From contig NZ_CP042467.1 in the NCBI RefSeq assembly GCF_007993755.1, positions 3,186,001 to 3,250,000 of the forward strand: a DNA stretch of 64,000 bases. The letters run 5' to 3'. The notes under the pieces are model-generated. The model was not told the DNA's origin, ran no database searches, and worked only from the letters and a program-made list of their open reading frames with translations. Shown one piece after another: positions 1 through 64,000 of this stretch (position 1 is the first letter of the stretch; every line of letters begins with the position of its first letter). Origin of the DNA: Microvenator marinus. GTDB lineage: Bacteria > Myxococcota_A > Bradymonadia > Bradymonadales > Bradymonadaceae. Position numbers and translations under genes: made by a program.

Positions 1-2490
1 CCAACCCACCACGCTCGTGAGGTAGTCGCTGATCGGGGTGCTGGAGGCGACCTCAAGACCCGGTAGTGCTATCACGTCCAGGGTAAGTGATTCTCCCCAT
101 CTCTCCGTGTGTGAGACGAGAACATGGCCTCCAACCAGGCGAACATCGTGGGCATCTCTTAGCTCCACATCGTGGCTCGCCTCGAGCACCGCCACATCAT
201 CCTCGAGGCGCAGTCGATTGATTCGGGCGTCCACACCACCATCAGACGCGTACTGGCCATCGGCGGTGATAACCATATTGCCATCCACATGAAGTACCTG
301 TCCTGGCACCTGAACGGCGTCAGAGACCAGAGGGGCGCCGGGCATGGAATAGTCGACGGTCTTCAAGAAGTGCCTTCTGTACTCGCGTTGGTCGCCGGGA
401 ACCTGAAACGGCTCCCACGTGGTCACGTGCAGTTTGGCGCCGTCTGCAACGATGGAGTGAACACGATCAGGAGCAAAGTCGACGCTTTGAGCAAAAGCAG
501 GCTGTGAAAGGTCGCTGAGGTCCAGCGCGTGCAGCTTCACTGTGGCCCAACTCTGGAACGGGGTTTGCCCGGAATGAGGGATTTGGGTGATGTCGCGTTG
601 CAAAAACACCAGGGACTGATTGACAGCGAAGATGGACTGCTGCGGTCCGCTCCGATACTGGTCAGAACCGATCTCTAGACTGTGACTTCTCTTAAGGTCC
701 GAGGTGAAAATGCTTGGGGCCGGTGCAGGCGCAATTGGATTGGACATGTCCCAGATGTCGATCGTGGTGTTCACATCTTCCCAAGTTGCGCCCCACTCGC
801 TGATAGTCGACACCAATACGGTGCCTACCTTATGAAGACTCGCCTGAGTCGGAATATCGATGGTCGCAAGTGCGTCCCCGTAGATATCGTCCGAAGGCAC
901 AATCTCGAGACGGTCCGTTGAGCTGCCGATGGGGGCGGCTCCACTGTTGTAGTTGAAGTCCTTGTGGCGACGCACGATATGGCCGTTGAATTCGAGGACA
1001 TTTGTGATGGTGGGCGCAAGTTCAAGCACCGACTTCTCCACCGGCGCTTCCAAATCGGCGAGCCCATGGAGGCTGACCGCTCCACCGTTCAAAATGGCTA
1101 GATCGTCTTCCAGCTCAATCACGTTGAGCTCAACGTCCCCATAGGTCTCAATCGCTCCACGAACGGTCACTGTAGAACTTGAGAACGTAAAGAGTTGAAG
1201 CGCCCCAGAATACGGCACCACGAGCAACCCCGTTTCTTCGGTGACCTGGTCATCGGCGAGCACGGAGACAGAGTTTTCAAGGACGTGAATTTGAGTGATT
1301 TGTAGGCCTAGTTCGTCTGGATTTTGGACTTCAAAGAGGTTGCTCGCCACCAAGGAGGGGTTCGTCAGGTCTTCGACATCGTAAAGCTCCACCGAGATTT
1401 TCGCGGGTCCGGAACCTGGGTTTTCCGGCTCGACGATGAGCAATCGCCGTCCATTGTCGACCTCACGGGTTTTTTCGCTCCACCAATCGATCTCGATTGT
1501 GGCCACGGTTCCGATTTGACCCAGAGCATCGATTGGTAAGAACGTATCACCATAAACGGCCCCACCCGAAACAAAGATCGGCGACGATGACCCTGGGAGA
1601 ATTCGATCCGCCACCATTCGGATATCTGTCAGGTCTGAGATATCGAAGGTTCGCAAGATATGTGTGATTGCATAGGATCCTGTGTGCGAGGGGTCAAATC
1701 CAACGCGCAAGATGTGGCCACGCAAGTCGACCTTTTTCACGGGCCCACCGAGCTCGATTGTTCCCCAGCCGCCTTCGGCATCAAGAACATGAACCTGCGC
1801 CCCTTCCTGAGGAGTAAGGTTGTTCTCACCCGTTGTGGGAGAGGGTGAAGTGACGCGAGTGACGAGCACCATGTGTTCATCGTTCGAGAATTCGAGAGTT
1901 GTACTAGATTCAAACTCCCGCGGCGTGCCCAGCATCGGGACACCGGTATCGGAAATGGTCACCGGAATGAGTTCTCGCGACTCGGAAACTGACATTAGGA
2001 GTTCAATTCTTGAGCCAAGGATTACACTCTTTGAATAGCCCCCCTGAACCTCCAGGCGCCCCGTGATTTCGGGGTTGGTCATGTCGGCCACGTCGATCAC
2101 GACGAGCTCAGTCCTGCCCCAGCCTTGATAGACGAGCCCTACCCAACGCCCCAAATCGTGAAGGGCGAGCGGCCTTCCTATTATATCCAGGGACGCGACG
2201 ACCTCGGGGTTGCCCGAGTCAGAGAGGTCGAGCACACGCACGCCGTGCTCGGGCACTGGCGTCAGGACAAGCGTTCGTCCGGACTCGACCCGCAACGCGT
2301 GGAGAACTTCGACGTGTTCGCTGTCGATCTCGAGACGATCCGCACTATCTGGAAACGCGGGGAGCTCCGCCGAGGCGAATTCGGTTTTTCCGATATCGTT
2401 AGATTCCGGGCCTTCAATGCCTTCGTTGGAACACGACACCAAAAACATCGCGGCAAACGACGCGAGTAGGATGATTGATTTAGAGCGCAT
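1..2490 (-). CDS. Beta-propeller lipoprotein (C-terminus cut by window edge)
   Basis: The minus-strand frame is open from an ATG at 2490 to the window edge, about 830 codons, so the C-terminus is missing. It starts with a lipoprotein signal peptide, MRSKSIILLASFAA, followed by lipobox LVSC, so the protein should be lipidated and exported. The mature part is full of short repeats such as VRVLDLSDSGNPEVVASL, LVVIDVADMTNPEITG, LRTFDISDLTDI and IDIWDMSNPIAP. These D-(L/V/I)-(S/A/T)-(D/N)-x-x-NP motifs are typical of the secreted C-terminal beta-propeller family (Beta_propel, COG4880-like). In this family the repeats report ordered blades of a propeller; the ligand is unknown. No catalytic motif is visible. 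I am sure of the frame and of lipoprotein status, and fairly sure of the family. Confidence 0.8.
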   Translation of the reverse strand, partial: MRSKSIILLASFAAMFLVSCSNEGIEGPESNDIGKTEFASAELPAFPDSADRLEIDSEHVEVLHALRVESGRTLVLTPVPEHGVRVLDLSDSGNPEVVASLDIIGRPLALHDLGRWVGLVYQGWGRTELVVIDVADMTNPEITGRLEVQGGYSKSVILGSRIELLMSVSESRELIPVTISDTGVPMLGTPREFESSTTLEFSNDEHMVLVTRVTSPSPTTGENNLTPQEGAQVHVLDAEGGWGTIELGGPVKKVDLRGHILRVGFDPSHTGSYAITHILRTFDISDLTDIRMVADRILPGSSSPIFVSGGAVYGDTFLPIDALGQIGTVATIEIDWWSEKTREVDNGRRLLIVEPENPGSGPAKISVELYDVEDLTNPSLVASNLFEVQNPDELGLQITQIHVLENSVSVLADDQVTEETGLLVVPYSGALQLFTFSSSTVTVRGAIETYGDVELNVIELEDDLAILNGGAVSLHGLADLEAPVEKSVLELAPTITNVLEFNGHIVRRHKDFNYNSGAAPIGSSTDRLEIVPSDDIYGDALATIDIPTQASLHKVGTVLVSTISEWGATWEDVNTTIDIWDMSNPIAPAPAPSIFTSDLKRSHSLEIGSDQYRSGPQQSIFAVNQSLVFLQRDITQIPHSGQTPFQSWATVKLHALDLSDLSQPAFAQSVDFAPDRVHSIVADGAKLHVTTWEPFQVPGDQREYRRHFLKTVDYSMPGAPLVSDAVQVPGQVLHVDGNMVITADGQYASDGGVDARINRLRLEDDVAVLEASHDVELRDAHDVRLVGGHVLVSHTERWGESLTLDVIALPGLEVASSTPISDYLTSVVGW

Positions 2491-2578
2491 TGATACCCCT
2501 AGGTTGGTCCACCAGGGTTGCAGCCTAGGCAATTGTCAAAGGCGAATCAAACATCACGCGCACACAAGCTAAGATTAC

Positions 2579-2946
2579 TCAGTCGCGTTGGTGTTTAGCC
2601 CGAAACCGCCGAGCCTTGCTGCCCACGGCTGCACTAAATCGCGCGTCGTGTTTGGTGGTTCGCCCACTTGTGCGTTTGCGCCACATTTTAAAGGAACTTG
2701 GGGTCATTTGCGCACGCATCAGTTTGATGACCTCGCCCGGAGTCAGGCCGAACTGTGTGCGGATGGCTTCGAAGCTCGTACGGTCCTCCCATGCCATTTG
2801 AATGATGCGCTATTTCGGCTTGAGTGAGTGGGTCCATGTTTAAGTCCTCGGTCACGATGTTCACCGTGCAGGAGACAAACTCGGCGAAGCCCAAGATCCT
2901 CGTCAATAACGATGCCTGAGTCGATGAGTTCTTGAAATGTTGACAT
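2579..2946 (-). pseudogene. Frameshifted DUF2805 (TIGR03643) small protein
   Basis: The ATG at 2946 (MSTFQELIDSG) has a good AAGGAG site upstream, but the reading frame then moves twice. Near 2887-2893 (a GGG run) it passes to a frame reading GFAEFVSCTVNIVTEDLN then MDPLTQAEI. Near 2805-2812 it passes to a third frame reading RIIQMAWEDRTSFEAI, FGLTPGEVIKLMR and SSFKMWRKRTSGRTTKH. The last part matches the DUF2805/TIGR03643 signature (MAWEDRT-FxAI, FGL-xx-EVI-LMR, SSFKMWRKRxxGRxTKH). The conserved RIIxMAWED start lies across the second break, which suggests true indels and not an internal start. Codon use in the middle frame is also the more natural one. It may be a decayed gene or carry sequence errors. 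Alternatively a short protein could start at the ATG at 2797. Confidence 0.55.
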
Positions 2947-3058
2947 AGACGCTCCTTTGTTTGGTATGGTGGTCACACTTAGACCATAGGATCAGATTGA
3001 CCCTTAGAGCACCTGAATCCGCCTTAGACTTTCTGATGAAAAACGCCCAAGGAGTTTG

Positions 3059-4123
3059 ATGCCTTCACAACGATCGAAAGGCCGGAACCTGGTTTGGTGC
3101 CTGGGAGCGGCTCTGGCATTGCTCTCCTCGGCCTGTAGTCCGCTGGGCGATCCCATCAACCCCGAGGCCTCGCCGAACTACTACTACTCAAAGGGTGGCG
3201 ATGGCGTGATCTACTGCGCGCAGGGCAATTGGCTGAAGCTTGGTACTCATGCCGTTGAGGGTGCTGATGCCGCGACTATTGAGGCTCTCGCTAGCGACCT
3301 AGCGGTGGACAAGGACCGCGTCTACTACCGATGGCATCCACAAGCTCAGGTGGATCGCAAGTCCTTAACCGTCAAGGCCAAGGTTTGGAGTGATAGGAGT
3401 AGAGTGTACTTTCCGCAGTCCGGAGAAACTTTGGGGCGTGTAGACGGCGCGGATCCGTCGAGCTTTCGGTATCTCTTCCCAGACGATGTCAATCCCCGAA
3501 TGTGGGCCAGGGACGCGAAAAGGTATTTTATCAACCACAAGCCAGTAGACGTGGATGCACCTAGTTTTAGATTCTTGAACCAGGGGTTTGTCGCGGACAA
3601 GGACCAAATCTATCACCGCAACCCGGCGCTACGCCCGGTTACAAGAGTCGATGGGCCGATCGAGGTCTTGAACGATAACCACCTGAGAATGGGAACCAAG
3701 ATCTTGAGTGGCGGGACCTGGAGTCCCGTGGTCATCGAGGTGCCGAAGGTCGATAGCGTCCGCGAGATAAGCCGTAGTGTAATGGTCGTCAACCAAAACG
3801 TGTACAGTCGGGGTAAGCTCGTTCCGAGCAAGCAGGTGGATGCGGCGACATTGAAGGCCTGGCCGGACCAACACAGCTACGCACGCGATAGGCAACGTGT
3901 CTACGCGACGTTTGGCGATCTAAAGGCTGTAGAAGGTGCAGATTTGAAGACGTTTTCGCCGATGAAAGATTACAATGCCTATGCAAAAGACGCGCAACAT
4001 GTGTACTATCAAGGCCGAATCGTGAGCGATGCCGACTTAGAGAGCTTCGAGATCGTGTTTCGCGACAAGAAGCCCGTCGCGCGTGACCGTCACGGGGAGT
4101 TTGTAATGGGCTTGCGACGCTGA
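3059..4123 (+). CDS. DKNYY-repeat lipoprotein
   Basis: A protein of 354 residues with a lipoprotein signal (LGAALALLSSAC, Cys near residue 26), so it is probably anchored to the outer membrane. The rest is made of repeats of the DKNYY type: DKDRVYYRW, DRSRVYFPQ, DAKRYFINH, DKDQIYHRN, DRQRVYATF and DAQHVYYQG, each followed by an xVxGAD-x-xSF element. This spacing is diagnostic of the DKNYY family, which is common in secreted proteins of Gram-negative bacteria and has no known biochemical role. ATG 3059 is preferred because AAGGAG lies 4 bases upstream; the TTG at 3056 would be too close. It converges with pcm, leaving only 2 bases between the stop codons. Confidence 0.8.
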   Translation: MPSQRSKGRNLVWCLGAALALLSSACSPLGDPINPEASPNYYYSKGGDGVIYCAQGNWLKLGTHAVEGADAATIEALASDLAVDKDRVYYRWHPQAQVDRKSLTVKAKVWSDRSRVYFPQSGETLGRVDGADPSSFRYLFPDDVNPRMWARDAKRYFINHKPVDVDAPSFRFLNQGFVADKDQIYHRNPALRPVTRVDGPIEVLNDNHLRMGTKILSGGTWSPVVIEVPKVDSVREISRSVMVVNQNVYSRGKLVPSKQVDAATLKAWPDQHSYARDRQRVYATFGDLKAVEGADLKTFSPMKDYNAYAKDAQHVYYQGRIVSDADLESFEIVFRDKKPVARDRHGEFVMGLRR

Positions 4124-4125
4124 GC

Positions 4126-4755
4126 TCAGTCGTCTGTCTGAGGATGAGATTTCAACGGCACAAACCACGCCGCCCGCACCATTTGCTCGGTCCATCCTTC
4201 GTGGGTTCGCTCAAAGAGAGTCAAGGCCTGGACCACATCGGGCTCGCCGACAGGAGCAACCAGCCGACCACCGCGGCGGACTTGTTCGGCCACCTGTCGA
4301 GGGATCTGAGGAATGGCGCAGCCGAAAATCACGCCGTCGAACGGGGCCCTATCAGGCGCTCCGAGTGCGCCATCTCCGTGGCGCAAGTCCACACCACTGA
4401 TGCCAGCCCTCTCAAGATTTTGCCTCGCACTCAGGTGCAACTCCCGGCTGAATTCGATGCTTGTGACCTGGTACCCTAAGGCGCTGAGCACTGCGGCTTG
4501 ATAGCCAGTTCCGGTCCCCACTTCCAAGACGCGTTGTCCGGCACGAAGCTCGAGGAGCTCTACCATCCGACTTACGAAAAGTGGACATGTTACCGAGGTC
4601 CCATCGGGTAATGGGATAGCTTCGAGCGAGTACGGGTCGGTGTTGACCGGCACGAAGTGATGCCTAGGGACGGTCAACAACGCAAACGCCATCTCGGGTG
4701 TCGAGATGGCGTCGAGTCTCATCAGGTTTTTGACCATTCGTAGGCGGCGAAACAC
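4126..4755 (-). CDS. pcm: Protein-L-isoaspartate O-methyltransferase-like
   Basis: A 209-residue protein with the PCMT fold. It has an N-terminal MVxxLxRLDAIST-like lead-in, a PRHHFVP motif, the SAM-binding motif I VLEVGTGTGYQAAVL, an acidic SIEFSREL strand end, and RHGDGALG. Members transfer a methyl group from SAM to isoaspartyl residues in damaged proteins in the cytoplasm. The length fits the family (about 205-215 residues). The start is GTG 4755 with TAGGAG upstream. The gene begins one base after the stop of the secreted protein at 4757-5266, so the two are probably cotranscribed. The C-terminal half is less canonical than in E. coli Pcm, so a related small-molecule methylase cannot be excluded. 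Confidence 0.8.
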   Translation of the reverse strand: MFRRLRMVKNLMRLDAISTPEMAFALLTVPRHHFVPVNTDPYSLEAIPLPDGTSVTCPLFVSRMVELLELRAGQRVLEVGTGTGYQAAVLSALGYQVTSIEFSRELHLSARQNLERAGISGVDLRHGDGALGAPDRAPFDGVIFGCAIPQIPRQVAEQVRRGGRLVAPVGEPDVVQALTLFERTHEGWTEQMVRAAWFVPLKSHPQTDD

Positions 4756-4756
4756 C

Positions 4757-5266
4757 CTATCTCCTAATCATTCGCTTGTTAGGAAGAGCTCGGTTTGTCA
4801 CGCCGTAAGCCGCGGTAGTCAGAGCCTGGTCTGTCGAAATCAAATCGCTGAAGACGTCTTGTCGATTCATCGTACCTGCCACGAGTTCGCTTTGCAGGAC
4901 GTTGAGATAGTAGGCCCTCATGATAGCGGCCAACGTAATCTCTGCTTGATCTTCAGAGAGCTTGAGAACCAATGGCAGTACAAATCGCTCCAGCTCTTTT
5001 GATGAAGCCCCGGCATCGAGTTGTTTGACGAGGGTCGCAAGCTGGATGGCGGCATCTTTGGAGGCTTGCAAATCGTCGTACTTATCCCGCGTACTCTGGG
5101 TGTCTAGGTCGGAAAACCGTGAGAAAATCGCCGTATCAATTGAACCAGGCTGGTTGGCTTGTGAAACGGTTGCTGATGGCGCGTTCTGAGCGATAGCATT
5201 GGTTGCAACAACACCAGTAAGTGCAGCGAGCCCAAAGCTGACTACACGAATCGACTTCTTCAACAT
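4757..5266 (-). CDS. Unknown exported protein
   Basis: A 169-residue protein with a Sec signal peptide (KK, hydrophobic core, cleavage after NAIAQ) and a mature region predicted to be mostly helical. No domain is recognised. The ATG at 5266 has TAGGAG six bases upstream. The mature part is rich in Ala, Leu, Asp and Gln with the regular spacing of amphipathic helices (for example DAAIQLATLVKQLDAG), so it could be a periplasmic helical protein. The adjacent pcm starts one base after the stop, suggesting a two-gene operon in which the partner may be a periplasmic factor. Function unknown. Confidence 0.7.
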   Translation of the reverse strand: MLKKSIRVVSFGLAALTGVVATNAIAQNAPSATVSQANQPGSIDTAIFSRFSDLDTQSTRDKYDDLQASKDAAIQLATLVKQLDAGASSKELERFVLPLVLKLSEDQAEITLAAIMRAYYLNVLQSELVAGTMNRQDVFSDLISTDQALTTAAYGVTNRALPNKRMIRR

Positions 5267-5355
5267 TCAAACTCCTAATGATAATCGTACGTTGTAGTCA
5301 GAACATAGCGCTGCGCCATCCGGACGTAAATCCTGTTTTTGACAGATCACCATTT

Positions 5356-5370
5356 GAGGCCGGCAGCCTC
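5356..5370 (+). repeat. Possible short-stem member of the dispersed hairpin family
   Basis: Arms GAGGC and GCCTC enclose CGGCA, and a TTGACA lies 11 bases upstream (5339-5344). The same order, TTGACA then CATTTGAGG then a GC-rich hairpin, occurs at 33428-33462 and 10607-10643. The stem is only 5 bp and the loop differs, so membership is uncertain. It lies in the 255-bp gap between the genes at 5266 and 5522, where I see no other gene. Confidence 0.3.
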
Positions 5371-5521
5371 GATGGCGAGGTCGAGCTCGCCAAGGTATCC
5401 GCCGCTAACCGGATAGGAGTGGCGTGTTCCGAACAAGATCGAGGGCTGGATCGAATCCATCGAAGACTTTCTCCAGCTAAGCACTTAGACTGCATTTCGC
5501 AGGATAGAGGCGAGGAGAGAC

Positions 5522-6157
5522 TTGGACCAGGCACCTTCGTATTATGCGGGAATTCTAGAGTCGTGGATGGACACTGCCGTAACGCGTGCTTCGCTCTCTA
5601 AGGCTCGCGATGCTTTTGATAACCTCTCCAAGGCGCTCTTGGCCGACCATGGGCTAAGAGAACACTACGCGCATTATCTGCTCAACGTCTTTTCCGTCAC
5701 TGGAAAACTGAGAGATTACCGTTCGCTCAATGCCTATGTGCGTGAATCGAAAAGCCCTGATTTGCTCAATGAAGTTGACGAAGTCATCCGATACGAGCTG
5801 CCAGACGTATGGATCTTGAGTGCCCTCAGAAGGGACGAGCTGGAGGCAGCGGTTCAGTGCTGGTTTCAGAATCAAGACCATCAACGAATCAGATATGCAG
5901 CACCTGCGCTTATGAAGGCGTTTCCTGAACGAGTCGACATTCTGGTTTCAGGCCAACTTCGGCTCGCTGAATATCAGATTTCGCGTGCAACCCGGAGTCG
6001 CTATCGGCGAGCATGTAAGATCTTGGAAGGACTTCGGCGAGCTTTGAATGACTCAAACCACTCCAATCTATGGGCGATCGCGCTCGACGAAGTCCTTCAG
6101 AAGCACGGACACCGCCCTGCCCTCATGGATGAATTCCGAAAGGCGGAAATACTCTGA
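5522..6157 (+). CDS. Unknown helical protein
   Basis: A protein of 211 residues with no signal peptide and no recognised domain. The start is a TTG with GAGGAG six bases upstream, and no ATG in the early frame has a comparable site. The sequence is helix-rich with many Arg, Leu and Ala (for example the stretch around YRRACKILEGLRRAL), suggesting a helical-repeat or TPR-like scaffold. Tyr, Trp and His are well represented, which is normal for a real protein. Nothing in the neighbourhood points to a function. It is separated from phnA, which runs the opposite way, by about 100 bases. Confidence 0.6.
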   Translation: MDQAPSYYAGILESWMDTAVTRASLSKARDAFDNLSKALLADHGLREHYAHYLLNVFSVTGKLRDYRSLNAYVRESKSPDLLNEVDEVIRYELPDVWILSALRRDELEAAVQCWFQNQDHQRIRYAAPALMKAFPERVDILVSGQLRLAEYQISRATRSRYRRACKILEGLRRALNDSNHSNLWAIALDEVLQKHGHRPALMDEFRKAEIL

Positions 6158-6263
6158 TTTTAGGAGACCCGTTACTTGGTATGCTTCAGGTCATCACGCG
6201 AGCGACTGGCGAAGCACGAGCGAATCGCAGATCGCCCGAACTCCCGAATCTGGATGTTCTATC

Positions 6264-6830
6264 TCAAACTTTTTTAAGGAAAGCCGTCTTGAGCACGATG
6301 GTGATGTTGTTGACTTTGCCTTCGACGTGCTCGGGGTTTTCGGTGGTGCGGATGCCCTTCACAAGAGTGCCGCGTTTGGCCACAAATGATGTGCCTTTGA
6401 CATCCAAGTCTTTGATGAGGGTGACCGAATCGCCAGTGACTAGACGAGTACCATTGCTGTCGAAGGTGGGCGGGCCCGTGTCTTCTTCGGGGATTCCGGC
6501 CTTGGCCCATTCGAGGGCTTCCTCGGTGAGATAGGCTTGTTCCAGGAGTTCTTTGGCCCAGACCTCAGGTAGTTGGTTGAGGAGGCGCCAGCTAAGGACT
6601 TGCACGGGGGCGTGCTCACTCCAGATGGACTCGTTCAGGCACGATAAATGCCGCGCGTCGAGCTCAGCACCTGTAACCTGGCCGAGGCACGTTGAGCAGA
6701 GGTACGCGGCGTGCCCCGGCTCGTCGGCATCATAAGGTGGTACTGCGTGGACGTGAAGCTCGGCTTCTGCCTTGCAAAGCTCGCATGTGTCCTGTGAACG
6801 GGTTCTTAATTCTTGTTCTAAATCCGCCAT
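6264..6830 (-). CDS. PhnA/YjdM-like zinc-ribbon protein
   Basis: A 188-residue protein with an N-terminal zinc ribbon (CELC near residue 16 and CSTC near residue 46) and a C-terminal PhnA domain containing DSNGTRLVTGDSVTLIKDLDVKG, then KRGTLVKGIR and VEGKVNNITIVLKTAFLKK. This is the small KOW/SH3-like barrel of the PhnA family. Despite the historic name (alkylphosphonate uptake), the E. coli homologue YjdM has no proven phosphonatase role. The extra middle segment makes it longer than YjdM (about 110 residues), as in other PhnA-domain proteins. GGAG lies six bases before the ATG at 6830. No phosphonate genes are nearby. Confidence 0.85.
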   Translation of the reverse strand: MADLEQELRTRSQDTCELCKAEAELHVHAVPPYDADEPGHAAYLCSTCLGQVTGAELDARHLSCLNESIWSEHAPVQVLSWRLLNQLPEVWAKELLEQAYLTEEALEWAKAGIPEEDTGPPTFDSNGTRLVTGDSVTLIKDLDVKGTSFVAKRGTLVKGIRTTENPEHVEGKVNNITIVLKTAFLKKV

Positions 6831-6856
6831 TGATTCTCCGAAGTGCAGAGGCTCTG

Positions 6857-7573
6857 CTAGAAGGCTGCGCCGATACCGCCGCCCCAGTAATCGCCTGGAA
6901 CGACGTTCTTCTCAATCAATAGGTCGGCTTGTCCAGCAAAACTATGCCGTTCAACAAAAACGCGCAGTCCAGTTCGGGAGCCAAGGTCGTTTGCTTCGCC
7001 AAAAGGGATGTACACGGAGCCTCTGAGGCGAAGATGGCCGATGCCGGGTTCCGTGAGTCCGCCTTCACCAGCGATATGACTGGCAAATTGCGGAATCCAC
7101 ATGGCGGCGAACTCGATGTCTATAACCTCTAAACTCGCTGCAACTCTTGGCTGAATGTAGCCATAGTAGTGAGACCCAAAGCCTACCCCGAAGCCCAGAG
7201 ATGGCTTGATAAAGGGAAGTCTCAAGGGGCTAATCAGCGCACCACCACTCATGTTGAGCCCACCGAAGTAGTTCCATGGGAGCCCAAAAGTCCCTTCGGC
7301 CTCGACGCCGAAGAACCCTTCGTTGAGCGTGAAGAAGGGCAAACCGGCGAGCTCAAAGTGGATACCATAGGAGCCCGCGGGGTCGGTATCGTTGGCGTCT
7401 TCGTGCGCGTGCGCGAGCACGCCGTAGATGGACACGGACGCCAGATTTTGGGTGCCGAGACCCAGGACAGCTCCGTCTTCGATGGCGTTTTCGAAGTCCC
7501 ATGCGAACGCCGTGGAACTCAAGAAAGTAGCTGCAAAAAATGCGAGGTAGATTAGCGCGCTTCGATTTTTCAT
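6857..7573 (-). CDS. Outer-membrane beta-barrel-like protein
   Basis: A 238-residue protein with a signal peptide (FFAATFLSSTAFA, cleaved before WDFE). The mature part alternates polar and hydrophobic residues and is rich in Gly and aromatics, ending in GAAF, a terminal Phe typical of BAM-inserted barrels. Motifs such as LGFGVGFGSHYYGYIQPR and LRLRGSVYIPFG look like transmembrane strands. No family is recognised. AGGATAA precedes the ATG. The next gene upstream, at 8530, is also barrel-like and ends 9 bases away, so the two form an operon of paired outer-membrane proteins. Confidence 0.7.
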   Translation of the reverse strand: MKNRSALIYLAFFAATFLSSTAFAWDFENAIEDGAVLGLGTQNLASVSIYGVLAHAHEDANDTDPAGSYGIHFELAGLPFFTLNEGFFGVEAEGTFGLPWNYFGGLNMSGGALISPLRLPFIKPSLGFGVGFGSHYYGYIQPRVAASLEVIDIEFAAMWIPQFASHIAGEGGLTEPGIGHLRLRGSVYIPFGEANDLGSRTGLRVFVERHSFAGQADLLIEKNVVPGDYWGGGIGAAF

Positions 7574-7582
7574 TGGGTTATC

Positions 7583-8530
7583 CTAAAATCGAAAACTGGC
7601 TGAAGTATTGAAACCGAAATCGCCCGAGAAGAGCCGAGACGTTGCGATACCTGCTTCCAGGTGAATTCGCCAGAGGATGGCGTTAGCACTTAGCGCCAGG
7701 GACCAAGGCTGGGTCTCATGGAACGTGAACTGAGTTTCGCCGATGCGTTCCGTGCGGGTCTCATCATCATCAAAAAGGAGGTTGTATAGATTTATGTTAA
7801 CGTCGCCAGTAAAATAAAAAATACCCATCGGAAAGATAAATCTTAAGGGCACTCCCATGAAGAAGGATTGCACACCTTCCTGGTTCTCGCGGTCTAGGGT
7901 CACGACGTTATGCATGCCAAGCCCAAGTTCGAAGATGAAACTCTCCCCTCCATACACTGGAGCCCAGAAATTGATGTTGAACCCATAACCTTCACCGACT
8001 CCCGAGAGGGTCGCAAATTCATCGTCGAAGATGACCAGGTCCATGCCGAAGGTACGCATCTCGGTGATGGCAGACATGGCGGCTTCAGTGGATTGGAGAA
8101 TCTCGTTGGCTCGTTCACTCTGCTCTGCCGTCACATAACCACTCTTTGTTGTGGTGGTGGTCACCGTGCGTGAGCCGTCGGCGTTGTACCGAGTGCTTCG
8201 GGTGGTGTTTGTTTCTGTGATGGTGGGCGATGCCGCGCCGGCGACTGCCGCCGAGCCGAGGACTCCCGCGGCGCCTGCAAAGATCAAGGACGAGATGATT
8301 CCGCCTCTCTCACTGTATCGGTAGCCCCAGAGGGTGGGTCTCAGGCCACTCGTACTTGACGCGTAAATCCCGTTGCCCGACTCGAGCCTGGCGCCAAGGG
8401 AGTAGTTTGGGAGCTTTAGCGTGCCGAGGGCCGTGTTCTTGAGTTCTTCAACTTCCGGAGAAATGGCGAACGCAGGTGTGGCCAGACTGAGGCACAACAA
8501 AAGTGTAAGATAGTGACAGGTTTTTGACAT
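7583..8530 (-). CDS. Outer-membrane beta-barrel-like protein
   Basis: About 315 residues from ATG 8530, with the signal peptide YLTLLLCLSLATPAFA. A TTG at 8560 in the same frame would give ten more residues before the signal peptide and is less likely. After the signal there is a Gly/Ala hydrophobic stretch (SSLIFAGAAGVLGSAAVAGAA), a Thr-rich segment (TTTTTTKS), and then strand-like repeats rich in Gly and aromatics ending in SASFRF, a terminal Phe typical of outer-membrane barrels. No family is recognised. It precedes the other barrel gene by 9 bases and diverges from the gene at 8696 across a 165-bp gap. Confidence 0.7.
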   Translation of the reverse strand: MSKTCHYLTLLLCLSLATPAFAISPEVEELKNTALGTLKLPNYSLGARLESGNGIYASSTSGLRPTLWGYRYSERGGIISSLIFAGAAGVLGSAAVAGAASPTITETNTTRSTRYNADGSRTVTTTTTKSGYVTAEQSERANEILQSTEAAMSAITEMRTFGMDLVIFDDEFATLSGVGEGYGFNINFWAPVYGGESFIFELGLGMHNVVTLDRENQEGVQSFFMGVPLRFIFPMGIFYFTGDVNINLYNLLFDDDETRTERIGETQFTFHETQPWSLALSANAILWRIHLEAGIATSRLFSGDFGFNTSASFRF

Positions 8531-8695
8531 AGTGAGCGCTCGCTTAGCCAGAGATTGCAACGGATTGCGCGATTTGTCTAGGTCGTTATGTCGGCCCCAA
8601 ATTTACGGCTTGAAATTCAAAAATGTTTTGCTAACTTTTTGGTGGGCACAGGGTTGCCCGCAACATAACTAAACCACTCAATTAGGGAGGAAAAA

Positions 8696-9703
8696 ATGGG
8701 AGATCGTTGCACACTTGTAATTAAAGAAGACAACGCCGTAGAGCTCTTTTTCGGAAACTGGAGCGGAGCGGAATTGCCCGACCAACTCTTTTGGGGCCCA
8801 GACTACGTGGAGGCCTATATCCGCGGTCATGAAGCCGTGGATTTTTGGCTGCCCGACCTCGAATCAAGGGGGTGTGTGGGGCTCGACAAGGACCAAAAAG
8901 TTTTGCTCTTTCATGGGGGTGTTGGCGAGCTCGCGCGGGGCGAGAAGTCGAAGTACTTCTACTCGTTGATGCAGGCTCTTTGGGAGGAGCAGGGTTGGCG
9001 CGTCAAGAAGGTAGATAAGCTCGAGGAGATTGCGGTCCACATGGGATTCCCTGCCCATGTGGTGCAGTGGGTTCCGGAGCCCTTTGACCCGTGGCCGCTC
9101 GAGAGGTTGAATGAGCCGAGGAGTACCGAGTTTGATGGGTTGCTTGTGGAGCCTCGCAAAGAGGTCTACGGAGTCCTCATCGTCACGCCGGACGCTCGGT
9201 TTGGCGCCATGGCGCCTTGGGACAGGCTCTTTGAGCACGGACCCGACTTGCTCGCCCATTTCGCGAACTTTCCACAGGCTTCTGAGGACGCCGGGGCGGA
9301 GGCGACCATTCATCTCGACCCGAACAAAAAGGAGATTCGCGTCAGTTGGTTTCACCCGTACTGTGAACGGTATTTCCCTCATCTCGAAGAGGTCTGGCCG
9401 GGCTGGACATTTCATTTCGACCCTCCGAGCTGGTTGTCCATGGACGATGACGAGGAGTACGACGAAGAGGAGTACGAGGATGAGGAGTACGAGGACGAGG
9501 ATGTCCACTCTCGGGTACACCGAGTTCTTCTGCAGCAGCCCCTGCACGCTGGCCCAGAATTGATGCGCACACTATCCGAGATGGGCGCCGCCGTATCCCC
9601 GGCGGCCGAGGCCGGACCTCCGGTCAATCAACTCTCCATCAAAGAGAAGGCTGCGATCATCTCGAGGGCGATGCACAGCGCGGCGAGTCGCGATAGACGT
9701 TGA
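8696..9703 (+). CDS. Unknown protein with acidic linker
   Basis: A soluble 335-residue protein with a strong AGGGAGGA ribosome site. The N-terminal ~110 residues (starting MGDRCTLVIKEDNAVELFFG) are rich in Trp and aromatics and read like a compact alpha/beta domain. A second such domain follows (around YGVLIVTPDARFGAMAPWDR), then an acidic spacer of alternating Glu, Asp and Tyr (about residues 250-270), then a helical tail. No family is recognised. The gene overlaps the 3' end of the convergent 3D-domain lipoprotein by 47 bases. The acidic tract may be a flexible linker or a charge shield; I cannot say which. Confidence 0.65.
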   Translation: MGDRCTLVIKEDNAVELFFGNWSGAELPDQLFWGPDYVEAYIRGHEAVDFWLPDLESRGCVGLDKDQKVLLFHGGVGELARGEKSKYFYSLMQALWEEQGWRVKKVDKLEEIAVHMGFPAHVVQWVPEPFDPWPLERLNEPRSTEFDGLLVEPRKEVYGVLIVTPDARFGAMAPWDRLFEHGPDLLAHFANFPQASEDAGAEATIHLDPNKKEIRVSWFHPYCERYFPHLEEVWPGWTFHFDPPSWLSMDDDEEYDEEEYEDEEYEDEDVHSRVHRVLLQQPLHAGPELMRTLSEMGAAVSPAAEAGPPVNQLSIKEKAAIISRAMHSAASRDRR

Positions 9704-10457
9704 AAGTCGTTCGGGTGGGGAAGATGTTTTCTAAGGCCTGCCAAAGGCTGCGGCTACCTGCGAAGATATCCACATGGTTGCCGTTGATGCCGCCCCCGAC
9801 GTCGTCTGCGCGAAAACACCCGTCGTGCACAAATCCACCGAGTCCATCAAAGCTCGGAATCTCAAGGCCGTCCCATTCTTCAACGTAGACTGACGTGCCG
9901 TGAGGAATCACATCTATGTCCACCGCCCATGAGCGCAGGGGTTCGAGGGCGTTTCCTCTTGAACCCATGCCCCACGGATGGGTTGCGGGGTTCATGACGG
10001 CCCAACAAAACGAGCACGGCCCGCCACACGAACACGAGGTTGCGTAGTTGATTACACGGCCATCGTCGAGACGCGCGCTACCTTCAATACACGCGGCGTT
10101 TGCGAAACTCGCCGAGACGGTGGCAACAGGGTTGCACTCACGGTCGTAGAGGGGTTCGGTGGCTTCGCCAGTGTGGGCGCCTTCCTCGGCCAGATAGTAG
10201 TAGGTGTTCTCAAAGCTACCCATGAGGGTGCCTTTGGACACAGGCATATCGGGTTCGGCGTCGGCATCTGCGTGTGAGTCAGGTGTGTCGGTGTCCGCGT
10301 CCGGCATGGCATCGGGCTCCAGGCCAAGGTCGGAATTTGAGCCGAGGTCTGCTCTACCAGCCATGTCAGGGCCTTGGTCTGCGGGTTCTTGGATACTTTC
10401 AGGATCGGACGCACACGCAGTAAGCAGGAGAATGAATGCGTAGAGGGTAGGTTTCAT
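9657..10457 (-). CDS. 3D-domain lipoprotein
   Basis: About 266 residues from ATG 10457, with lipobox LLLTACAS. A longer frame starts at 10544 but adds residues ahead of the signal peptide. After the lipidation site comes a linker of Asp, Pro and Ala repeats (DADTDTPDSHADADAEP), then a Cys-rich region (CSCGGPCSFCW) and a C-terminal domain with VIPHGTSVYVEEW, HDGCFRADDVGGGINGNHVD and IFAG. This is the 3D (Asp-Asp-Asp) fold, a double-psi barrel also found in MltA transglycosylases, in which the conserved Asp residues form the active site. A role in peptidoglycan cleavage is likely but unproven. Confidence 0.75.
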   Translation of the reverse strand: MKPTLYAFILLLTACASDPESIQEPADQGPDMAGRADLGSNSDLGLEPDAMPDADTDTPDSHADADAEPDMPVSKGTLMGSFENTYYYLAEEGAHTGEATEPLYDRECNPVATVSASFANAACIEGSARLDDGRVINYATSCSCGGPCSFCWAVMNPATHPWGMGSRGNALEPLRSWAVDIDVIPHGTSVYVEEWDGLEIPSFDGLGGFVHDGCFRADDVGGGINGNHVDIFAGSRSLWQALENIFPTRTTFNVYRDSPRCASPSR

Positions 10458-10482
10458 GGAGGTTTGCGGGTTTTGGTTGGGT

Positions 10483-10631
10483 GGGGCTGTCTTTCCTATA
10501 CATGTTGTGTAGCTCAGATTGGCCTTAGAATTGACACCATTCATCTGAGGAGGACAAGGGGGCTGTCTTTCCTATACATGTTGTGTAGCTCAGATTGGCC
10601 TTAGAATTGACACCATTCATCTGAGGAGGAC
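10483..10631. repeat. Perfect 73-bp direct tandem repeat
   Basis: The segment 10483-10555 recurs without change at 10559-10631, separated by three bases (AAG). Each unit runs from GGGGCTGTCTTTCCTATAC to CATCTGAGGAGGAC and contains TTGACA (10531-10536 and 10607-10612). The second unit runs straight into the right arm of a dispersed hairpin, while the first unit lacks that arm. The duplication therefore covers the left half of the hairpin element and its upstream sequence. It lies between the starts of two divergent genes, so it is probably a duplicated regulatory segment. Confidence 0.9.
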
Positions 10632-10643
10632 GGAGCCCTCCTC
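10623..10643 (+). repeat. Dispersed hairpin element, copy upstream of nuclease-like gene
   Basis: Arms GAGGAGG (10623-10629) and CCTCCTC (10637-10643) flank the loop ACGGAGC. Matching elements are at 15982, 24117, 33442 and 62707. Here it lies 13 bases before the ATG of the gene at 10657, which has no other Shine-Dalgarno sequence. The left arm resembles a Shine-Dalgarno and the right arm resembles the anti-Shine-Dalgarno. Confidence 0.7.
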
Positions 10644-10656
10644 TACACTAAAAATC

Positions 10657-11136
10657 ATGATAGCAGACCTGGAAAATTTGGGATGGATAATTGCAGCCGT
10701 AGTCATAGGCCTATGGCTTCTGGGAGCGATTCGCAGGAGCTGGATACGCGCGGCCTATAGACGTCAAATGCGCCGGCAACAGCGCCGCGCACAACGTGGT
10801 GAAAAGGAAGCTGTGAGGCTTCTGGAGAGCGAGGGATTTGAGATTGTGGATTCGCAGGTCCATCTCCTCTGGCCGGTGCATGTGGGTCATGAGGAGGTCG
10901 AGATTCGATTGATTGCGGACCTCATCGTAGAGCGTGATGGTTGGCGCTATGTGGCGGAGGTCAAGACAGGAGGCGCAGCGCCTTCCATCAAGACGGCCGC
11001 CACAAGGCGACAACTTCTCGAGTACTTTGTGGCTTTTGAGTGTGATGGGGTCTTGCTCGTTGATATGGAGCGGGGATCCATTATGGAAGTGGATTTTTCG
11101 TCGAGTGGTCGGGAAATTGGGGAGGATAGCGCCTAA
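10657..11136 (+). CDS. Membrane-anchored PD-(D/E)XK-like protein
   Basis: A protein of 159 residues. A single hydrophobic helix at about residues 8-24 (WIIAAVVIGLWLLGAI) is followed by a strongly basic stretch (RQMRRQQRRAQRGEKEA) and a soluble domain. That domain carries LLESEGFEIVDSQ, then IADLIVERDGWRYVAEVKTGG, matching the D...(E)xK core of PD-(D/E)XK nucleases (Asp in IADLI, Glu-Val-Lys in AEVKTG), then RRQLLEYFVAF. The fold resembles restriction-type and Holliday-junction-type nucleases, but the family also includes inactive members. It is followed after 15 bases by the Fic fusion gene, with which it may be cotranscribed. Nuclease activity is inferred only. Confidence 0.65.
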   Translation: MIADLENLGWIIAAVVIGLWLLGAIRRSWIRAAYRRQMRRQQRRAQRGEKEAVRLLESEGFEIVDSQVHLLWPVHVGHEEVEIRLIADLIVERDGWRYVAEVKTGGAAPSIKTAATRRQLLEYFVAFECDGVLLVDMERGSIMEVDFSSSGREIGEDSA

Positions 11137-11151
11137 AGAGCCCATGCTATT

Positions 11152-12525
11152 TTGTATTTTTGTCAAAAATACCGTATTTTTGTCAAATTAACGCATGATG
11201 AGTTAGTTGCTGAAAACGCGCTAAAAATCGCCTTAATGCGGCACCCTGGAGCCGTGATTTCGCACAGAAGTTCGCTCGAAATGCGGCCTACAGGCGGGAC
11301 TCTCTTTTTGACCGGGAGCTACGATGCAACGGAATCCATCCACGGGCTTACGATAAGGCTTATTCGTGGGCCAGGCCCTCTAGACTCAGATATGCCGTTC
11401 TTGGACGGGTATCGCTCTTCGAACACACGTGCGCTAATCGAAAACCTCACTCCGACTCGAACCCATGATGTCTCAAAGGTGCTGCCTCGGGAAGAGATTG
11501 AGCATCGACTCGTGATGGTGTTCGATGAGGAAGGACGAAGAGGATTGATCAAGCTCCGAAAGTCCGCGGAAGCCCTGGCAGATATCCCTGAGTTCGAGAC
11601 GGGCGCTCAGAATCTGATCGAGCTCATCGGGACCCTTTTGGGCACTCGGAAGGCTGAGCTAGAGAGTAGAATTGCAAAGGCACGCATTGCGGCACGGCCC
11701 TTTGACGGAGCCTGTGTCCAACTCTTTGAGTTGCTTGTTGCGGAGTTGCAGAAGACCGAATGGCTTGCGGTTTCGAGGCAAACGCCACCTCTATTGAAGC
11801 ATGAGCGACAGGCGCTGGCTTTTATCGACACGTACTTCTCCAACTATATTGAGGGGACCCAGTTCTTGCTTGAGGAGGCTCAAAGTATTGTCTTTGACGG
11901 CCAGATTCCGACACATCGACCTCAAGATGCCCATGATATTGTGGGGACATATCAACTGCTTGTAGACGAGACCGAGATGAAGACCTCGTTGAGCAATTTT
12001 GACCAATTGGAGGATCTCGAGGCGCTATTGGTGAGGCGGCATCATACGATTCTGAATGGCCGTCATGAAAAAAACCCCGGAAAGTTCAAGCAACATAGAA
12101 ATAGAGCCGGCAACACGGAGTTTGTGGCACCGGAGCTTGTGCAAGGTACGCTTGAAAAGGGCCTCACAATCCTGCGCGAACTTGAGACGCCATTTCAACG
12201 TGCCGCTTTTGCGATGTTCATGATCACTCAGATCCATCCGTTTGATGACGGGAATGGCCGCCTTGCGCGTGCGACAATGAATGCCGAGCTCAATGCGTCT
12301 GGAGAGGCGCACATCATCATTGCCACGGCGTATCGAGAGGACTACCTGGGCGCCTTGAGGCGACTTTCGAGAAACAAGGACCCCGTCACCTACCTTCGCA
12401 TGCTGAGCCGCGCTCACGAGTACACATCTCGCCTCGATTTTGCGGACTTCGACGCTCTTGTGGACACATTGCGACGCACGAATGCATTTGATGATTCGGG
12501 TGCGCGGATTCTAAAACTACCTTGA
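11152..12525 (+). CDS. AbiEi-like domain fused to Fic AMP-transferase
   Basis: A 457-residue protein. About residues 1-120 contain MRHPGAVISHRSSL, LIRGPGPL and ALIENL, which resembles the AbiEi-type antitoxin/winged-helix region found at the N-terminus of some Fic proteins. The Fic domain (about residues 200-400) carries the active-site motif HPFDDGNGRLAR; the His and the GNGR loop catalyse AMP transfer from ATP to target proteins. FSNYIEG matches the (S/T)xxxE(G/N) autoinhibitory motif of class II Fic proteins, upstream of the active site. The only available start after the upstream stop (11134) is TTG 11152. Self-inhibited Fic enzymes are often toxins or regulators; the target is unknown. 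Confidence 0.85.
   Translation: MYFCQKYRIFVKLTHDELVAENALKIALMRHPGAVISHRSSLEMRPTGGTLFLTGSYDATESIHGLTIRLIRGPGPLDSDMPFLDGYRSSNTRALIENLTPTRTHDVSKVLPREEIEHRLVMVFDEEGRRGLIKLRKSAEALADIPEFETGAQNLIELIGTLLGTRKAELESRIAKARIAARPFDGACVQLFELLVAELQKTEWLAVSRQTPPLLKHERQALAFIDTYFSNYIEGTQFLLEEAQSIVFDGQIPTHRPQDAHDIVGTYQLLVDETEMKTSLSNFDQLEDLEALLVRRHHTILNGRHEKNPGKFKQHRNRAGNTEFVAPELVQGTLEKGLTILRELETPFQRAAFAMFMITQIHPFDDGNGRLARATMNAELNASGEAHIIIATAYREDYLGALRRLSRNKDPVTYLRMLSRAHEYTSRLDFADFDALVDTLRRTNAFDDSGARILKLP
11154..11187. promoter_or_regulatory. Direct and inverted repeats at the start of the Fic gene (possible operator)
   Basis: GTATTTTTGTCAAA occurs at 11154-11167 and again at 11174-11187, a 20-base period. Between them, AAAAATAC (11165-11172) and GTATTTTT (11174-11181) form a perfect palindrome around one C. 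The Fic fusion that follows has an AbiEi-like N-terminal region, a family known to bind inverted repeats upstream of its own gene, so this is a candidate operator. If the TTG at 11152 is the real start, the repeats are also coding. Confidence 0.45.
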
Positions 12526-13467
12526 GCGCTGCCGACGTCGAAACAGACAGAACAAGAAGATGAGAGGCAAAACGAGGCCAGAGCCTTGTGAAGATGCGCA
12601 ACCGCACCCTTCGGACGTAGCGTTGGACTGCGTGTCACCTGGTTGATTAGGAACGTCTGGAAGATTGGACTCTTCCGGGCATTCGAGGTTTACGGTTAGG
12701 GTATTGGACTCGAGCTCCACGTCTGTTCCCAGGATGTAGGCGCGCATTCTGACGTCAACTGGCCCTGTCACGTAGTATTCTTGCGGCTGTTCCCATGCAC
12801 TGCCGCAAATCGTGAGCACGCGGTCTTTAGCAAAGCCGACCCAAGACTCCCCCGGTTTGTACATGCCGCCGAGGATTTCGGAGACCTTCCATGACGTGTC
12901 GTTCACATAGGTCTCGAGGACGATGACGCCCTGCCAGTGCTCGAGCTCCTGGGGCAGTTCCAGTTCGACGTCTACGTAGGAGACTTCTACGTCTTCGAAG
13001 CAAGATGCGCCGGCTTCGAGCTGGACCTCTCCGAATTGCGGTTCACTGGCTTTTAGCTCACCCAGAGTTGTTGGGAAGCTTTGCGCCTCACCCGTTGAGA
13101 ACGAGTACTCGGGAAGTGACTCGCCACAGATTACAAAACCGTCCTCCCACTCAAGTTCGCCGTCGGGCTCAAGACGCAAGGTGTAGTTCTGGTTCTCGGC
13201 GAAGCCCTCTCGCGGCGAAATCTTCCACCAATTCCCGACCTCCTCGATCTCAATCTCTACAGGCCCGTCGGAGTCTTCGAGCACCACGCCGGCATTAGTG
13301 GGATCCGAATCATAAGTATCCATGAGCACATACTCGGCATTCGCCGGAATGGTCAGGCCTTGAGACGCGAGTTCAAACGTCTCAGCACAGATTTGGATAG
13401 AGCATGCCCAAGCTGGCGCTGAGACCAGCATCCCGATTACTCCAACCCACCACAATGATTTTTTCAC
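12517..13467 (-). CDS. Secreted protein with MYXO-CTERM-like tail
   Basis: A protein of 316 residues with a signal peptide (VIGMLVSAPAWA, then CSIQ) and GTG start 13467 behind GGAGGG. Most of the mature part is an acidic beta-rich region containing several Cys (CAETF, VICGES, ASCFED, TICGSA), without a recognised family. The C-terminus carries the sorting-type signal: a Cys-rich GCGCAS, a hydrophobic helix (GLVLPLIFLFCLF) and an Arg cluster (RRRQRSR). This matches MYXO-CTERM, thought to be cleaved and anchored in Myxococcota. The gene converges with the Fic gene and overlaps it by 9 bases. Confidence 0.8.
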   Translation of the reverse strand: MKKSLWWVGVIGMLVSAPAWACSIQICAETFELASQGLTIPANAEYVLMDTYDSDPTNAGVVLEDSDGPVEIEIEEVGNWWKISPREGFAENQNYTLRLEPDGELEWEDGFVICGESLPEYSFSTGEAQSFPTTLGELKASEPQFGEVQLEAGASCFEDVEVSYVDVELELPQELEHWQGVIVLETYVNDTSWKVSEILGGMYKPGESWVGFAKDRVLTICGSAWEQPQEYYVTGPVDVRMRAYILGTDVELESNTLTVNLECPEESNLPDVPNQPGDTQSNATSEGCGCASSQGSGLVLPLIFLFCLFRRRQRSR

Positions 13468-13542
13468 ATTCCCTCCGCGTCGACTTTTAGTCGTCGGGAG
13501 TCTAGCTGATTGTGGTGGGCAAAGAAAACGATTTTTAAGCCC

Positions 13543-15084
13543 TCAAGGAGCAACGTGATATGGGGATGGCGGACCGAAACAATGGCTATCCCATGAGCCG
13601 CTATTGACGGTCGCCCCCAAGTAGACTGTTCCTTCCTGTCGGTTTCCGAATCCATCGTGTGTGGAGTAGCGGCGCACTGACCAATCAAAGTAAGGACTGT
13701 TGATCGCGCCAGAGCCAGCTACAGTGTAAGTTCCCTGGATTTGGCCGTTTGACCCGTACGCAAGATAGTTCTTAGAAGTGCTGGTTCGTCCGTCTTGAGC
13801 GAAGTAGTAGTACGCGCCATCCCACGCAAACGTAGTCCCGAACGTGTTTATCTCAACGGGCTGCTGGGAGAGTGGCACCACTTTGTTTAGAGTCAAATTC
13901 GCCGAACCCGATACGACGGTGTAGTGCCTAACGCCTGCTCCATCATAGCAAAGGAACTCGTCGTTTGAAGTCGAGATTTGGTGGCAGCTACCCGTGAACC
14001 CGTCTGAGAAGATGGCTGAACGTTGATTTGAGAGCGTTCCCGTAGCGTCGATGTCCGCAACGTAGTAGCTCGAAGCAGGATGACCAACATACGAGCCAGG
14101 TGCTCCAACGATCTGCCTTGGACCCGCGACAAGGACAAAGCGCCCCCATGCGGTTGCCGTGTCCTGATCGGGTGAAGCCGCCCAATCGCTCGTTCCGGGG
14201 GCAAACTTCCAATATCCGTTTCTCGCAAAGTCTCCGCTTAAGAGTTGATTAGAGACGTTGTCCCAGACAGTTGAGATCAGGTTGTTGGTGAAGACATAGC
14301 ACTGCTCGTGATTATCAAAGACCGTGCTAACGGCTGGCTCTGAGAGCAAGAGGCCAGAGTCACAGACATAGAGTGATTGGTCGATTTCGGCAGTATCGAG
14401 CGCACCGTCTTGATTGTCGTCTATTCCAGCGATGAGCCTTTGCCCTCCGAATTGACAATTGGCTCCAGGAGGCTCGTTGATAACCTCGAGCAACAAATCC
14501 GCTCCGTCTTGACCATCTTGACCGGGAGCGCCGTCCTGGCCTGGAGGGCCTTGCATTCCTTCTTCTCCGTTGCAGATATATGCACTGGAGGTCACCTCTG
14601 TGGGTTCAAGAGTTCCACTACCATCGGTGTCAGCGCCTGCTTCTATCAATTGCCCACCGGCCACACAGTTTGCCCCCGCTTGCTCAGGGGTAATATTGAT
14701 GAGGGTAGTCAGACCGTCGGCCCCAGGGGCGCCATCCTGACCATCCGCGCCCGGAGATCCATCCTCACCCGGAGTGCCGTCCGAGCCTGGTGTTCCATCA
14801 GTACCGTTGCATACGGTCGTACTTTCAGCGACTTCCTCGTCACCAAGAATGCCATCCTGACTAGTGTCGACTCCAAACTCAATCAACGAACCACCCGTTG
14901 GGCATGTGTCCCCGGGCTCGATGGGTGTAGTGCGAAAGAGAGTAGACTGGCCATCCGCGCCATTTTGACGGTCTTGGCCGTCTTGGCCGTCGGCGCCGCC
15001 ACAGGCAGCGCACAAAAGTAGGGTGATCAGAGACAACATTTTGGGTGTGTGCTTCACGCAAGTCCTCGTCAGAAAGTCGAACAT
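13543..15084 (-). CDS. Collagen-like DUF7151-type lipoprotein
   Basis: A protein of 513 residues with lipobox LLLCAACGG. The N-terminal half alternates collagen-like Gly-X-Y stretches (GADGQDGQ, GPPGQDGAPGQDGQDG, GEDGSPGADGQDGAPG) with three copies of a repeat built around PPGANC-x-GGQ-x-I-x-G-D-x-DGxLxxxEVxxxxYVCNG. That repeat corresponds to the DUF7151 Cys-rich module found in deltaproteobacterial surface lipoproteins. The C-terminal half is a Ser, Thr and aromatic-rich beta domain with no recognised family. ATG 15084 lacks a clear ribosome site; ATG 15039 (MLSLITLL) begins directly at the signal peptide and is the alternative. Confidence 0.8.
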   Translation of the reverse strand: MFDFLTRTCVKHTPKMLSLITLLLCAACGGADGQDGQDRQNGADGQSTLFRTTPIEPGDTCPTGGSLIEFGVDTSQDGILGDEEVAESTTVCNGTDGTPGSDGTPGEDGSPGADGQDGAPGADGLTTLINITPEQAGANCVAGGQLIEAGADTDGSGTLEPTEVTSSAYICNGEEGMQGPPGQDGAPGQDGQDGADLLLEVINEPPGANCQFGGQRLIAGIDDNQDGALDTAEIDQSLYVCDSGLLLSEPAVSTVFDNHEQCYVFTNNLISTVWDNVSNQLLSGDFARNGYWKFAPGTSDWAASPDQDTATAWGRFVLVAGPRQIVGAPGSYVGHPASSYYVADIDATGTLSNQRSAIFSDGFTGSCHQISTSNDEFLCYDGAGVRHYTVVSGSANLTLNKVVPLSQQPVEINTFGTTFAWDGAYYYFAQDGRTSTSKNYLAYGSNGQIQGTYTVAGSGAINSPYFDWSVRRYSTHDGFGNRQEGTVYLGATVNSGSWDSHCFGPPSPYHVAP

Positions 15085-15210
15085 AGTCCGAACGGTGATG
15101 TCTTGTATTTTGGTACGTTACATCGGTAGGGGCTTCACCCGGCCTAGTCAACCATCATTCGGGGTCACTATTCCACAAATACGAACCTAAGCGGTCGTAG
15201 ACCCCTTCCT

Positions 15211-15624
15211 TCAATCGAATGGATTATAGATCTCGATACCCCGAATTTTTTGGCCGGAGTTTAGGTCTTCTGACATCAACTTCTGACAGTTTGCGGTCTG
15301 CGCTGCGGTAACAATAAGCGCGTCCCAAAAACTCACGGATTCCAGTCGGTGTAGATGGATAGCTTCGTGGATCATTTCAATGCGAATAGCCACCACCTCG
15401 AAAGCACCCAACAATTTGACCTTCTTTTCTGCCACAGCCGGATCGATTCCAAGCTTTCGCGTCGAGACTACAAAATACTCCTGAAGTACCTGCGTCGATA
15501 TCACTCCTGTTCCATTCCGCAAATGATGAGCAATGACCTTTCGAGCTACTTCACATTTTGCCCCTGAATCCACATCATCTGCGTAGATTAGGACATTGGT
15601 ATCTAGGAATACCCGGCCACTCAA
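15211..15624 (-). CDS. vapC: PIN-domain toxin (VapC-like)
   Basis: A 137-residue PIN domain. It opens with VFLDTNVLIYADD (catalytic Asp) and has a central Glu in VLQEYF. Near the C-terminus it has SFWDALIVTAA (conserved Asp) and MSEDLNSGQ (last acidic residues). These are the Mg-binding acids of VapC-type ribonucleases. The length is normal for VapC. The start ATG overlaps the last four bases of the antitoxin frame, so translation is coupled. VapC toxins cleave tRNA or rRNA, but the specific target here is not known. Confidence 0.9.
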   Translation of the reverse strand: MSGRVFLDTNVLIYADDVDSGAKCEVARKVIAHHLRNGTGVISTQVLQEYFVVSTRKLGIDPAVAEKKVKLLGAFEVVAIRIEMIHEAIHLHRLESVSFWDALIVTAAQTANCQKLMSEDLNSGQKIRGIEIYNPFD

Positions 15625-15851
15625 AGTCTTCCCTCGTAGGCGTCACTTCGGTCAAAACGCTTGCCACCAGAGTGCCCGGCATGGCTTTCCCAAAGCAACT
15701 CCAGCTCACGAACCACATCGTCCCCGTTGACTTCTCCAGCGACAGTTTGGAGGTAGTTCCGGACCATCTCATTCAGGCTGATTCCTTGCTGCTTCGCAAC
15801 TTGGCGTGCGCGTTCAACAAGTTGTGCATCGACGGACAGAGTAATATTCAT
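15621..15851 (-). CDS. vapB: VapB-type antitoxin
   Basis: A 76-residue protein with an N-terminal ribbon-helix-helix-like strand and helices (MNITLSVDAQLVERARQVAK, GISLNEMVRNYLQ) and a tail that would bind the toxin (RELELLWESHAGHS). This layout is typical of antitoxins paired with PIN toxins (RHH/DUF6364 type). AGGAGG lies upstream of the ATG at 15851. Antitoxins of this type bind their own promoter. A palindrome between the -35 and -10 boxes just upstream is the likely binding site. Confidence 0.85.
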   Translation of the reverse strand: MNITLSVDAQLVERARQVAKQQGISLNEMVRNYLQTVAGEVNGDDVVRELELLWESHAGHSGGKRFDRSDAYEGRL

Positions 15852-15869
15852 AACACCTCCTGAGACACA

Positions 15870-15898
15870 TAATACGTGCGCACATATCCCGTGTCAAC
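15870..15898 (-). promoter_or_regulatory. vapBC promoter with embedded palindrome
   Basis: On the minus strand, TTGACA (15893-15898) and TATTAT (15870-15875) are exactly 17 bases apart and 18-47 bases ahead of the vapB start. The spacer holds a near-perfect palindrome at 15873-15888 (half-sites ATACGTGC and GCACATAT, one mismatch). Binding there would block RNA polymerase, as expected for an autoregulated toxin-antitoxin operon. A second palindrome, CACATGTG, lies at 15904-15911, just upstream of the -35 box. Confidence 0.75.
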
Positions 15899-15981
15899 GA
15901 CTTCACATGTGCACTTTTGGGTTTGTCTCTCGTTGACGTTCATCATAGACCTTGGGCATTCGTCTTTCTTCCCGGTTCATC

Positions 15982-16004
15982 CTACGAGGACAGAGCCCTC
16001 GTAG
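15982..16004 (+). repeat. Dispersed hairpin element upstream of thrA
   Basis: Arms CTACGAGG (15982-15989) and CCTCGTAG (15997-16004) are a perfect 8-bp match around the loop ACAGAGC. The element ends 13 bases before the thrA ATG. The thrA ribosome site (TTGGAG) follows it directly, so folding could affect translation. GTCTTTCTT lies upstream, as it does at the copy near 24117. Confidence 0.75.
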
Positions 16005-16017
16005 ACTTGGAGTTTGA

Positions 16018-18483
16018 ATGTGGCACGTACATAAATTTGGCGGAACGAGTGTGGCGAACGCCGCGCGATATCGCGGTGTTCTGAAGATTGTGACCGAGGA
16101 GCTGGCGCAGCGCAGCGGCGGCAAGAGCGCGGTGGTGGTCTCGGCCATGGCCGGCGTGACGAACGCGTTGATCGAGCTCGTTGAGCTCAGCGCGCGGCAA
16201 GACCCGTCTTACGCCACGGCGTTGCGGAGCCTGAGGCTCAAGCACCATGAGTGTGTGGCGGACCTGCTCGGCGCCGATGGTCAGGCGCTCATCGATACCC
16301 TGAACCAGGACTTTGACGATATCGAGGACGTGCTGCGAGCGATTTGGCTCCTCAAGAGCGCGCCTACGCACGCGCTGGACCTGATTTCGGGGTACGGCGA
16401 GATTTGGTCGGCGCAGCTCTTGGCAGCGGCGCTGAAGGCTGCTGGGGCCGATGTGACGTGGCTCAACGCCCGTGACGTGCTGGTTGTGGAGCCCGGACAG
16501 CTCGCACCGATCGTGGACTGGGCCCAGACTCAAGCCGCAATGGACGCGTTTTTGAGCGAGAATCCGAGCGAGATCGTGGTGATTACGGGGTTCGTTGCCA
16601 CGAGCCGCGACGGCATCGCCACCACGCTGGGGCGAAACGGCTCGGACTACTCGGCCGCGATCTTTGGCGCACTTTTGCAGGCTCAGGAGATTGTGATCTG
16701 GACCGATGTGGACGGCGTGATGTCGGCGAATCCGCGCCTTGTTCCGGATGCCATTGTCCTGGAGTCGATGTCGTATCACGAGGCGATGGAGCTTGCGTAT
16801 TTTGGGGCGAAGGTGATTCACCCGAGCACCATGGCACCTGCCGTGGCACGTTCCATACCGCTCTACATCAAAAATACGTTCGCACCTGAGAAGCCCGGCA
16901 CCCGCATTCATACGGCCTCTGACCCGCGGTTTGCGGTCAAAGGCATCGCTACCGTGGACCAGATGGCGCTCATCAACGTGGAGGGCACGTCCATGATTGG
17001 GGTACCAGGTATCGCGAGCCGACTCTTCGGCGCGCTGCGCGAGGCCGACGTTAACGTGGTTATGATTTCACAGGGAAGCTCCGAGCATTCCATCTGTTTT
17101 GCGGTGCCCGAGAAGGACACAAAGGCGGCGCGTGCGGCGGTGGAACAGGCTTTCTTCGCCGAGCTTCATCACGGCCAAATCCAGACCATTGACGTAGTCA
17201 CACCTTGCACCGTGCTCGCCGTTGTGGGCGACCATATGGCTGGGATTCCGGGCATTGCGGCGAAGTTCTTTGGCGCACTCGGTAACGCCGGGGTCAATAT
17301 CCGTGCGGTTGCGCAGGGCTCGTCGGAGCGAAATATCTCCGTGGTCATCGATACCGCAAACGCGCAACGTGCGCTGCGCGCGGTGCATTCGGGATTCTAC
17401 CTTTCGAACCAGACGATCAGCGTGGGGATTATCGGGCCTGGCGTAGTGGGTGCGACGCTCATCAAGCAGCTCGCGGCCGAGCAGGCGCGGCTTAGTCGGG
17501 ACTATCAGATCGACCTCAGAGTGCGCGGTATTGCGGACTCCAAGAAGATGCTTTTGCACGATACCAACATTGAACTGGGGAGCTGGGAAGAAGGGTTTTC
17601 GGCGGGGCTTGAGTCGAATCTGGACACCTTTGCGGCGCACGTCGCGTCGGATGGGTTTCCTCATGCCGTGATCATCGACTGTACGGCTAGTGAAGCGGTC
17701 GCGAGACATTACCTTGGTTGGCTCGAGAAAGGCGTGCATGTGGTCACGCCCAATAAGAAGGCGAATTCGGTAGAGTTCGACTACTATCAGGCGCTGAAGA
17801 CGACGTGCAGAAAACGACAACGCCATTACCTTTATGAGACCACGGTCGGCGCGGGGTTGCCTATCATTCAGACCCTTCACGACCTGATTCAAACGGGCGA
17901 TAAGGTCCAAAGGATTGAAGGGATTTTGTCCGGTACCCTGGCTTATCTTTTTAACGCGTTTGATGGATCGACCCCGTTCTCGAATATCGTTCGGGATGCC
18001 AAGACGAAGGGCTATACCGAGCCTGATCCAAGGGATGACCTTTCGGGCACCGACGTGGCGCGAAAGCTCGTCATCCTTGCGCGCGAGATGGGTTTGACGA
18101 TCAACTTGGAAGATGTAGAGATCGAGTCTTTGGTCCCCGAGCACCTGCAAGACGTGAGTGTGGCGGAATTCTTGGAGCGGCTGAGCGACGTGGATGATGC
18201 CATGCTTGCAAAGCTAAAAACGGCGAAGGAAAACGGAGCTGTTTTGAGATTTGTGGGCCAAGTGGACCAGACTGGAAAGGCGAGTGTGAAGTTGTCTGAG
18301 TACGCGGACACGCATCCGTTTGCGCGGATTCAGTTAACAGACAATATCGTGCAGTTTACGACGGCTCGCTACAGTCAAAACCCTCTGGTTGTGCAAGGCC
18401 CTGGTGCCGGCCCTGAAGTCACGGCAGCGGGCGCGTTTGGGGACCTTTTGAGGTTGGCCAATTATCTCGGGGCCCCGCTATGA
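16018..18483 (+). CDS. thrA: Bifunctional aspartate kinase/homoserine dehydrogenase
   Basis: The 821-residue fusion matches ThrA length. The aspartate kinase half begins HKFGGTSVANAARY and contains the conserved TLGRNGSDYSAAI. Two ACT-type regulatory segments follow, with INVEGTSMIGVPGIASRLFGALREADVNVV and its repeat GIPGIAAKFFGALGNAGVNIR listed only by their short cores (EGTSMIGVPG, GDHMAGIPG). The homoserine dehydrogenase half opens near residue 468 with VGIIGPGVVGATLI (NAD(P) fold) and includes FSNIVRDAKTKGYTEPDPRDD and the catalytic-region core DLSGTDVARKLVILAR. It converts aspartate to aspartyl phosphate and aspartate semialdehyde to homoserine. ACT domains suggest threonine feedback inhibition. 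The TTGGAG site precedes the ATG, and thrB overlaps the stop by four bases. Confidence 0.97.
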   Translation: MWHVHKFGGTSVANAARYRGVLKIVTEELAQRSGGKSAVVVSAMAGVTNALIELVELSARQDPSYATALRSLRLKHHECVADLLGADGQALIDTLNQDFDDIEDVLRAIWLLKSAPTHALDLISGYGEIWSAQLLAAALKAAGADVTWLNARDVLVVEPGQLAPIVDWAQTQAAMDAFLSENPSEIVVITGFVATSRDGIATTLGRNGSDYSAAIFGALLQAQEIVIWTDVDGVMSANPRLVPDAIVLESMSYHEAMELAYFGAKVIHPSTMAPAVARSIPLYIKNTFAPEKPGTRIHTASDPRFAVKGIATVDQMALINVEGTSMIGVPGIASRLFGALREADVNVVMISQGSSEHSICFAVPEKDTKAARAAVEQAFFAELHHGQIQTIDVVTPCTVLAVVGDHMAGIPGIAAKFFGALGNAGVNIRAVAQGSSERNISVVIDTANAQRALRAVHSGFYLSNQTISVGIIGPGVVGATLIKQLAAEQARLSRDYQIDLRVRGIADSKKMLLHDTNIELGSWEEGFSAGLESNLDTFAAHVASDGFPHAVIIDCTASEAVARHYLGWLEKGVHVVTPNKKANSVEFDYYQALKTTCRKRQRHYLYETTVGAGLPIIQTLHDLIQTGDKVQRIEGILSGTLAYLFNAFDGSTPFSNIVRDAKTKGYTEPDPRDDLSGTDVARKLVILAREMGLTINLEDVEIESLVPEHLQDVSVAEFLERLSDVDDAMLAKLKTAKENGAVLRFVGQVDQTGKASVKLSEYADTHPFARIQLTDNIVQFTTARYSQNPLVVQGPGAGPEVTAAGAFGDLLRLANYLGAPL

Positions 18484-19394
18484 GTTCAGTAACTGCATTT
18501 GCGCCGGCCACCGTGGCCAATGTGGCGGTGGGTTTTGATATTCTGGGATTTGCCGTGGAGGGCCCCGGGGATTTTGTGCGCGTGGAGTTTGGTGAGCCAG
18601 GAGTACGCATCCACACGAACGCGGATATACCGACCGACCCTAAGTCAAACACGGCCACGGTCGGCATTCTGCGGTTTTTGAAAGACCACAACGTGGAGCA
18701 GGGCCTCGATATCACTATCGAAAAGGGTATTCCGCTGGGTAGCGGCATGGGCGGGTCTGCGGCGAGCGCAGTAGCTGGAATTGTGGCCCTCGATGGGTTG
18801 ATGGGAACAGGGCTGGATAGGGTACGCCTGCTTGATTACGCGCTCCTCGGCGAGGCGGTGGCAAGTGGCGCCGCGCACCCTGATAATGCCGCTCCAGCGC
18901 TCTACGGCGGGTTGACGTTCGCCCGTGCGGGCGCCCCGCCTGATGTGGTCAATTTGCCAGTTCCTCAAGGCTTGTTGGCGGTCATCGTGCACCCCGACGT
19001 GGTGATTCGCACCATGGATGCTCGGGCAGTCTTGCCTAAGCACTTTGCTCTGCACGATTTTGTGGAGCAGTCGGCCAATCTAGCCGACTTGCTGATCGGC
19101 GCGTATACAAACGACGCCAATCGTTTTGCGCTCGCGTGTCAGGACGTGTTGATCGAGCCACATCGCTCAACGCTCATCCCTGGTTTCGCTCAGGCGCGCG
19201 ATGCCGCACAGCTCGCCGGTGCTCTGGCGTTTTCGATTTCCGGCTCCGGTCCAAGCGTGTTTGCGCTGGCCACACCTGAAGATGCTGAACGCGTTCTGGA
19301 GGCTATTTTGCTTGCGTTTCGGCGCCTCGATATTGTAGCCCACGGTTTTCTTTCGCCCATCGGTGCCAAGGGCGCCCATATCGTTGAAACCTAA
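18480..19394 (+). CDS. thrB: Homoserine kinase
   Basis: A 304-residue GHMP-family kinase. The N-terminus has FAPATVANVAVGFDILGFA, and residues 82-100 form the glycine-rich ATP loop KGIPLGSGMGGSAASAVAG. The C-terminal GHMP motif is SISGSGPSVFALA. It phosphorylates homoserine with ATP to give O-phosphohomoserine, the step between ThrA and ThrC. The ATG overlaps the thrA stop (ATGA) and thrC starts at its last base, so the three genes are translationally coupled. Length is normal for the family. Confidence 0.97.
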   Translation: MSSVTAFAPATVANVAVGFDILGFAVEGPGDFVRVEFGEPGVRIHTNADIPTDPKSNTATVGILRFLKDHNVEQGLDITIEKGIPLGSGMGGSAASAVAGIVALDGLMGTGLDRVRLLDYALLGEAVASGAAHPDNAAPALYGGLTFARAGAPPDVVNLPVPQGLLAVIVHPDVVIRTMDARAVLPKHFALHDFVEQSANLADLLIGAYTNDANRFALACQDVLIEPHRSTLIPGFAQARDAAQLAGALAFSISGSGPSVFALATPEDAERVLEAILLAFRRLDIVAHGFLSPIGAKGAHIVET

Positions 19395-20695
19395 TGCGCT
19401 TTTTCTCCACTCGCCAAGATTCGAACTCTCTGGACGCTGGCTCGGCCGTTGGGATTTCCGCCGCCATCACCCAGGGCCTAGCCCCAGACGGCGGCCTCTA
19501 CATCCCGGAAGGCCTGCCCGACCTGAGCGCTGAAATCAACGAGCTCCAGGACCAGAGCCTTAGCGGCGTCGCGAAACTGCTTCTCCGCCCATTCTTCGAA
19601 GGCGACCCACTCGCCCCCGAGCTCGACGCTATCGTAGACGAGGCCCTCAACTTCGCGATTCCGCTGGTAGACCTCAAAGACTCGACAGCCCTGCTCGAAG
19701 TCTACTGGGGGCCTTCAGCCGCCTTCAAAGACGTAGGCGCCCGGTTCCTGGCCGGGGTGATGACCCGCGTAGACCAAAAGCAAAACCACGAGCGGCCGCT
19801 CACCATCTTGGTGGCGACCTCGGGGGATACCGGTGGTGCGGTGGCCGCGGCGTTCCACGGCCGCCCTGGCGTCAACGTGGTCATCCTCTATCCCGACGGC
19901 ATGGTCTCAGCGCGGCAGGCTCATCAGCTAGGGGCGTTTGGCGATAACGTCAGGACCTTTGCCGTTCAGTCGGATTTCGACGCGTGCCAGAGCCTTGTGA
20001 AGGCGGCCTTTCAGGACCCAGAATTTCGCGCAAACTTCCGGTTATCTTCGGCGAACAGCATCAATATCGGGCGCTTGCTTCCCCAGGCGACCTATCACGC
20101 GTGGGCTGCGCTCGAGTACAAACGGCGCCACGGCAAAGAGGCAGGTGTGATCATCCCGAGTGGCAATCTCGGTAACGCCGTCTCCGCAATTTGGGCCAGG
20201 TCTATGGGATTTCCGATCCGTGAGGTGGTGCTCGCGACCAACGCCAATCCTACGCTCTCATCTTGGCTAGAGACCGGGAAGTACGAACCCAAGCCGACTC
20301 AGGCCACATTGGCGAACGCCATGGATGTAGGGGCTCCGAGCAATATGGAGCGGCTTTTGGCGATGTTTAATTTCGATGACATAAAAAAGTTTATGCAGGT
20401 AGTTCGCGTCACAGACGAACACATCACCGAGACGATCACGAACGCCCCAAAAGTCTGGGGACAGGTGGTATGCCCTCATACGGCATGTGCAATCTACGCC
20501 CGGGAAATGGTTGGTGGCGAGGACTGGATCGTCAATGGGACTGCGCATCCGGCGAAGTTTGAGACGATCGTTGAGCCTTTGATTGGCGAGCGAGTGGAGC
20601 TTCCACCTGCGCTGGCGGAACTCCTGAGCAAGGAGTCCAACGCGCTGGCATTGGAGCCAGATCTCGAAAACTTTCGAGCCGCGCTCTTGAGATAG
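19394..20695 (+). CDS. thrC: Threonine synthase
   Basis: A 433-residue PLP enzyme of fold type II. The N-terminus has MRFFSTRQ, and PSAAFKDVGARF near residue 110 holds the lysine that binds PLP. ATSGDTGGAVAAAF is the phosphate/PLP loop, and further motifs are SANSINIGRLLPQ and IIPSGNLGNAVSA. It converts O-phosphohomoserine to threonine and phosphate. Length and motif order fit the long bacterial form. The start shares one base with the thrB stop. A lipoprotein gene begins five bases after its stop and may be cotranscribed. Confidence 0.97.
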   Translation: MRFFSTRQDSNSLDAGSAVGISAAITQGLAPDGGLYIPEGLPDLSAEINELQDQSLSGVAKLLLRPFFEGDPLAPELDAIVDEALNFAIPLVDLKDSTALLEVYWGPSAAFKDVGARFLAGVMTRVDQKQNHERPLTILVATSGDTGGAVAAAFHGRPGVNVVILYPDGMVSARQAHQLGAFGDNVRTFAVQSDFDACQSLVKAAFQDPEFRANFRLSSANSINIGRLLPQATYHAWAALEYKRRHGKEAGVIIPSGNLGNAVSAIWARSMGFPIREVVLATNANPTLSSWLETGKYEPKPTQATLANAMDVGAPSNMERLLAMFNFDDIKKFMQVVRVTDEHITETITNAPKVWGQVVCPHTACAIYAREMVGGEDWIVNGTAHPAKFETIVEPLIGERVELPPALAELLSKESNALALEPDLENFRAALLR

Positions 20696-20699
20696 ATAA

Positions 20700-22004
20700 A
20701 TGGAGATGATGATGAGAGATAAATATTTTTACGCGTTTTTGATTCTAGGTCTTGGGTTAGCAGCGTGTGGCGAGGATTCGGTGGCTCCGCCCGAGACTCA
20801 AACGGATATGGGGCCTAATGCTCCAGATTTCATGCAACCTGAGCCAGATCAAGGTGCTGAGGACATGGCTGTGGTTGATATGACCGACCCAGAGCCCGAT
20901 ATGGCGTCGGACATGGAAGCCGATATGACCACGGCCTGCCGCACCCCTATCGGCGAGAATGCGCCGCGAAAGCTAGTGTTTTCGAAGCCCTATAATAACG
21001 ACGCGATGCCGGCCAATACGGTGGAAGTCTGGAATCTGAATACCGACGGCACTCTTGAGTCCATCTCGGCCAGTTTTGAGGTTGGGAATCGTGTATCGGA
21101 CGGAAATATCATCTTCACGCCGGACGCCGAAGTGGGCTTTGTTCGCCTGACCGACGGCAAGCTCGCGAGCTTCAAGTTTAGTGCAAACGATGTGGAGGTG
21201 ATTCAGGCGATGCATGATCCCGGCGAGTACATCTCCAATATCTGGGCACCGCCGCTTGGCGATGGGTCGTTCATCTACGCGTCGAAGGTCGGATTCCGCG
21301 ACTCGAACGGCGGGCTTTTCAAGATTCCGGTGGATTGCGAGACCGGCATGTTGGGGCAGGCTGAATTGGTGGCGCCGTCCAAACTTCTTTATGGTCTTCG
21401 GTTCGATACCGACAAGCGAGCGTTCGTGGCGGCTACGGATTTCCTCGACTCTGAGACACCGAACCATATCCACGAAGTAGTCTTGGAGCCAATAGTTGAG
21501 CGCGTTCAGAGTGGTTCGGCATTCACTGATAACGACGCCATCCTTGCCGGATTTGATATTACGCCGGATGGCACAATCGCTCTTATGGGTGACACAAATT
21601 TGTTTGGGACACACCGTGTTGGCGTCGTGAGCCTGCAGAATCCTATGAGCGCCTTGCAGGTGATTGAGATCGAAGATCCGGAATCGATCGTGATTTCGCC
21701 CTGGGGCAATGCTGCGGTGGTCGCGAGCGTGTTTGGAGATGCGATTTTTGTGCTCGATATCGGTGATGATGCCGAGACCCCAGTGTCTGTGCGCGGTGAG
21801 TTGAGCACGACGCAGCCTGTGTTGCTGCCGGATGCGATGGCCACTGTTCGCCGCGGAGACCTTCGTGGCCACGTCTGGGTGGCGGAGAACGTGGGAATCC
21901 GGCACATCAAGTTCGAGGAGAACGGCGACGTGACGGACCTCGGCCTGATGTCTACGGGCGAAGGGACGTCGGCCATCCCTGGGGCGTTGGGCGTAACGCC
22001 TTAG
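20700..22004 (+). CDS. Beta-propeller-like lipoprotein
   Basis: A protein of up to 434 residues with lipobox LGLAACGED. ATG 20700 is the longest form; ATG 20712 (MRDKYF) has GGAG six bases upstream and is equally possible. After the Cys comes a linker of repeated Asp, Met and Pro (DMGPN, DMAVVDMTDPEPDMASDM). The remaining sequence has repeated strand-turn units (LLYGLRFDTDKRAFVAA, IALMGDTNLFGTHRVGV, AVVASVFGDAIFVLDIG) that look like blades of a propeller. No catalytic motif is seen. It starts five bases after thrC, but a role in threonine metabolism is not implied. Confidence 0.75.
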   Translation: MEMMMRDKYFYAFLILGLGLAACGEDSVAPPETQTDMGPNAPDFMQPEPDQGAEDMAVVDMTDPEPDMASDMEADMTTACRTPIGENAPRKLVFSKPYNNDAMPANTVEVWNLNTDGTLESISASFEVGNRVSDGNIIFTPDAEVGFVRLTDGKLASFKFSANDVEVIQAMHDPGEYISNIWAPPLGDGSFIYASKVGFRDSNGGLFKIPVDCETGMLGQAELVAPSKLLYGLRFDTDKRAFVAATDFLDSETPNHIHEVVLEPIVERVQSGSAFTDNDAILAGFDITPDGTIALMGDTNLFGTHRVGVVSLQNPMSALQVIEIEDPESIVISPWGNAAVVASVFGDAIFVLDIGDDAETPVSVRGELSTTQPVLLPDAMATVRRGDLRGHVWVAENVGIRHIKFEENGDVTDLGLMSTGEGTSAIPGALGVTP

Positions 22005-22035
22005 GTTTGCAACTAACCATTCGCGGGCAAAGAAG

Positions 22036-23442
22036 ATGAGCCAAGAAAACCCACTACCAAGTGTAGAAGACCTGCCTCCGTGGCTTCGCTATCTGGCGGT
22101 CGCTTTCGTACAAAGACATCTGTTCTGGTCGGACATCAAGCTCGTGATTGAGACGCAGCTCGATGGCGCGAAGAGCGGAGATTTTCCTGGTCGTTCAGGC
22201 TGGATGTACACCAGAAACGAGTACGCAACATGGGTGTATTCGATCGAAGCCAGCGTGAGGCTTGAGTTCCAGCCAAGCTCTTTCTGGGAGAAGTTGGATA
22301 TCTTTGGGCAATTGGAACTCTTTGGCATGAACGATTCCGTGGAGCTGCCGTGGACCGCGGCCATGCGAGAAGGTCGTGTATGGCTACCTGAATTTGGTCT
22401 CGCCAAGGCCGCCATGAATGATCTCGTGACCTTGGGATTCTTGGAGAAGGATGAAGATTACTATTGGCTGTCCGATGCGGCCCAGGACTTTACAGATGGA
22501 CTGGGTCTGAAGGCCGAGGAGTGGTCATCGAAGATTCTTGACGCCGGAGATAAAACTTCGCGCGAGTCATTGGAATTAAAGTGGAAGGACTGGATTGCAG
22601 AGGTCGCCCTTGATCCCAAGAGGGCTGATCTTTCCATGATCACAAGCGTTCTTTCCGACGAGCAGCTTTGCGACACGATTCACACGCGAATGGCCTTAGG
22701 GGATGAGTCGATGAGTGCCGTGTTCGATGCAGCACACGAGCGAGACCTTCCGCTCGACCCAGCGAAGCTGGAGTCCTTCCTGGACTCTCTAAAAGGGACC
22801 TACACAAAAGTGGTTTGCGGCCCTGCGGGATATGCTTTGAGGCGAGGAATCCTTAAGGAGAAGGCTCTTGGCCTCTTAGTGGACTTTGCACAACTCTCGA
22901 GTGCTGAGTTTCCAGACTATACGTCAGACCTCATCCCTGATGGCATATTTGAGATGCTCGGAGACTCGACGCGAGAGATTGAGGGGCTAGCTGACGCTGC
23001 ACTATTGTTGATAGAGCACGCCACCGAACACTCACAAGTCGCCATTAGGCGAGCCTTGCGCTACGACCAAACGGGGATTGTGCCGCTCTCTCTTCGCCTC
23101 GGAGCTATTGGGCAAGAATGGGCCACTCAGGAAATCGTTGCCGCGATTCCCAACGTTTCCGCCGAATTTGGTGGCCAGTTGTTGAACATCCTCGAGATCT
23201 GCGGACACGAAGAGCACGCGCGAGTCGCGGAGGGCTTGATCGCACCGGCAGACCCTGGGATGGCCATGTTTTCGGAGCTCTCAGGGCAACTTGAACAGAT
23301 GTCTCAAATCTTGGAGGACACGCTAAGGTCGGCGGTGGAGGCTCCAGAGATAACGGAATGGGCGGAGCGTATTAGGGCTCGGCTACCCGCCGACTTTTCG
23401 TTTGAGAATCTTACCTCAAAGCCGCATCAGTCAAAGCATTGA
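22036..23442 (+). CDS. Unknown helical protein, possibly HEAT-like
   Basis: A 468-residue soluble protein without a recognised family. The first ~170 residues are aromatic-rich (Trp, Tyr), and the rest looks like pairs of helices. The stretch around GLADAALLLIEHATEHSQVAIRRAL and the repeated LLNILEICGHEEHARVA pattern are suggestive of HEAT- or armadillo-like repeats, which bind proteins or nucleic acids. The ribosome site is weak (AAAGAAG directly before the ATG). It overlaps the 3' end of the convergent GST gene by 32 bases. Confidence 0.55.
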   Translation: MSQENPLPSVEDLPPWLRYLAVAFVQRHLFWSDIKLVIETQLDGAKSGDFPGRSGWMYTRNEYATWVYSIEASVRLEFQPSSFWEKLDIFGQLELFGMNDSVELPWTAAMREGRVWLPEFGLAKAAMNDLVTLGFLEKDEDYYWLSDAAQDFTDGLGLKAEEWSSKILDAGDKTSRESLELKWKDWIAEVALDPKRADLSMITSVLSDEQLCDTIHTRMALGDESMSAVFDAAHERDLPLDPAKLESFLDSLKGTYTKVVCGPAGYALRRGILKEKALGLLVDFAQLSSAEFPDYTSDLIPDGIFEMLGDSTREIEGLADAALLLIEHATEHSQVAIRRALRYDQTGIVPLSLRLGAIGQEWATQEIVAAIPNVSAEFGGQLLNILEICGHEEHARVAEGLIAPADPGMAMFSELSGQLEQMSQILEDTLRSAVEAPEITEWAERIRARLPADFSFENLTSKPHQSKH

Positions 23443-24004
23443 TGAGCGGGTAGGCGGCTACGTCTTCGGCGGACAAGCCGTCCAGGTTCCCGCTTCGCAC
23501 GCCCATGATATTGCAGGCCACCACGAGGTCAGCGATGGAGAGTCGGTCACCAAGGAGGAAAGGCCCACCCGATCGCGCAATCAGGCTCTCGGTATGCTTG
23601 AGGACTTTGGCCATAGTGTCGGCGGCGAGCTCACGGCGCATCGCAATTCGTTTTTCAAGATCTGGCTCGCGGAAGCTCGGCGCCATGGCGGTTGCAAGGG
23701 TGTCGTTGAAGCAGTCGATCACGCTGTCCACAATGAACGCCTCAAACGGATCTTCGGGGTAGAGGCCGGCGTCTCCCAATTTGGCTACGTAGCGAAGCAT
23801 GGCGCCGGTCTGCGTCATCACAAGCCCGTCTACCTCAAGGGTTGGCACGCTGCCGAGCGGAAGAGCGTCTGATTGGCGGAGCGCACCAAACTCGGGGCCG
23901 CTGATTCGGTTGTCTTCGAAGTCGATACCGTTGATCTTGAGGGCAAGACGCACAGGCTCTGCGCGGCCGGGCATATTGAAGTAGGTGAGTTTGAGTTTTG
24001 GCAT
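23411..24004 (-). CDS. Glutathione S-transferase family protein
   Basis: 197 residues from ATG 24004, which has AGGAG six bases upstream. A longer frame exists but the added residues are not typical. The thioredoxin-fold N-terminus is KLTYFNMPGRAEPVRLAL, a signature of sigma/alpha-type GSTs; the catalytic Tyr is in TYFNMPG. GSVPTLEVDGLVMTQTGAMLRYVAKL is the cis-Pro and glutathione-binding segment (core GSVPTLEVDG), and the C-terminal all-helical domain has LLGDRLSIADLVVACNIM with the conserved Asp. It would conjugate glutathione to electrophiles. Gene order with the divergent SDR gene suggests detoxification. Confidence 0.85.
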   Translation of the reverse strand: MPKLKLTYFNMPGRAEPVRLALKINGIDFEDNRISGPEFGALRQSDALPLGSVPTLEVDGLVMTQTGAMLRYVAKLGDAGLYPEDPFEAFIVDSVIDCFNDTLATAMAPSFREPDLEKRIAMRRELAADTMAKVLKHTESLIARSGGPFLLGDRLSIADLVVACNIMGVRSGNLDGLSAEDVAAYPLINALTDAALR

Positions 24005-24116
24005 GATGGTTCTCCTGTGTTTTGAGCGTTCAGTGACCTGCGAGAATTCATATCCCTCTAGTTCGAAGATGTCTTGTTGTGATTGGCGTTTGGCTTGTCT
24101 TTCTTGAGCCGGATGA

Positions 24117-24138
24117 GTAGGAGATATCCCTTCTCTAC
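24117..24138 (+). repeat. Dispersed hairpin element upstream of SDR gene
   Basis: Arms GTAGGAGA (24117-24124) and TTCTCTAC (24131-24138) pair imperfectly, with 6-base loop TATCCC. The flanks follow the family pattern: GTCTTTCTT upstream as at 15982, and CTACA after the right arm as at 10643. It is the most diverged of the five clear copies and lies 15 bases before the ATG at 24153. Confidence 0.55.
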
Positions 24139-24152
24139 ATAAGGGCCCAAAA

Positions 24153-24917
24153 ATGTCTAAGCATGCTTTCATAACCGGTGCGTCCTCTGGGATTGGCGAA
24201 GAGATCGCTCGCGAGTTCTCAAGGCAAGGCTGGTCGCTCACCCTTGTGGCCAGACGGGTTGAGAAGTTGGAGGCTCTGGCCGAGGAGCTGGACACCGAGG
24301 TCTTGGTGTTACCGGCGGACCTCTCGGACTGGAAGGTTTGCCAGAGCCTGATCGACCAGGCGGAGGCTAAGTTTGGTCCTGTAGAAGCGCTCATCAACAA
24401 CGCGGGCATTCAGTATGTGGAGCGCGCGTCAGGTGTGAGTCCCGAGCGCATCGATAGAATCTGGGGGCTGAACGTCTTGACGCCGATGCACTTTATGCAC
24501 GCGGTCCTGCCTCAGATGGAGGCTCGCAAGGCCGGATATATCGTCAATATCGCCAGTATGGCCGGCATCACTCCTACCCCTGGCATGTCGCATTACAACG
24601 GTACGAAAGCCGGAATTGCGGCCATGAGCGAGAGCTTGAGGGTGGAAGTGGAGAGCCAGGGTGTTCACGTGCTGACGGTGTATCCCGGGCCAGTAGAGTC
24701 GGATATGGAGGCCGCGGCGCGCGAGCAATACCAGGAGACCGCCGCCGCCAAGTTTGCGCCTATGGGCAAGCCAGACGTGCTCGCCAAGAAGATCTACAAA
24801 GCCATGGTTGGGCGCAAAGCTCGAGTGGTCTATCCGAGTGTGTACGGGGTGGCGAGGTACACGCGTGTGACCTCGCAATGGATCACGGATAAGTTTGCGC
24901 CGCCCCTGAAAGACTGA
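24153..24917 (+). CDS. Short-chain dehydrogenase/reductase
   Basis: A classical SDR of 254 residues. It has the NAD(P) motif TGASSGIGEEIAREF, then ADLSD, NNAG at about residue 90, a catalytic Ser in IASMAGI, and YNGTK (Tyr-x3-Lys) about 12 residues on. YPGPVESDM is the loop after the active site. It reduces or oxidises an alcohol/carbonyl substrate with NAD(P)H; the Arg at the end of strand 2 (VARRVE) favours NADP. The substrate cannot be read from sequence. The gene runs divergently from GST and overlaps the end of the methyltransferase gene by 35 bases. Confidence 0.9.
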   Translation: MSKHAFITGASSGIGEEIAREFSRQGWSLTLVARRVEKLEALAEELDTEVLVLPADLSDWKVCQSLIDQAEAKFGPVEALINNAGIQYVERASGVSPERIDRIWGLNVLTPMHFMHAVLPQMEARKAGYIVNIASMAGITPTPGMSHYNGTKAGIAAMSESLRVEVESQGVHVLTVYPGPVESDMEAAAREQYQETAAAKFAPMGKPDVLAKKIYKAMVGRKARVVYPSVYGVARYTRVTSQWITDKFAPPLKD

Positions 24918-26547
24918 GCACTTTGGAGCGTCCACGGCGCGCCATCTCCGCGGTAAGTGGCGGTACAGGTAAAGCACGCACGTCTCGAACCTGGAAATGC
25001 AGGCTAGGATTCATGGCCACCAGAAGGCGGTTGGCAAGGTCTGAGTTCAGGTAGACCAATAACGCGAAGAGCTCGTCATCATCGTCTTTGCGAGAGAAAA
25101 TGGCAGGGCCAGCCATATCGAAGACGACACCTTTTGGCATGAATCGTGCCGAGAATCGCCGCCCCCCAAAGTCCGTGTAACAAAGACCGTTTCTCTCAAG
25201 ATACGACTCGTCCATCAGATTGGAGGTACGGTTCGTGCGGTAGAACGCCTTAGCCTCGTCCGAGAAGTCTACGGCCCAGTCCCAGTTACCCCACCACGGA
25301 CAATACGGGCCACCTTTTGAGTAGTATCGGTAGCGCCCTTCAGGGTTTCCACCATCAAGCCCCCAGACAGGCACGAGCTCATCAAAGACCTCAGTCACGG
25401 GCCTAACAAAACGCGCGTTATCACCAGTCTTGTTTTGCGACCCCGGAACTTCAAAAAACTCCTCGAGTGCGGGGTACTTTGAAAAAAGCGCAATTTCTTC
25501 ATCCTTGAGCCAGTGCGCCAGAGGTGCGCCCGGAATCTCATCAAAAGCCTCCACACTCCGACGCGCTGATTGGCATGATTCGTACCGCGCCTCTTTGTCT
25601 TCTCCTTTGCCGGATCTCAGGTCGTAGAACTCGGTTGTACCGCTAGAAGTGCGGCTCAACACAAACGCCGCAGCCGAAGACTTTTCGCCGTTCAACCCAG
25701 GGAATAAACCCGAGCCGAGGTGCAGGAATTGGTCGAGATGCCAGTCATTAAGAAGGCTTCGCCGCGCGCGCTCAAAGCGTTGGGTGAACCAGATGGTCTG
25801 GGGCGCAAGCACGCCCACCACAGCCGTGGCCTGACGTTGCGCGTGGTCGATGAACGCCGAGTAGAGGTCCACGCCAAACTCACCATGCTCCTTAACGCGG
25901 GCGCGCATCCCTTCATCCATACTCCGAAGCCCCATATAGGGCGGGTTCATCAGCACCACATCGCATTTTGGCGCGCCCTCAAGGCCGTCCGCAACTTTGA
26001 TGTTTTCGTGCAAGGCAGCCTGAATTTGGGCACTGACCACTTTGTCCTCGGCACGAATCATACCGGCCAGAGCTTCGCGGCAGAGCGCCACCGCCTCGGG
26101 GTCTAAATCCACGCCCCGCACGCTCAAGACAGCATCCTCAACACTGGCACCACTAGAAACTTTGGCGCGAACCCATGCAAACAACATCTGCCCGGCCCCA
26201 CAACACGGGTCGAGACAGGTCGCCCTCACCGCGTCAACATGTTCGAGGCAGTGCGTAGCCAGTGCATCTGCGACCCAGGCGGGAGTGAATATCTGTGAGG
26301 CGACCACGGTATCTTTGTGCTTGGCCTCGTGATGATGATGGGCCTCAAAGCTCTCGGCGCGCGCGCCGCGTCGAAGCTCTTGAAGGAGCCAGCCTTTCCA
26401 GTGTGGGTCGTGCGCCCATTGACCCTCAAACTCTTCGACAAGATCCGAAAAATTTGCGCCTTTTCGTACACTTCTGCGGATCTCGGTCACAAACCGCCGT
26501 TCTTCAGAAGCACTCAATCGGGAAAGGTTTTTTCGTGCGTTTTTCAT
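24883..26547 (-). CDS. Adenine-specific DNA methyltransferase (PglX/Eco57I-like), solitary
   Basis: About 554 residues from ATG 26547 (MKNARKNL). SAM-binding motif I is CLDPCCGAGQMLFAWV near residue 111 and catalytic motif IV is NPPYMGL near residue 200, which marks an N6-adenine methylase. Further matches to PglX-type enzymes are GVLAPQTIWFTQRFERARRSLL (given here by its core VLAPQTIWFT), QNKTGDNARFVR and DMAGPAIFSRKDDDDE. The C-terminal half probably recognises the DNA target. No restriction endonuclease, BREX or specificity gene lies nearby, so it may be an orphan methylase. The start lacks a strong ribosome site. It diverges from the gene at 26591 with only 43 bases between the starts. 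Confidence 0.8.
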   Translation of the reverse strand: MKNARKNLSRLSASEERRFVTEIRRSVRKGANFSDLVEEFEGQWAHDPHWKGWLLQELRRGARAESFEAHHHHEAKHKDTVVASQIFTPAWVADALATHCLEHVDAVRATCLDPCCGAGQMLFAWVRAKVSSGASVEDAVLSVRGVDLDPEAVALCREALAGMIRAEDKVVSAQIQAALHENIKVADGLEGAPKCDVVLMNPPYMGLRSMDEGMRARVKEHGEFGVDLYSAFIDHAQRQATAVVGVLAPQTIWFTQRFERARRSLLNDWHLDQFLHLGSGLFPGLNGEKSSAAAFVLSRTSSGTTEFYDLRSGKGEDKEARYESCQSARRSVEAFDEIPGAPLAHWLKDEEIALFSKYPALEEFFEVPGSQNKTGDNARFVRPVTEVFDELVPVWGLDGGNPEGRYRYYSKGGPYCPWWGNWDWAVDFSDEAKAFYRTNRTSNLMDESYLERNGLCYTDFGGRRFSARFMPKGVVFDMAGPAIFSRKDDDDELFALLVYLNSDLANRLLVAMNPSLHFQVRDVRALPVPPLTAEMARRGRSKVLSLSGAAQTYP

Positions 26548-26590
26548 CAAATCGACTATGTTGTGCGCACGCGAGCAAAAGGGACGAGAG

Positions 26591-28441
26591 ATGAATGAAG
26601 TACGCCGTAGCGCGGAACTATCTGTTGGTGGGGTAATAGACGAACAGCAGTTCGACAAGCGAGAAGACCAGAAAATGGCGCAAGAGGCGAGCGTGATTTT
26701 CAATGCGTTTGACCGTCTTGTGACCATGATGCGGGTGTATCCGAAAGGCCATCCACTTCTGGACGAAATCGCCACCTCGTGTGTGGAGCGAATCGAGCGC
26801 GGCATTCAGGCTGTAGGCGATATCGAGGTTAAGATTGGGGCACACGCCATCACCACTCTGAACGGAACGCCCTGTTTTTCGGCCGAGAGCTCGGAAAAGA
26901 ACCAGTACATCTGGTACAACGCCTATGCCGATGGGCTTCAATCCGTTACGTTTCTTCCCGGCCTGACATCATCTGAACTGCTGGGCTTTCTCGGAATCAT
27001 CAATAAATCGCATGGCGGCACGATACATTCCGACGATGACACCGTGACCCTCCTCTGGGAGCTTGAGCTCGAGCATATCGAGTATTTTGCGGTCGAAGGC
27101 TTCGTTGACAATAACTCGCTCGAGAGTTTTTCGAATATGACGGAGCCCGAGGCGATCGCGATGATCACCGATGCGGCGATCGACCCCAATTCACCTGCCA
27201 CAAAGACGCTACACACCATGTTTTCGGGGCTGACGCTGGTTCAGCTGGACGTCTTCACTCGGATGCAGATCGACGCCCAAAAACGCATGGTCGTACAAGA
27301 ACTCAAAGACACCGATTTGGCCTATGCGTTCGGCGTTGAGCCGGCGTTGATTAAGAAGCTCGCGGGCGAGTGGACGGAAGGGGCAGACCTTGAGTACAGG
27401 CTCATCGAGGCGTTGTTGAGTATCGTGCGCACGGCGCCGGCATCAGAGGCCGCGGCGCGGGCGTCCGACCTCATTCAAGACGTGACGTTTCAGCTCCTCG
27501 ACAGCCAGCTCTACAACCAGGCCCGCCGAATTTTGGAGCTCCTGCACGACCGGCGCAACCTCTTTAAGAACTCGGAGATCGACCCATTGGGGGCACTCCT
27601 TGAGAAACTGAGCGACCCTCTGCAGCTCGAGGCCCTCTTGCATATCTTGCAGGTGAACACTCGAGAGCGCGAAAATCTGGTTAAGTTGCTGCTCTTGCTC
27701 GGCCCCCAGAAGGTCTTACGCCAAGTTCTGAACCTTCTCGCGGACGAGAAGCGAAAGGTGGTTGCGGTGGCGCAGCTCGTAGACCTCTGCGTGGCCGGCC
27801 TTAGTCCACAGACCGAGGCCGAGTTCATGAACCCCGAGCTCTTGAAATCGCCGACCTATTTTCAGCGCCTGCTCGGCGAGCTCGCTGACCGTGATGTGGA
27901 GGCATTTAGCCCAGCGCCGAGGCTGATTCGTGCGGCGCTCGGTACCGAAAACCCGAAGACTCAGACTGCCGCGCTGCACTTTAAGCACCCGGTCTTTAAG
28001 GATGCCGTGCTCGCTGAGAAGTACCTGGTACCGCTCTCTCAGGTCACCGATGAAGAGCTTAGAAAGCTGGCTCTAGAAAAGCTCGGCACCTACCACCCAG
28101 GTCTCTTCCAGGCGTCCATCCGCGATTCTGTGCTCGCCCGCGATTTTCAAGGGCGGACACACGCTGAGCTCCGCTTCTTGATGCGTGTGTATCTGGAGTC
28201 GAGCGACGAGGCTGCGGACGCGCTGCGCGGGATGGTGGATATCGCGGGCTGGTTTAAGGGCGGGCATCGGGAGTTTGCGAAGATGGCGCTCGCGGTGCTC
28301 CTGGAGTTTGACGACCCGAAGGCGCGAGCCGTTGCTGAGAAGCGCGCCAACACGTTTTGGACTCATGGGGATTTGAAACGTTCTTACGCCGAAACGCTGG
28401 CACGTTTCGTACCGAAGCTAGAGACCGAGGCGGCACAATGA
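26591..28441 (+). CDS. HEAT-like helical protein
   Basis: A 616-residue protein from ATG 26591, behind GGGACGAGAG. The N-terminal ~150 residues (LVTMMRVYPKGHPLLDE, IEVKIGAHAITTLNG) form an alpha/beta region that matches in layout the N-terminus of the next gene. The rest is helical repeats (LLDSQLYNQARRILELL, DPLQLEALLHILQVN, KVLRQVLNLLADEK), similar to HEAT or PBS-lyase-like repeats. No catalytic motif is seen. It overlaps the next gene by four bases. The pair is common in Myxococcota-like genomes as signalling or scaffold proteins, but no function is proven. Confidence 0.6.
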   Translation: MNEVRRSAELSVGGVIDEQQFDKREDQKMAQEASVIFNAFDRLVTMMRVYPKGHPLLDEIATSCVERIERGIQAVGDIEVKIGAHAITTLNGTPCFSAESSEKNQYIWYNAYADGLQSVTFLPGLTSSELLGFLGIINKSHGGTIHSDDDTVTLLWELELEHIEYFAVEGFVDNNSLESFSNMTEPEAIAMITDAAIDPNSPATKTLHTMFSGLTLVQLDVFTRMQIDAQKRMVVQELKDTDLAYAFGVEPALIKKLAGEWTEGADLEYRLIEALLSIVRTAPASEAAARASDLIQDVTFQLLDSQLYNQARRILELLHDRRNLFKNSEIDPLGALLEKLSDPLQLEALLHILQVNTRERENLVKLLLLLGPQKVLRQVLNLLADEKRKVVAVAQLVDLCVAGLSPQTEAEFMNPELLKSPTYFQRLLGELADRDVEAFSPAPRLIRAALGTENPKTQTAALHFKHPVFKDAVLAEKYLVPLSQVTDEELRKLALEKLGTYHPGLFQASIRDSVLARDFQGRTHAELRFLMRVYLESSDEAADALRGMVDIAGWFKGGHREFAKMALAVLLEFDDPKARAVAEKRANTFWTHGDLKRSYAETLARFVPKLETEAAQ

Positions 28442-29865
28442 GTGAGACGATTCAAGAGACGTTATTCCTGCAGGAGCGTGGGCGTAAGATCGAGGATACG
28501 ATCGCGCATCTCGTGGGCCCAAAAATATGCGTGTTTTTGACGCGTATCACCAAGGTTGCGGAGGTCTACGCGGCCGACCATAACCAGACGGTGGTGGCGG
28601 CACGTGAGTTCGCGGCCTGGCTCGAGGAGCAATTCGTGGCACTTCAGGAGGAGTCGTTGCAGGTCCAGATGACGGCCTCGAACTTCTTCTTGAACGGTCA
28701 GTTGATTCGACTCGATGCCCGCACCTACGCATCAACACTGAGTGTGCGCACGATGTTCATGGGCTATGCGATCAATCAGGTGACGTTCAATCGTGGCGTT
28801 GGGGCGGAGGAGGTCATCGGTCTGGTGCAGGCGCTCAAGGCCATGAAGCAAGGGAATCTGCTTGCGCTCGAGGACTTTCGGCAGCCGAATATCGAGCTTG
28901 CTTCGGTGGATGAACGCGAGCTCGACGTGGATGCCACTGAGGACCCGAGGCGAGAAATCATCGAGCTTTATGCGGGCCTGATCATCAAGTGTAACGTGTA
29001 TTTCCACAGGCTTCGTCGCGGTGGGAACCCGTCTACGAAGCATATCAAACGCCTGGTTCAACGGATTTGCGACCAGATCCGGGAGAACGGTGATATTTTC
29101 ATCGGCCTTATCAACCTGCGAATGATTCTTGGCCAGGATTTTGTTCATGCCGTGAACACCAGTATCTACGCGATGATGCTGGCAGATTCGGTGGAGCTCA
29201 ACCGCCTAGACCTCGTGCGGTGTGGGATGACCGCGCTCTCGCAGGATATCGAGCGGCTCAACGCGGCAGCGGAGCAGGCTGAGGCTGGATTTCAGACCGG
29301 TGATGAGACGCATTTCCAGACGAATCTAAGCTCGGTGATCACGGTGAGTAGTCTCGGGGCTACGGATGTCTTGTCGGCTCTGCGTCTGGTGACGTCGTAC
29401 GAGCGTGGATTTCCATATAATAAGCCACTTCCGCAAGCGTGGTACCGCGAGGAGCTGCGCCCGCACCTCTTGAGCCGAATCGTCGAGATTGCGCGCCATT
29501 ACGACATCTTGACTCAGGGTCTTGAGGGCGAGTCCAAATCGCCGGACCGTGCGCTGCAGTCGATGATGATGAAGATGGGTTCGTACTACGACCCCAACCT
29601 GATGAAGTTGTTTGTAAATGTGGTGGGGATTTATCCTGTGGGAAGCATCGTTGAGCTGTCTACTGGCGAGCGAGCCATGGTGCTGCGAAGCCCTTCGGTG
29701 CTAACCGAGAACCGCATCTCGAACGCCCATCGGCCCACAGTGAAATTGCTCGACTCTGAGCGCATTGTGGACCTCTCCCTGCCCGCCCATGGCGGTACCC
29801 GAATTCTGCGCATCATTGAGAATGACTCGGTGGATGAGCGACCGGGCGCGTTCTTTTTGTTCTGA
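28438..29865 (+). CDS. Degenerate HD-GYP-like domain protein
   Basis: 475 residues from ATG 28438, which overlaps the previous stop (ATGA) and has GAGG seven bases upstream. A domain at about residues 15-140 (VFLTRITKVAEVYAADHNQTV, VQMTASNFFLNGQ) echoes that of the previous gene. The following region resembles an HD-GYP domain: HAVNTSIYAMMLADSVELN stands for the first helix, then RCGMTALSQDI stands where LHDIGK is expected. The His of the HD pair is replaced and only Asp remains. No GYP motif follows. It is therefore probably a non-catalytic binding protein, and any link to cyclic di-GMP is speculative. Confidence 0.65.
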   Translation: MSETIQETLFLQERGRKIEDTIAHLVGPKICVFLTRITKVAEVYAADHNQTVVAAREFAAWLEEQFVALQEESLQVQMTASNFFLNGQLIRLDARTYASTLSVRTMFMGYAINQVTFNRGVGAEEVIGLVQALKAMKQGNLLALEDFRQPNIELASVDERELDVDATEDPRREIIELYAGLIIKCNVYFHRLRRGGNPSTKHIKRLVQRICDQIRENGDIFIGLINLRMILGQDFVHAVNTSIYAMMLADSVELNRLDLVRCGMTALSQDIERLNAAAEQAEAGFQTGDETHFQTNLSSVITVSSLGATDVLSALRLVTSYERGFPYNKPLPQAWYREELRPHLLSRIVEIARHYDILTQGLEGESKSPDRALQSMMMKMGSYYDPNLMKLFVNVVGIYPVGSIVELSTGERAMVLRSPSVLTENRISNAHRPTVKLLDSERIVDLSLPAHGGTRILRIIENDSVDERPGAFFLF

Positions 29866-30066
29866 TGATAGAAGAGGAGGGCTCTGCCTTTTTCGGACAG
29901 GGGGCTTGAGAGGTTAGATTGCCTTTTGGCAACAGTTGTTTTCTCAACTTAACCCGGTCAATGTGTCGCGAGCCGACGAGTTGTTGGAGAAAGAGATGGC
30001 AAAGCAGCGAGTTTCAGTTGGTTGATTTCGGGTCAGAGTCTTACACTCTTCAAAAAGAGACTACGA

Positions 30067-31734
30067 ATGAATGCACATATAGAGCGAGCGATCGCGGACT
30101 ACGTTAGAATTGATGCGCCTGGGTATGCCCTTTTGGTGGATGGAGCCTGGGGGGCAGGCAAGACCCATCTTGTGAACAGGCTTCGCGATGCAGGAGGCTC
30201 ATTAGAATCAGCTATCTACGTGTCCTGCTTTGGGCTTGAGAATATGACCGCTTTCGAATCGGCACTTGCCATGGCGATGCATCCATCGTCATCCAAGACC
30301 GCTGGACTTTTCCGACGGATTCTCGCGCCGACTGCGGCCCTGACAATGGTTCCGGGAGTCAAGGAGACGGCTGGTGCCGTGCTAGAGCAAGTTGAGAAGG
30401 TACTTGCTGAACCGAGGAAGGGCATCTACGTTCTTGATGACCTTGAGCGTTCAAATCTGCACAACAACAACATTCTGGGATTCGTTGATTTCTTACTTGA
30501 GAGATATGACGCTCACGTGATCTTGGTTGCGAACGTCGGGGAATGGCAAAATGCGAATCCAAAACAATTTGAACGGGTTGTTGGCGAAACGCTAAGGGTC
30601 ATTGCGGACATTGGAAGTGCGGCAGATAGCTTTGTATATTCCAATATCGAATTGGATGATGTTGCTGCCAAAGCGATTCTCGACACTTTTCGGAAATCCA
30701 CTTGCCACAACCTCCGCACACTTCGGTATGTTGTTCAAAGGTTTGCGCGACACAACTCCGATCTGGTCCTTTGGGAGGCTTCGGACCATTTCCGCGAGCG
30801 ATTCTTCGCGGAGCTAACTTGGCGAGTGATCGAACATCGCACTCACCCAGAATGGGACCTCAGGATCGAACCGTTTTTCGCGGTTTGGATAAGGATGCGC
30901 GCCGAAAGGGAAAAGAAGGAGCATACCCCCGATGAAGAACGATTCCTGCGCCTGAGTCATCAACATGGCGAGCAAATGATCCTTTCCACTTTTCTTCGAG
31001 ATGAATTCTGGGTTGATTGCATTTATAATTGGAAGGTTGATGAGGGGAAACTAAGAGAGTTGATCTATGAGTATGGTATTGAACCTCCTCTTTGGGAGCA
31101 GTGTCTAGACTTCCCGAAGCTGACCGATTCGAAATTCCAAATTCTTTTGGCTAAAATGGATGAAAAATTTGAAAGTGAGTCAGCAATCGTTGGGCAGCTT
31201 CACCACATATCCACGCGACTCTGGAATTCGGAAAAGACAGGGGTTAAATATGGGAGTTTGGAAGTGCACAAGAGCGTTGTTATGCGCAAAGTGGCGGAAT
31301 TCAATATCCCTCGACTCCTTAGCTTCATTGAGATGGACCTTTCACACGGTGCGGCTGGGTACAGCTATCTTTCCATCGGCAACGCAGAGTTTTCGGGTCT
31401 TATATCGGAGTTGAAGCGAATCGCTGGTGAATCACTGGAGCGAAAGATTACGGAAGCGATCTCTGGGTGGACGCCCGATAACTTCCTCGAATCCATTGGT
31501 TCGATAGGTTGTAGGAGCACTCACTTGGAGAGTCATAAAGACTCAATTTTTCGAGTTTTAGATCGGCTTGACGAACTCCAATTGCAGGCGGCCTATATTG
31601 CGTCAATGCGGGGCGAAGCACCCGGTCTGGGCGAGGTCCTGCGCGAGTACGCAGGCACTCGCCTGGAAGGTGCACCGCCAATTAGAGGCACAATATTGCG
31701 GGCGATACATGAGCGCAGGTCACTTGGCCACTAA
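30067..31734 (+). CDS. KAP-like P-loop NTPase, candidate defence gene
   Basis: A 555-residue protein from ATG 30067. An in-frame ATG at 30022 would add 15 residues. The Walker A motif is DGAWGAGKTHLVN (about residues 24-36) and Walker B is GIYVLDDLERS (about 118-130), a DD-x-x-R form typical of KAP ATPases. The rest is helical with no transmembrane segment. KAP NTPases occur in several defence and stress systems, where they are thought to act as sensors or effectors. The next gene, 31764, follows after 29 bases with its own AGGAG site. Base composition is lower in GC than the flanks, suggesting acquisition. Assignment to the exact clan is uncertain. Confidence 0.75.
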   Translation: MNAHIERAIADYVRIDAPGYALLVDGAWGAGKTHLVNRLRDAGGSLESAIYVSCFGLENMTAFESALAMAMHPSSSKTAGLFRRILAPTAALTMVPGVKETAGAVLEQVEKVLAEPRKGIYVLDDLERSNLHNNNILGFVDFLLERYDAHVILVANVGEWQNANPKQFERVVGETLRVIADIGSAADSFVYSNIELDDVAAKAILDTFRKSTCHNLRTLRYVVQRFARHNSDLVLWEASDHFRERFFAELTWRVIEHRTHPEWDLRIEPFFAVWIRMRAEREKKEHTPDEERFLRLSHQHGEQMILSTFLRDEFWVDCIYNWKVDEGKLRELIYEYGIEPPLWEQCLDFPKLTDSKFQILLAKMDEKFESESAIVGQLHHISTRLWNSEKTGVKYGSLEVHKSVVMRKVAEFNIPRLLSFIEMDLSHGAAGYSYLSIGNAEFSGLISELKRIAGESLERKITEAISGWTPDNFLESIGSIGCRSTHLESHKDSIFRVLDRLDELQLQAAYIASMRGEAPGLGEVLREYAGTRLEGAPPIRGTILRAIHERRSLGH

Positions 31735-31763
31735 GCCAGCTGCGAATTCATAGGAGAAAGGCA

Positions 31764-33296
31764 ATGCTTGAGGAAGGTCGTCGAAGCAGAATGGCGCGAT
31801 TGAACAGCAAGGCGGAAGACCTTGTTAGCGTCGCTAAGCGACAAGGATGGGTGTCGACCGTCAGGGAACTCCCCGATGCCGAAAGTCTGCAGATCACTAT
31901 CGAAAAGAAGCAAGTCCAGCGACTGATTTCCTGCATGTACAGTGCTTCCTCCTCGCCTGGCTGGTATCGAATTGCATTGAATGGCGAACCTGATTTGCTT
32001 GCATTTGTAGGTGGAGTTGCAACTCTCGAACAAGTGAAAGAGTACGCGCAAACTCCAATTCCCATGCCCATCATTGGTGCTTCTGCCCGTGAGTTCACTC
32101 CAATTCTCAATCAGTGGGAGACTGACTTGCCAAAAACACGATGGAGAGATAGTGGCGCCACTATTCCCGAACGGATAGTACGAGATGATAAACGGCGAAT
32201 CGCTTCTGAGGCCCCGTTCGACCAAATCATGATGCAGCTGGGGCAGTTTCGCAGTGTGACGCTGGCTCAAAAGCTACTTGAAGAGAAGTTTGAATTGAGT
32301 GGAACCAAAATTCAGCAGAAGGAGTTAGAGTCGCGAGCGGAGGGTGTAGCTTTTTGCGTCCGAAGTGCTTTTTCCTACCTTGATCACGCGGCGATGATCT
32401 CGATGAGTCAGCGAATAGTAAGCCTCTATTACGGTTCGGTCGCATTGGCTGAAGCCGAAATCTTGGCGTCACCAAATGGAAAGTCCAGCTTGGATGAGGT
32501 GGAAAAGCTAACAAAGGGAGGCCATGGACTATTCGCTCAGTTTAACGACGACCATGGGCCACCTGAATTTGAAGAACTGATAGTTGGCCCACTGCGCAAC
32601 AACGGATTCTTTCCGCAATGGCTCAAGATTCTCGGAATTCAGCACGACGACTTCAGTGAGGGGAAGCCCAAGAAACCGGAGGATTACAAATCGTCACGTC
32701 ATATCACATTGGGCGATCTAATGGCTTCCATTCCTGAGATATCCACGCTCTTTCTTGATGCGTCAAACAAGCCTCCTCGTTGGGTCGTGCCATCTCTTGC
32801 GCCACGATTGCATGGCGCTGGCCAGTACACATCCACACTTATCCGACTGCGTGATCGATCTGGAAGGATGCCAAAGGAGTACTTTGACGAACTTCCCGAT
32901 TGCATCCACGATTTGTATTTTGTGACTCCAGAGGAAGAGGATGGTACCGGCCTAATACTAGAGGGCATCGTTAACCATCCTAACCACAAGTACTGGTGGG
33001 GCGCCCTCCCTCTTCATCGCAATCGCAACTTAGCATCGTCGTGTTTGATATTACCTGTGTTTGGACGCTGGCTTCCATACCGAGTCCATGCGGTGGTTTT
33101 GCTTTACGCTTTGTCCATACTCGTGCGCTATATGCCTGGGACTTGGCAGCGAGTTGTGGGAGGCCCATGGGACCATTACGAGGTCGTTATCGAGTCTTTG
33201 CTTGACGGATTCAGTAAGATACTCCCAGAAGTCTTTTTGAAGGAATTGATTCCTCATGACCTTGATGTCTATCTGCCGGGTTCGATCTTCTCGTAG
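31764..33296 (+). CDS. YaaC-like protein, partner of KAP-like NTPase
   Basis: A 510-residue protein with AGGAG before the ATG. The C-terminal ~120 residues (RVHAVVLLYALSILVRYMPG, core LLYALSILVRYMPGTW, then GFSKILPEVFLKELIP) resemble the YaaC domain, a helical domain found in small Gram-positive proteins and in some defence-associated genes. The first ~180 residues (GWVSTVRELPDAESLQITIEKK) do not match a known domain. No nuclease or protease motif is visible. Adjacency to the NTPase and a shared lower GC content suggest that the two proteins work together. YaaC family identity is likely but not certain. Confidence 0.6.
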   Translation: MLEEGRRSRMARLNSKAEDLVSVAKRQGWVSTVRELPDAESLQITIEKKQVQRLISCMYSASSSPGWYRIALNGEPDLLAFVGGVATLEQVKEYAQTPIPMPIIGASAREFTPILNQWETDLPKTRWRDSGATIPERIVRDDKRRIASEAPFDQIMMQLGQFRSVTLAQKLLEEKFELSGTKIQQKELESRAEGVAFCVRSAFSYLDHAAMISMSQRIVSLYYGSVALAEAEILASPNGKSSLDEVEKLTKGGHGLFAQFNDDHGPPEFEELIVGPLRNNGFFPQWLKILGIQHDDFSEGKPKKPEDYKSSRHITLGDLMASIPEISTLFLDASNKPPRWVVPSLAPRLHGAGQYTSTLIRLRDRSGRMPKEYFDELPDCIHDLYFVTPEEEDGTGLILEGIVNHPNHKYWWGALPLHRNRNLASSCLILPVFGRWLPYRVHAVVLLYALSILVRYMPGTWQRVVGGPWDHYEVVIESLLDGFSKILPEVFLKELIPHDLDVYLPGSIFS

Positions 33297-33379
33297 CGCT
33301 CTTGCGTTGGAATTCCACAGGTGTAATCGAACTCAAATTTGCAGCACATTCCTGCGGGAAAGTGGAGATCTCTGCTTGG

Positions 33380-33406
33380 CCGGATTTGAAGTAGTTCAAA
33401 TTCCGG
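33380..33406. other. Hairpin downstream of the NTPase/YaaC-like cassette
   Basis: CCGGATTTGAA and TTCAAATTCCGG form an 11-bp stem with one bulge and loop GTAG. It follows the YaaC-like stop by about 84 bases and has no T-run, so it is not a standard intrinsic terminator. It could be a 3' processing or boundary structure of the cassette. Confidence 0.4.
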
Positions 33407-33441
33407 GGTCGAGGTCACTTTTCAACTCTTGACACGCATTT

Positions 33442-33462
33442 GAGGAGGACGGTGCCCTACTC
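33442..33462 (+). repeat. Dispersed hairpin element upstream of TetR gene
   Basis: Arms GAGGAGG (33442-33448) and CCTACTC (33456-33462) pair with one mismatch around loop ACGGTGC. TTGACA lies at 33429-33434, a few bases upstream as in the repeat at 10607. It lies 69 bases before the ATG at 33532. Confidence 0.6.
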
Positions 33463-33531
33463 TGAGAAACATAGACACGGGGGAGGTTTCTGGTTTATGT
33501 TTTGTGCGGGCCATAGCGTTTAGGGTAGAGG

Positions 33532-34188
33532 ATGAGCGAATCCATTGATGGAAAACGCAAGTCGCGAAATGAGCGACGCGCAGACAGAAGAGAAGCCATA
33601 AAACAGGCGGCGATCGAGGTATTTTCCGAGAAGGGATATCACGCGGCGAAAGTCTCGCAGATCGTCAAACGCGTGGGCGTGGCGCAAGGCACCTTCTACC
33701 TTTATTACGAGGGGAAGCAGCAGATCTTTGGGGAGCTTCTCAACGATTTCTTGACTCTCGTGGTGACGACGGTGGCAAATTGGGAGCCGGCGGAGCTGGA
33801 TTCGCGCGAGATTTTCCGCGAGGAATTGACGCGGGTCGGCATCGCGCTCACCGACGTGGTGCAAGAGAATCACGGGCTCGCCAAAATCTTCTTCAAAGAA
33901 GCGCTCGCCGTCGCGCCCGAATTCGACCAGATCATCCACGACTTTTACGAAACCCTGGGCTCGCTCCTCACCAATTTCAACCGCATTTTGTACGAGCGTG
34001 GCCTTATCAAAAGCATGAACTTCAAGGTGCTTGCGTACATGACCATCGGTATGGTCGAGCGCATCATCATGGAGCATATCGTGACCGGTGTGTTGGCCGA
34101 CGTGGATGCTCGCGAAATTGTGGAACACCTGGTGATTCACTACCTTGATGGTACACTCTCGGAGGTCCCAACCGAGCGCGAGACATGA
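33532..34188 (+). CDS. TetR-family transcriptional regulator
   Basis: A 218-residue regulator. The N-terminal helix-turn-helix is RREAIKQAAIEVFSEKG, SQIVKRVGVAQGTFYLYYEGKQQIF, shown here by cores (EVFSEKG, GVAQGTFYLYY). The C-terminal ligand-binding region is helical. Such repressors usually bind palindromes near their own promoter and release DNA on binding a small molecule. The gene is the first of a four-gene, coupled operon with cutA, a dikinase-like gene and a carboxylase-like gene, so it probably controls them. Its ligand is not identifiable. Confidence 0.9.
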   Translation: MSESIDGKRKSRNERRADRREAIKQAAIEVFSEKGYHAAKVSQIVKRVGVAQGTFYLYYEGKQQIFGELLNDFLTLVVTTVANWEPAELDSREIFREELTRVGIALTDVVQENHGLAKIFFKEALAVAPEFDQIIHDFYETLGSLLTNFNRILYERGLIKSMNFKVLAYMTIGMVERIIMEHIVTGVLADVDAREIVEHLVIHYLDGTLSEVPTERET

Positions 34189-34499
34189 TCGACGTTGTAC
34201 TTTGTAATTGCCCCGAAAACGTGAGCGACTCATTGGCCAGAACTCTGGTTGAGGAGGGGCTTGTGGCCTGTGTGAACGTGATTCCGGGCGTGCGAAGTTA
34301 TTATCGGTGGGAAGGCGCGCTACACGTCGACGCTGAGCACACGCTCTTGATGAAGACTGCGCCCGCGCGCTGGGACGCGGTTAAGGCGCGTATCGAAGAA
34401 CTCCACCCTTATAGCACCCCCGAGATCGTGCGCCTTGGCGCCGACCAGGTCAACGAGTCGTACCTCAAGTGGGTTCTCGAAATGACGGATTTGAAATGA
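34185..34499 (+). CDS. cutA: CutA-like divalent ion tolerance protein
   Basis: A 104-residue protein of the CutA1 family. Conserved segments are VVLCNCPENVSDSLARTLVEEGLVACVNVIPG (core EEGLVACVNVIPG), SYYRWEG, LMKTAPARWDAVKARIEELHPY with HPYSTPEIV, and the C-terminal YLKWV. The fold is a trimeric ferredoxin-like barrel implicated in copper and other metal tolerance; the biochemical role is unclear. The ATG overlaps the TetR stop and the next ORF overlaps its stop, consistent with coupling. Length is typical. Confidence 0.92.
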   Translation: MIDVVLCNCPENVSDSLARTLVEEGLVACVNVIPGVRSYYRWEGALHVDAEHTLLMKTAPARWDAVKARIEELHPYSTPEIVRLGADQVNESYLKWVLEMTDLK

Positions 34500-37063
34500 C
34501 CACACGTACTCCGGAACATCGCGCGCGGCCACGTGTGCAAGCACCTCGTCGGTTTGAGACGTTCGTGATGCCGGTGACGGCAGAGCTGGGCGAGGAAGCG
34601 CGACGGCTCGTGGGCGGAAAGGCGTATGGACTGGGCCTCGCGATGCGCGCCGAGCTCAACGTGCCGCGGGCGTTTGTGGTCACCACAGCGGCTTTCGACG
34701 CGATGGTGGAGTCGGTGATCACCCAGGTTCAGGACATTCACGAACTGCGCGATGCGCTGCTCAATGCGCCGCTCCCCACCATGCTCCAAGACGAGCTCGA
34801 GGAGCTATTCTCCGAGGGCCAGTGGGCCGTGCGCTCGAGTGCGGTGGAAGAAGACGGGGCGCGGAGTTTTGCCGGCCAACAACACTCGGTCCTGGGTGTG
34901 CGCGGCGCCGACGCGATCATGCGAGGGATTCGCGAGGTCTGGGCTAGCCTTTGGGACCCGGGAGCGCTCGCGTACCGAGCTCGTCTTGCGGTAGACGGCA
35001 TGCCGCAATCCATGGCGGTGGTGATTCAGGAGATGGTCAACCCGGATTTTGCGGGCGTCCTCTTCACCCAAAACCCGGTCACGCATCAGGCCGACGAAGC
35101 CGTGGTTTCTGTAGCGCTTGGCCTCGGCACCGCGGTGGTTGGGGGCGAGGCAACAGAGACCTTCTTTTTGGAGCGTCCATCTGGGTATTTGAAGCGTCAT
35201 GAGACCTCGACCCCAGGCGAGAAACCCTTGTTGCGGGGCCCGATCCTCGAGCATTTTGCCCGAATCTCGGATCGCGTCGAAAGGCTTTTCCTCAAAGGCG
35301 TGGACGTGGAGTGGGCCTTCAACGAAGGCGAGATCTACGTCTTACAATTGCGCGAGATTACGACCGGACACGACGATGGAGCGCAGTCTGTCTGGAGCAA
35401 CGCGAATGTCGGAGAGGCTCTGCCGGGCGTCGCCACACCGCTGACCTGGTCGATCCTTCGGGACTTCAGCGCACGGGGCTTTAAGCAGGCCTTTGGGGCG
35501 CTTGGGTTAGACGTGGAGCCGGAAGCGGAGCTCGTGGGCAGCTTTCACGGCCGAATTTTCCTCAACCTAAGCGAGTTTGTTCGGATCGCGAGCGCGATTC
35601 CAGTGCTCTCGCCCGATACCTTGTTAAACATGGCGGGCGGCGGCGGTGTAGAGCAGCTCAGTGATGTGGCGCGCGAGAGTTCAAAGAAATTCATCGCGAG
35701 ACTTCCGCAAACCTTACCCAGAATCGTTGGAACACAAGTGGCGGCACCGCTGCTCGCGCCGTTTTGGGAAGCGCATTTTCGAGCGCGTTGCGAGATGTTC
35801 TTTGAGCGCGACCTCTACCGACTTAGCCAGCGGGCGCTCGAGAGCGAGCTGGAAGATCTTGAAAAACTCTTCGACCGTACCGGCCTTATGATGTTGGCGG
35901 TAAGCTCGAATTTCATGCTCTCTTACGTGCTCACGACCGAATACCTGAAATGGTTTGGTGTGGGCCCCGAGATTGGGAACGAGAAACTCCTTCAGGGGCT
36001 GCACGTGACCAGTGCGGAGCCTGGCAAGGCTTTGCTCGAACTCGGAAGAATTGCTCGGCGCTCGATGCGTCTTCGTCGCATTCTTTCGGGCGATTCGGCC
36101 GAGGTTTATGCCGAGCTTCAGAAAGCATCGAAGCACGACGATGTCCGACATTTCTTGGATGAGCTGAAGAGCTTCCAGGAGAATTTTGGGCACCGTGCGC
36201 CACGCGAGGCTGAGCTTGCGACACCACGATGGCGCGAAGACGTGGTCTTTGTTTTCGACGTGCTCCGCGGGTTTATCGACTCGCCCCACCTTCCGTCACC
36301 GCGCGAGGTTGAGCGCGAGTCAGAGCGAGCGCGTGACGAACTTCATGCCCTAGTTTCGCGGGCCCTGCTGCCCGGTTCTCTGCAAGTTTTTGAGGCCTTG
36401 CTTGGCATGATGCGTGCCAACGCGGAGCGCCGCGAATCCATGCGGGCACGCGTTGTTGATGGGCTCGATATGTACCGACACTTCTTTCTCGAGTGCGGTC
36501 GCCGAATGACTCAGATGTCCATCATCAGACGACAGGAGGACATCTTTTTCCTCAAGATTGAAGAGATTCGTGCGTGGCTCAAGGATATCAATGAAGGGCG
36601 CGATTTCCGGCGGCGAATCATCGTTCGACGCGCGATTTTCGAGTCGTTCAAGAGTCTGCCTGACCCACCTTCGACCTTTGTTTTGAAAGGCTCGCAGATG
36701 GTCTGGAACGTCAATCAGGAGGCGCTCGAAGGCCGAAGCGAACTGGCTGGACTTGCGGCAAGCCCTGGACGAGCGACTGGGCGTGCTCGTGTGATTTTGA
36801 ACCCTGCCGGTGCGACGGTTGAACCCGGAGAAATCCTGGTGGTTCCGTACGCCGATGTGGGCTGGACCCCACTCTTTGTGGCGGCCGCCGGAGTGGTGAT
36901 GGAGCTCGGCGGGCCGTTGAGCCACGCCTCGATTGTCGCGCGTGAGTTCCGGATTCCAGCGGTCGTAAACGTTCATTCGCCGCGCGTCACTCAGGTGATC
37001 AAGACCGGCGACTTGATCACCGTGGACGGAGAGCGCGGAATTGTCCTCCTACATGACGAGTGA
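34496..37063 (+). CDS. Rifampicin phosphotransferase-like / PEP synthase-like dikinase
   Basis: An 855-residue protein from ATG 34496, which overlaps the cutA stop. An N-terminal ATP-binding domain has GGKAYGLGLAMRAELNVPRAFVVTT (core GGKAYGLGLAMR), RSSAVEEDGARSFAGQQHS (catalytic lysine/ATP grasp) and VIQEMVNPDFAGVLFTQNPVT (core FAGVLFTQNP). A C-terminal swivelling His domain near residue 804 has GGPLSHASIVAREFRIPAVV, in which the His carries the phosphate. The PEP/pyruvate-binding barrel of true PEP synthase is absent and the total length, about 860, matches rifampicin phosphotransferases (ATP domain, antibiotic domain, His domain). The substrate is not established; other dikinases with this plan also exist. 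Confidence 0.75.
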   Translation: MTTRTPEHRARPRVQAPRRFETFVMPVTAELGEEARRLVGGKAYGLGLAMRAELNVPRAFVVTTAAFDAMVESVITQVQDIHELRDALLNAPLPTMLQDELEELFSEGQWAVRSSAVEEDGARSFAGQQHSVLGVRGADAIMRGIREVWASLWDPGALAYRARLAVDGMPQSMAVVIQEMVNPDFAGVLFTQNPVTHQADEAVVSVALGLGTAVVGGEATETFFLERPSGYLKRHETSTPGEKPLLRGPILEHFARISDRVERLFLKGVDVEWAFNEGEIYVLQLREITTGHDDGAQSVWSNANVGEALPGVATPLTWSILRDFSARGFKQAFGALGLDVEPEAELVGSFHGRIFLNLSEFVRIASAIPVLSPDTLLNMAGGGGVEQLSDVARESSKKFIARLPQTLPRIVGTQVAAPLLAPFWEAHFRARCEMFFERDLYRLSQRALESELEDLEKLFDRTGLMMLAVSSNFMLSYVLTTEYLKWFGVGPEIGNEKLLQGLHVTSAEPGKALLELGRIARRSMRLRRILSGDSAEVYAELQKASKHDDVRHFLDELKSFQENFGHRAPREAELATPRWREDVVFVFDVLRGFIDSPHLPSPREVERESERARDELHALVSRALLPGSLQVFEALLGMMRANAERRESMRARVVDGLDMYRHFFLECGRRMTQMSIIRRQEDIFFLKIEEIRAWLKDINEGRDFRRRIIVRRAIFESFKSLPDPPSTFVLKGSQMVWNVNQEALEGRSELAGLAASPGRATGRARVILNPAGATVEPGEILVVPYADVGWTPLFVAAAGVVMELGGPLSHASIVAREFRIPAVVNVHSPRVTQVIKTGDLITVDGERGIVLLHDE

Positions 37064-38307
37064 TGCGCCGGCTCTTTGATGCAGTAGACAATCTGGTCCT
37101 TTGTAGAATTCGGGCGGGATGGGGTGCGGTTGCAGCCGTGCACTGGGGCATGTTGCTCCTGACCGGCAAGGCCGAGGCCGAGATCGCGGGCTGGGCGGCT
37201 CCGATTCCCTATATCGGTTTTGAATGGTTGGTGCGCCTGAGCCCGGCTTGGATGATGGGTCTCGTGTGGACCGCATTCCTCTGCGCGATCTTAGTAGCGG
37301 TGGGTCTATTCTACCGGGTGGCGATGCCGATCCTTCTGGGTATCTGGGCGTACGTGCTCTGGCACGATATCGGGATGTACAGCAACTTTTCGTACATCTC
37401 GATCCTCACGGGATTTTGGTTGATGCTGGGGCCGGCGGCTGGACGGGTTTCTCTGGACGCAAAGCTCTTTGCTAGCCGGCGCGCCGACGAGACACCGGTC
37501 TGGGTGCTCTGGATGCTCAGATTCCAGGTTGGGGTGGCCTATTTTTACGGTGGTGTGATCAAGTTCAACAGCGATTGGATTGCCGGCGAGCCGCTTGGGC
37601 CGTGGCTTGCGGAGTCGTCGCACTGGCCGGTGATCGGGGAGTGGCTGACGTGGCGCCCTTTGGTCTTGGGAATGTCGTGGGCGGGGTTGTTCTTCGATCT
37701 GACGATCGCGTTTTGGCTACTCTGGCCGCGCGCGCGCCCGTGGGCTTTTGGGGCGGCCGTCTTCTTCCACATCACGAACTATGTCCTGCTTTCCGTGGGC
37801 TTCCTACCCTTTATGATGATCGTGGTGACCGGCGCATTCTGGGAGTTTTCCGGGCGCAAGGCGCGGCCTGTGGCGAAGATTCGGGAGCGGGCGCTATTGG
37901 CGTTGATGGCTGTGTGGACGATCACCCAGGCTTTGATTCCACTCAGACACCATCTCTATCCGGGTGACGGGCGCATCACGTACGAGGGACAGCGGTATTC
38001 GTGGTGGTGGCGTCATGCGCGCCAGGAGGTCAAGGCCAAAGTTTGGGTGGAAGTGGACGGCGTTCGCCAACCAATTCATCCACCGGACTATCTAAATCCT
38101 GCGCAATACTCCTTAGTCTCAGACCCGCATGCCCTGGTGATTTGGGCGCATTGGTTAAAAACCCACCCCGATTTTGGTGGCCAGGTGACCGGCGTGTTTG
38201 CACAAATAGAGGTGAGTCTGAATGGCCACCCTTTTGTGGTGTTGGTTTCCGACGATATTGACCTCATTAGGCATCCCATCACCCTAAGACATTACGATTT
38301 CTTGTAA
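37063..38307 (+). CDS. HTTM/vitamin K-dependent gamma-carboxylase-like membrane protein
   Basis: About 414 residues from ATG 37063, which overlaps the dikinase stop; a GTG at 37060 is an alternative. Several transmembrane helices are visible (VAAVHWGMLLLTG, LVWTAFLCAILVAVGLF, VLLSVGFLPFMMIVV). The motif HLYPGDGRITYEGQRYSWWWRH near residue 296 matches the conserved HLYPGD/RFSW segment of vitamin K-dependent carboxylases and HTTM proteins, in which Lys/His residues oxidise quinol and carboxylate Glu. Bacterial homologues' substrates are unknown. It shares an operon with TetR, CutA and a dikinase. Enzyme activity is inferred. Confidence 0.75.
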   Translation: MRRLFDAVDNLVLCRIRAGWGAVAAVHWGMLLLTGKAEAEIAGWAAPIPYIGFEWLVRLSPAWMMGLVWTAFLCAILVAVGLFYRVAMPILLGIWAYVLWHDIGMYSNFSYISILTGFWLMLGPAAGRVSLDAKLFASRRADETPVWVLWMLRFQVGVAYFYGGVIKFNSDWIAGEPLGPWLAESSHWPVIGEWLTWRPLVLGMSWAGLFFDLTIAFWLLWPRARPWAFGAAVFFHITNYVLLSVGFLPFMMIVVTGAFWEFSGRKARPVAKIRERALLALMAVWTITQALIPLRHHLYPGDGRITYEGQRYSWWWRHARQEVKAKVWVEVDGVRQPIHPPDYLNPAQYSLVSDPHALVIWAHWLKTHPDFGGQVTGVFAQIEVSLNGHPFVVLVSDDIDLIRHPITLRHYDFL

Positions 38308-38310
38308 ACG

Positions 38311-38328
38311 CAGGTTCTGTCTGCGTTG
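38311..38328. other. Short hairpin after the gamma-carboxylase-like gene
   Basis: ACGCAG and CTGCGT form a stem with a GTTCTGT loop, immediately after the stop codon at 38307. There is no T-run after it (GGCAC follows), so its role as a terminator is doubtful. It marks the boundary before the giant lipoprotein gene. Confidence 0.3.
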
Positions 38329-38512
38329 GCACAAAAAACGACAAAAAACCGACGCCTTGCGTCACCCGCTGACGCGACACCGAGAGGTTGCGGCACGCTA
38401 TATGCCGCCCTTTAAATTAATCAAAAAAATGGCCGGGTTTTCCGTTGACAGGTTTCGGCGCGGTTTGTCAGCCTTGTCTTACCGACAAAATCATATTGTT
38501 CTTGGAGAAGAC

Positions 38513-41500
38513 ATGCGAATCGCAGGAATCATTGTTGCGCTGCTCTTTGTAGCGGCGTGTGGAGATAGCTCAACCCCCTCAACACCGGGTGACACAAACG
38601 GGACCATGCCGCCTTCTGACTGTGCTGCAGGAGAGACCGGTTCCGAGTGTACACCGTGCCCCGAAGGCACGTATTGTGATGGCACGAGCGAGCCTGTTGA
38701 GTGTGAAGACGGGACATGGGATCACGACGAGGATGCCGCGACCGAGTGTCAGGATTGGCAGAGTTGTGAGCCCGGTTTTGCACCAGAGAGTGGCAGTGCC
38801 GTCAGTGATGCGACCTGTGTCGCTTGCCCTGAAGGCACCTTTGGTGATGGCAATGGCGCGTGTACGTCGTGGACCACGTGTCAGCCAGGCGAGCGGATTG
38901 CCGAAATGGGGTCTGCGACTCAAGACCGCGTATGTGAGACATGCGCTGAAGGGACATTCTCAGAAGGTGAGAATGTCACTACGTGTCAGGCATGGCAGAC
39001 GTGTGAGCCGGGGACGTATGTGAGTCAATCCCCATCGGCCAGCCAGAATCGTGGATGTGCGGCGTGTGCCCCGGGAAGCTTCTCGACGGACGAGGACGCC
39101 GCTTCGTGCCCCCCCTGGACGACGTGTCCCGCAGGGACCTCGGTCACGAGCGCCGGAAGCTCGACGCAAGATCAAACGTGTGAGGCCTGTCCTGAGGGGA
39201 CCTTTACCCAATTCCCCGATTCTGCAACGTGTACCCCGCTTGAGGCGTGCCCGGCGGGGACCTATCAGGTCAGCCCGGGAGCCGCAGATGAGGCGCCTGA
39301 GTGTGAAACCTGTGAGACCGGCTCCTTCTGTGCCGGTGACGACGTACCGCCTGTGAATTGTCCTGCAGGCACCTGGGATCACGACCAAAACCCGGCGAGC
39401 ACCTGTGTGGACTGGACGACCTGTGAGGCAGGTGAGTACGTAAAGACGCCTGGCTCGGCACTTGTGGATCAGAGCTGTGAGGCCTGTGCCGAAGGCACGT
39501 TCTCAACACAACCCAATGTCGAGGCCTGCCTTCCAGCCGGTGCGTGTGATGCGGGGAGTGTGGAAATCACACCCGCGACCGAGACCGCACCTGCCGTGTG
39601 TGAGGCCTGTGAGCCAGGCACCTACTGTGCCGGTGCAGGTGCCTCTGCGGTGAGCTGCGGCAATGGGACCTGGGACCACGACGCCAATCCTGCGACACCC
39701 TGTCGCGTCTGGACCGCGTGTGTCGCGGGTCAATTTGTGGAAGTGGCTGGCACAGACCTCTCAGACCAGACCTGTGCGAGCTGCCCCGCGGACACCTTCA
39801 GCGATACTTCCAATGCCACACAATGTCTGGGGTGGACGGTGTGTGCTGCAGGTACCCGTGAAACCGCGGCACCCTCGGCCACATCAGACCGTGTATGCAC
39901 TGCGTGTGCCGCCGGAACCTACTGCCCAGGAGGAAGTTCATCATCGCAAGGTTGTGAGAATGACACGTGGGACCACGACCAGGATGCAGCGACGGCGTGC
40001 GAGAGCTGGTCGACGTGTGAGCCGAGTCAATACGTAGCCACGGCCGGCAGTGCGACTACTGACCGTCAATGCGACGTGTGTCCCGAAGGCACCTATTCCG
40101 ACCAGAACAATGTGATGTCTTGCACCCCGTTTGGTGCCTGTGCGCCCGGGACGGTCGAGGTCACGGAAGCCACGGCTACTACGCCAGCCGTATGTGATCC
40201 GTGTCCAGCCGGCTCCTATTGCCCGGGGGGCTCGGCACCCGAGGAATCCTGCACCGCGGACACATGGGACCACGACGCCAATCCGGCGACCCCCTGCGTC
40301 AATTGGACGGTGTGTGCTGCCGGACAATTTGTTCAAGACACCGGCACGAGCCTCAGCGACCGCGAGTGCACATCGTGTGCGGCCGAAACGTATAGCGAGG
40401 GTCAAAACGCAGCGTCGTGCACTGCTTGGACTATCTGCGCAGCCGGAACGCATGAAACCAGCGCAGCTTCTGCCACTCAAGACCGCGTATGTACCGCGTG
40501 TGCCGCCGGAACCTATTGCCCTGGAGGGACTGACCCTCAAGTGACCTGCACCGCAGGCACCTGGGACCATGATGCAAGTGCTTCGACCGCATGTCAGCCG
40601 TGGCAGGACTGCCAGGCCGGCAGCGCTGCACAGGACGGCACCTCCACCACCAACCGAACGTGCACGACCTGTCAGGCGGGCACCTACGCGAGCCAGATGA
40701 ATGCGTCGACCTGTCTGCCATGCTCCGCCGGAGAATATTGTCCAGAAGGCGCGACGGCGCGTGAGGCGTGTCCTGCGGGCACGTTTGACGACGACCTGAA
40801 CGCCACAACAGTGTGCGCCTCCTGTGGCGAGGGTGTCTATTGTGCGGGAGGACTCAACCCACCCACCGCCTGCACAGGCAACCAGTACGACCATGACCTC
40901 GATGCGAGCACAGCCTGTGAAGACTGCGCGAGCGGATATCGTGCCGCGGCAGATCACCTCTCGTGCGAAAATATCGACGAATGTGCCGAGGAGATGGACA
41001 CCTGTGCTCAGGTGTGTCAGGACACCTCCGGTAGCTATACCTGCGCCTGTGACACGGGCTACACGCTACAGGCCGACCAGCAAACATGTCAGGCCAACCA
41101 GTACTGGGTCACATTGGACACGCAGGGCGGAACTCCAACCACGAATCCTACGGCAGTCACCTACGGTCAGAGCTACGGTAGCATTTTCCCTGGCAACATT
41201 GCCCGGGTGGGCTATAGCTTTTTGGGATGGTTTACTCAGGCTTCAGGTGGGCAACTCATTACGAATGTCGCAACCGTAAACATCGCATCCAACCACACCT
41301 TGTATGCGCAGTGGGAAGCTAATACGTACACGGTAACGCTCGATCTTGCCGATGGATTTACGCCAGCGTCCACACTTCATGTCAACTTTGACGCTCCCTA
41401 CACCGGGCTGCCAACTCCCACCCGGGTCGGTTACGATTTCTTGAGTTGGGAGACAAGTGATGGGACAGAAGTGACCGAAACCGATCTTGTGTCCATTGCT

Positions 41501-42517
41501 GCGAACCACACCTTGACTGCCCAGTGGAGCGACTGGAACTTCAAGGCACAACAAGTGTCAGGGACATGGGTGGGAGCGGGACCGGTATGCGCGATCAGCA
41601 GTGGAAACGTGTACTGTTGGGGGGATAACAACTACGGTCAACTTGGGACCGGTGACTTCATCAGCAGCCATACCACACCAAGACAGGTATTGGGCATGAA
41701 TAATGTCATTTCGATAAGTGCAGGTGTTTTTGCGTGCGCTGTCAAGAGTGATGGAACGGTTTGGTGTTGGGGACTCAATACTTACGGCCAACTGGGGGAT
41801 GGGACCACCAGTTCATCCAATGTACCGGTCCAGGTGGTAGGGCTAAACAATGTTGTTGAAGTAGGTACCGGAGAATTCCATACGTGTGCCCTCAAAGGTG
41901 ACGGCACAGTGTGGTGCTGGGGGAGGAATCAGTACGGGCAGACTGGAACCGGAGCGCCTTCGTTAGTTCCAGTTCAAGTGCCCGGAGTTTCGGGGGCGAT
42001 TGACCTGGAAGCTGGCGTGCACCATACGTGTGTGGTTAAAAACGATGGTACTGTGTGGTGCTGGGGCTGGAATCAGTACGGGCAGAGCAGTGCCTGCACG
42101 TCATGTGTTTCTAATATAAGTCCGGTTGAAGTGGTAGGTGTCACAAATGCGGTTAAAGTAACAACTGGGTACACACATTCTTGCGCCTTGAAAAACGATG
42201 GGACCGTGTGGTGTTGGGGCCAAGCAACTAGGACAGGGAACCCTTCTTCGTCGTATCCCCAGGCCGTGTTGAACTTAACGGATGTCGCAGATGTGTCTGC
42301 ATGGGAGATTACCTGCGCAGCGAAACATGATGGAAGCGTCTGGTGTTGGGGACCCAGTAACGTCAACAATTTCTTCGACTATGGATCTGTAGTGACGTCT
42401 TACCAGGTTCCTACGCTAATGCCCCATGCTCCTCTTATTCAACGATTCAGCAGTACCATCCCGTTTCACGGAATCGAATTCGATGAGACGGTGAGATACG
42501 GCTGGTGGTTACCCTGA
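38513..42517 (+). CDS. Giant Cys-rich/EGF/InlB/RCC1 lipoprotein, copy A
   Basis: A 1,334-residue lipoprotein (lipobox LLFVAACGDS) from ATG 38513. The longest open frame starts at 38357, but its first residues overlap the upstream region and precede the signal peptide. About residues 40-800 are repeats of the GCC2/GCC3 or ephrin-receptor type: CPEGTYCDG, WDHDANPATPC, CAAGTYCPGG, each about 45 residues. An EGF-like calcium-binding module (NIDECAEEMDTC...CACDTGYTLQ) follows at about 820-860, then InlB-like B-repeats (YWVTLDTQGG, ASNHTLYAQWE) and RCC1-type repeats (VYCWGDNNYGQLGTGD) from about residue 1022. The design is typical of adhesive surface proteins. A diverged 4,234-bp tandem copy follows it. 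Confidence 0.85.
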   Translation: MRIAGIIVALLFVAACGDSSTPSTPGDTNGTMPPSDCAAGETGSECTPCPEGTYCDGTSEPVECEDGTWDHDEDAATECQDWQSCEPGFAPESGSAVSDATCVACPEGTFGDGNGACTSWTTCQPGERIAEMGSATQDRVCETCAEGTFSEGENVTTCQAWQTCEPGTYVSQSPSASQNRGCAACAPGSFSTDEDAASCPPWTTCPAGTSVTSAGSSTQDQTCEACPEGTFTQFPDSATCTPLEACPAGTYQVSPGAADEAPECETCETGSFCAGDDVPPVNCPAGTWDHDQNPASTCVDWTTCEAGEYVKTPGSALVDQSCEACAEGTFSTQPNVEACLPAGACDAGSVEITPATETAPAVCEACEPGTYCAGAGASAVSCGNGTWDHDANPATPCRVWTACVAGQFVEVAGTDLSDQTCASCPADTFSDTSNATQCLGWTVCAAGTRETAAPSATSDRVCTACAAGTYCPGGSSSSQGCENDTWDHDQDAATACESWSTCEPSQYVATAGSATTDRQCDVCPEGTYSDQNNVMSCTPFGACAPGTVEVTEATATTPAVCDPCPAGSYCPGGSAPEESCTADTWDHDANPATPCVNWTVCAAGQFVQDTGTSLSDRECTSCAAETYSEGQNAASCTAWTICAAGTHETSAASATQDRVCTACAAGTYCPGGTDPQVTCTAGTWDHDASASTACQPWQDCQAGSAAQDGTSTTNRTCTTCQAGTYASQMNASTCLPCSAGEYCPEGATAREACPAGTFDDDLNATTVCASCGEGVYCAGGLNPPTACTGNQYDHDLDASTACEDCASGYRAAADHLSCENIDECAEEMDTCAQVCQDTSGSYTCACDTGYTLQADQQTCQANQYWVTLDTQGGTPTTNPTAVTYGQSYGSIFPGNIARVGYSFLGWFTQASGGQLITNVATVNIASNHTLYAQWEANTYTVTLDLADGFTPASTLHVNFDAPYTGLPTPTRVGYDFLSWETSDGTEVTETDLVSIAANHTLTAQWSDWNFKAQQVSGTWVGAGPVCAISSGNVYCWGDNNYGQLGTGDFISSHTTPRQVLGMNNVISISAGVFACAVKSDGTVWCWGLNTYGQLGDGTTSSSNVPVQVVGLNNVVEVGTGEFHTCALKGDGTVWCWGRNQYGQTGTGAPSLVPVQVPGVSGAIDLEAGVHHTCVVKNDGTVWCWGWNQYGQSSACTSCVSNISPVEVVGVTNAVKVTTGYTHSCALKNDGTVWCWGQATRTGNPSSSYPQAVLNLTDVADVSAWEITCAAKHDGSVWCWGPSNVNNFFDYGSVVTSYQVPTLMPHAPLIQRFSSTIPFHGIEFDETVRYGWWLP

Positions 42518-42746
42518 CTCTCTATCAGGAAAGTGGAGCCCAGATTTCACATAAAAACCCCACCCAAAAAAGCGACAAAAAATCGACACCTTGCGTCACC
42601 TGATGACGCAACCAACGGGCGTTGCGGCACGCTATATGCCGAATTTTAAATTAATCAAAAAAATGGCCGGGTTTTCCGTTGACAGGTTTCGGCGCGGTTT
42701 GTCAGCCTTGTCCTACCGACAAAATCATATTGTTCTTGGAGAAGAC

Positions 42747-44309
42747 ATGCGAATCGCAGGAATCATTGTTGCGCTGCTCTTTGTAGCAGCGTGTGGAGAT
42801 AGCTCACCCCCCTCAACACCGGGTGACACAAACGGGACCATGCCGCCTTCTGACTGTGCTGCAGGAGAGACCGGTGCCGAGTGTACACCGTGCCCCGAAG
42901 GCACGTATTGTGATGGCAAGAGTGAGCCTGTTGAGTGTGAAGACGGGACATGGGATCACGACCAGGATGCCGCGACCGAGTGTCAGGATTGGCAGAGTTG
43001 TGAGCCGGGCTTTGCACCAGAAAGTGGCAGTGCTGTGAGTGATGCGACCTGTGTCGCGTGCCCTGAAGGCACCTTTGGTGATGGCAATGGCGCGTGTACG
43101 TCGTGGACCACGTGTCAGCCAGGCGAGCGGATTGCCGAAATGGGGTCTGCGACTCAAGACCGCGTATGTGAGACATGCGCTGAAGGGACATTCTCAGAAG
43201 GTGAGAATGTCACTACGTGTCAGGCATGGCAGACGTGTGAGCCGGGGACGTATGTGAGTCAATCCCCATCGGCCAGCCAGAATCGTGGATGTGCGGCGTG
43301 TGCCCCGGGAAGCTTCTCGACGGACGAGGACGCCGCTTCGTGCCCCCCCTGGACGACGTGTCCCGCAGGGACCTCGGTCACGAGCGCCGGAAGCTCGACG
43401 CAAGATCAAACGTGTGAGGCCTGTCCTGAGGGGACCTTTACCCAATTCCCCGATTCTGCAACGTGTACCCCGCTTGAGGCGTGCCCGGCGGGGACCTATC
43501 AGGTCAGCCCGGGAGCCGCAGATGAGGCGCCTGAGTGTGAAACCTGTGAGACCGGCTCCTTCTGTGCCGGTGACGACGTACCGCCTGTGAATTGTCCTGC
43601 AGGCACCTGGGATCACGACCAAAACCCGGCGAGCACCTGTGTGGACTGGACGACCTGTGAGGCAGGTGAGTACGTAAAGACGCCTGGCTCGGCACTTGTG
43701 GATCAGAGCTGTGAGGCCTGTGCCGAAGGCACGTTCTCAACACAACCCAATGTCGAGGCCTGCCTTCCAGCCGGTGCGTGTGATGCGGGGAGTGTGGAAA
43801 TCACACCCGCGACCGAGACCGCACCTGCCGTGTGTGAGGCCTGTGAGCCAGGCACCTACTGTGCCGGTGCAGGTGCCTCTGCGGTGAGCTGCGGCAATGG
43901 GACCTGGGACCACGACGCCAATCCTGCGACACCCTGTCGCGTCTGGACCGCGTGTGTCGCGGGTCAATTTGTGGAAGTGGCTGGCACAGACCTCTCAGAC
44001 CAGACCTGTGCGAGCTGCCCCGCGGACACCTTCAGCGATACTTCCAATGCCACACAATGTCTGGGGTGGACGGTGTGTGCTGCAGGTACCCGTGAAACCG
44101 CGGCACCCTCGGCCACATCAGACCGTGTATGCACTGCGTGTGCCGCCGGAACCTACTGCCCAGGAGGAAGTTCATCATCGCAAGGTTGTGAGAATGACAC
44201 GTGGGACCACGACCAGGATGCAGCGACGGCGTGCGAGAGCTGGTCGACGTGTGAGCCGGGTCAATACGTATTCGCAGCCGGCAGTGCAACCACAAACCGT
44301 CAATGTTGA
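42747..44309 (+). CDS. 5' fragment of giant lipoprotein, copy B (frameshifted)
   Basis: The tandem paralogue starts at ATG 42747 with the same signal peptide and lipobox. This part reads 520 residues of Cys-rich repeats and ends at a TGA (44307-44309) right after GSATTNRQC. In copy A the corresponding codons read GSATTDRQC then DVCPEGTYSD. Copy B reads TGTTGAC where copy A reads TGCGAC, so there is one extra base. A truncated lipoprotein may still be made. The segment 43059-44258 is base-for-base identical to copy A as far as I can compare, while flanking regions differ. Confidence 0.75.
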   Translation: MRIAGIIVALLFVAACGDSSPPSTPGDTNGTMPPSDCAAGETGAECTPCPEGTYCDGKSEPVECEDGTWDHDQDAATECQDWQSCEPGFAPESGSAVSDATCVACPEGTFGDGNGACTSWTTCQPGERIAEMGSATQDRVCETCAEGTFSEGENVTTCQAWQTCEPGTYVSQSPSASQNRGCAACAPGSFSTDEDAASCPPWTTCPAGTSVTSAGSSTQDQTCEACPEGTFTQFPDSATCTPLEACPAGTYQVSPGAADEAPECETCETGSFCAGDDVPPVNCPAGTWDHDQNPASTCVDWTTCEAGEYVKTPGSALVDQSCEACAEGTFSTQPNVEACLPAGACDAGSVEITPATETAPAVCEACEPGTYCAGAGASAVSCGNGTWDHDANPATPCRVWTACVAGQFVEVAGTDLSDQTCASCPADTFSDTSNATQCLGWTVCAAGTRETAAPSATSDRVCTACAAGTYCPGGSSSSQGCENDTWDHDQDAATACESWSTCEPGQYVFAAGSATTNRQC

Positions 44310-46737
44310 CGTGTGTCCCGAAGGCACCTATTCCGACCAGAACAATGTGATGACTTGCACCCCGTTTGGTGCCTGTGCGCCCGGCACGGTCGAGGTCGCA
44401 GAAGCCACGGCTACTACGCCAGCCGTATGTGATCCGTGTCCAGCCGGCTCCTATTGTGCAGGGGGCTCGGCACCCGAGGAGTCCTGCACCGCTGAGACAT
44501 GGGACCACGATGCGAACCCGGCGACCCCGTGCGTCAATTGGACCGTGTGTACTGCGGGACAATTTGTTCAAGCCGACGGCACGAGCCTCAGCGATCGCGA
44601 GTGTACACCGTGTGCGGCCGAAACGTATAGCGAGGGTCAAAACGCAGCGACCTGCACTGCTTGGACTATCTGCGCAGCCGGAACGCATGAAACCAGCGCA
44701 GCTTCTGCCACTCAAGACCGCGTGTGTACCGCATGTTCCGCCGGAACCTATTGCCCTGGAGGGACTGACCCTCAAGTGACCTGCACCGCAGGCACCTGGG
44801 ACCATGATGCGAGTGCTACGACCGCATGTCAGCCCTGGCAGGACTGCCAGGCCGGCAACGCCGCACAAGACGGCACCTCCACCACCAACCGAACGTGCAC
44901 GACCTGTCAGGCGGGGACCTACGCGAGCCAGATAAATGCGTCGACCTGTCTGCCATGCTCCGCCGGAGAATATTGTCCAGAAGGCGCTACGGCGCGTGAG
45001 GCCTGTCCTGCGGGCACGTTTGACGACGACCTGAACGCCACCACAGCGTGCGCCTCCTGTGGCGAGGGGGTCTATTGTGCGGGAGGAATCAGCCCACCCA
45101 CCGCATGCACCGGTAATCAGTACGACCATGACCTCGACGCAAGCACGGCGTGTGAAGACTGCGCAAACGGATATCGTGCCGCGGCAGATCACCTCTCGTG
45201 CGAAAATATCGATGAATGTGCTGAAGAGACAGACACGTGTGCTCAGGTGTGTCAGGACACCCCGGGTAGCTACACCTGCGCCTGTGATACGGGCTACACG
45301 CTTCAGGCGGACCAGCAAACATGTCAGGCTAACCAGTACTGGGTCACATTGGACACGCAGGGTGGAACTCCAACCACGAATCCTGCGGCAGTCACCTACG
45401 GTCAGAGCTACGGTGGCATTTTCCCCACCAATATAAGTCGTGTGGGTTATGGCTTCTTAGGCTGGTATAGTCAGCCTTCAGGCGGGCAACTGATCACCTC
45501 TTCTTCGACCGTAGACATCGCCTCCAACCACAGCCTCTATGCGCAGTGGGAAGCCAATACGTACACGGTAACGCTCGATTTTGCCGATGGATTGACGCCA
45601 GCTTCCACGCTGCAACTTACATTTGACGGCCCCTACACCGGGCTACCAACTCCCACACGGCTTGGTCACGAATTCTTGAGATGGCAGACCAGTAGCGGGA
45701 GCATTGTAACCGAAACCGATCTGGTAAGCATTGCCGGCAACCACACCTTGACTGCCCAGTGGAACTGGAACCTCAAGGCACAGGAGGTATCCGGAACAGG
45801 ATCGCCAACATGTGCCCTGAGCAGTGGAAACGTCCTTTGTTGGGGCTTCAATGACTACGGACAACAAGGTACCGGAGACAACATTTCCCCTACTACGACC
45901 CCGAGACAGGCACTAGGCATGCAAGACGTCATTTCAATAAGCACTGGTTACCGCTTCGCTTGTGCCGTAAAGACCGATGGTACAGTCTGGTGTTGGGGCG
46001 ATAACACTAGCGGCCAACTAGGAAATGGAACCCTCGCTATATCCAACGTGCCGGTTCAGGTATCGGTATTGACTGACGCCGTCCAGGTAGCAACTGGAAG
46101 AGAACACGCATGCGCACGCATGAACGACGGGTCTGTGTGGTGTTGGGGGCGCAACGGAACTGCCAGAGTAGGTGTTCCCGGAGCTCCAAACATCGTAACA
46201 ACTCCCGTCCAAGTGAGTGGGCTGAGTGATGCCACGATCGTGGATGCAGGGGAATTGCACACTTGTGCGGGAAAGAGTGACGGAAGCGTGTGGTGTTGGG
46301 GTGACAATCGAAACCGACAATCCTCACCTTACGTCGTGAGCAATGGGGCGTTCCCCGATGCAGTTGTGGGTGTCACCAATGCTGTGCTGGTCATCGCAGG
46401 AGCGGAACACACCTGTGTACTAAGGACCGATGAAACTGTGTGGTGTTGGGGAAATCAAACAAACACAGGTCATGGTGCGAGTCAGCCCCAAGCGAGCGGC
46501 TTAAACGATGTGGCTACCTTGAGTGCTGGAAATGTGACATGTGCCGCCAAACACGACGGCAGTGTTTGGTGCTGGGGGGATAACCATGGGTCAATGTTCA
46601 ACTACACTGCGACTGTGAACCCAACGCTTCCGACGCTCTTTCCTAATGCTCCACTGATCCAGGGATTTGGAGATTCTCACCCTGCGTGTGCCATCGAATT
46701 CGATGAGACCGTGAGATGCAACTGGTGGTTGCCTTGA
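44308..46737 (+). pseudogene. 3' fragment of giant lipoprotein, copy B (out of frame)
   Basis: This is the out-of-frame continuation of copy B. From DVCPEGTYSD the rest of the protein is intact in the +1 frame for 809 codons: more ephrin-like repeats, an EGF module (NIDECAEETDTC), InlB-like repeats (GYGFLGWYSQPS), and RCC1-like repeats (VLCWGFNDYGQQGTGD) to the terminal CNWWLP. No ribosome site or obvious start lies at the junction. It is likely silent unless the break is a sequence error or the frame is corrected by slippage; no slippery heptamer is visible. The RCC1 part differs from copy A by much more than the 5' part. Confidence 0.75.
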
Positions 46738-46755
46738 GGGATTCAAAACAGATTT

Positions 46756-46784
46756 CTGACTAGAACAATGCCGGCTTATATAAA
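46756..46784 (+). promoter_or_regulatory. Putative promoter of the metallophosphoesterase gene
   Basis: CTGACT (46756-46761) and TATAAA (46779-46784) are 17 bases apart, followed by GGAG at 46807 near the probable start. The -35 box is weak but the -10 is strong, so I rate it as plausible. Confidence 0.45.
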
Positions 46785-46816
46785 TGTATTCCAACCAGTG
46801 ACCTTTGGAGCAACCT

Positions 46817-48259
46817 TTGTTGAAAACAGTTAAAAGTCTCTATCTTCTTTTCACATTTGTGATTTGTAGTTGTGCACACGATTCCCCGAAGATCGTTAGC
46901 CCTACCCAAAGTCCCCCTACTAACACGCTCGCGATCGGTCTCTTAGCCGACACACAGTTCCAAAGCACTCACCCCGGGATCCAAGCGACAACACTAAACA
47001 GCGGTTGGGCTGATATATTTTCAAACTCCGCTCGCAGAACTGCAGCTCAAGTAAAATTTGCAGGAGTTGGTTTAAAGCTGATCGCTGAAGAGGCCCACAA
47101 AAAAGGAGCCCAGGTTTTCTTTTACCTCGGCGATGCGCTCAACAATGGTTGCAAAGATGAACTTCAACGCCTCATCGACGCAGTGCTAGACATCCAGAAA
47201 TTTGCACCAGTCTTTCTAGCTATGGGAAACCACGACTATCTAGCCGCAGGTATGACAACCACTGGGGATCTGCGAGAAGCAACATGTGGCATAGGCAACA
47301 CATTGTCCAAGTATGAGATTGCCAACGCATTCGAACAAATCAATCAGGCAAGCCTCGCGATATTACGTGAAACAGTACCAAGCGCTTCCTATGTATCATC
47401 GTTTCCAAAAATGGAATGTAACGTAGTTCAGGGCGTGCCAATCGAAGACGTCGGACTAAACTGCTTTTTTGCTTTCGTCCTATCTATGCCGGATACCCTC
47501 TTTCTGATTGGGGATTCTTCGCACTACGATCAAAATGCTTTTCTTAACGTATCAACAAGTGAATTGGATGAACTGAAGGGCATTAACGGTTGGATCCAAC
47601 AGTCTCAGGTCGATTTCTTGACACGTCACATCCAATCACGCGCGGATACTGTCTTCTTGACGCATTACAGTCCGGCAGACTTTTCAAGCTCCTACGCTTT
47701 AATGAGATTTTTTCTACCCGAACTAGGATTTAGCTCTGATATAGGTCCGGTTGCCGACCTGTTTTTCCATGCCAAACTATTGAGTAGCCGTCTTCATTGG
47801 TATTGGGCCCATACTCATGACTCACTTTTGAAAACATCTATAACCTCAGTGCGCTCTTGCAAGAAAAAAACCCGGCTACGCTCGATCGCAAACGGCTCAA
47901 CGACAGACTATCCAAACTATGGCACGGTTGTTTTCCCGAAAGAAGAGCCTCCCCAAACCTTTGCCACTGGCTTGTGTGATTTTATTGAACGCGATCCTTG
48001 CACTACTCTTTGGTCCACGACTTTGAAAGAGAATGCTGACAAGTACGGACTAACAAGAGACTATAGACGGTATGGCTCTTACCTCTCTTATTACAAGCTT
48101 GCCAGCAACTACCTTGATTCGCTAGTATGGACTGACTACGGTTTTTCTGACGAAGAGGCTATGCAAGCATGTCTGCTCCACATAGCAGGTTATCTTGAAA
48201 AGGGGGAATTTCCGCAAGATGTTTCCCGCGATCGTAAGTTTTGCTTGAATCGCGACTAA
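46817..48259 (+). CDS. Calcineurin-like phosphoesterase lipoprotein
   Basis: About 480 residues with a lipobox (LFTFVICSCAHD). The best start is TTG 46817 (or 46820), with GGAG at 46807-46810; the earlier TTG at 46805 has no site. Metallophosphoesterase motifs are LLADTQF (D), FYLGDALNNG (GD), MGNHDY (GNHD), THYSP (H) and YWAHTHD. The last has Ala instead of Gly in the usual GHTH. These residues bind two metal ions that hydrolyse phosphoesters, here probably in the periplasm. The AT-rich composition differs from flanking genes and suggests acquisition. The substrate is unknown. Confidence 0.8.
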   Translation: MLKTVKSLYLLFTFVICSCAHDSPKIVSPTQSPPTNTLAIGLLADTQFQSTHPGIQATTLNSGWADIFSNSARRTAAQVKFAGVGLKLIAEEAHKKGAQVFFYLGDALNNGCKDELQRLIDAVLDIQKFAPVFLAMGNHDYLAAGMTTTGDLREATCGIGNTLSKYEIANAFEQINQASLAILRETVPSASYVSSFPKMECNVVQGVPIEDVGLNCFFAFVLSMPDTLFLIGDSSHYDQNAFLNVSTSELDELKGINGWIQQSQVDFLTRHIQSRADTVFLTHYSPADFSSSYALMRFFLPELGFSSDIGPVADLFFHAKLLSSRLHWYWAHTHDSLLKTSITSVRSCKKKTRLRSIANGSTTDYPNYGTVVFPKEEPPQTFATGLCDFIERDPCTTLWSTTLKENADKYGLTRDYRRYGSYLSYYKLASNYLDSLVWTDYGFSDEEAMQACLLHIAGYLEKGEFPQDVSRDRKFCLNRD

Positions 48260-48281
48260 GGCTTTACGTCTAGCTGTGTTT

Positions 48282-48335
48282 CAAGTAGCGGAAGCGGCAC
48301 AAGGAACAACAAGCGCGACAAAGTCCTGCTACTTG
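48282..48335. other. Inverted repeat between the phosphoesterase and the cytosine methylase
   Basis: CAAGTAGC (48282-48289) and GCTACTTG (48328-48335) form an 8-bp inverted repeat around a 38-base core. It lies between two convergent stop codons in the 126-bp gap, where I see no gene. It may be a terminator-like fold or a boundary of the island. Confidence 0.3.
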
Positions 48336-48385
48336 ATTAGCCCTCGATCGATTGAGGCTGCCATATCGTTTGAAGCTTCAGGAAT

Positions 48386-49489
48386 TCAAACTAGACAGAT
48401 CTGATAGTTTTCCTGGGAAACATCGAATGGTATCCGACCTTCTAAGACTTCCAACATAGCTCCGGATATGGCGCCGATGACTGGGACACATACTGAGTTC
48501 CCAAATTGCTTGTAGGCCTGACTATCGCTGACTGGCGAGTTCTCGCGACGGAACATTTCGACGAAATCCTTTGGAAACCCTTGTAGACGTGCGCATTCTG
48601 CTGGTGTGAGACGGCGCGGTCTCTCAAACCCTGCGTGGTTTATGAGAACTTCCGAGCCATCTTTGTAGTAACGAGCACTGAGCGTTCTTGTATACGATTC
48701 GGAGCCGTCAAAGAGGCTGTAGCCAAAGCCATTACCCTTTGCCCGATGTTTGGCTTTGTACTCCTTTAGGTACTCCCAAAGCCCGTCGCTGAGTTGGTAG
48801 CGTTCGTCTACCTTCTTGTCTAAGATGTAGCGAACACGGGGCCAGTCATCCTTGGCGCGGTACCGGAGGCGCTCTCGTTCGCGTTCACGCTCCATATTTG
48901 CGGCGACCTCCTCCCAGAAGGCCGTGAAATCGTACTCAGGTTGATCTAAGTCGAAATACTCGCGGTCGAAACCGATGATGAAAACACGTTCACGGTGCTG
49001 AGGAACGACATCCGCTGCATCCAGTATATTGGAGGTGAAAACGTATCCGATTTCATTCAGCGCATGTTCGATAACCCGCCACGTTCTGCCCTTATCGTGC
49101 CCTCTAAGGTTTTTGACGTTTTCCAGCAGAAAGGCTCTTGGGCGTTTCGCTGCCAGAATCTCCTTGATGTTGAAAAACAAGGTTCCCTTTGTCGGGTCAT
49201 TAAATCCGTGCGCCCTTCCAAGAGAGTTCTTCTTCGATACCCCGGCGATCGAAAACGGCTGGCATGGAAACCCACCTGCGAGGATGTCGTGGTCCGGTAC
49301 GTCTTCCGGATGAATCTGGGTGATATCCTCATTCCACACGTGAGAAGGGTCTTCAGAAAAATAGGCCTGATAAGTTTGCCTTGCATACTTATCAATCTCA
49401 GAAGTCATGACGCAATGAGCCCCAATCGGTTCCAAGCCCAGTCGAATGCCTCCGACCCCCGCAAACAAGTCGATAAATTTTAAGCTCAT
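48386..49489 (-). CDS. DNA (cytosine-5) methyltransferase
   Basis: A 367-residue m5C methylase. Motif I is FIDLFAGVGGIRLGL, motif IV holds the catalytic Cys in GGFPCQPFSIAG, motif VI has FLLENVKNL, motif VIII has PQHRERVFIIG (QxRxR), and motif X/IX sites are LTPAECARLQGFP and YKQFGNSVCVPV. All canonical motifs are present, so it is active by sequence. The next gene upstream, on the same strand, encodes an EcoRII-type endonuclease. It probably modifies that enzyme's site (family members recognise CCWGG or related sequences; not provable here). The start is ATG 49489. Confidence 0.95.
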   Translation of the reverse strand: MSLKFIDLFAGVGGIRLGLEPIGAHCVMTSEIDKYARQTYQAYFSEDPSHVWNEDITQIHPEDVPDHDILAGGFPCQPFSIAGVSKKNSLGRAHGFNDPTKGTLFFNIKEILAAKRPRAFLLENVKNLRGHDKGRTWRVIEHALNEIGYVFTSNILDAADVVPQHRERVFIIGFDREYFDLDQPEYDFTAFWEEVAANMERERERERLRYRAKDDWPRVRYILDKKVDERYQLSDGLWEYLKEYKAKHRAKGNGFGYSLFDGSESYTRTLSARYYKDGSEVLINHAGFERPRRLTPAECARLQGFPKDFVEMFRRENSPVSDSQAYKQFGNSVCVPVIGAISGAMLEVLEGRIPFDVSQENYQICLV

Positions 49490-49543
49490 AAGAAACCCCT
49501 GAACACATGTTCAATATCAACATCTTTGTGGCGAGTCAACGGG

Positions 49544-50743
49544 TTAAGGTTGAAGCCGTTGTCGTTCTTCGATCGTCTCAATAAAATCTCCGAGTCCAAG
49601 TAACCATTCGCGCTGAGTGGTCGAGTAGGTTGCCTGAAAACCGGTTGGAACAACGAGCTGTAGGTTATTGGCCCGCATCTCATCGGTTTGGTTTTCACTA
49701 ATTGCCCGCTGAAGCGTAAGCAAGTGTTTTCGCGGAATTCGACGCGCCTCCGCAAGGACTTGTCGCCAACGGTCTTTGCATGTCGATTTCACCCCAAGCA
49801 TAGCGAGGTTCACCTCGGGGTAGGCGGGATCGCGGTATTCTCTTGAACCTGGAAAAAGAAAGTCCGGTCGTGAGTGATCGTCAATCAAAGCTCCCCGCTC
49901 AAATCGTATCTCTCGTGTTGAGAAGATGTGTTCAACATGAATCTCGAAAGCGTGCCCCACGCGCGATTTACGGCGATTCTGAACGCTGAGCGAGTAGGAA
50001 ATGAAATCATCTACATCCTCAAACCCCTGGGCCAAGCGCTTCTCCACGAAGTGGGCTTCGTATGTGCGAAAGAGCGATTCTTCCCACTCCATCAAGTTTA
50101 TCAGATAAGTGTCGGGATCGTTTGAGGTCGTCTCGATTGTGTTACGAGCGAACTCCGAAAAGACCTTTGTCGAGGGAAACCGCCCATCAAACTGAAAGAG
50201 CATCTGTTCCAGATAGTTGGGCTGCAGAGGCGTAGGTTCTATCCCTATCTCTTCCAGAATGAGTTGGGCTGTGTATTCGAGTTCGACCTTCGAGAATTCA
50301 TCATGCTTCTCTTGGAAAGAATCCGTCGTGTTTGAGATCTGAAACAACCACGAGATTTGCCTCTCAATGCTAGAACTCGCCTTTACCACCATGAAGAGAA
50401 AACCACCGCCGGGGCGTTCTCCAATCACCAAGAGATCGTTGACTGATGCGCTATCCATAACGGGATTACCGGGGAAATAGAGCCGGTACTCCGCACTGCG
50501 AGTGGGGACATTTTCTCTGGAGTCGTACCAGGTCAGCTGCACGCGCTCAGTGATGGGTGGTTCATCATCCGTCAGGAACATGAAGTCCACCTCTAGCTTT
50601 CTTCGCGCTGAGCCAAGCACACGCTTGAGAGCGGCACTGCCGTTGAACTCATGTTGATTCGACTTGCGTAGATCCACCTCAACCGCTGAAAGTCTCTTGT
50701 AGGCGATCGCAGTAAAATGGTCGGAAAGGTATCCTCTCTTCAT
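49544..50743 (-). CDS. EcoRII-type restriction endonuclease
   Basis: 399 residues from ATG 50743 (GTG 50752 is an alternative). The C-terminal domain matches EcoRII-C: the region SRVGHAFEIHVEHIF, RPDFLFPGSREYRDP and the catalytic VKSTCKDRWRQVLAEA, then HLLTLQRAISENQTDEM and LQLVVPTGFQ. The PD...K-x-K arrangement (Asp in RPDFLFP, Lys in VKSTCK) is the PD-(D/E)XK site that cuts DNA. The N-terminal half would be the effector/target-binding part that makes EcoRII depend on two sites. Length, about 400, matches EcoRII. It lies 54 bases upstream of the methylase. Confidence 0.9.
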   Translation of the reverse strand: MKRGYLSDHFTAIAYKRLSAVEVDLRKSNQHEFNGSAALKRVLGSARRKLEVDFMFLTDDEPPITERVQLTWYDSRENVPTRSAEYRLYFPGNPVMDSASVNDLLVIGERPGGGFLFMVVKASSSIERQISWLFQISNTTDSFQEKHDEFSKVELEYTAQLILEEIGIEPTPLQPNYLEQMLFQFDGRFPSTKVFSEFARNTIETTSNDPDTYLINLMEWEESLFRTYEAHFVEKRLAQGFEDVDDFISYSLSVQNRRKSRVGHAFEIHVEHIFSTREIRFERGALIDDHSRPDFLFPGSREYRDPAYPEVNLAMLGVKSTCKDRWRQVLAEARRIPRKHLLTLQRAISENQTDEMRANNLQLVVPTGFQATYSTTQREWLLGLGDFIETIEERQRLQP

Positions 50744-50760
50744 AGAAACCACTCGTTCGA

Positions 50761-51447
50761 ATGTCCCAACAGGCCGCTGACGAAAAACTAGAACTGCTCC
50801 AGCATACTATGATGAACTGGTGGGTCCAGGAGCATTTTGACTATCCGTGGCGAGATTCTTCCGAGCCTGATTGGAAACGTCTGATTACGGAAGTTCTTCT
50901 ACAGCGTACCAATGCCGCAGCGGTTAAGCGGTTATACGTGGATTTCTTCTTCAAATATCCCACGGCCGAAAGCCTGGCCTCTGCACCTGTGGAAGAGGTG
51001 GAGCAAGCCATTCACAGTCTTGGTCTGCGCTGGCGTGCGCAGTATTTGCCTGGTTTAGCGTCGAATATCGCAGATGGTGTACCAGATAGCTCCGATGAGC
51101 TGATGAAGCTGCCTGGTGTTGGCCCATACGTTACGGGCGCGTTCATGGTTTTACACCGGAACACGTCATCAACCTTTGTTGACGCCAACGTGGTGAGGCT
51201 GCTCGGTCGGTACCTCGGCTTTGAATGGGATGGGGAAACTCGACGGAAGAAGTGGTTGTTGGACCACGTCGATGCTCTCTTCAGTCATGGCTACACCCCG
51301 AGCGAGTTTGGCTATGCTCTTTTGGATTTCTCGCGCGAAGTCTGTGGGCGCGCACCCCAGTGCCAGAGTTGTGAAGCACGAACCCAATGTGCGTACTTTG
51401 CGACTCTAGAGGCTAATAATAGAGCGTTGGCTCAGGATAATTCTTGA
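50761..51447 (+). CDS. MIG-like thymine-DNA mismatch glycosylase
   Basis: A 228-residue HhH-GPD protein. It has ITEVLLQRTNAAAVKRLY, then the hairpin LPGVGPYVTGAFMVL, then DANVVRLLGRYLGF with the catalytic Asp. The Tyr after GVGP replaces the Lys of endonuclease III and is the hallmark of the archaeal MIG T:G-mismatch glycosylase. The C-terminal iron-sulfur Cys set is CGRAPQC-QSC-EARTQC, with the first gap one residue shorter than usual. It would repair the T:G mismatches produced when m5C deaminates at sites methylated by the neighbouring enzyme. Only about 17 bases separate its start from that of the divergent endonuclease. Confidence 0.85.
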   Translation: MSQQAADEKLELLQHTMMNWWVQEHFDYPWRDSSEPDWKRLITEVLLQRTNAAAVKRLYVDFFFKYPTAESLASAPVEEVEQAIHSLGLRWRAQYLPGLASNIADGVPDSSDELMKLPGVGPYVTGAFMVLHRNTSSTFVDANVVRLLGRYLGFEWDGETRRKKWLLDHVDALFSHGYTPSEFGYALLDFSREVCGRAPQCQSCEARTQCAYFATLEANNRALAQDNS

Positions 51448-51509
51448 ATAAAGGGAACTTTCGATACGTATAGTATGGTGTAGACTGAAGAAACGAGCTG
51501 GAGTCCGAT

Positions 51510-52463
51510 ATGAACCTCAAGAACACCATCGCCCTCATCGCCGCATTGGGACTTAGCATCCCGGCCATTGCGACTTTTAGTCCGGCAGACGCCCATGCAC
51601 AGGGCAAGGTGCTTGACTCCTCTTCAAAGAGCGGAAAACGCACGCACAAAAGAGCTGGCGCAAAGCGAACTGAAACCAAGAAAAAGAAGAAGAGCCGTCC
51701 TACAACGACTCGTTCAACCGCGAACCGAACGACGAGCCGTACGACGACCACGCGCTCAGCTCCTCAGGGCTACCGCGCGACCGAGACCCGCGTATATCGC
51801 TCGTCTGGTACTTCGACGCGCGCTCAGAGCTACCGGTCGCGTACCACCACGCGGCACCGCACCACCTCGTACCGAAACTCTCGTCCGGTTTACGCGGAGC
51901 GGCATCAATATCGGCGCCAGTACTCGAACGATTACGGTGAGCCGGCCACACGATCAACCGCCAACACGGGCAGCAATATCGATGTGTACGTCACCGGCGG
52001 AATCGGCGTGAGCGGGTTTTCTTCGAACACCATTTCAGACGACGCGTTGCCGGGGATCGGCTGGAACGTGGCCCTCGGCGGGAAAGGTGAGTACCTCGGC
52101 ATGGAGCTTGGACTCGATGGCGGAGGCTACACCTTCGACCCTGAGGGAACCAACGAGACCGAGCTTGGACTCTTCGGCCTCTACTTCGACCTCAAGCTGC
52201 AGCCTACGATCGCTCAGATCTTTGAGCCCTATGTCTTTGCAGGTGTTGGTGGCTATGTGCTGAGCGACGCAATCCTGGTGGAGAACACCGGCGGTGGCGC
52301 ATACCGCCTGGGCCTCGGCGCAAACTTGAGGTTCGACAGCCTCGCGATTGGCGGAAAATATCTCTACCAGGGCTTCGGATTCACGGATGATTCTGGCCTC
52401 TACGGTGGCGATTTCGGCGGCGCATCTGAGACCGTAAGCCTCGGTCTGACCATCTACTTCTAG
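51510..52463 (+). CDS. Outer-membrane beta-barrel-like protein with basic N-region
   Basis: A 317-residue protein with a signal peptide (LIAALGLSIPAIA...). The mature N-terminal ~120 residues are low-complexity Ser, Thr and Arg (TTTRSTANRTTSRTTTTRS), a basic region that may bind lipopolysaccharide, nucleic acid or cell wall. The remainder (about residues 150-317) has alternating strands (DVYVTGGIGVSGFSS, GLFGLYFDLKLQPTI, SLGLTIYF) and ends in Phe, typical of small outer-membrane barrels. No family is recognised. The gene has GGAG before the ATG and stops 12 bases before the end of dnaB, which runs towards it. Confidence 0.7.
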   Translation: MNLKNTIALIAALGLSIPAIATFSPADAHAQGKVLDSSSKSGKRTHKRAGAKRTETKKKKKSRPTTTRSTANRTTSRTTTTRSAPQGYRATETRVYRSSGTSTRAQSYRSRTTTRHRTTSYRNSRPVYAERHQYRRQYSNDYGEPATRSTANTGSNIDVYVTGGIGVSGFSSNTISDDALPGIGWNVALGGKGEYLGMELGLDGGGYTFDPEGTNETELGLFGLYFDLKLQPTIAQIFEPYVFAGVGGYVLSDAILVENTGGGAYRLGLGANLRFDSLAIGGKYLYQGFGFTDDSGLYGGDFGGASETVSLGLTIYF

Positions 52464-52475
52464 GCCGACCCCGAG

Positions 52476-53834
52476 TTACGCCTCAGGCGCCAGGTTTTCG
52501 AATCGGGTATGTGCGCCGAAGAAGCGCAGGTCCACCGTGGCCAGCGCGCCGTTTCGGTGCTTACCGATGATAATCTCGGCGATGCCCTGCTTCTCAGTTT
52601 CCGGGTGGTAGACCTCATCACGGTAGATGAACATGATGATGTCGGCATCCTGCTCAATGGCGCCGGACTCACGAAGGTCACTGACCATCGGCCGTTTGTC
52701 CGCGCGCTGCTCCACACCACGATTGAGCTGTGCTAGCGCGATGATCGGCACATCGAGTTCCTTCGCGACCGCCTTGAGGTTACGTGAGATTTCCGAAATC
52801 TCCTGCTCGCGACTTCCCTTGGATTGGGAGGTGCCGCGCATCAGCTGCAGATAGTCGACGAAGATGATGCCGATATCGTGTTCGGCCTTAGCGCGCCGGC
52901 ATTTGGACCTAAAGTCCATGATCGAGATTGAAGGCGTGTCGTCGAGGAAGATCTTGGCCGCTGAGAGGTCGCCAGTAGCACGTAGAAGCCGACTCCACTC
53001 CTGCTCGGTCATGTTGCCTCGCCGCAGCTTCGACTGGTCGATACGCCCCTCTGAGCAGAGCATACGAATGGCGAGCTGCGTGTTCGACATCTCGAGACTG
53101 AAGAACATGGCGGGGGTTTTGCGAACGAGCGCAGCGTGAGTGAGCATGTTGAGCGTGAAGCTCGTTTTACCCATGGCAGGACGGGCGGCCACGATGATCA
53201 AGTCGGAGCGCTGCCAGCCAGCGGTAATCTCGTCCAAGTCCACAAACCCCGACGGAACGCCGGTGATATGCTCATTCTTATGAAAGAGCGCCTCGATCTG
53301 CCGGAACGCCTCGCCCACAACTTCTTTGAGCGAAGAATAACCACGCGCCTGGCCCTTCTGGGTGATCTCAAAAAGACGGCGCTCGGCATCGTCCATGAAC
53401 GAATCCACGTCGTTCACGTCGCCGTAACACTCCTCGACGAGTGAATTCGCGGTGCCGATGAAGTTACGCAGCGCGGCTTTTCGCCGAACAATCATGCCGT
53501 AATGGCCTACGTTCGCGGCCGAGGGCACCTCGGAGCTCAGACGCACGAGGTAGTTCGGTCCGCCTACGGCCTCGAGCTGCTCGGAGGTCTTCAGGTAGTC
53601 CGCGAGCGTGATCAGGTCGATTGCCTCACCACGCTGGTGCAGGTTCACCATGGCGCGGTAGATATGGCGGTGCGCCTCACGATAGAAGTCTTGCGCGTCG
53701 ACCTGACCCGAGATTTCATCGACCGTCTGTGGGTCGATCATGATCGAGCCGAGCAAAGAACGCTCAGCATCATCGTTGTGGGGTGGAACACGAATGCCCT
53801 CTTTCGAGGGCATTTTTTGCATCATCTCGGCCAT
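52476..53834 (-). CDS. dnaB: Replicative DNA helicase
   Basis: A 452-residue DnaB. The N-terminal domain starts PPHNDDAERSLLGSIMIDP, and the RecA-like core has Walker A ARPAMGKTSFTLNM (near residue 215-228), then EMSNTQLAIRMLC and Walker B IIFVDYLQLM. LAQLNRGVEQRADKRPMVSDLRESGAIEQDAD holds the arginine and Q/R sensors (given by core LNRGVEQRADKRP). It unwinds DNA at the replication fork as a hexamer, loaded by DnaC-like or DnaA/DnaG partners. Length and order match the canonical enzyme; no intein is present. It precedes the FHA gene. Confidence 0.97.
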   Translation of the reverse strand: MAEMMQKMPSKEGIRVPPHNDDAERSLLGSIMIDPQTVDEISGQVDAQDFYREAHRHIYRAMVNLHQRGEAIDLITLADYLKTSEQLEAVGGPNYLVRLSSEVPSAANVGHYGMIVRRKAALRNFIGTANSLVEECYGDVNDVDSFMDDAERRLFEITQKGQARGYSSLKEVVGEAFRQIEALFHKNEHITGVPSGFVDLDEITAGWQRSDLIIVAARPAMGKTSFTLNMLTHAALVRKTPAMFFSLEMSNTQLAIRMLCSEGRIDQSKLRRGNMTEQEWSRLLRATGDLSAAKIFLDDTPSISIMDFRSKCRRAKAEHDIGIIFVDYLQLMRGTSQSKGSREQEISEISRNLKAVAKELDVPIIALAQLNRGVEQRADKRPMVSDLRESGAIEQDADIIMFIYRDEVYHPETEKQGIAEIIIGKHRNGALATVDLRFFGAHTRFENLAPEA

Positions 53835-53860
53835 GAGATTCGGCCTGTGTCGGGGCGCAT

Positions 53861-54805
53861 CTAGTTGGCGCGGATATAGTCGTTACGGATCAAGTGGACG
53901 ATAGCCTGCATGGTCTCGAGGTCACTTGAGAGGCTACGGTTGAGCACCTGAAGCACTTTGCCATAATTCAAAATCAGCTGGAAGGTATCCAGGATCTCGG
54001 GAGCAAGGCCGCGCAACGGTGGTACGAGCGGACTGTTGATGATGAGATGAGCATCCATATCCGGCACATCTGCGCCCAGATTCTCCATCTCGTCGAGGAT
54101 ACGCATACCCTCCATCATCAGGCCTTCGGTCGACTCATCAATCTCGTTTTCGAAGGTCTCGTCCGTTGGATGCTCCAGGGAGAAGGTTCCCTGATTCCAC
54201 GCCATAATCCGATAGAAGGATTTGTACGGGGAGACGTCGATATCGTCGTCGATGACGGCGAAGTAGACGCGTCCTTCACGAAGGTAGACCTTTCCAGAGT
54301 CATTTTCGCGGTGGATGACCAGCACCCCGGATTTCTTACTCGTGGCGAAGAGCTGGAGAAGGTCCGGAAGCGGAACTTCTTCAATCAGGCCGGAGATAGA
54401 GCCAGTGAGTGTGGCACCGGTGGTCCGAGATGCTTGCGCACCGCGGTCGTTGCCCATCCCACCGCGCATATCGCGGCCAGCTCCTTCTTCACTATCGCGG
54501 TGAACGAGCTTTATAATATTGGTGCCGACCAGGATACGATCACCTTCTTTGAGGCGGGCCTTGGTGATTTTCTCACCGTTGACGAAACTTCCGTTCGTCG
54601 ACCCGAAATCCTCAATATAGATCTCGTTTCCATAGGTCGTAATTCGAGCGTGTCGGCGCGACACCATGTCCTCGACAAGAACCATGTCGAGTTCACTGGA
54701 GCGGCCAATCACCACTTCACTATCCATCTCAAGGGGGAATTCGCCGCCCTGATACTTCCCCGAGATGAATTTCAGTACCCAGCCAGACGACTTACGCTGA
54801 TTCAA
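53861..54805 (-). CDS. FHA and DUF4388 (PATAN) signalling protein
   Basis: A 314-residue protein. An FHA domain (about residues 25-100) carries VVIGRSSELDMVLVEDMVSRRHARI and DFGSTNGSFVNG (cores GRSSELDMV, SRRHARI and STNGSFVNG), which bind phosphothreonine peptides. A DUF4388/PATAN domain follows at about 130-230 (LTGSISGLIEEVPLPDLLQL, KSGVLVIHRENDSGKVYLREGRVYFAVIDD; core GKVYLREGRVYFA). The C-terminus is helical. This architecture is common in Myxococcota signalling, where a Ser/Thr kinase output is read by FHA. The start is TTG 54805 with GAGG upstream. Confidence 0.85.
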   Translation of the reverse strand: MNQRKSSGWVLKFISGKYQGGEFPLEMDSEVVIGRSSELDMVLVEDMVSRRHARITTYGNEIYIEDFGSTNGSFVNGEKITKARLKEGDRILVGTNIIKLVHRDSEEGAGRDMRGGMGNDRGAQASRTTGATLTGSISGLIEEVPLPDLLQLFATSKKSGVLVIHRENDSGKVYLREGRVYFAVIDDDIDVSPYKSFYRIMAWNQGTFSLEHPTDETFENEIDESTEGLMMEGMRILDEMENLGADVPDMDAHLIINSPLVPPLRGLAPEILDTFQLILNYGKVLQVLNRSLSSDLETMQAIVHLIRNDYIRAN

Positions 54806-54960
54806 TCTCGTCCTCGAACTTACAAAAGGTCAGTGATGGAACATAGTCCAAAGGTGCTTGTTTGCTAACGTACGTCTGGTACGACGTGGCGTCAAGACTT
54901 CTGAACCATTGCCATCACGGATCGGGAACTTGACACGGATTAGCGCCGTCGAAAAGTCCC

Positions 54961-54974
54961 AAAACACGTGTTTT
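54961..54974. other. 14-bp perfect palindrome
   Basis: AAAACACGTGTTTT is a perfect palindrome directly downstream of the lipoprotein stop codon. It is too short for a clear terminator, but could bind a dimeric regulator of the divergent or adjacent FHA gene. No other gene is evident in the 170-bp gap. Confidence 0.3.
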
Positions 54975-54975
54975 C

Positions 54976-56094
54976 TCAATCTTGAGGCTCAGAAACGCGA
55001 GTTTCTTGGGGTTTTGGGGTGATCTCTTCCAGAGACTCCTCTTGAACTCGGCTCGGTATCGGAACGATCTTGGCGTCTTTCGTGTAGAAGAGCGTCTCGG
55101 CTCGGATCACATCGATGGTTTGGCCCGCAAGCGGCCCATCCCAGCTCGGAAACTGGAGGTCACGGATTTCTATCCGTAGGTTGCTGTCTCGAGAGTCGGA
55201 GTTAAATCGCGCCATAAAGGTGCCTTCTCGGGCGGCGATTTGCTGGGTCTCGAAGACGGGGCCGGTCTCGCTCCCGGGCTCCTCTTCTTTGATCTTTTCG
55301 AAGAAAACGCGGAACGGGAAGCGCTCTGGGGCCTGGTTGATGCGCTTGATATCGCCACGCAGGACTGATTTGGGGTTCTTGACGTGGGCGCGCAAATCCA
55401 GGAGGAGCGCGATGGCGTGTTTCTCGTCGAGCTTGAGCGAGACGTAATGGGCGTTCTTACCGTCAAACACAGCCACGACAGGCCTCTCTGGGACCTCGTC
55501 CGCGAAGCCCCAGAACCCGCTCGTGAAGCAGCCTTGCTCGCCAGTCTCGGGCCCCGGTAGGACGCTGATTGGCGCACCATCCATGGTCATGGAGAGGTGC
55601 GTCTCGGCGTTTTCGTCGATGATTTTCATGGTCCCTTTGACGCGGGATTCCGAGAACGTCTCGAAGTCGAGCTCGATATGCCCGGGAGCGTCGGGGACCT
55701 TGTACTTGAAGGGTTTGGCCGCAGGGTCCGGAAGCTGAATCAAGATGGGGTGAGTGGCCGAGAAGGTCCCATCTTTTGGGTGCATGCCTTGGATCACCCA
55801 TCCGGTCTGACATCGGTTGAGGCCGACGGCGAGCAGGGGTGCTTCGGCGTTGGCCATGAATTTTCCGGTGATGGTGCCGATGCCCCCTTCGCTCATGGTG
55901 CGCATCGCCACGACCCGTGCGGGAGTCGCGTATCTGACCGCGGCCTTAGGCAAGGTTTTTGGGTCTTCAGCCGGCGCCACCGCTTCTTCGGTGGGCGCCT
56001 GCACGGGAGCGGGGACCTCAGGGACTTCTTCTTTTTGCTGGCAGCTCGTCAGAGTGAGCAGAAACGCCAGATATATAGAGGTTTTGAGGTTCAC
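54976..56094 (-). CDS. Lipoprotein of unknown function
   Basis: 372 residues from GTG 56094 (NLKTSIYLAFLLTLTSCQQK), in which lipobox LTSC sets the mature N-terminus. A longer frame to 56478 exists, but its first ~125 residues are of low complexity and read through the TM2-like gene, so I reject it. After a Pro/Ala/Glu linker (VPAPVQAPTEEAVAPAED) the protein is beta-rich (GTITGKFMANAEAPLL, ETHLSMTMDGAPIS, RIEIRDLQFPSW). No family is recognised. It follows the TM2-like gene and probably shares a transcript. Confidence 0.7.
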   Translation of the reverse strand: MNLKTSIYLAFLLTLTSCQQKEEVPEVPAPVQAPTEEAVAPAEDPKTLPKAAVRYATPARVVAMRTMSEGGIGTITGKFMANAEAPLLAVGLNRCQTGWVIQGMHPKDGTFSATHPILIQLPDPAAKPFKYKVPDAPGHIELDFETFSESRVKGTMKIIDENAETHLSMTMDGAPISVLPGPETGEQGCFTSGFWGFADEVPERPVVAVFDGKNAHYVSLKLDEKHAIALLLDLRAHVKNPKSVLRGDIKRINQAPERFPFRVFFEKIKEEEPGSETGPVFETQQIAAREGTFMARFNSDSRDSNLRIEIRDLQFPSWDGPLAGQTIDVIRAETLFYTKDAKIVPIPSRVQEESLEEITPKPQETRVSEPQD

Positions 56095-56114
56095 GGGTTG
56101 GTTGGGTCTTGGGC

Positions 56115-56495
56115 TTACATGTACCGGTTGTAGTCGGGGAAGATTTCCCAATCGTCTACGGGACGGTCCTTCTTGCACTGGGCCACGAAGTATGCGTCGG
56201 CCACAACAAGGAGGGTCACGATATAGCCAGCACCGCATGTGAAAATCATTGCAGCGAGGATGGCCGCCCCTTTCTTGGTTTGGCCGAGCAGAATTTGGCC
56301 GAGGCCGGGGAGAAAGAAAGACGCCACCATAGCGATGATATCTTCGTTCTCGAGCTTGTGGCGAACCTTCTGAAGCTGCCCAGGTGCACCGGGTTGTTGC
56401 CAATCGTTCGTTGGCTGCTGAACGGGCTGCTGTGTTTGTTGAGGTTGCGGTTGCTGCGGTTGTTGGGGTTGGCCCCAATCGTCATTATTCGACAT
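56115..56495 (-). CDS. Small Gln/Pro-rich TM2-like membrane protein
   Basis: A 126-residue protein. The first 40 residues are Gln/Pro repeats (PQQPQQPQPQQTQQP). Two hydrophobic helices follow (IIAMVASFFLPGLGQILLG and AAILAAMIFTCGAGYIVTLLVV), with a Gly-rich turn (PGLGQILLGQTKKG) between them like the TM2 family. GGAG precedes the ATG. TM2 proteins are small inner-membrane proteins of unknown role, often near lipoproteins. The next gene on the strand is a lipoprotein. Confidence 0.65.
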   Translation of the reverse strand: MSNNDDWGQPQQPQQPQPQQTQQPVQQPTNDWQQPGAPGQLQKVRHKLENEDIIAMVASFFLPGLGQILLGQTKKGAAILAAMIFTCGAGYIVTLLVVADAYFVAQCKKDRPVDDWEIFPDYNRYM

Positions 56496-56522
56496 GGTAT
56501 CTCCAGAGGTTAATCGTCAGTT

Positions 56523-57842
56523 TCAAGAATTCATCAAAGTTTCAATATCCGCCACGCTCTTCGGGCATTCGGCGGTCAGAACTTCCGGATCCCCCTCGGT
56601 AACCAGAACGTCGTCTTCAATTCGAACCCCGATGCCGCGCAGAGCCTCGGGAATCGTTGTGTCATGAGCCGGGAAATAGAGTCCCGGCTCGATGGTCAGA
56701 ACCATACCCGGCTCAAGGGCGCGGTAGGCACGGTCGGCCCCAAAATACGAGCCCACGTCGTGTACGTCGATGCCAAGCCAGTGCCCTACATTATGCGGGT
56801 AATAGGCGCGGAAGGACTCTTCCTCGATATGTTGGTCGAGGCTTCCTTTGAGGGCACCGAGGTCAATCATGGCCTGGGTAAGTCGGCGCACGGTCTTGGT
56901 CTGGAGCTCGTCGTAGGCGAGCCCTTTTCGCACGCTCGCGACGCCTTCGATTTGGGCTTCGAGTACGGCTTCGTAGACGTCCTTGGCGGCGCCCTCAAAA
57001 CGGCCCGAGACCGGGAAGGAACGTGTGATATCGGCGGCGTAGAAATGGTACTCGCAGCCGGCATCGATCAAGACCACGTCTGAGGCCTTCATCTGGTCGC
57101 GGTTCTCGGTGTAGTGCAAAATCGTGGCGTTATCGCCGGAACCCACGATCGAGTTATAGGCCACGCCTTCGGCGCCATTTCGGAGGAAATGCCCTTCGAT
57201 GGCGGCCTGTAGCTCATACTCCATCATGCCCGGCTTTGCGGTGCGCATGGCGAGCACGTGGGCCTCGGAGGTGATCTTGGCGGCGTGGCGCATGAGCTCG
57301 AGCTCAGCGGGTGTCTTGTAGAGCCGCATCTCGTGCACGATATCGCGAATGTCCGCGAACTCGAGCGGGGCTTCGGGGGCCTTTCGGCGCGTGGCCCTGA
57401 GCTCCTTAATCACCTTGAGAATCGATCGGTCAAACTCGGGATCCTCAGCAATACTCCAGTAGAGCGTCTTTCGTGCGCGCAGGTAATTTGGGAGCTCGCT
57501 CCAGAGCGTCTCCACGTCGTGGGCGTGGTCGGCACCAAAATTCGCGATGGCACCTTCGGTTCCCTGACGCCTGCCTGTCCAGGTCTCGGCTTCGGGGTTT
57601 CGGCCACGCACGAACATGATGAAATCGCCGTCGGCGTGGCCGGGTGCGAGGACCAGCACGCAGCCGGGCTCCACAAAACCGCTCAGATAGAGGACATCGC
57701 TGCCAGCGCGATATTTGAAGTCCGTGTCGTTCGAACGAATTCGCTCCGGCTCGCCGAAAATCACGGCCACCCCATCGGGTCCGATGCGCTCTAATACTCG
57801 CTTACGCCGTGCTGCGAATTCTTCTTTTGGTAGATTGTACAT
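56523..57842 (-). CDS. pepP: Xaa-Pro aminopeptidase
   Basis: A 439-residue aminopeptidase P. The N-terminal AMP_N domain begins LPKEEFAARRKRVLERIG, and the catalytic pita-bread domain contains the five metal ligands: Asp in VLIDAGCEYHFYAADITRS (core LIDAGCEYHFYAAD), His in HNVGHWLGIDVHD (His), Glu in MVLTIEPGLYFP and Glu in GVRIEDDVLVTE. It removes N-terminal residues that precede proline, using two Mn ions in the cytoplasm. Length matches E. coli PepP. It stands alone with gaps of about 27 and 69 bases to its neighbours. Confidence 0.95.
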   Translation of the reverse strand: MYNLPKEEFAARRKRVLERIGPDGVAVIFGEPERIRSNDTDFKYRAGSDVLYLSGFVEPGCVLVLAPGHADGDFIMFVRGRNPEAETWTGRRQGTEGAIANFGADHAHDVETLWSELPNYLRARKTLYWSIAEDPEFDRSILKVIKELRATRRKAPEAPLEFADIRDIVHEMRLYKTPAELELMRHAAKITSEAHVLAMRTAKPGMMEYELQAAIEGHFLRNGAEGVAYNSIVGSGDNATILHYTENRDQMKASDVVLIDAGCEYHFYAADITRSFPVSGRFEGAAKDVYEAVLEAQIEGVASVRKGLAYDELQTKTVRRLTQAMIDLGALKGSLDQHIEEESFRAYYPHNVGHWLGIDVHDVGSYFGADRAYRALEPGMVLTIEPGLYFPAHDTTIPEALRGIGVRIEDDVLVTEGDPEVLTAECPKSVADIETLMNS

Positions 57843-57911
57843 GCTCGATCCTGCCCACTCGGATTGCCGGAGTGTAGTGCCTAACCGAATCGCGGTAAAG
57901 TCTTGCCCGAC

Positions 57912-59075
57912 TTAGCGTCGTTCATGAAAGATTCGTTCAGGCTGAATATCAAAATTGATTTGGATACAGCGCAAGGGGCCGTTGTCCACGTTGAAGGTCT
58001 TGATGGCGCGCATTCCGAGTTCGCGACCGAGCTCTTTGGAGCCGGTGATAATCGCCGCCTTCCAGCCTATGAACTCGTTGATCAGCGCCTCGCCGAGCTC
58101 GTAGTGAACCGCGGCGGCGTCTTCTTCAAAACGATGTCCGTAGGGAGGGTTCGTGGCCACAAGACCTGTGGGTGCGGGTGGACGCACGTTCATGAGCGGT
58201 ACGCGCTCAAGGTGCACGTGATGGGCGAGCCCTGCGGCCTCGGCATTACGTTTGGCGGCGGCGATAGCTGGGCCTGCGACGTCGGTGCCGTGGATGGGTC
58301 CGAGGGTTTCGAGGCCCTTATCGCGGCGCTCTTGGGCCTCTTGGAGCAAGCCGCTAAAGGCCTTTTGATCGTGCTTCTTCCATCGGTCGAAGCCGAGGTC
58401 CACGCGCCCGAGCCCTGGCGCGATATCAGCAGCCATCATGGCGGCCTCGATCACAAAAGTGCCGGAGCCACACATCGGGTCCATAAACGCAGCGCCTTGT
58501 TTGGCGAGCTCTGGCCATCCGCCGCGGACCAAGATCGAGGCGGCGACCGTTTCGCGGATAGGCGCATCGGTGCTTAGAACCCGGTAGCCGCGCTTGTGTA
58601 GGCCTGGGTTTCCGAGGTCGAGGTAGACCGTTGTGAGGTCCTTGTCGATGTGGATCTGGATTGCCAAATCGGGGTTTTCCACGTCCACATTCGGCCGCTC
58701 CTGCGTGGCCTTTCGGAACTGGTCAACAATCGCATCTTTGGCCTTAAGCGAGACGAAATGCGTGTTGAGGTTCGCCCGCGTCGAGGTCGTAGAGATGGCG
58801 AAGGTGGTCTCGAGGCTCAGGTGCTCATCCCACGGAATGCGGCGCACGCCGTTGTACACCGCCTCGTTGGAGTCCGCCTTGAAGCTCGAAAGCGAGAGCA
58901 AAATCGTGCTCGCCATTCGGCTCCAGAGCGTGGCGCGGTAGCCGTCTTCAAGAGAGCCCGTAAAGCGCGCACCGCCGCGCAGAGCCTTAGCATCCTTGAT
59001 GCCCATCTCTTGGAGCTCTTTCGCGACCAGGTCCTCGAGCCCCCTCCCTGCGGTGGCAAAAAAGGTGTACTTCAC
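57912..59075 (-). CDS. rlmL: RlmL-like rRNA guanine-N2 methyltransferase
   Basis: A 387-residue protein. The N-terminal THUMP region (YTFFATAGRGLEDLVAKEL, then IHIDKDLTTVYLDLG) binds RNA, and the class I methylase domain has LDPMCGSGTFVIEA-like FMDPMCGSGTFVIEAA and the catalytic TNPPYGHRF. RlmL (YcbY N-terminal part) makes m2G2445 of 23S rRNA. Here the RlmK part is missing, as in most non-enteric bacteria. The start is GTG 59075, overlapping the yqeY stop. The family assignment is firm; the modified base is inferred from homology. Confidence 0.88.
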   Translation of the reverse strand: MKYTFFATAGRGLEDLVAKELQEMGIKDAKALRGGARFTGSLEDGYRATLWSRMASTILLSLSSFKADSNEAVYNGVRRIPWDEHLSLETTFAISTTSTRANLNTHFVSLKAKDAIVDQFRKATQERPNVDVENPDLAIQIHIDKDLTTVYLDLGNPGLHKRGYRVLSTDAPIRETVAASILVRGGWPELAKQGAAFMDPMCGSGTFVIEAAMMAADIAPGLGRVDLGFDRWKKHDQKAFSGLLQEAQERRDKGLETLGPIHGTDVAGPAIAAAKRNAEAAGLAHHVHLERVPLMNVRPPAPTGLVATNPPYGHRFEEDAAAVHYELGEALINEFIGWKAAIITGSKELGRELGMRAIKTFNVDNGPLRCIQINFDIQPERIFHERR

Positions 59076-59521
59076 GGCAATTTCGCCATGACGATATCCT
59101 TAATTTTTGAGCCGTCGAATCGCCCCTTGGTTTGTGGCACGACGATGCCCATGACCTTGCCCATATCCTTCTTGGAAGCAGCGCCTGATTGGGCGATGGC
59201 CTCGTCCACCATGGCCGCGACTTCGTCGTCGGTGAGCTGCTTTGGAAGGTAGGTCTGAATGAGCTCGATCTCGGACTCTTCCTTTGCGGCGAGCTCGGGG
59301 CGATTGCCTTCGGTGTAGAGTCGAATCGCGTCGCGACGCTTCTTGACTTCGGTGGCCAGGAGGTCAGTGATCTCCTCCTCGGTGACGTCTCGTCGGAGCT
59401 CAATTTTCAAGTTTTTGAGGGCCGCGATGAGCATGCGAATGGTCTGGAGCTTTTCGGCATCCTTTGCTCGCATCGCTGTTTTCATGTCCTCGTTAAGTTG
59501 TACCCATGTTGGTGCTTCCAT
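59072..59521 (-). CDS. yqeY: GatB/YqeY-domain protein
   Basis: A 149-residue YqeY protein: DMKTAMRAKDAEKLQTIRMLIAALKNLKIE (core AKDAEKLQTIRML), EVKKRRDAI, AAKEESEIELIQTYLPKQL (core IQTYLPKQL), and GKVMGIVVPQTKGRFDG. It resembles the C-terminal tail domain of GatB, which binds tRNA, although free-standing YqeY is of uncertain role. GGAGAGAG precedes the ATG. The stop overlaps the RlmL-like start, so the two RNA-related genes are coupled. Confidence 0.93.
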   Translation of the reverse strand: MEAPTWVQLNEDMKTAMRAKDAEKLQTIRMLIAALKNLKIELRRDVTEEEITDLLATEVKKRRDAIRLYTEGNRPELAAKEESEIELIQTYLPKQLTDDEVAAMVDEAIAQSGAASKKDMGKVMGIVVPQTKGRFDGSKIKDIVMAKLP

Positions 59522-59605
59522 GATCTCTCTCCAAATTCCGCGGTTGCGCGGGACTCTCCACTACCTGAACTGGGATTTCTTGTCTACGAGTCCTGAACTC
59601 ACGGG

Positions 59606-60256
59606 CTAGACGAGCGGCACCAGCCCATAACGTTCAATCAGGATGCGGCGGCGGCGCGAATGGATATGCTCAAGGCGCGCGGCCTCGGAAAGTGCGTCGA
59701 GGTTGACGCCCTTGTTCACAGCGCGCTCCACGTCCGCCTTCTCGTCTGGCTTGAGCGCCTCGAAGTAGGCCTCGACCAGGAGGCGTTCGGCATCGATCAG
59801 GGCCTCAAAGCCGGTCTCGGATGCAACCCGTTCGATGGCCAATTTGTAGGCGTCTTTGAAGGCATCGCGTTCTGCGGCCTCAAACGCACGGTAGAGATCT
59901 TGGAGGACCGGGTCGTCCATGGGGTCTGGTTCAGGCTTAGGCCCAAGGACGAATTCGGGGGCACGACTGGTCACGGGCACCACCTCAGGTTGGTCGCCCT
60001 GGTGGCCGCCGACCGAGAGCCTCAGCGCCCGTTCTACCAAAGGGTCGATGAACTTCTTACACCCATAGATATCGCGCGGATTCTTGATCTCCTGCACGGC
60101 GCGGTCGATCCCCTGACACACGATCGCGGCCGAGACGCCGGCTTCTCGCCAGGTCTTTAAGAGGTTTAAGTCACGGCTACTCAGGACCAGGCCTCGGCCG
60201 GTCAATTCCAGAAAGTAGCGGTGAACGAAGTCGTAATAATCCGGATCCTGAGTCAT
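59606..60256 (-). CDS. Conserved hypothetical protein, coupled to larC
   Basis: A 216-residue protein without a recognised domain. The N-terminal segment (YDFVHRYFLELTGRGLVLSSRDLNLLKTWREAGVS, core GLVLSSRDLNLLKTW) and a central Pro/Asp/Glu-rich linker (PEFVLGPKPEPDPMDD) separate two helical parts. Related sequences seem common in deltaproteobacteria. It overlaps larC by four bases (ATGA), so it is cotranscribed and may share its function, although nothing in the sequence says so. The C-terminus ends in YGLVPLV. Confidence 0.65.
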   Translation of the reverse strand: MTQDPDYYDFVHRYFLELTGRGLVLSSRDLNLLKTWREAGVSAAIVCQGIDRAVQEIKNPRDIYGCKKFIDPLVERALRLSVGGHQGDQPEVVPVTSRAPEFVLGPKPEPDPMDDPVLQDLYRAFEAAERDAFKDAYKLAIERVASETGFEALIDAERLLVEAYFEALKPDEKADVERAVNKGVNLDALSEAARLEHIHSRRRRILIERYGLVPLV

Positions 60257-61518
60257 GCGCCGAGAGGTCCCTTGAGTGGCTCGGCCGCCTTGAGCGCGGC
60301 TTGATAGACCAAGGAGATGTCCACGCCATGTTCTTTAGCGGCGCGGGCGCAGTCCTCGAACTCGGGGGCGGTCTTGAGTACGCGGTCCCCCATTAGTCCA
60401 AGCTTGATCTGGATTGGGCCGTAGGCTGTTTGTACGGTCTCGAATCGGCGGTTCAGGATCTGGCGCTCAACCTCATCGATTCGAACCCCGAACGTGGACG
60501 TATGCTCAAGAATCGCGCGCGCGAGACTCTGGCTTTCGTCGATGGGACCGAGGACCGTGAGGCGCGTGCCGATGCGGCCTTTCTTCATGATGATCGACGC
60601 ACGCGTGACATCGATGGCGCCGAGTTCCGGCAGGTAAGACTCGCAGAACCAGGCAAGGGCCTCGGGCTGCATATCGTCGATATCGGTCTCGATTCGAGCG
60701 ACGCGGTCGGATTGCGGGGCGCGGGCGTCCTCTTCAAAGACCGTGAGGCGCACCACGTTCGCGATCTCCGCGAAGGACTTTGTGCCACAACCGTACCCCG
60801 CCGCCACAAGCGTGCCGCGCCGACTGATTCTGGATTTTGGCGTGGTCAGCGGTTGAGGTCGCGCCACCGAGAAGCCCGTAATTTTGGGAGCAGCCAGCTT
60901 GTGACGGCCGGCCAACACATGAAGTATGGCGGCGCCGGTCGGGGTCACGAGCTCGCCTCGGACGTCGCGTTCGATGGTTGGAAGGCCGCGCAGTAGGTCA
61001 GCAGTGGCTGGAGCTGGCACCGGGATTACCCCATGAGCACTGACGATCTCGCCTTTTCCACACGGAACGTCTGAGAAGCTCCAGGTGGCATTTGCTCGGT
61101 AAATCACGGCGGCCGCGCCCACAAAATCGAGGATCGAATCAACGGCGCCGACTTCGTGGAAATGCACGGTTTCAAGCGGTATTCCGTGAATTTTGGACTC
61201 TGCCTTCCCGAGCGCGATAAAAAGCTCTCGGGCCACCTCTTTGATGCCCTCATCAAACGAGGCTTGATCGATCATTTTGAGGATTTCTGAGAGGTGTCGG
61301 TGATCAGATTCGTGTTCTGGGCCCCATCCTTGAAAAATAATATGGGTGCCGGTCAGGGCCCCGCGTTGCGTATTCTTGGCCACGATCTGGATCGTGCCGA
61401 GCCCAAGGCCGCTCATGATTTCTTCCAAGAATTCACGAGTTACGAGTTCTGCGTCTAGCGCTGCGGCCAGAAACATATCACCGGCGATGCCGCCGATAAG
61501 GTCTAGATGAATGTGCAT
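60253..61518 (-). CDS. larC: Nickel-pincer cofactor biosynthesis protein LarC
   Basis: A 421-residue DUF111/LarC protein. It opens with HLDLIGGIAGDMFLAAALDAE, the typical GGIAGDM start, then has HHEVGAVDSI-like VHFHEVGAVDSILDFVGAA, PTGAAILHVLAG and the C-terminal DIDDMQPEALAW and IMKKGRIGTRLTVL. LarC inserts nickel into the pyridinium-bis-thiocarboxylic acid mononucleotide made by LarB and LarE, giving the cofactor of lactate racemase and related enzymes. Neither larB nor larE nor larA is seen in this window. The start at 61518 is followed after 100 bases by the 6S RNA region. Confidence 0.93.
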   Translation of the reverse strand: MHIHLDLIGGIAGDMFLAAALDAELVTREFLEEIMSGLGLGTIQIVAKNTQRGALTGTHIIFQGWGPEHESDHRHLSEILKMIDQASFDEGIKEVARELFIALGKAESKIHGIPLETVHFHEVGAVDSILDFVGAAAVIYRANATWSFSDVPCGKGEIVSAHGVIPVPAPATADLLRGLPTIERDVRGELVTPTGAAILHVLAGRHKLAAPKITGFSVARPQPLTTPKSRISRRGTLVAAGYGCGTKSFAEIANVVRLTVFEEDARAPQSDRVARIETDIDDMQPEALAWFCESYLPELGAIDVTRASIIMKKGRIGTRLTVLGPIDESQSLARAILEHTSTFGVRIDEVERQILNRRFETVQTAYGPIQIKLGLMGDRVLKTAPEFEDCARAAKEHGVDISLVYQAALKAAEPLKGPLGA

Positions 61519-61617
61519 GAGGTCGATTTCCGATGATTGAAAAACCTTTCCGTCAGAATTATCATCCTATGTAAGACAGAGCTAGGGCATGTTCTGTTGT
61601 GTTCGTGAGGGCCAGCG

Positions 61618-61772
61618 CATTAATCCCCGTACGTTAGTCACCGGGGGCTGTCCCTGACCTTCTAAGATGCATGCTCCAATACGGAGACCCATCGCGGTTG
61701 GTCATTCACGGTCCCCACCTGGTTTTACCAGGGATTAAACGTGGCCACGAGACCGGCATTTACGGTTCATGT
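61618..61772 (+). ncRNA. ssrS: 6S RNA
   Basis: The gap between larC and the small lipoprotein fits 6S RNA on the plus strand. A long stem pairs GGGGGCTGT plus TGACC (61643-61651, 61655-61659) with GGTCA plus ACGGTCCCC (61700-61704, 61708-61716) around a 3x3 internal loop. Next come CTCC/GGAG, the segment ATCGCGGTTGGT, which matches the E. coli 6S segment CGCGGTTGGT, and a CCTGG/CCAGG hairpin (61718-61732). The closing stem pairs CCGTA (61627-61631) with TACGG (61761-61765). 6S RNA mimics an open promoter and sequesters the housekeeping RNA polymerase. A terminator follows. The exact 5' and 3' ends are estimated. Confidence 0.8.
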
Positions 61773-61774
61773 CA

Positions 61775-61809
61775 GACAAAGGCAACGCTTCGGCGTTGCC
61801 TTTTGTCTT
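61775..61809 (+). terminator. Intrinsic terminator of 6S RNA (possibly bidirectional)
   Basis: GGCAACGC (61781-61788) and GCGTTGCC (61793-61800) enclose a TTCG tetraloop, with flanking GACAAA and TTTTGTC extending the stem. A T-rich run follows on the plus strand. The minus-strand lipoprotein gene ends at 61816, just beyond, so it may use the same structure. Confidence 0.85.
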
Positions 61810-61815
61810 TCTTGC

Positions 61816-62073
61816 CTACTCGATATCCGCTTCGATTTCCTTGGCGAGTTCGTCGGCTTTAGCCTCGGCGTTCTCCTCGGTAATCTCTTTTTCAGCAGCC
61901 TCTCGGTACTCAGCTGGGACCTCGATAGGTGCCTGAACCGCTTCAACCTCGGCGTTTGCCTCAGGCTGCTCGGCTGGCGCCGTGGTCTCTTCAGCAGGTG
62001 GTGTGTCTGCGGTTTCTTGCTTTGGACAGCCCGCGGCGAAGACGATCAACATTAGAATCAGTGCGTATTTCAT
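61816..62073 (-). CDS. Small lipoprotein
   Basis: An 85-residue protein with lipobox VFAAGCPK, so the mature part is only about 70 residues. It is rich in Ala, Glu, Thr and Pro, and ends with DELAKEIEADIE. No family is recognised. GGGAGAA precedes the ATG. It begins three bases after the stop of the gene at 62077 and likely shares its transcript. It may be a small periplasmic linker or a stress protein, but that is speculation. Confidence 0.7.
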   Translation of the reverse strand: MKYALILMLIVFAAGCPKQETADTPPAEETTAPAEQPEANAEVEAVQAPIEVPAEYREAAEKEITEENAEAKADELAKEIEADIE

Positions 62074-62076
62074 AGA

Positions 62077-62616
62077 TTATTCTCCCTTTCCTTTGCCTTT
62101 ACCTTTTGCCTTACCCTGAGGACCTTTCGCGTTCTGAATACGCTCCATGGCCTTGGCGTGGCGTTTGGCTTCTTTGTCGCGGAGCATTGCTGCCTTTTCA
62201 ATCAGCTTATCGTTGCCCTTCTCTTTGCCGATCCCTTCGATACGGTCGATTTGAGCGAGGCGTCGGGCGTGCTTTTCCTTTTCCATTTCGAGACGCTTCT
62301 CGTTTGAGATTGGAGCTGCGCCTTCGTCTTCGCCGGTGCCGTCTTCGCCTTCGACTTCCTCGGCTTCTTCGGCGTCATCGTCAGACTTGCCTTTGTCGTC
62401 AGACTTGCCTTTGTCGTCAGACTTTCCTTTGCCTTTGTCGTCAGACTTACCTTTGTCGTCAGACTTGCCTTTTTCTTTCTCGTCTTTGTCCTTCTTACCT
62501 TTGGCCTTTTCTGAAGCTTCGTCAGACTTGCCTTTGCCTTGTGCGGCAAGAGGAGTTGAACCAAAGGTCAGACCCAGAAGGCCTAAGACCACGAGTACCC
62601 ATTTCATTTTCTGCAT
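62077..62616 (-). CDS. Charged, repeat-containing exported protein
   Basis: About 179 residues from ATG 62616 (MQKMKW), behind AGGAAGG; a longer open frame to 62667 has no clear site. A signal peptide (VLVVLGLLGLTFGSTPLAA) leads into KGKSDE/SDDKGK repeats (KGKSDDKGKSDDKGK), then an acidic segment (DDDAEEAEEVEGEDGTGEDEGA) and a basic helical tail (KHARRLAQIDRIEGIG). The charged repeats look disordered. No family is recognised. It is upstream of the small lipoprotein, and a dispersed hairpin lies in the gap between it and the ABC transporter. Confidence 0.65.
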   Translation of the reverse strand: MQKMKWVLVVLGLLGLTFGSTPLAAQGKGKSDEASEKAKGKKDKDEKEKGKSDDKGKSDDKGKGKSDDKGKSDDKGKSDDDAEEAEEVEGEDGTGEDEGAAPISNEKRLEMEKEKHARRLAQIDRIEGIGKEKGNDKLIEKAAMLRDKEAKRHAKAMERIQNAKGPQGKAKGKGKGKGE

Positions 62617-62706
62617 TTTCCTTCCTACCAAAATTGCGCGCGCGATTTTAGCCTCCCATAGCGTCAAGAGAATGGCACAGTTTTGAGTTGTGTCAACGAG
62701 CGCAAC

Positions 62707-62729
62707 TTACGAGGACTGAGCCCTCGTAG
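62707..62729 (+). repeat. Dispersed hairpin element at the ABC exporter 3' end
   Basis: Arms TTACGAGG (62707-62714) and CCTCGTAG (62722-62729) surround loop ACTGAGC. It differs from the thrA copy at only a few positions. It overlaps the stop codon of the exporter, which runs on the other strand, so the element encodes the last residues STRAQSS. No plus-strand gene follows it closely. Confidence 0.7.
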
Positions 62730-64000
62730 ACTGGTAGAGCGCGGCGTACTCGCCGCCGCGGTGCAGCAACTCAGGATGGGTACCACGCTCAATAACCTGG
62801 CCGTGGCGAAGCACCAGAATCTGGTGGGCATCACGAATCGTGCTTAGGCGGTGCGCAATCACAATGGTCGTGCGCCCTTTGGTCAGGCGGACCAGCGCCT
62901 CTTGAATCAACGACTCCGTCTCGGTGTCGATAGACGCTGTGGCCTCATCCAGAATGATAATGGGCGGATTGACCAGGAGGGCGCGCGCAAAACTGATGAG
63001 CTGGCGCTCGCCGGCACTCAGAGTGCGCCCTCCCTCCTCCAAGACCTGGTCCAGGCCATCTTCATTACGCGTCACCAGAATCTCGCCGCGCACGGCCTTA
63101 AGCGTCTCGAGGACCGTTTCGTCGGGATACTCCGCGCCGAGCGTAATGTTCTCTCGAAGTGTGCCCGCAAAAATGACCACGTCTTGGGGAACCAGAGCGA
63201 TACCGGCACGAAGGTTGGGGAGCTCGAAGTCGGTCACGAGGCGCCCATCCACACGAATCTCACCTTCGGAGGCATCGTAGAATCGGGAGATAAGCTGCAC
63301 GATCGTGGATTTACCGGCGCCGGTATTCCCAACAAGCGCGACCATCTCGCCGGGCTTAGCCTCAAATGAAATGCCCTTTATGACTTCTTCGGTCGTGCGT
63401 GGATAGGTAAAGCGGACGTCTTTGAACTCCACGCTCCCTTTGACGACCTTGAGATTCGGGTCCGCTGTGCTCAGGGTCTTGATGGTGGTCGGCTGCTCGA
63501 GAATATTGAAGACGCGCTCACCCGCTGTCAGTGCGTTTTGGATGATGTTGAACTTCTCGGCCAGGTTCCGCACAGGCACCCAAACACGACTCGTGTACTC
63601 AATGAACGTGATGAGCACGCCAATGGTCACGAGCCCCTCGGTGACACGGCCGTAGCCCACGATCAACACTAGGGACGTGGCCAGCGCACTCACGATCATC
63701 ATTCCCGGGCGGAGCACGGCCCACGCCTGAACCACGCGGTAAATCGAGGCCTGGTGTGCCTGAGTCAGTGAATACCACTCCGCCTCGCGGCGGCGCTCGC
63801 GGCGATATAGCTGGTTCTCGCGCATGCCAGCGATATTCTCGGCGAGCCACGCGTTCATGCGCGATTGAATCGCGGACATGGTGCGCAAGGACGGCCTCGC
63901 GAGGGCGCGGTAGAGCAAGGCCACGCCCACAAGGAGCGGGAACGAGCCCACGATCAGAATCGATAGCGTGAAGTCCAGTTTGAACATCACCACGCAGAGC
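62707..64000 (-). CDS. ABC exporter, half-transporter (5' end cut by window edge)
   Basis: The open frame continues past 64000. The visible part has the transmembrane domain (GSFPLLVGVALLYRAL, SALATSLVLIVGYGRV, ITFIEYTSRVWVP) and a complete ATPase domain: Walker A GNTGAGKSTIVQL, Q-loop ALVPQDVVIF, signature LSAGERQLIS, Walker B PIIILDEATASID and H-loop IAHRLSTIR. This is the MsbA/BmrA-type fused membrane and ATPase layout, working as a homo- or heterodimer to export lipids, drugs or peptides. The substrate is unknown. The final residues (STRAQSS) and stop lie inside a dispersed hairpin element. Confidence 0.93.
   Translation of the reverse strand, partial: LCVVMFKLDFTLSILIVGSFPLLVGVALLYRALARPSLRTMSAIQSRMNAWLAENIAGMRENQLYRRERRREAEWYSLTQAHQASIYRVVQAWAVLRPGMMIVSALATSLVLIVGYGRVTEGLVTIGVLITFIEYTSRVWVPVRNLAEKFNIIQNALTAGERVFNILEQPTTIKTLSTADPNLKVVKGSVEFKDVRFTYPRTTEEVIKGISFEAKPGEMVALVGNTGAGKSTIVQLISRFYDASEGEIRVDGRLVTDFELPNLRAGIALVPQDVVIFAGTLRENITLGAEYPDETVLETLKAVRGEILVTRNEDGLDQVLEEGGRTLSAGERQLISFARALLVNPPIIILDEATASIDTETESLIQEALVRLTKGRTTIVIAHRLSTIRDAHQILVLRHGQVIERGTHPELLHRGGEYAALYQSTRAQSS

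What the first reader, a model, noticed from the sequence alone, without database searches (positions are those of the whole stretch)
38513..46737. Tandem duplication of a giant surface lipoprotein with a 1.2-kb identical tract
Seen: copy B starts 4,234 bases after copy A with no indels for at least 1.6 kb. Copies differ slightly at the 5' end, are identical from about 38825 to 40024 (43059 to 44258), and then diverge more and more towards the RCC1 region. Inference: a recent gene-conversion tract over older divergent copies. The surface region may be under diversifying selection.
Basis: partly seen in the sequence, partly recalled or inferred. Interest (0 to 1): 0.5.

Follow-up and report, generated by a model that had tools for sequence, protein, structure and literature searches.

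The report
Twin surface-protein genes, one broken
A marine predatory bacterium carries two neighbouring copies of a long cysteine-rich surface protein gene that have been made alike at their front ends by copying DNA between them while their back ends drifted apart, and the second copy has recently been broken by a reading-frame shift; this is an ordinary kind of gene evolution.

Summary
Copy B lies 4,234 bases after copy A. The copies are exactly identical over 38825-40024 (1,200 of 1,200 bases), with sharp edges. Flanks differ by 3.1% (left) and 6.8% (right), then by 20% and 40% towards the 3' end. Silent-site divergence follows the same steps (0.12, 0, 0.17-0.26, 0.63, saturated), so the pattern reflects history, not constraint. 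Segmental gene conversion between old tandem paralogues is the best reading. The rest of B stays open in another frame to 46737, so the break is recent. Nothing supports diversifying selection. The genome matches Microvenator (Allomicrovenator) marinus V1718 by length. The product has a lipobox, TNFR-like cysteine repeats, an EGF-like domain, two List-Bact repeats and an RCC1 propeller. No close relative of the pair was found in 56 related genomes, so strain comparison was impossible. An assembly artefact is unlikely but not excluded. Close precedents are mycobacterial PE_PGRS17/18 and Brucella omp2a/omp2b. New member of a known kind; modest interest.

The parts
38411..38512 (+). Upstream stretch shared with copy B (42645-42746), probably holding the promoter and leader; the weaker resemblance reaches back to about 38331
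   Evidence: Alignment and change points; promoter-like matches in both copies, (consensus matches only)
38513..42517 (+). Copy A, intact, 1,334 aa: lipobox-type signal (LFVAAC), TNFR_c6-like cysteine-rich array, EGF-like domain, two Listeria-Bacteroides repeats, RCC1 propeller
   Evidence: lipobox read by eye
38825..40024 (+). Identical tract, copy A side (0 differences in 1,200)
40025..41190 (+). Right flank of the tract in copy A, 6.8% divergent from B
41191..41550 (+). Middle tier, about 20% divergent (Listeria-Bacteroides repeats)
41551..42517 (+). RCC1 head of copy A, about 40% divergent from B in DNA, silent sites saturated
42747..44309 (+). Copy B 5' part: 520 codons of the lipoprotein frame, then TGA at 44307-44309
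43059..44258 (+). Identical tract, copy B side
44259..44307 (+). Dense cluster of differences ending in the frameshift, directly right of the tract
44308..46737 (+). Copy B 3' part: 809 codons in the shifted frame, still open and with purifying-selection signature (rest of the cysteine array, EGF, List-Bact repeats, RCC1)

Best explanation
An old in-place tandem duplication of one large surface lipoprotein gene. Since then RecA-type homologous recombination has copied stretches of the 5' (stalk) half between the copies more than once; the last exchange left the 1.2-kb identical tract (shown: the stepped silent-site pattern; inferred: the enzyme and the number of events). The 3' RCC1 heads became too different to recombine and drifted under purifying selection. 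Recently copy B took a frameshift just right of the tract and is now probably a pseudogene, or makes only a truncated stalk. Copy A makes the full protein, most likely an outer-membrane lipoprotein with a disulphide-rich stalk carrying a beta-propeller binding head for surface contact or adhesion (function inferred from domains only).
For: 1,200 identical columns against a longest run of 372 in 20,000 shuffles. P(0 of 1,200) at the flanks' own rates is about 10^-17 (left) and 10^-37 (right). dS by segment 0.12 / 0 / 0.17 / 0.26 / 0.63 / saturated. Change-point segmentation keeps the inner tract's edges at all three penalties. The copies' RCC1 heads are each other's closest match: 63-64%, against at most 49% at 17 other RCC1 sites in the genome for A's head and at most 50% outside the genome for B's head in the listed hits; so one whole-gene duplication is enough. 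All 22 TNFR_c6 matches in the genome lie in these two genes. Pairing stayed in register: same-number 297-nt units are 94-100% alike between copies for units 1, 2, 4 and 5, while units 1-4 within A are only 51-62% alike. B's frame downstream of the shift kept third-position bias (13/7/49) and dN/dS about 0.14. RCC1 fold supported by Pfam and by a predicted model of A's head.
Against: Only one genome holds the pair, so no tract was seen to differ between strains, and the direction of conversion cannot be told. The outer left edge (38411) appears at only one of three penalties. The assembly pipeline included short-read gap filling, which could in principle create false identity or a false indel. 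The cluster of differences at the tract edge (11 of 80 in the first 48 columns; P 0.034 when any 48-base window may count) has no donor within the window and is not explained.
Confidence: 0.8

Rival explanations
1. Assembly artefact: short-read gap filling or consensus collapse gave the 1.2-kb tract its perfect identity and may have made the frameshift.
For: Hybrid assembly with Celera, SOAPdenovo and GapCloser on a repeat; the frameshift sits only 48 bases from the tract edge.
Against: PacBio reads were part of the data. The frameshift is not in a long homopolymer, and differences on its left make the site distinguishable from A. The remaining tiers (3%, 7%, 20%, 40%) are graded, which collapse would not produce.
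Confidence: 0.1
2. Recent duplication of the whole gene, followed by replacement of the 3' half of one copy with a divergent homologue (head swap by horizontal transfer), with no conversion between the copies.
For: Very unequal divergence of the two halves.
Against: One swap predicts one boundary; the data show steps on both sides of an identical core. No head closer than 63% to B's was found besides A's in the listed hits of 57 genomes.
Confidence: 0.06
3. Strong constraint on the stalk and relaxed or diversifying selection on the head, without recombination.
For: Amino-acid differences are concentrated in the head, and within it in loops (54% identity) more than strands (74%), Fisher p 0.0017.
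Against: Silent sites show the same pattern: dS 0 in the tract, saturated in the head. Loops more variable than strands is usual for any folded protein. dN is below dS in every segment.
Confidence: 0.02
4. Copy B is still used: programmed +1 frameshifting or re-initiation after the TGA keeps the downstream part expressed.
For: The downstream frame is long, open and shows purifying selection. A GTG lies directly behind the TGA in the new frame.
Against: Selection before a recent break leaves the same signature. A re-initiated product would lack a signal peptide, and no slippery site or recoding structure was recognised (by eye; no inverted repeat of 8 or more in 43950-44450).
Confidence: 0.02

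Closest known systems
PE_PGRS17/PE_PGRS18 of Mycobacterium tuberculosis (PMC1762029; abstract, outline and passages seen)
   Same: Near-adjacent duplicate repeat-rich genes with a conversion tract between them; in M. canettii one copy (PE_PGRS18) carries a one-base frameshift. The paper says recombination in mycobacteria needs heterology of no more than 10-12%, comparable to the fall-off here between the 6.8% and 20% tiers.
   Different: Conversion was shown there across many strains; here one genome only. Unrelated proteins.
Brucella omp2a/omp2b porin pair (PMC7050475; passages seen)
   Same: Two neighbouring outer-membrane protein genes, one silent, joined by segmental conversion tracts that leave 82-100% identity.
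   Different: Inverted orientation; the silent copy is a known donor with seen effects on surface loops. No such effect is shown here.
Myxobacterial TraA self-recognition receptor (PMC6372800; passages seen)
   Same: Myxococcota cell-surface receptor with a polymorphic head domain and a more conserved cysteine-rich repeat region.
   Different: TraA has an N-terminal PA14-like variable domain and MYXO-CTERM sorting; here the cysteine repeats follow a lipobox and the head is a C-terminal RCC1 propeller.

Membership tests
Tandem paralogue pair with segmental gene conversion | Identical or near-identical tract with sharp edges inside more divergent paralogues, beyond chance | tested here: met
   1,200 clean columns; longest clean run 372 in 20,000 shuffles; change points
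Tandem paralogue pair with segmental gene conversion | Silent sites follow the same pattern (not protein constraint) | tested here: met
   dS steps
Tandem paralogue pair with segmental gene conversion | Tracts differ between strains | not testable with these tools
   No second genome with the pair: listed matches outside the own genome are 52% identical or less in 57 genomes, list cut
Silent-cassette antigenic variation (pilE/pilS or vlsE type, recalled) | Several partial silent donor copies lacking start or promoter | tested here: not met
   Only two copies, both with start and upstream stretch
Silent-cassette antigenic variation (pilE/pilS or vlsE type, recalled) | Expressed gene changes by directional conversion in a population | not testable with these tools
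   Single genome
RCC1-repeat proteins (Pfam PF00415/PF13540) | RCC1 repeats over the curated cut-off and propeller fold | tested here: met
   (mean pLDDT 73.7, ends poor)
Bacterial lipoprotein | Signal peptide with lipobox cysteine | tested here: inconclusive
   MRIAGIIVALLFVAAC read by eye in both copies; no predictor run
TraA-type kin receptor | PA14-like variable domain and MYXO-CTERM | tested here: not met
   No PA14-like or MYXO-CTERM hit among the 11 Pfam families of copy A

The most novel reading that the evidence does not exclude
A two-head contact-receptor locus: recombination keeps the stalk halves alike so that they serve as a landing site, and copy B, silent through its frameshift, is a store for a second propeller head that exchange 3' of the break could place on copy A's stalk.
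Probability: 0.05. Interest if true: 0.5.

Novelty: new member of a known kind. Interest (0 to 1): 0.25.

Why it matters
It is a clear, well-bounded record of repeated conversion between neighbouring surface genes in Myxococcota, with exchange kept in register despite internal repeats and lost where divergence passes roughly 7-20%. It also corrects an annotation trap: copy B should be labelled a frameshifted gene, not a second giant lipoprotein. Beyond that it is ordinary.

Tried and rejected
Diversifying selection: rejected on dN and dS. Head exchange with another paralogue in this genome or a relative: rejected, since the two heads are each other's nearest match in the listed hits. A short donor for the edge cluster 44259-44305: no match better than 25 of 47 elsewhere in the window, apart from copy A itself, which is noise. 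Strain comparison: not possible; the genome search gave no second genome of the genus among those searched, and the search for related loci in genome contigs gave four distant loci (it warns that records of the window's own genome may be left out). Whole-gene tandem copies at four relatives' loci (L073, L074, L075, L069): 0 of 4, only in-gene repeats and short direct repeats; L075 is a short contig. These are four of many matching loci. Recoding at the break: no support. PMC3482391 was opened for RCC1 and its one passage was irrelevant.

Literature: no paper in the held library holds both 'Microvenator marinus' and 'RCC1'; the listings showed none that describes this protein. This says nothing about papers outside that library. 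Ungapped unit 3 (0.485) was dropped from the unit comparison because it straddles the indel.

Full report
Setting. The window is bases 3186001-3250000 of a single 5,847,748-base contig. That length equals the genome size listed for Microvenator marinus V1718 in a table passage of PMC11509652, a predatory Bradymonadia strain; PMC12872784 (search listing and start of abstract only) renames it Allomicrovenator marinus. The identification rests on genome length alone. Its assembly used PacBio and Illumina data with Celera Assembler, SOAPdenovo and GapCloser (PMC7460792, section 14 read).

What is there. Copy A is an intact 1,334-codon gene, 38513-42517. Pfam places nine TNFR_c6 stretches, an EGF-like domain, two Listeria-Bacteroides repeats and RCC1 repeats in it. 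A lipobox-like cysteine follows the signal stretch (read by eye). There are 103 cysteines, 83 of them in the first 820 residues. Copy B starts 4,234 bases later with the same leader. Its lipoprotein frame ends at TGA 44307-44309 after 520 codons, because of a one-base difference from A near 44306. From there B is open in another frame to 46737 and carries the same later domains.

The identity profile. Penalised change-point segmentation at its mildest penalty gives 22.5% divergence at 38331-38410, 3.1% at 38411-38824, 0 of 1,200 at 38825-40024, 6.8% at 40025-41190, 20% at 41191-41550 and 40% to the end. The inner tract's edges appear at all three penalties; the 38411 edge appears at one of three, and the 41190 edge at two of three. 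In 20,000 shuffles of the 96 mismatches the longest clean run was 372, against 1,200 seen. Nei-Gojobori-type dS is 0.12, 0, 0.17 (40073-40600), 0.26 (40601-41195), 0.63 (41196-41560) and saturated (41561-42514); dN is 0.017, 0, 0.031, 0.028, 0.15 and 0.36. Silent sites therefore show the same steps as the protein, which constraint alone would not give. The 48-base cluster beside the tract has dS 0.67 and dN 0.15 on 16 codons, too few to interpret.

In-register exchange. The cysteine array holds 99-residue units whose marker motif recurs at residues 287, 386, 485, 584 and 683. Units 1-4 within copy A are 51-62% alike and unit 5 is 31-35% like the others, while the same unit in A and B is 94-100% alike for units 1, 2, 4 and 5 (unit 3 straddles the indel and was left out). 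So exchange went between matching units of the two genes and did not change unit number.

Age of the break. Downstream of the shift, 40073-41190 differs from A at codon positions 1, 2 and 3 in 13, 7 and 49 places, and dN/dS over 40073-41195 is about 0.14 (0.029/0.211), the same as left of the tract (0.017/0.121). The shifted frame has no stop over 809 codons. In the last RCC1 unit B keeps a cysteine pair that A lacks. B was thus a working gene for most of its history. The break could also be a sequencing error.

Relatives. In this genome the stalk occurs only in these two genes (22 of 22 TNFR_c6 matches). A's head has 43 matches: the pair itself and 41 at 17 other sites, at most 49% identical. 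In 57 genomes (own included) 47 hold some match to copy A, the best by E-value outside the own genome being 47% over residues 6-339; listed identities there do not pass 52% and the list was cut. B's head finds A at 63% and otherwise at most 50% among matches at E 1e-30 or better. Four relatives' loci were read for a whole-gene tandem copy: 0 of 4. The pair therefore looks private to this lineage in what could be searched.

The head. AlphaFold2 on A's head gave mean pLDDT 73.7 with poor ends, and its best PDB matches are RCC1-type propellers, UVR8 first, in line with sequence search. A and B heads agree at 74% of strand and 54% of loop positions in residues 40-295 (p 0.0017), the usual pattern of a folded domain. 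The stalk's best PDB matches are TNF-receptor ectodomains, and its EGF part matches protein S and LDL receptor.

Mechanism. Shown: two copies, stepped silent divergence, an identical core, a broken second copy. Inferred: RecA-type exchange, more than one event, direction unknown, escape of the 3' half once divergence grew. The fall-off between the 6.8% and 20% tiers fits the limit of 10-12% heterology quoted for mycobacteria in PMC1762029 (passage). The surface role is inferred from the domains.

Comparison. PE_PGRS17/18 is the nearest precedent, even to a one-base frameshift in one copy of some strains; omp2a/omp2b is another. TraA is similar in plan only. The finding is a new member of a known kind.

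Noticed in passing
48386-51447: C5-cytosine methyltransferase and EcoRII-C endonuclease genes side by side on the minus strand, with a divergent HhH-GPD base-excision glycosylase gene; the last may repair deaminated methylcytosine (recalled idea, not tested).
   Followed up: partly
37060-38307: HTTM protein with a vitamin-K-carboxylase lumenal domain directly upstream of copy A, whose EGF part matches protein S; one of two HTTM genes in the genome. The link is only positional.
   Followed up: partly
44259-44307: Dense cluster of differences directly beside the tract's right edge, 11 of 80 in 48 columns; no donor found in the window.
   Followed up: partly
41465-42514 and 45694-46734: The last RCC1 unit keeps a cysteine pair in broken copy B that intact copy A lacks.
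   Followed up: no
10483-10631 and 62378-62484: Short direct repeats elsewhere in the window (73 bases at 100%; 56 bases at 91%).
   Followed up: no
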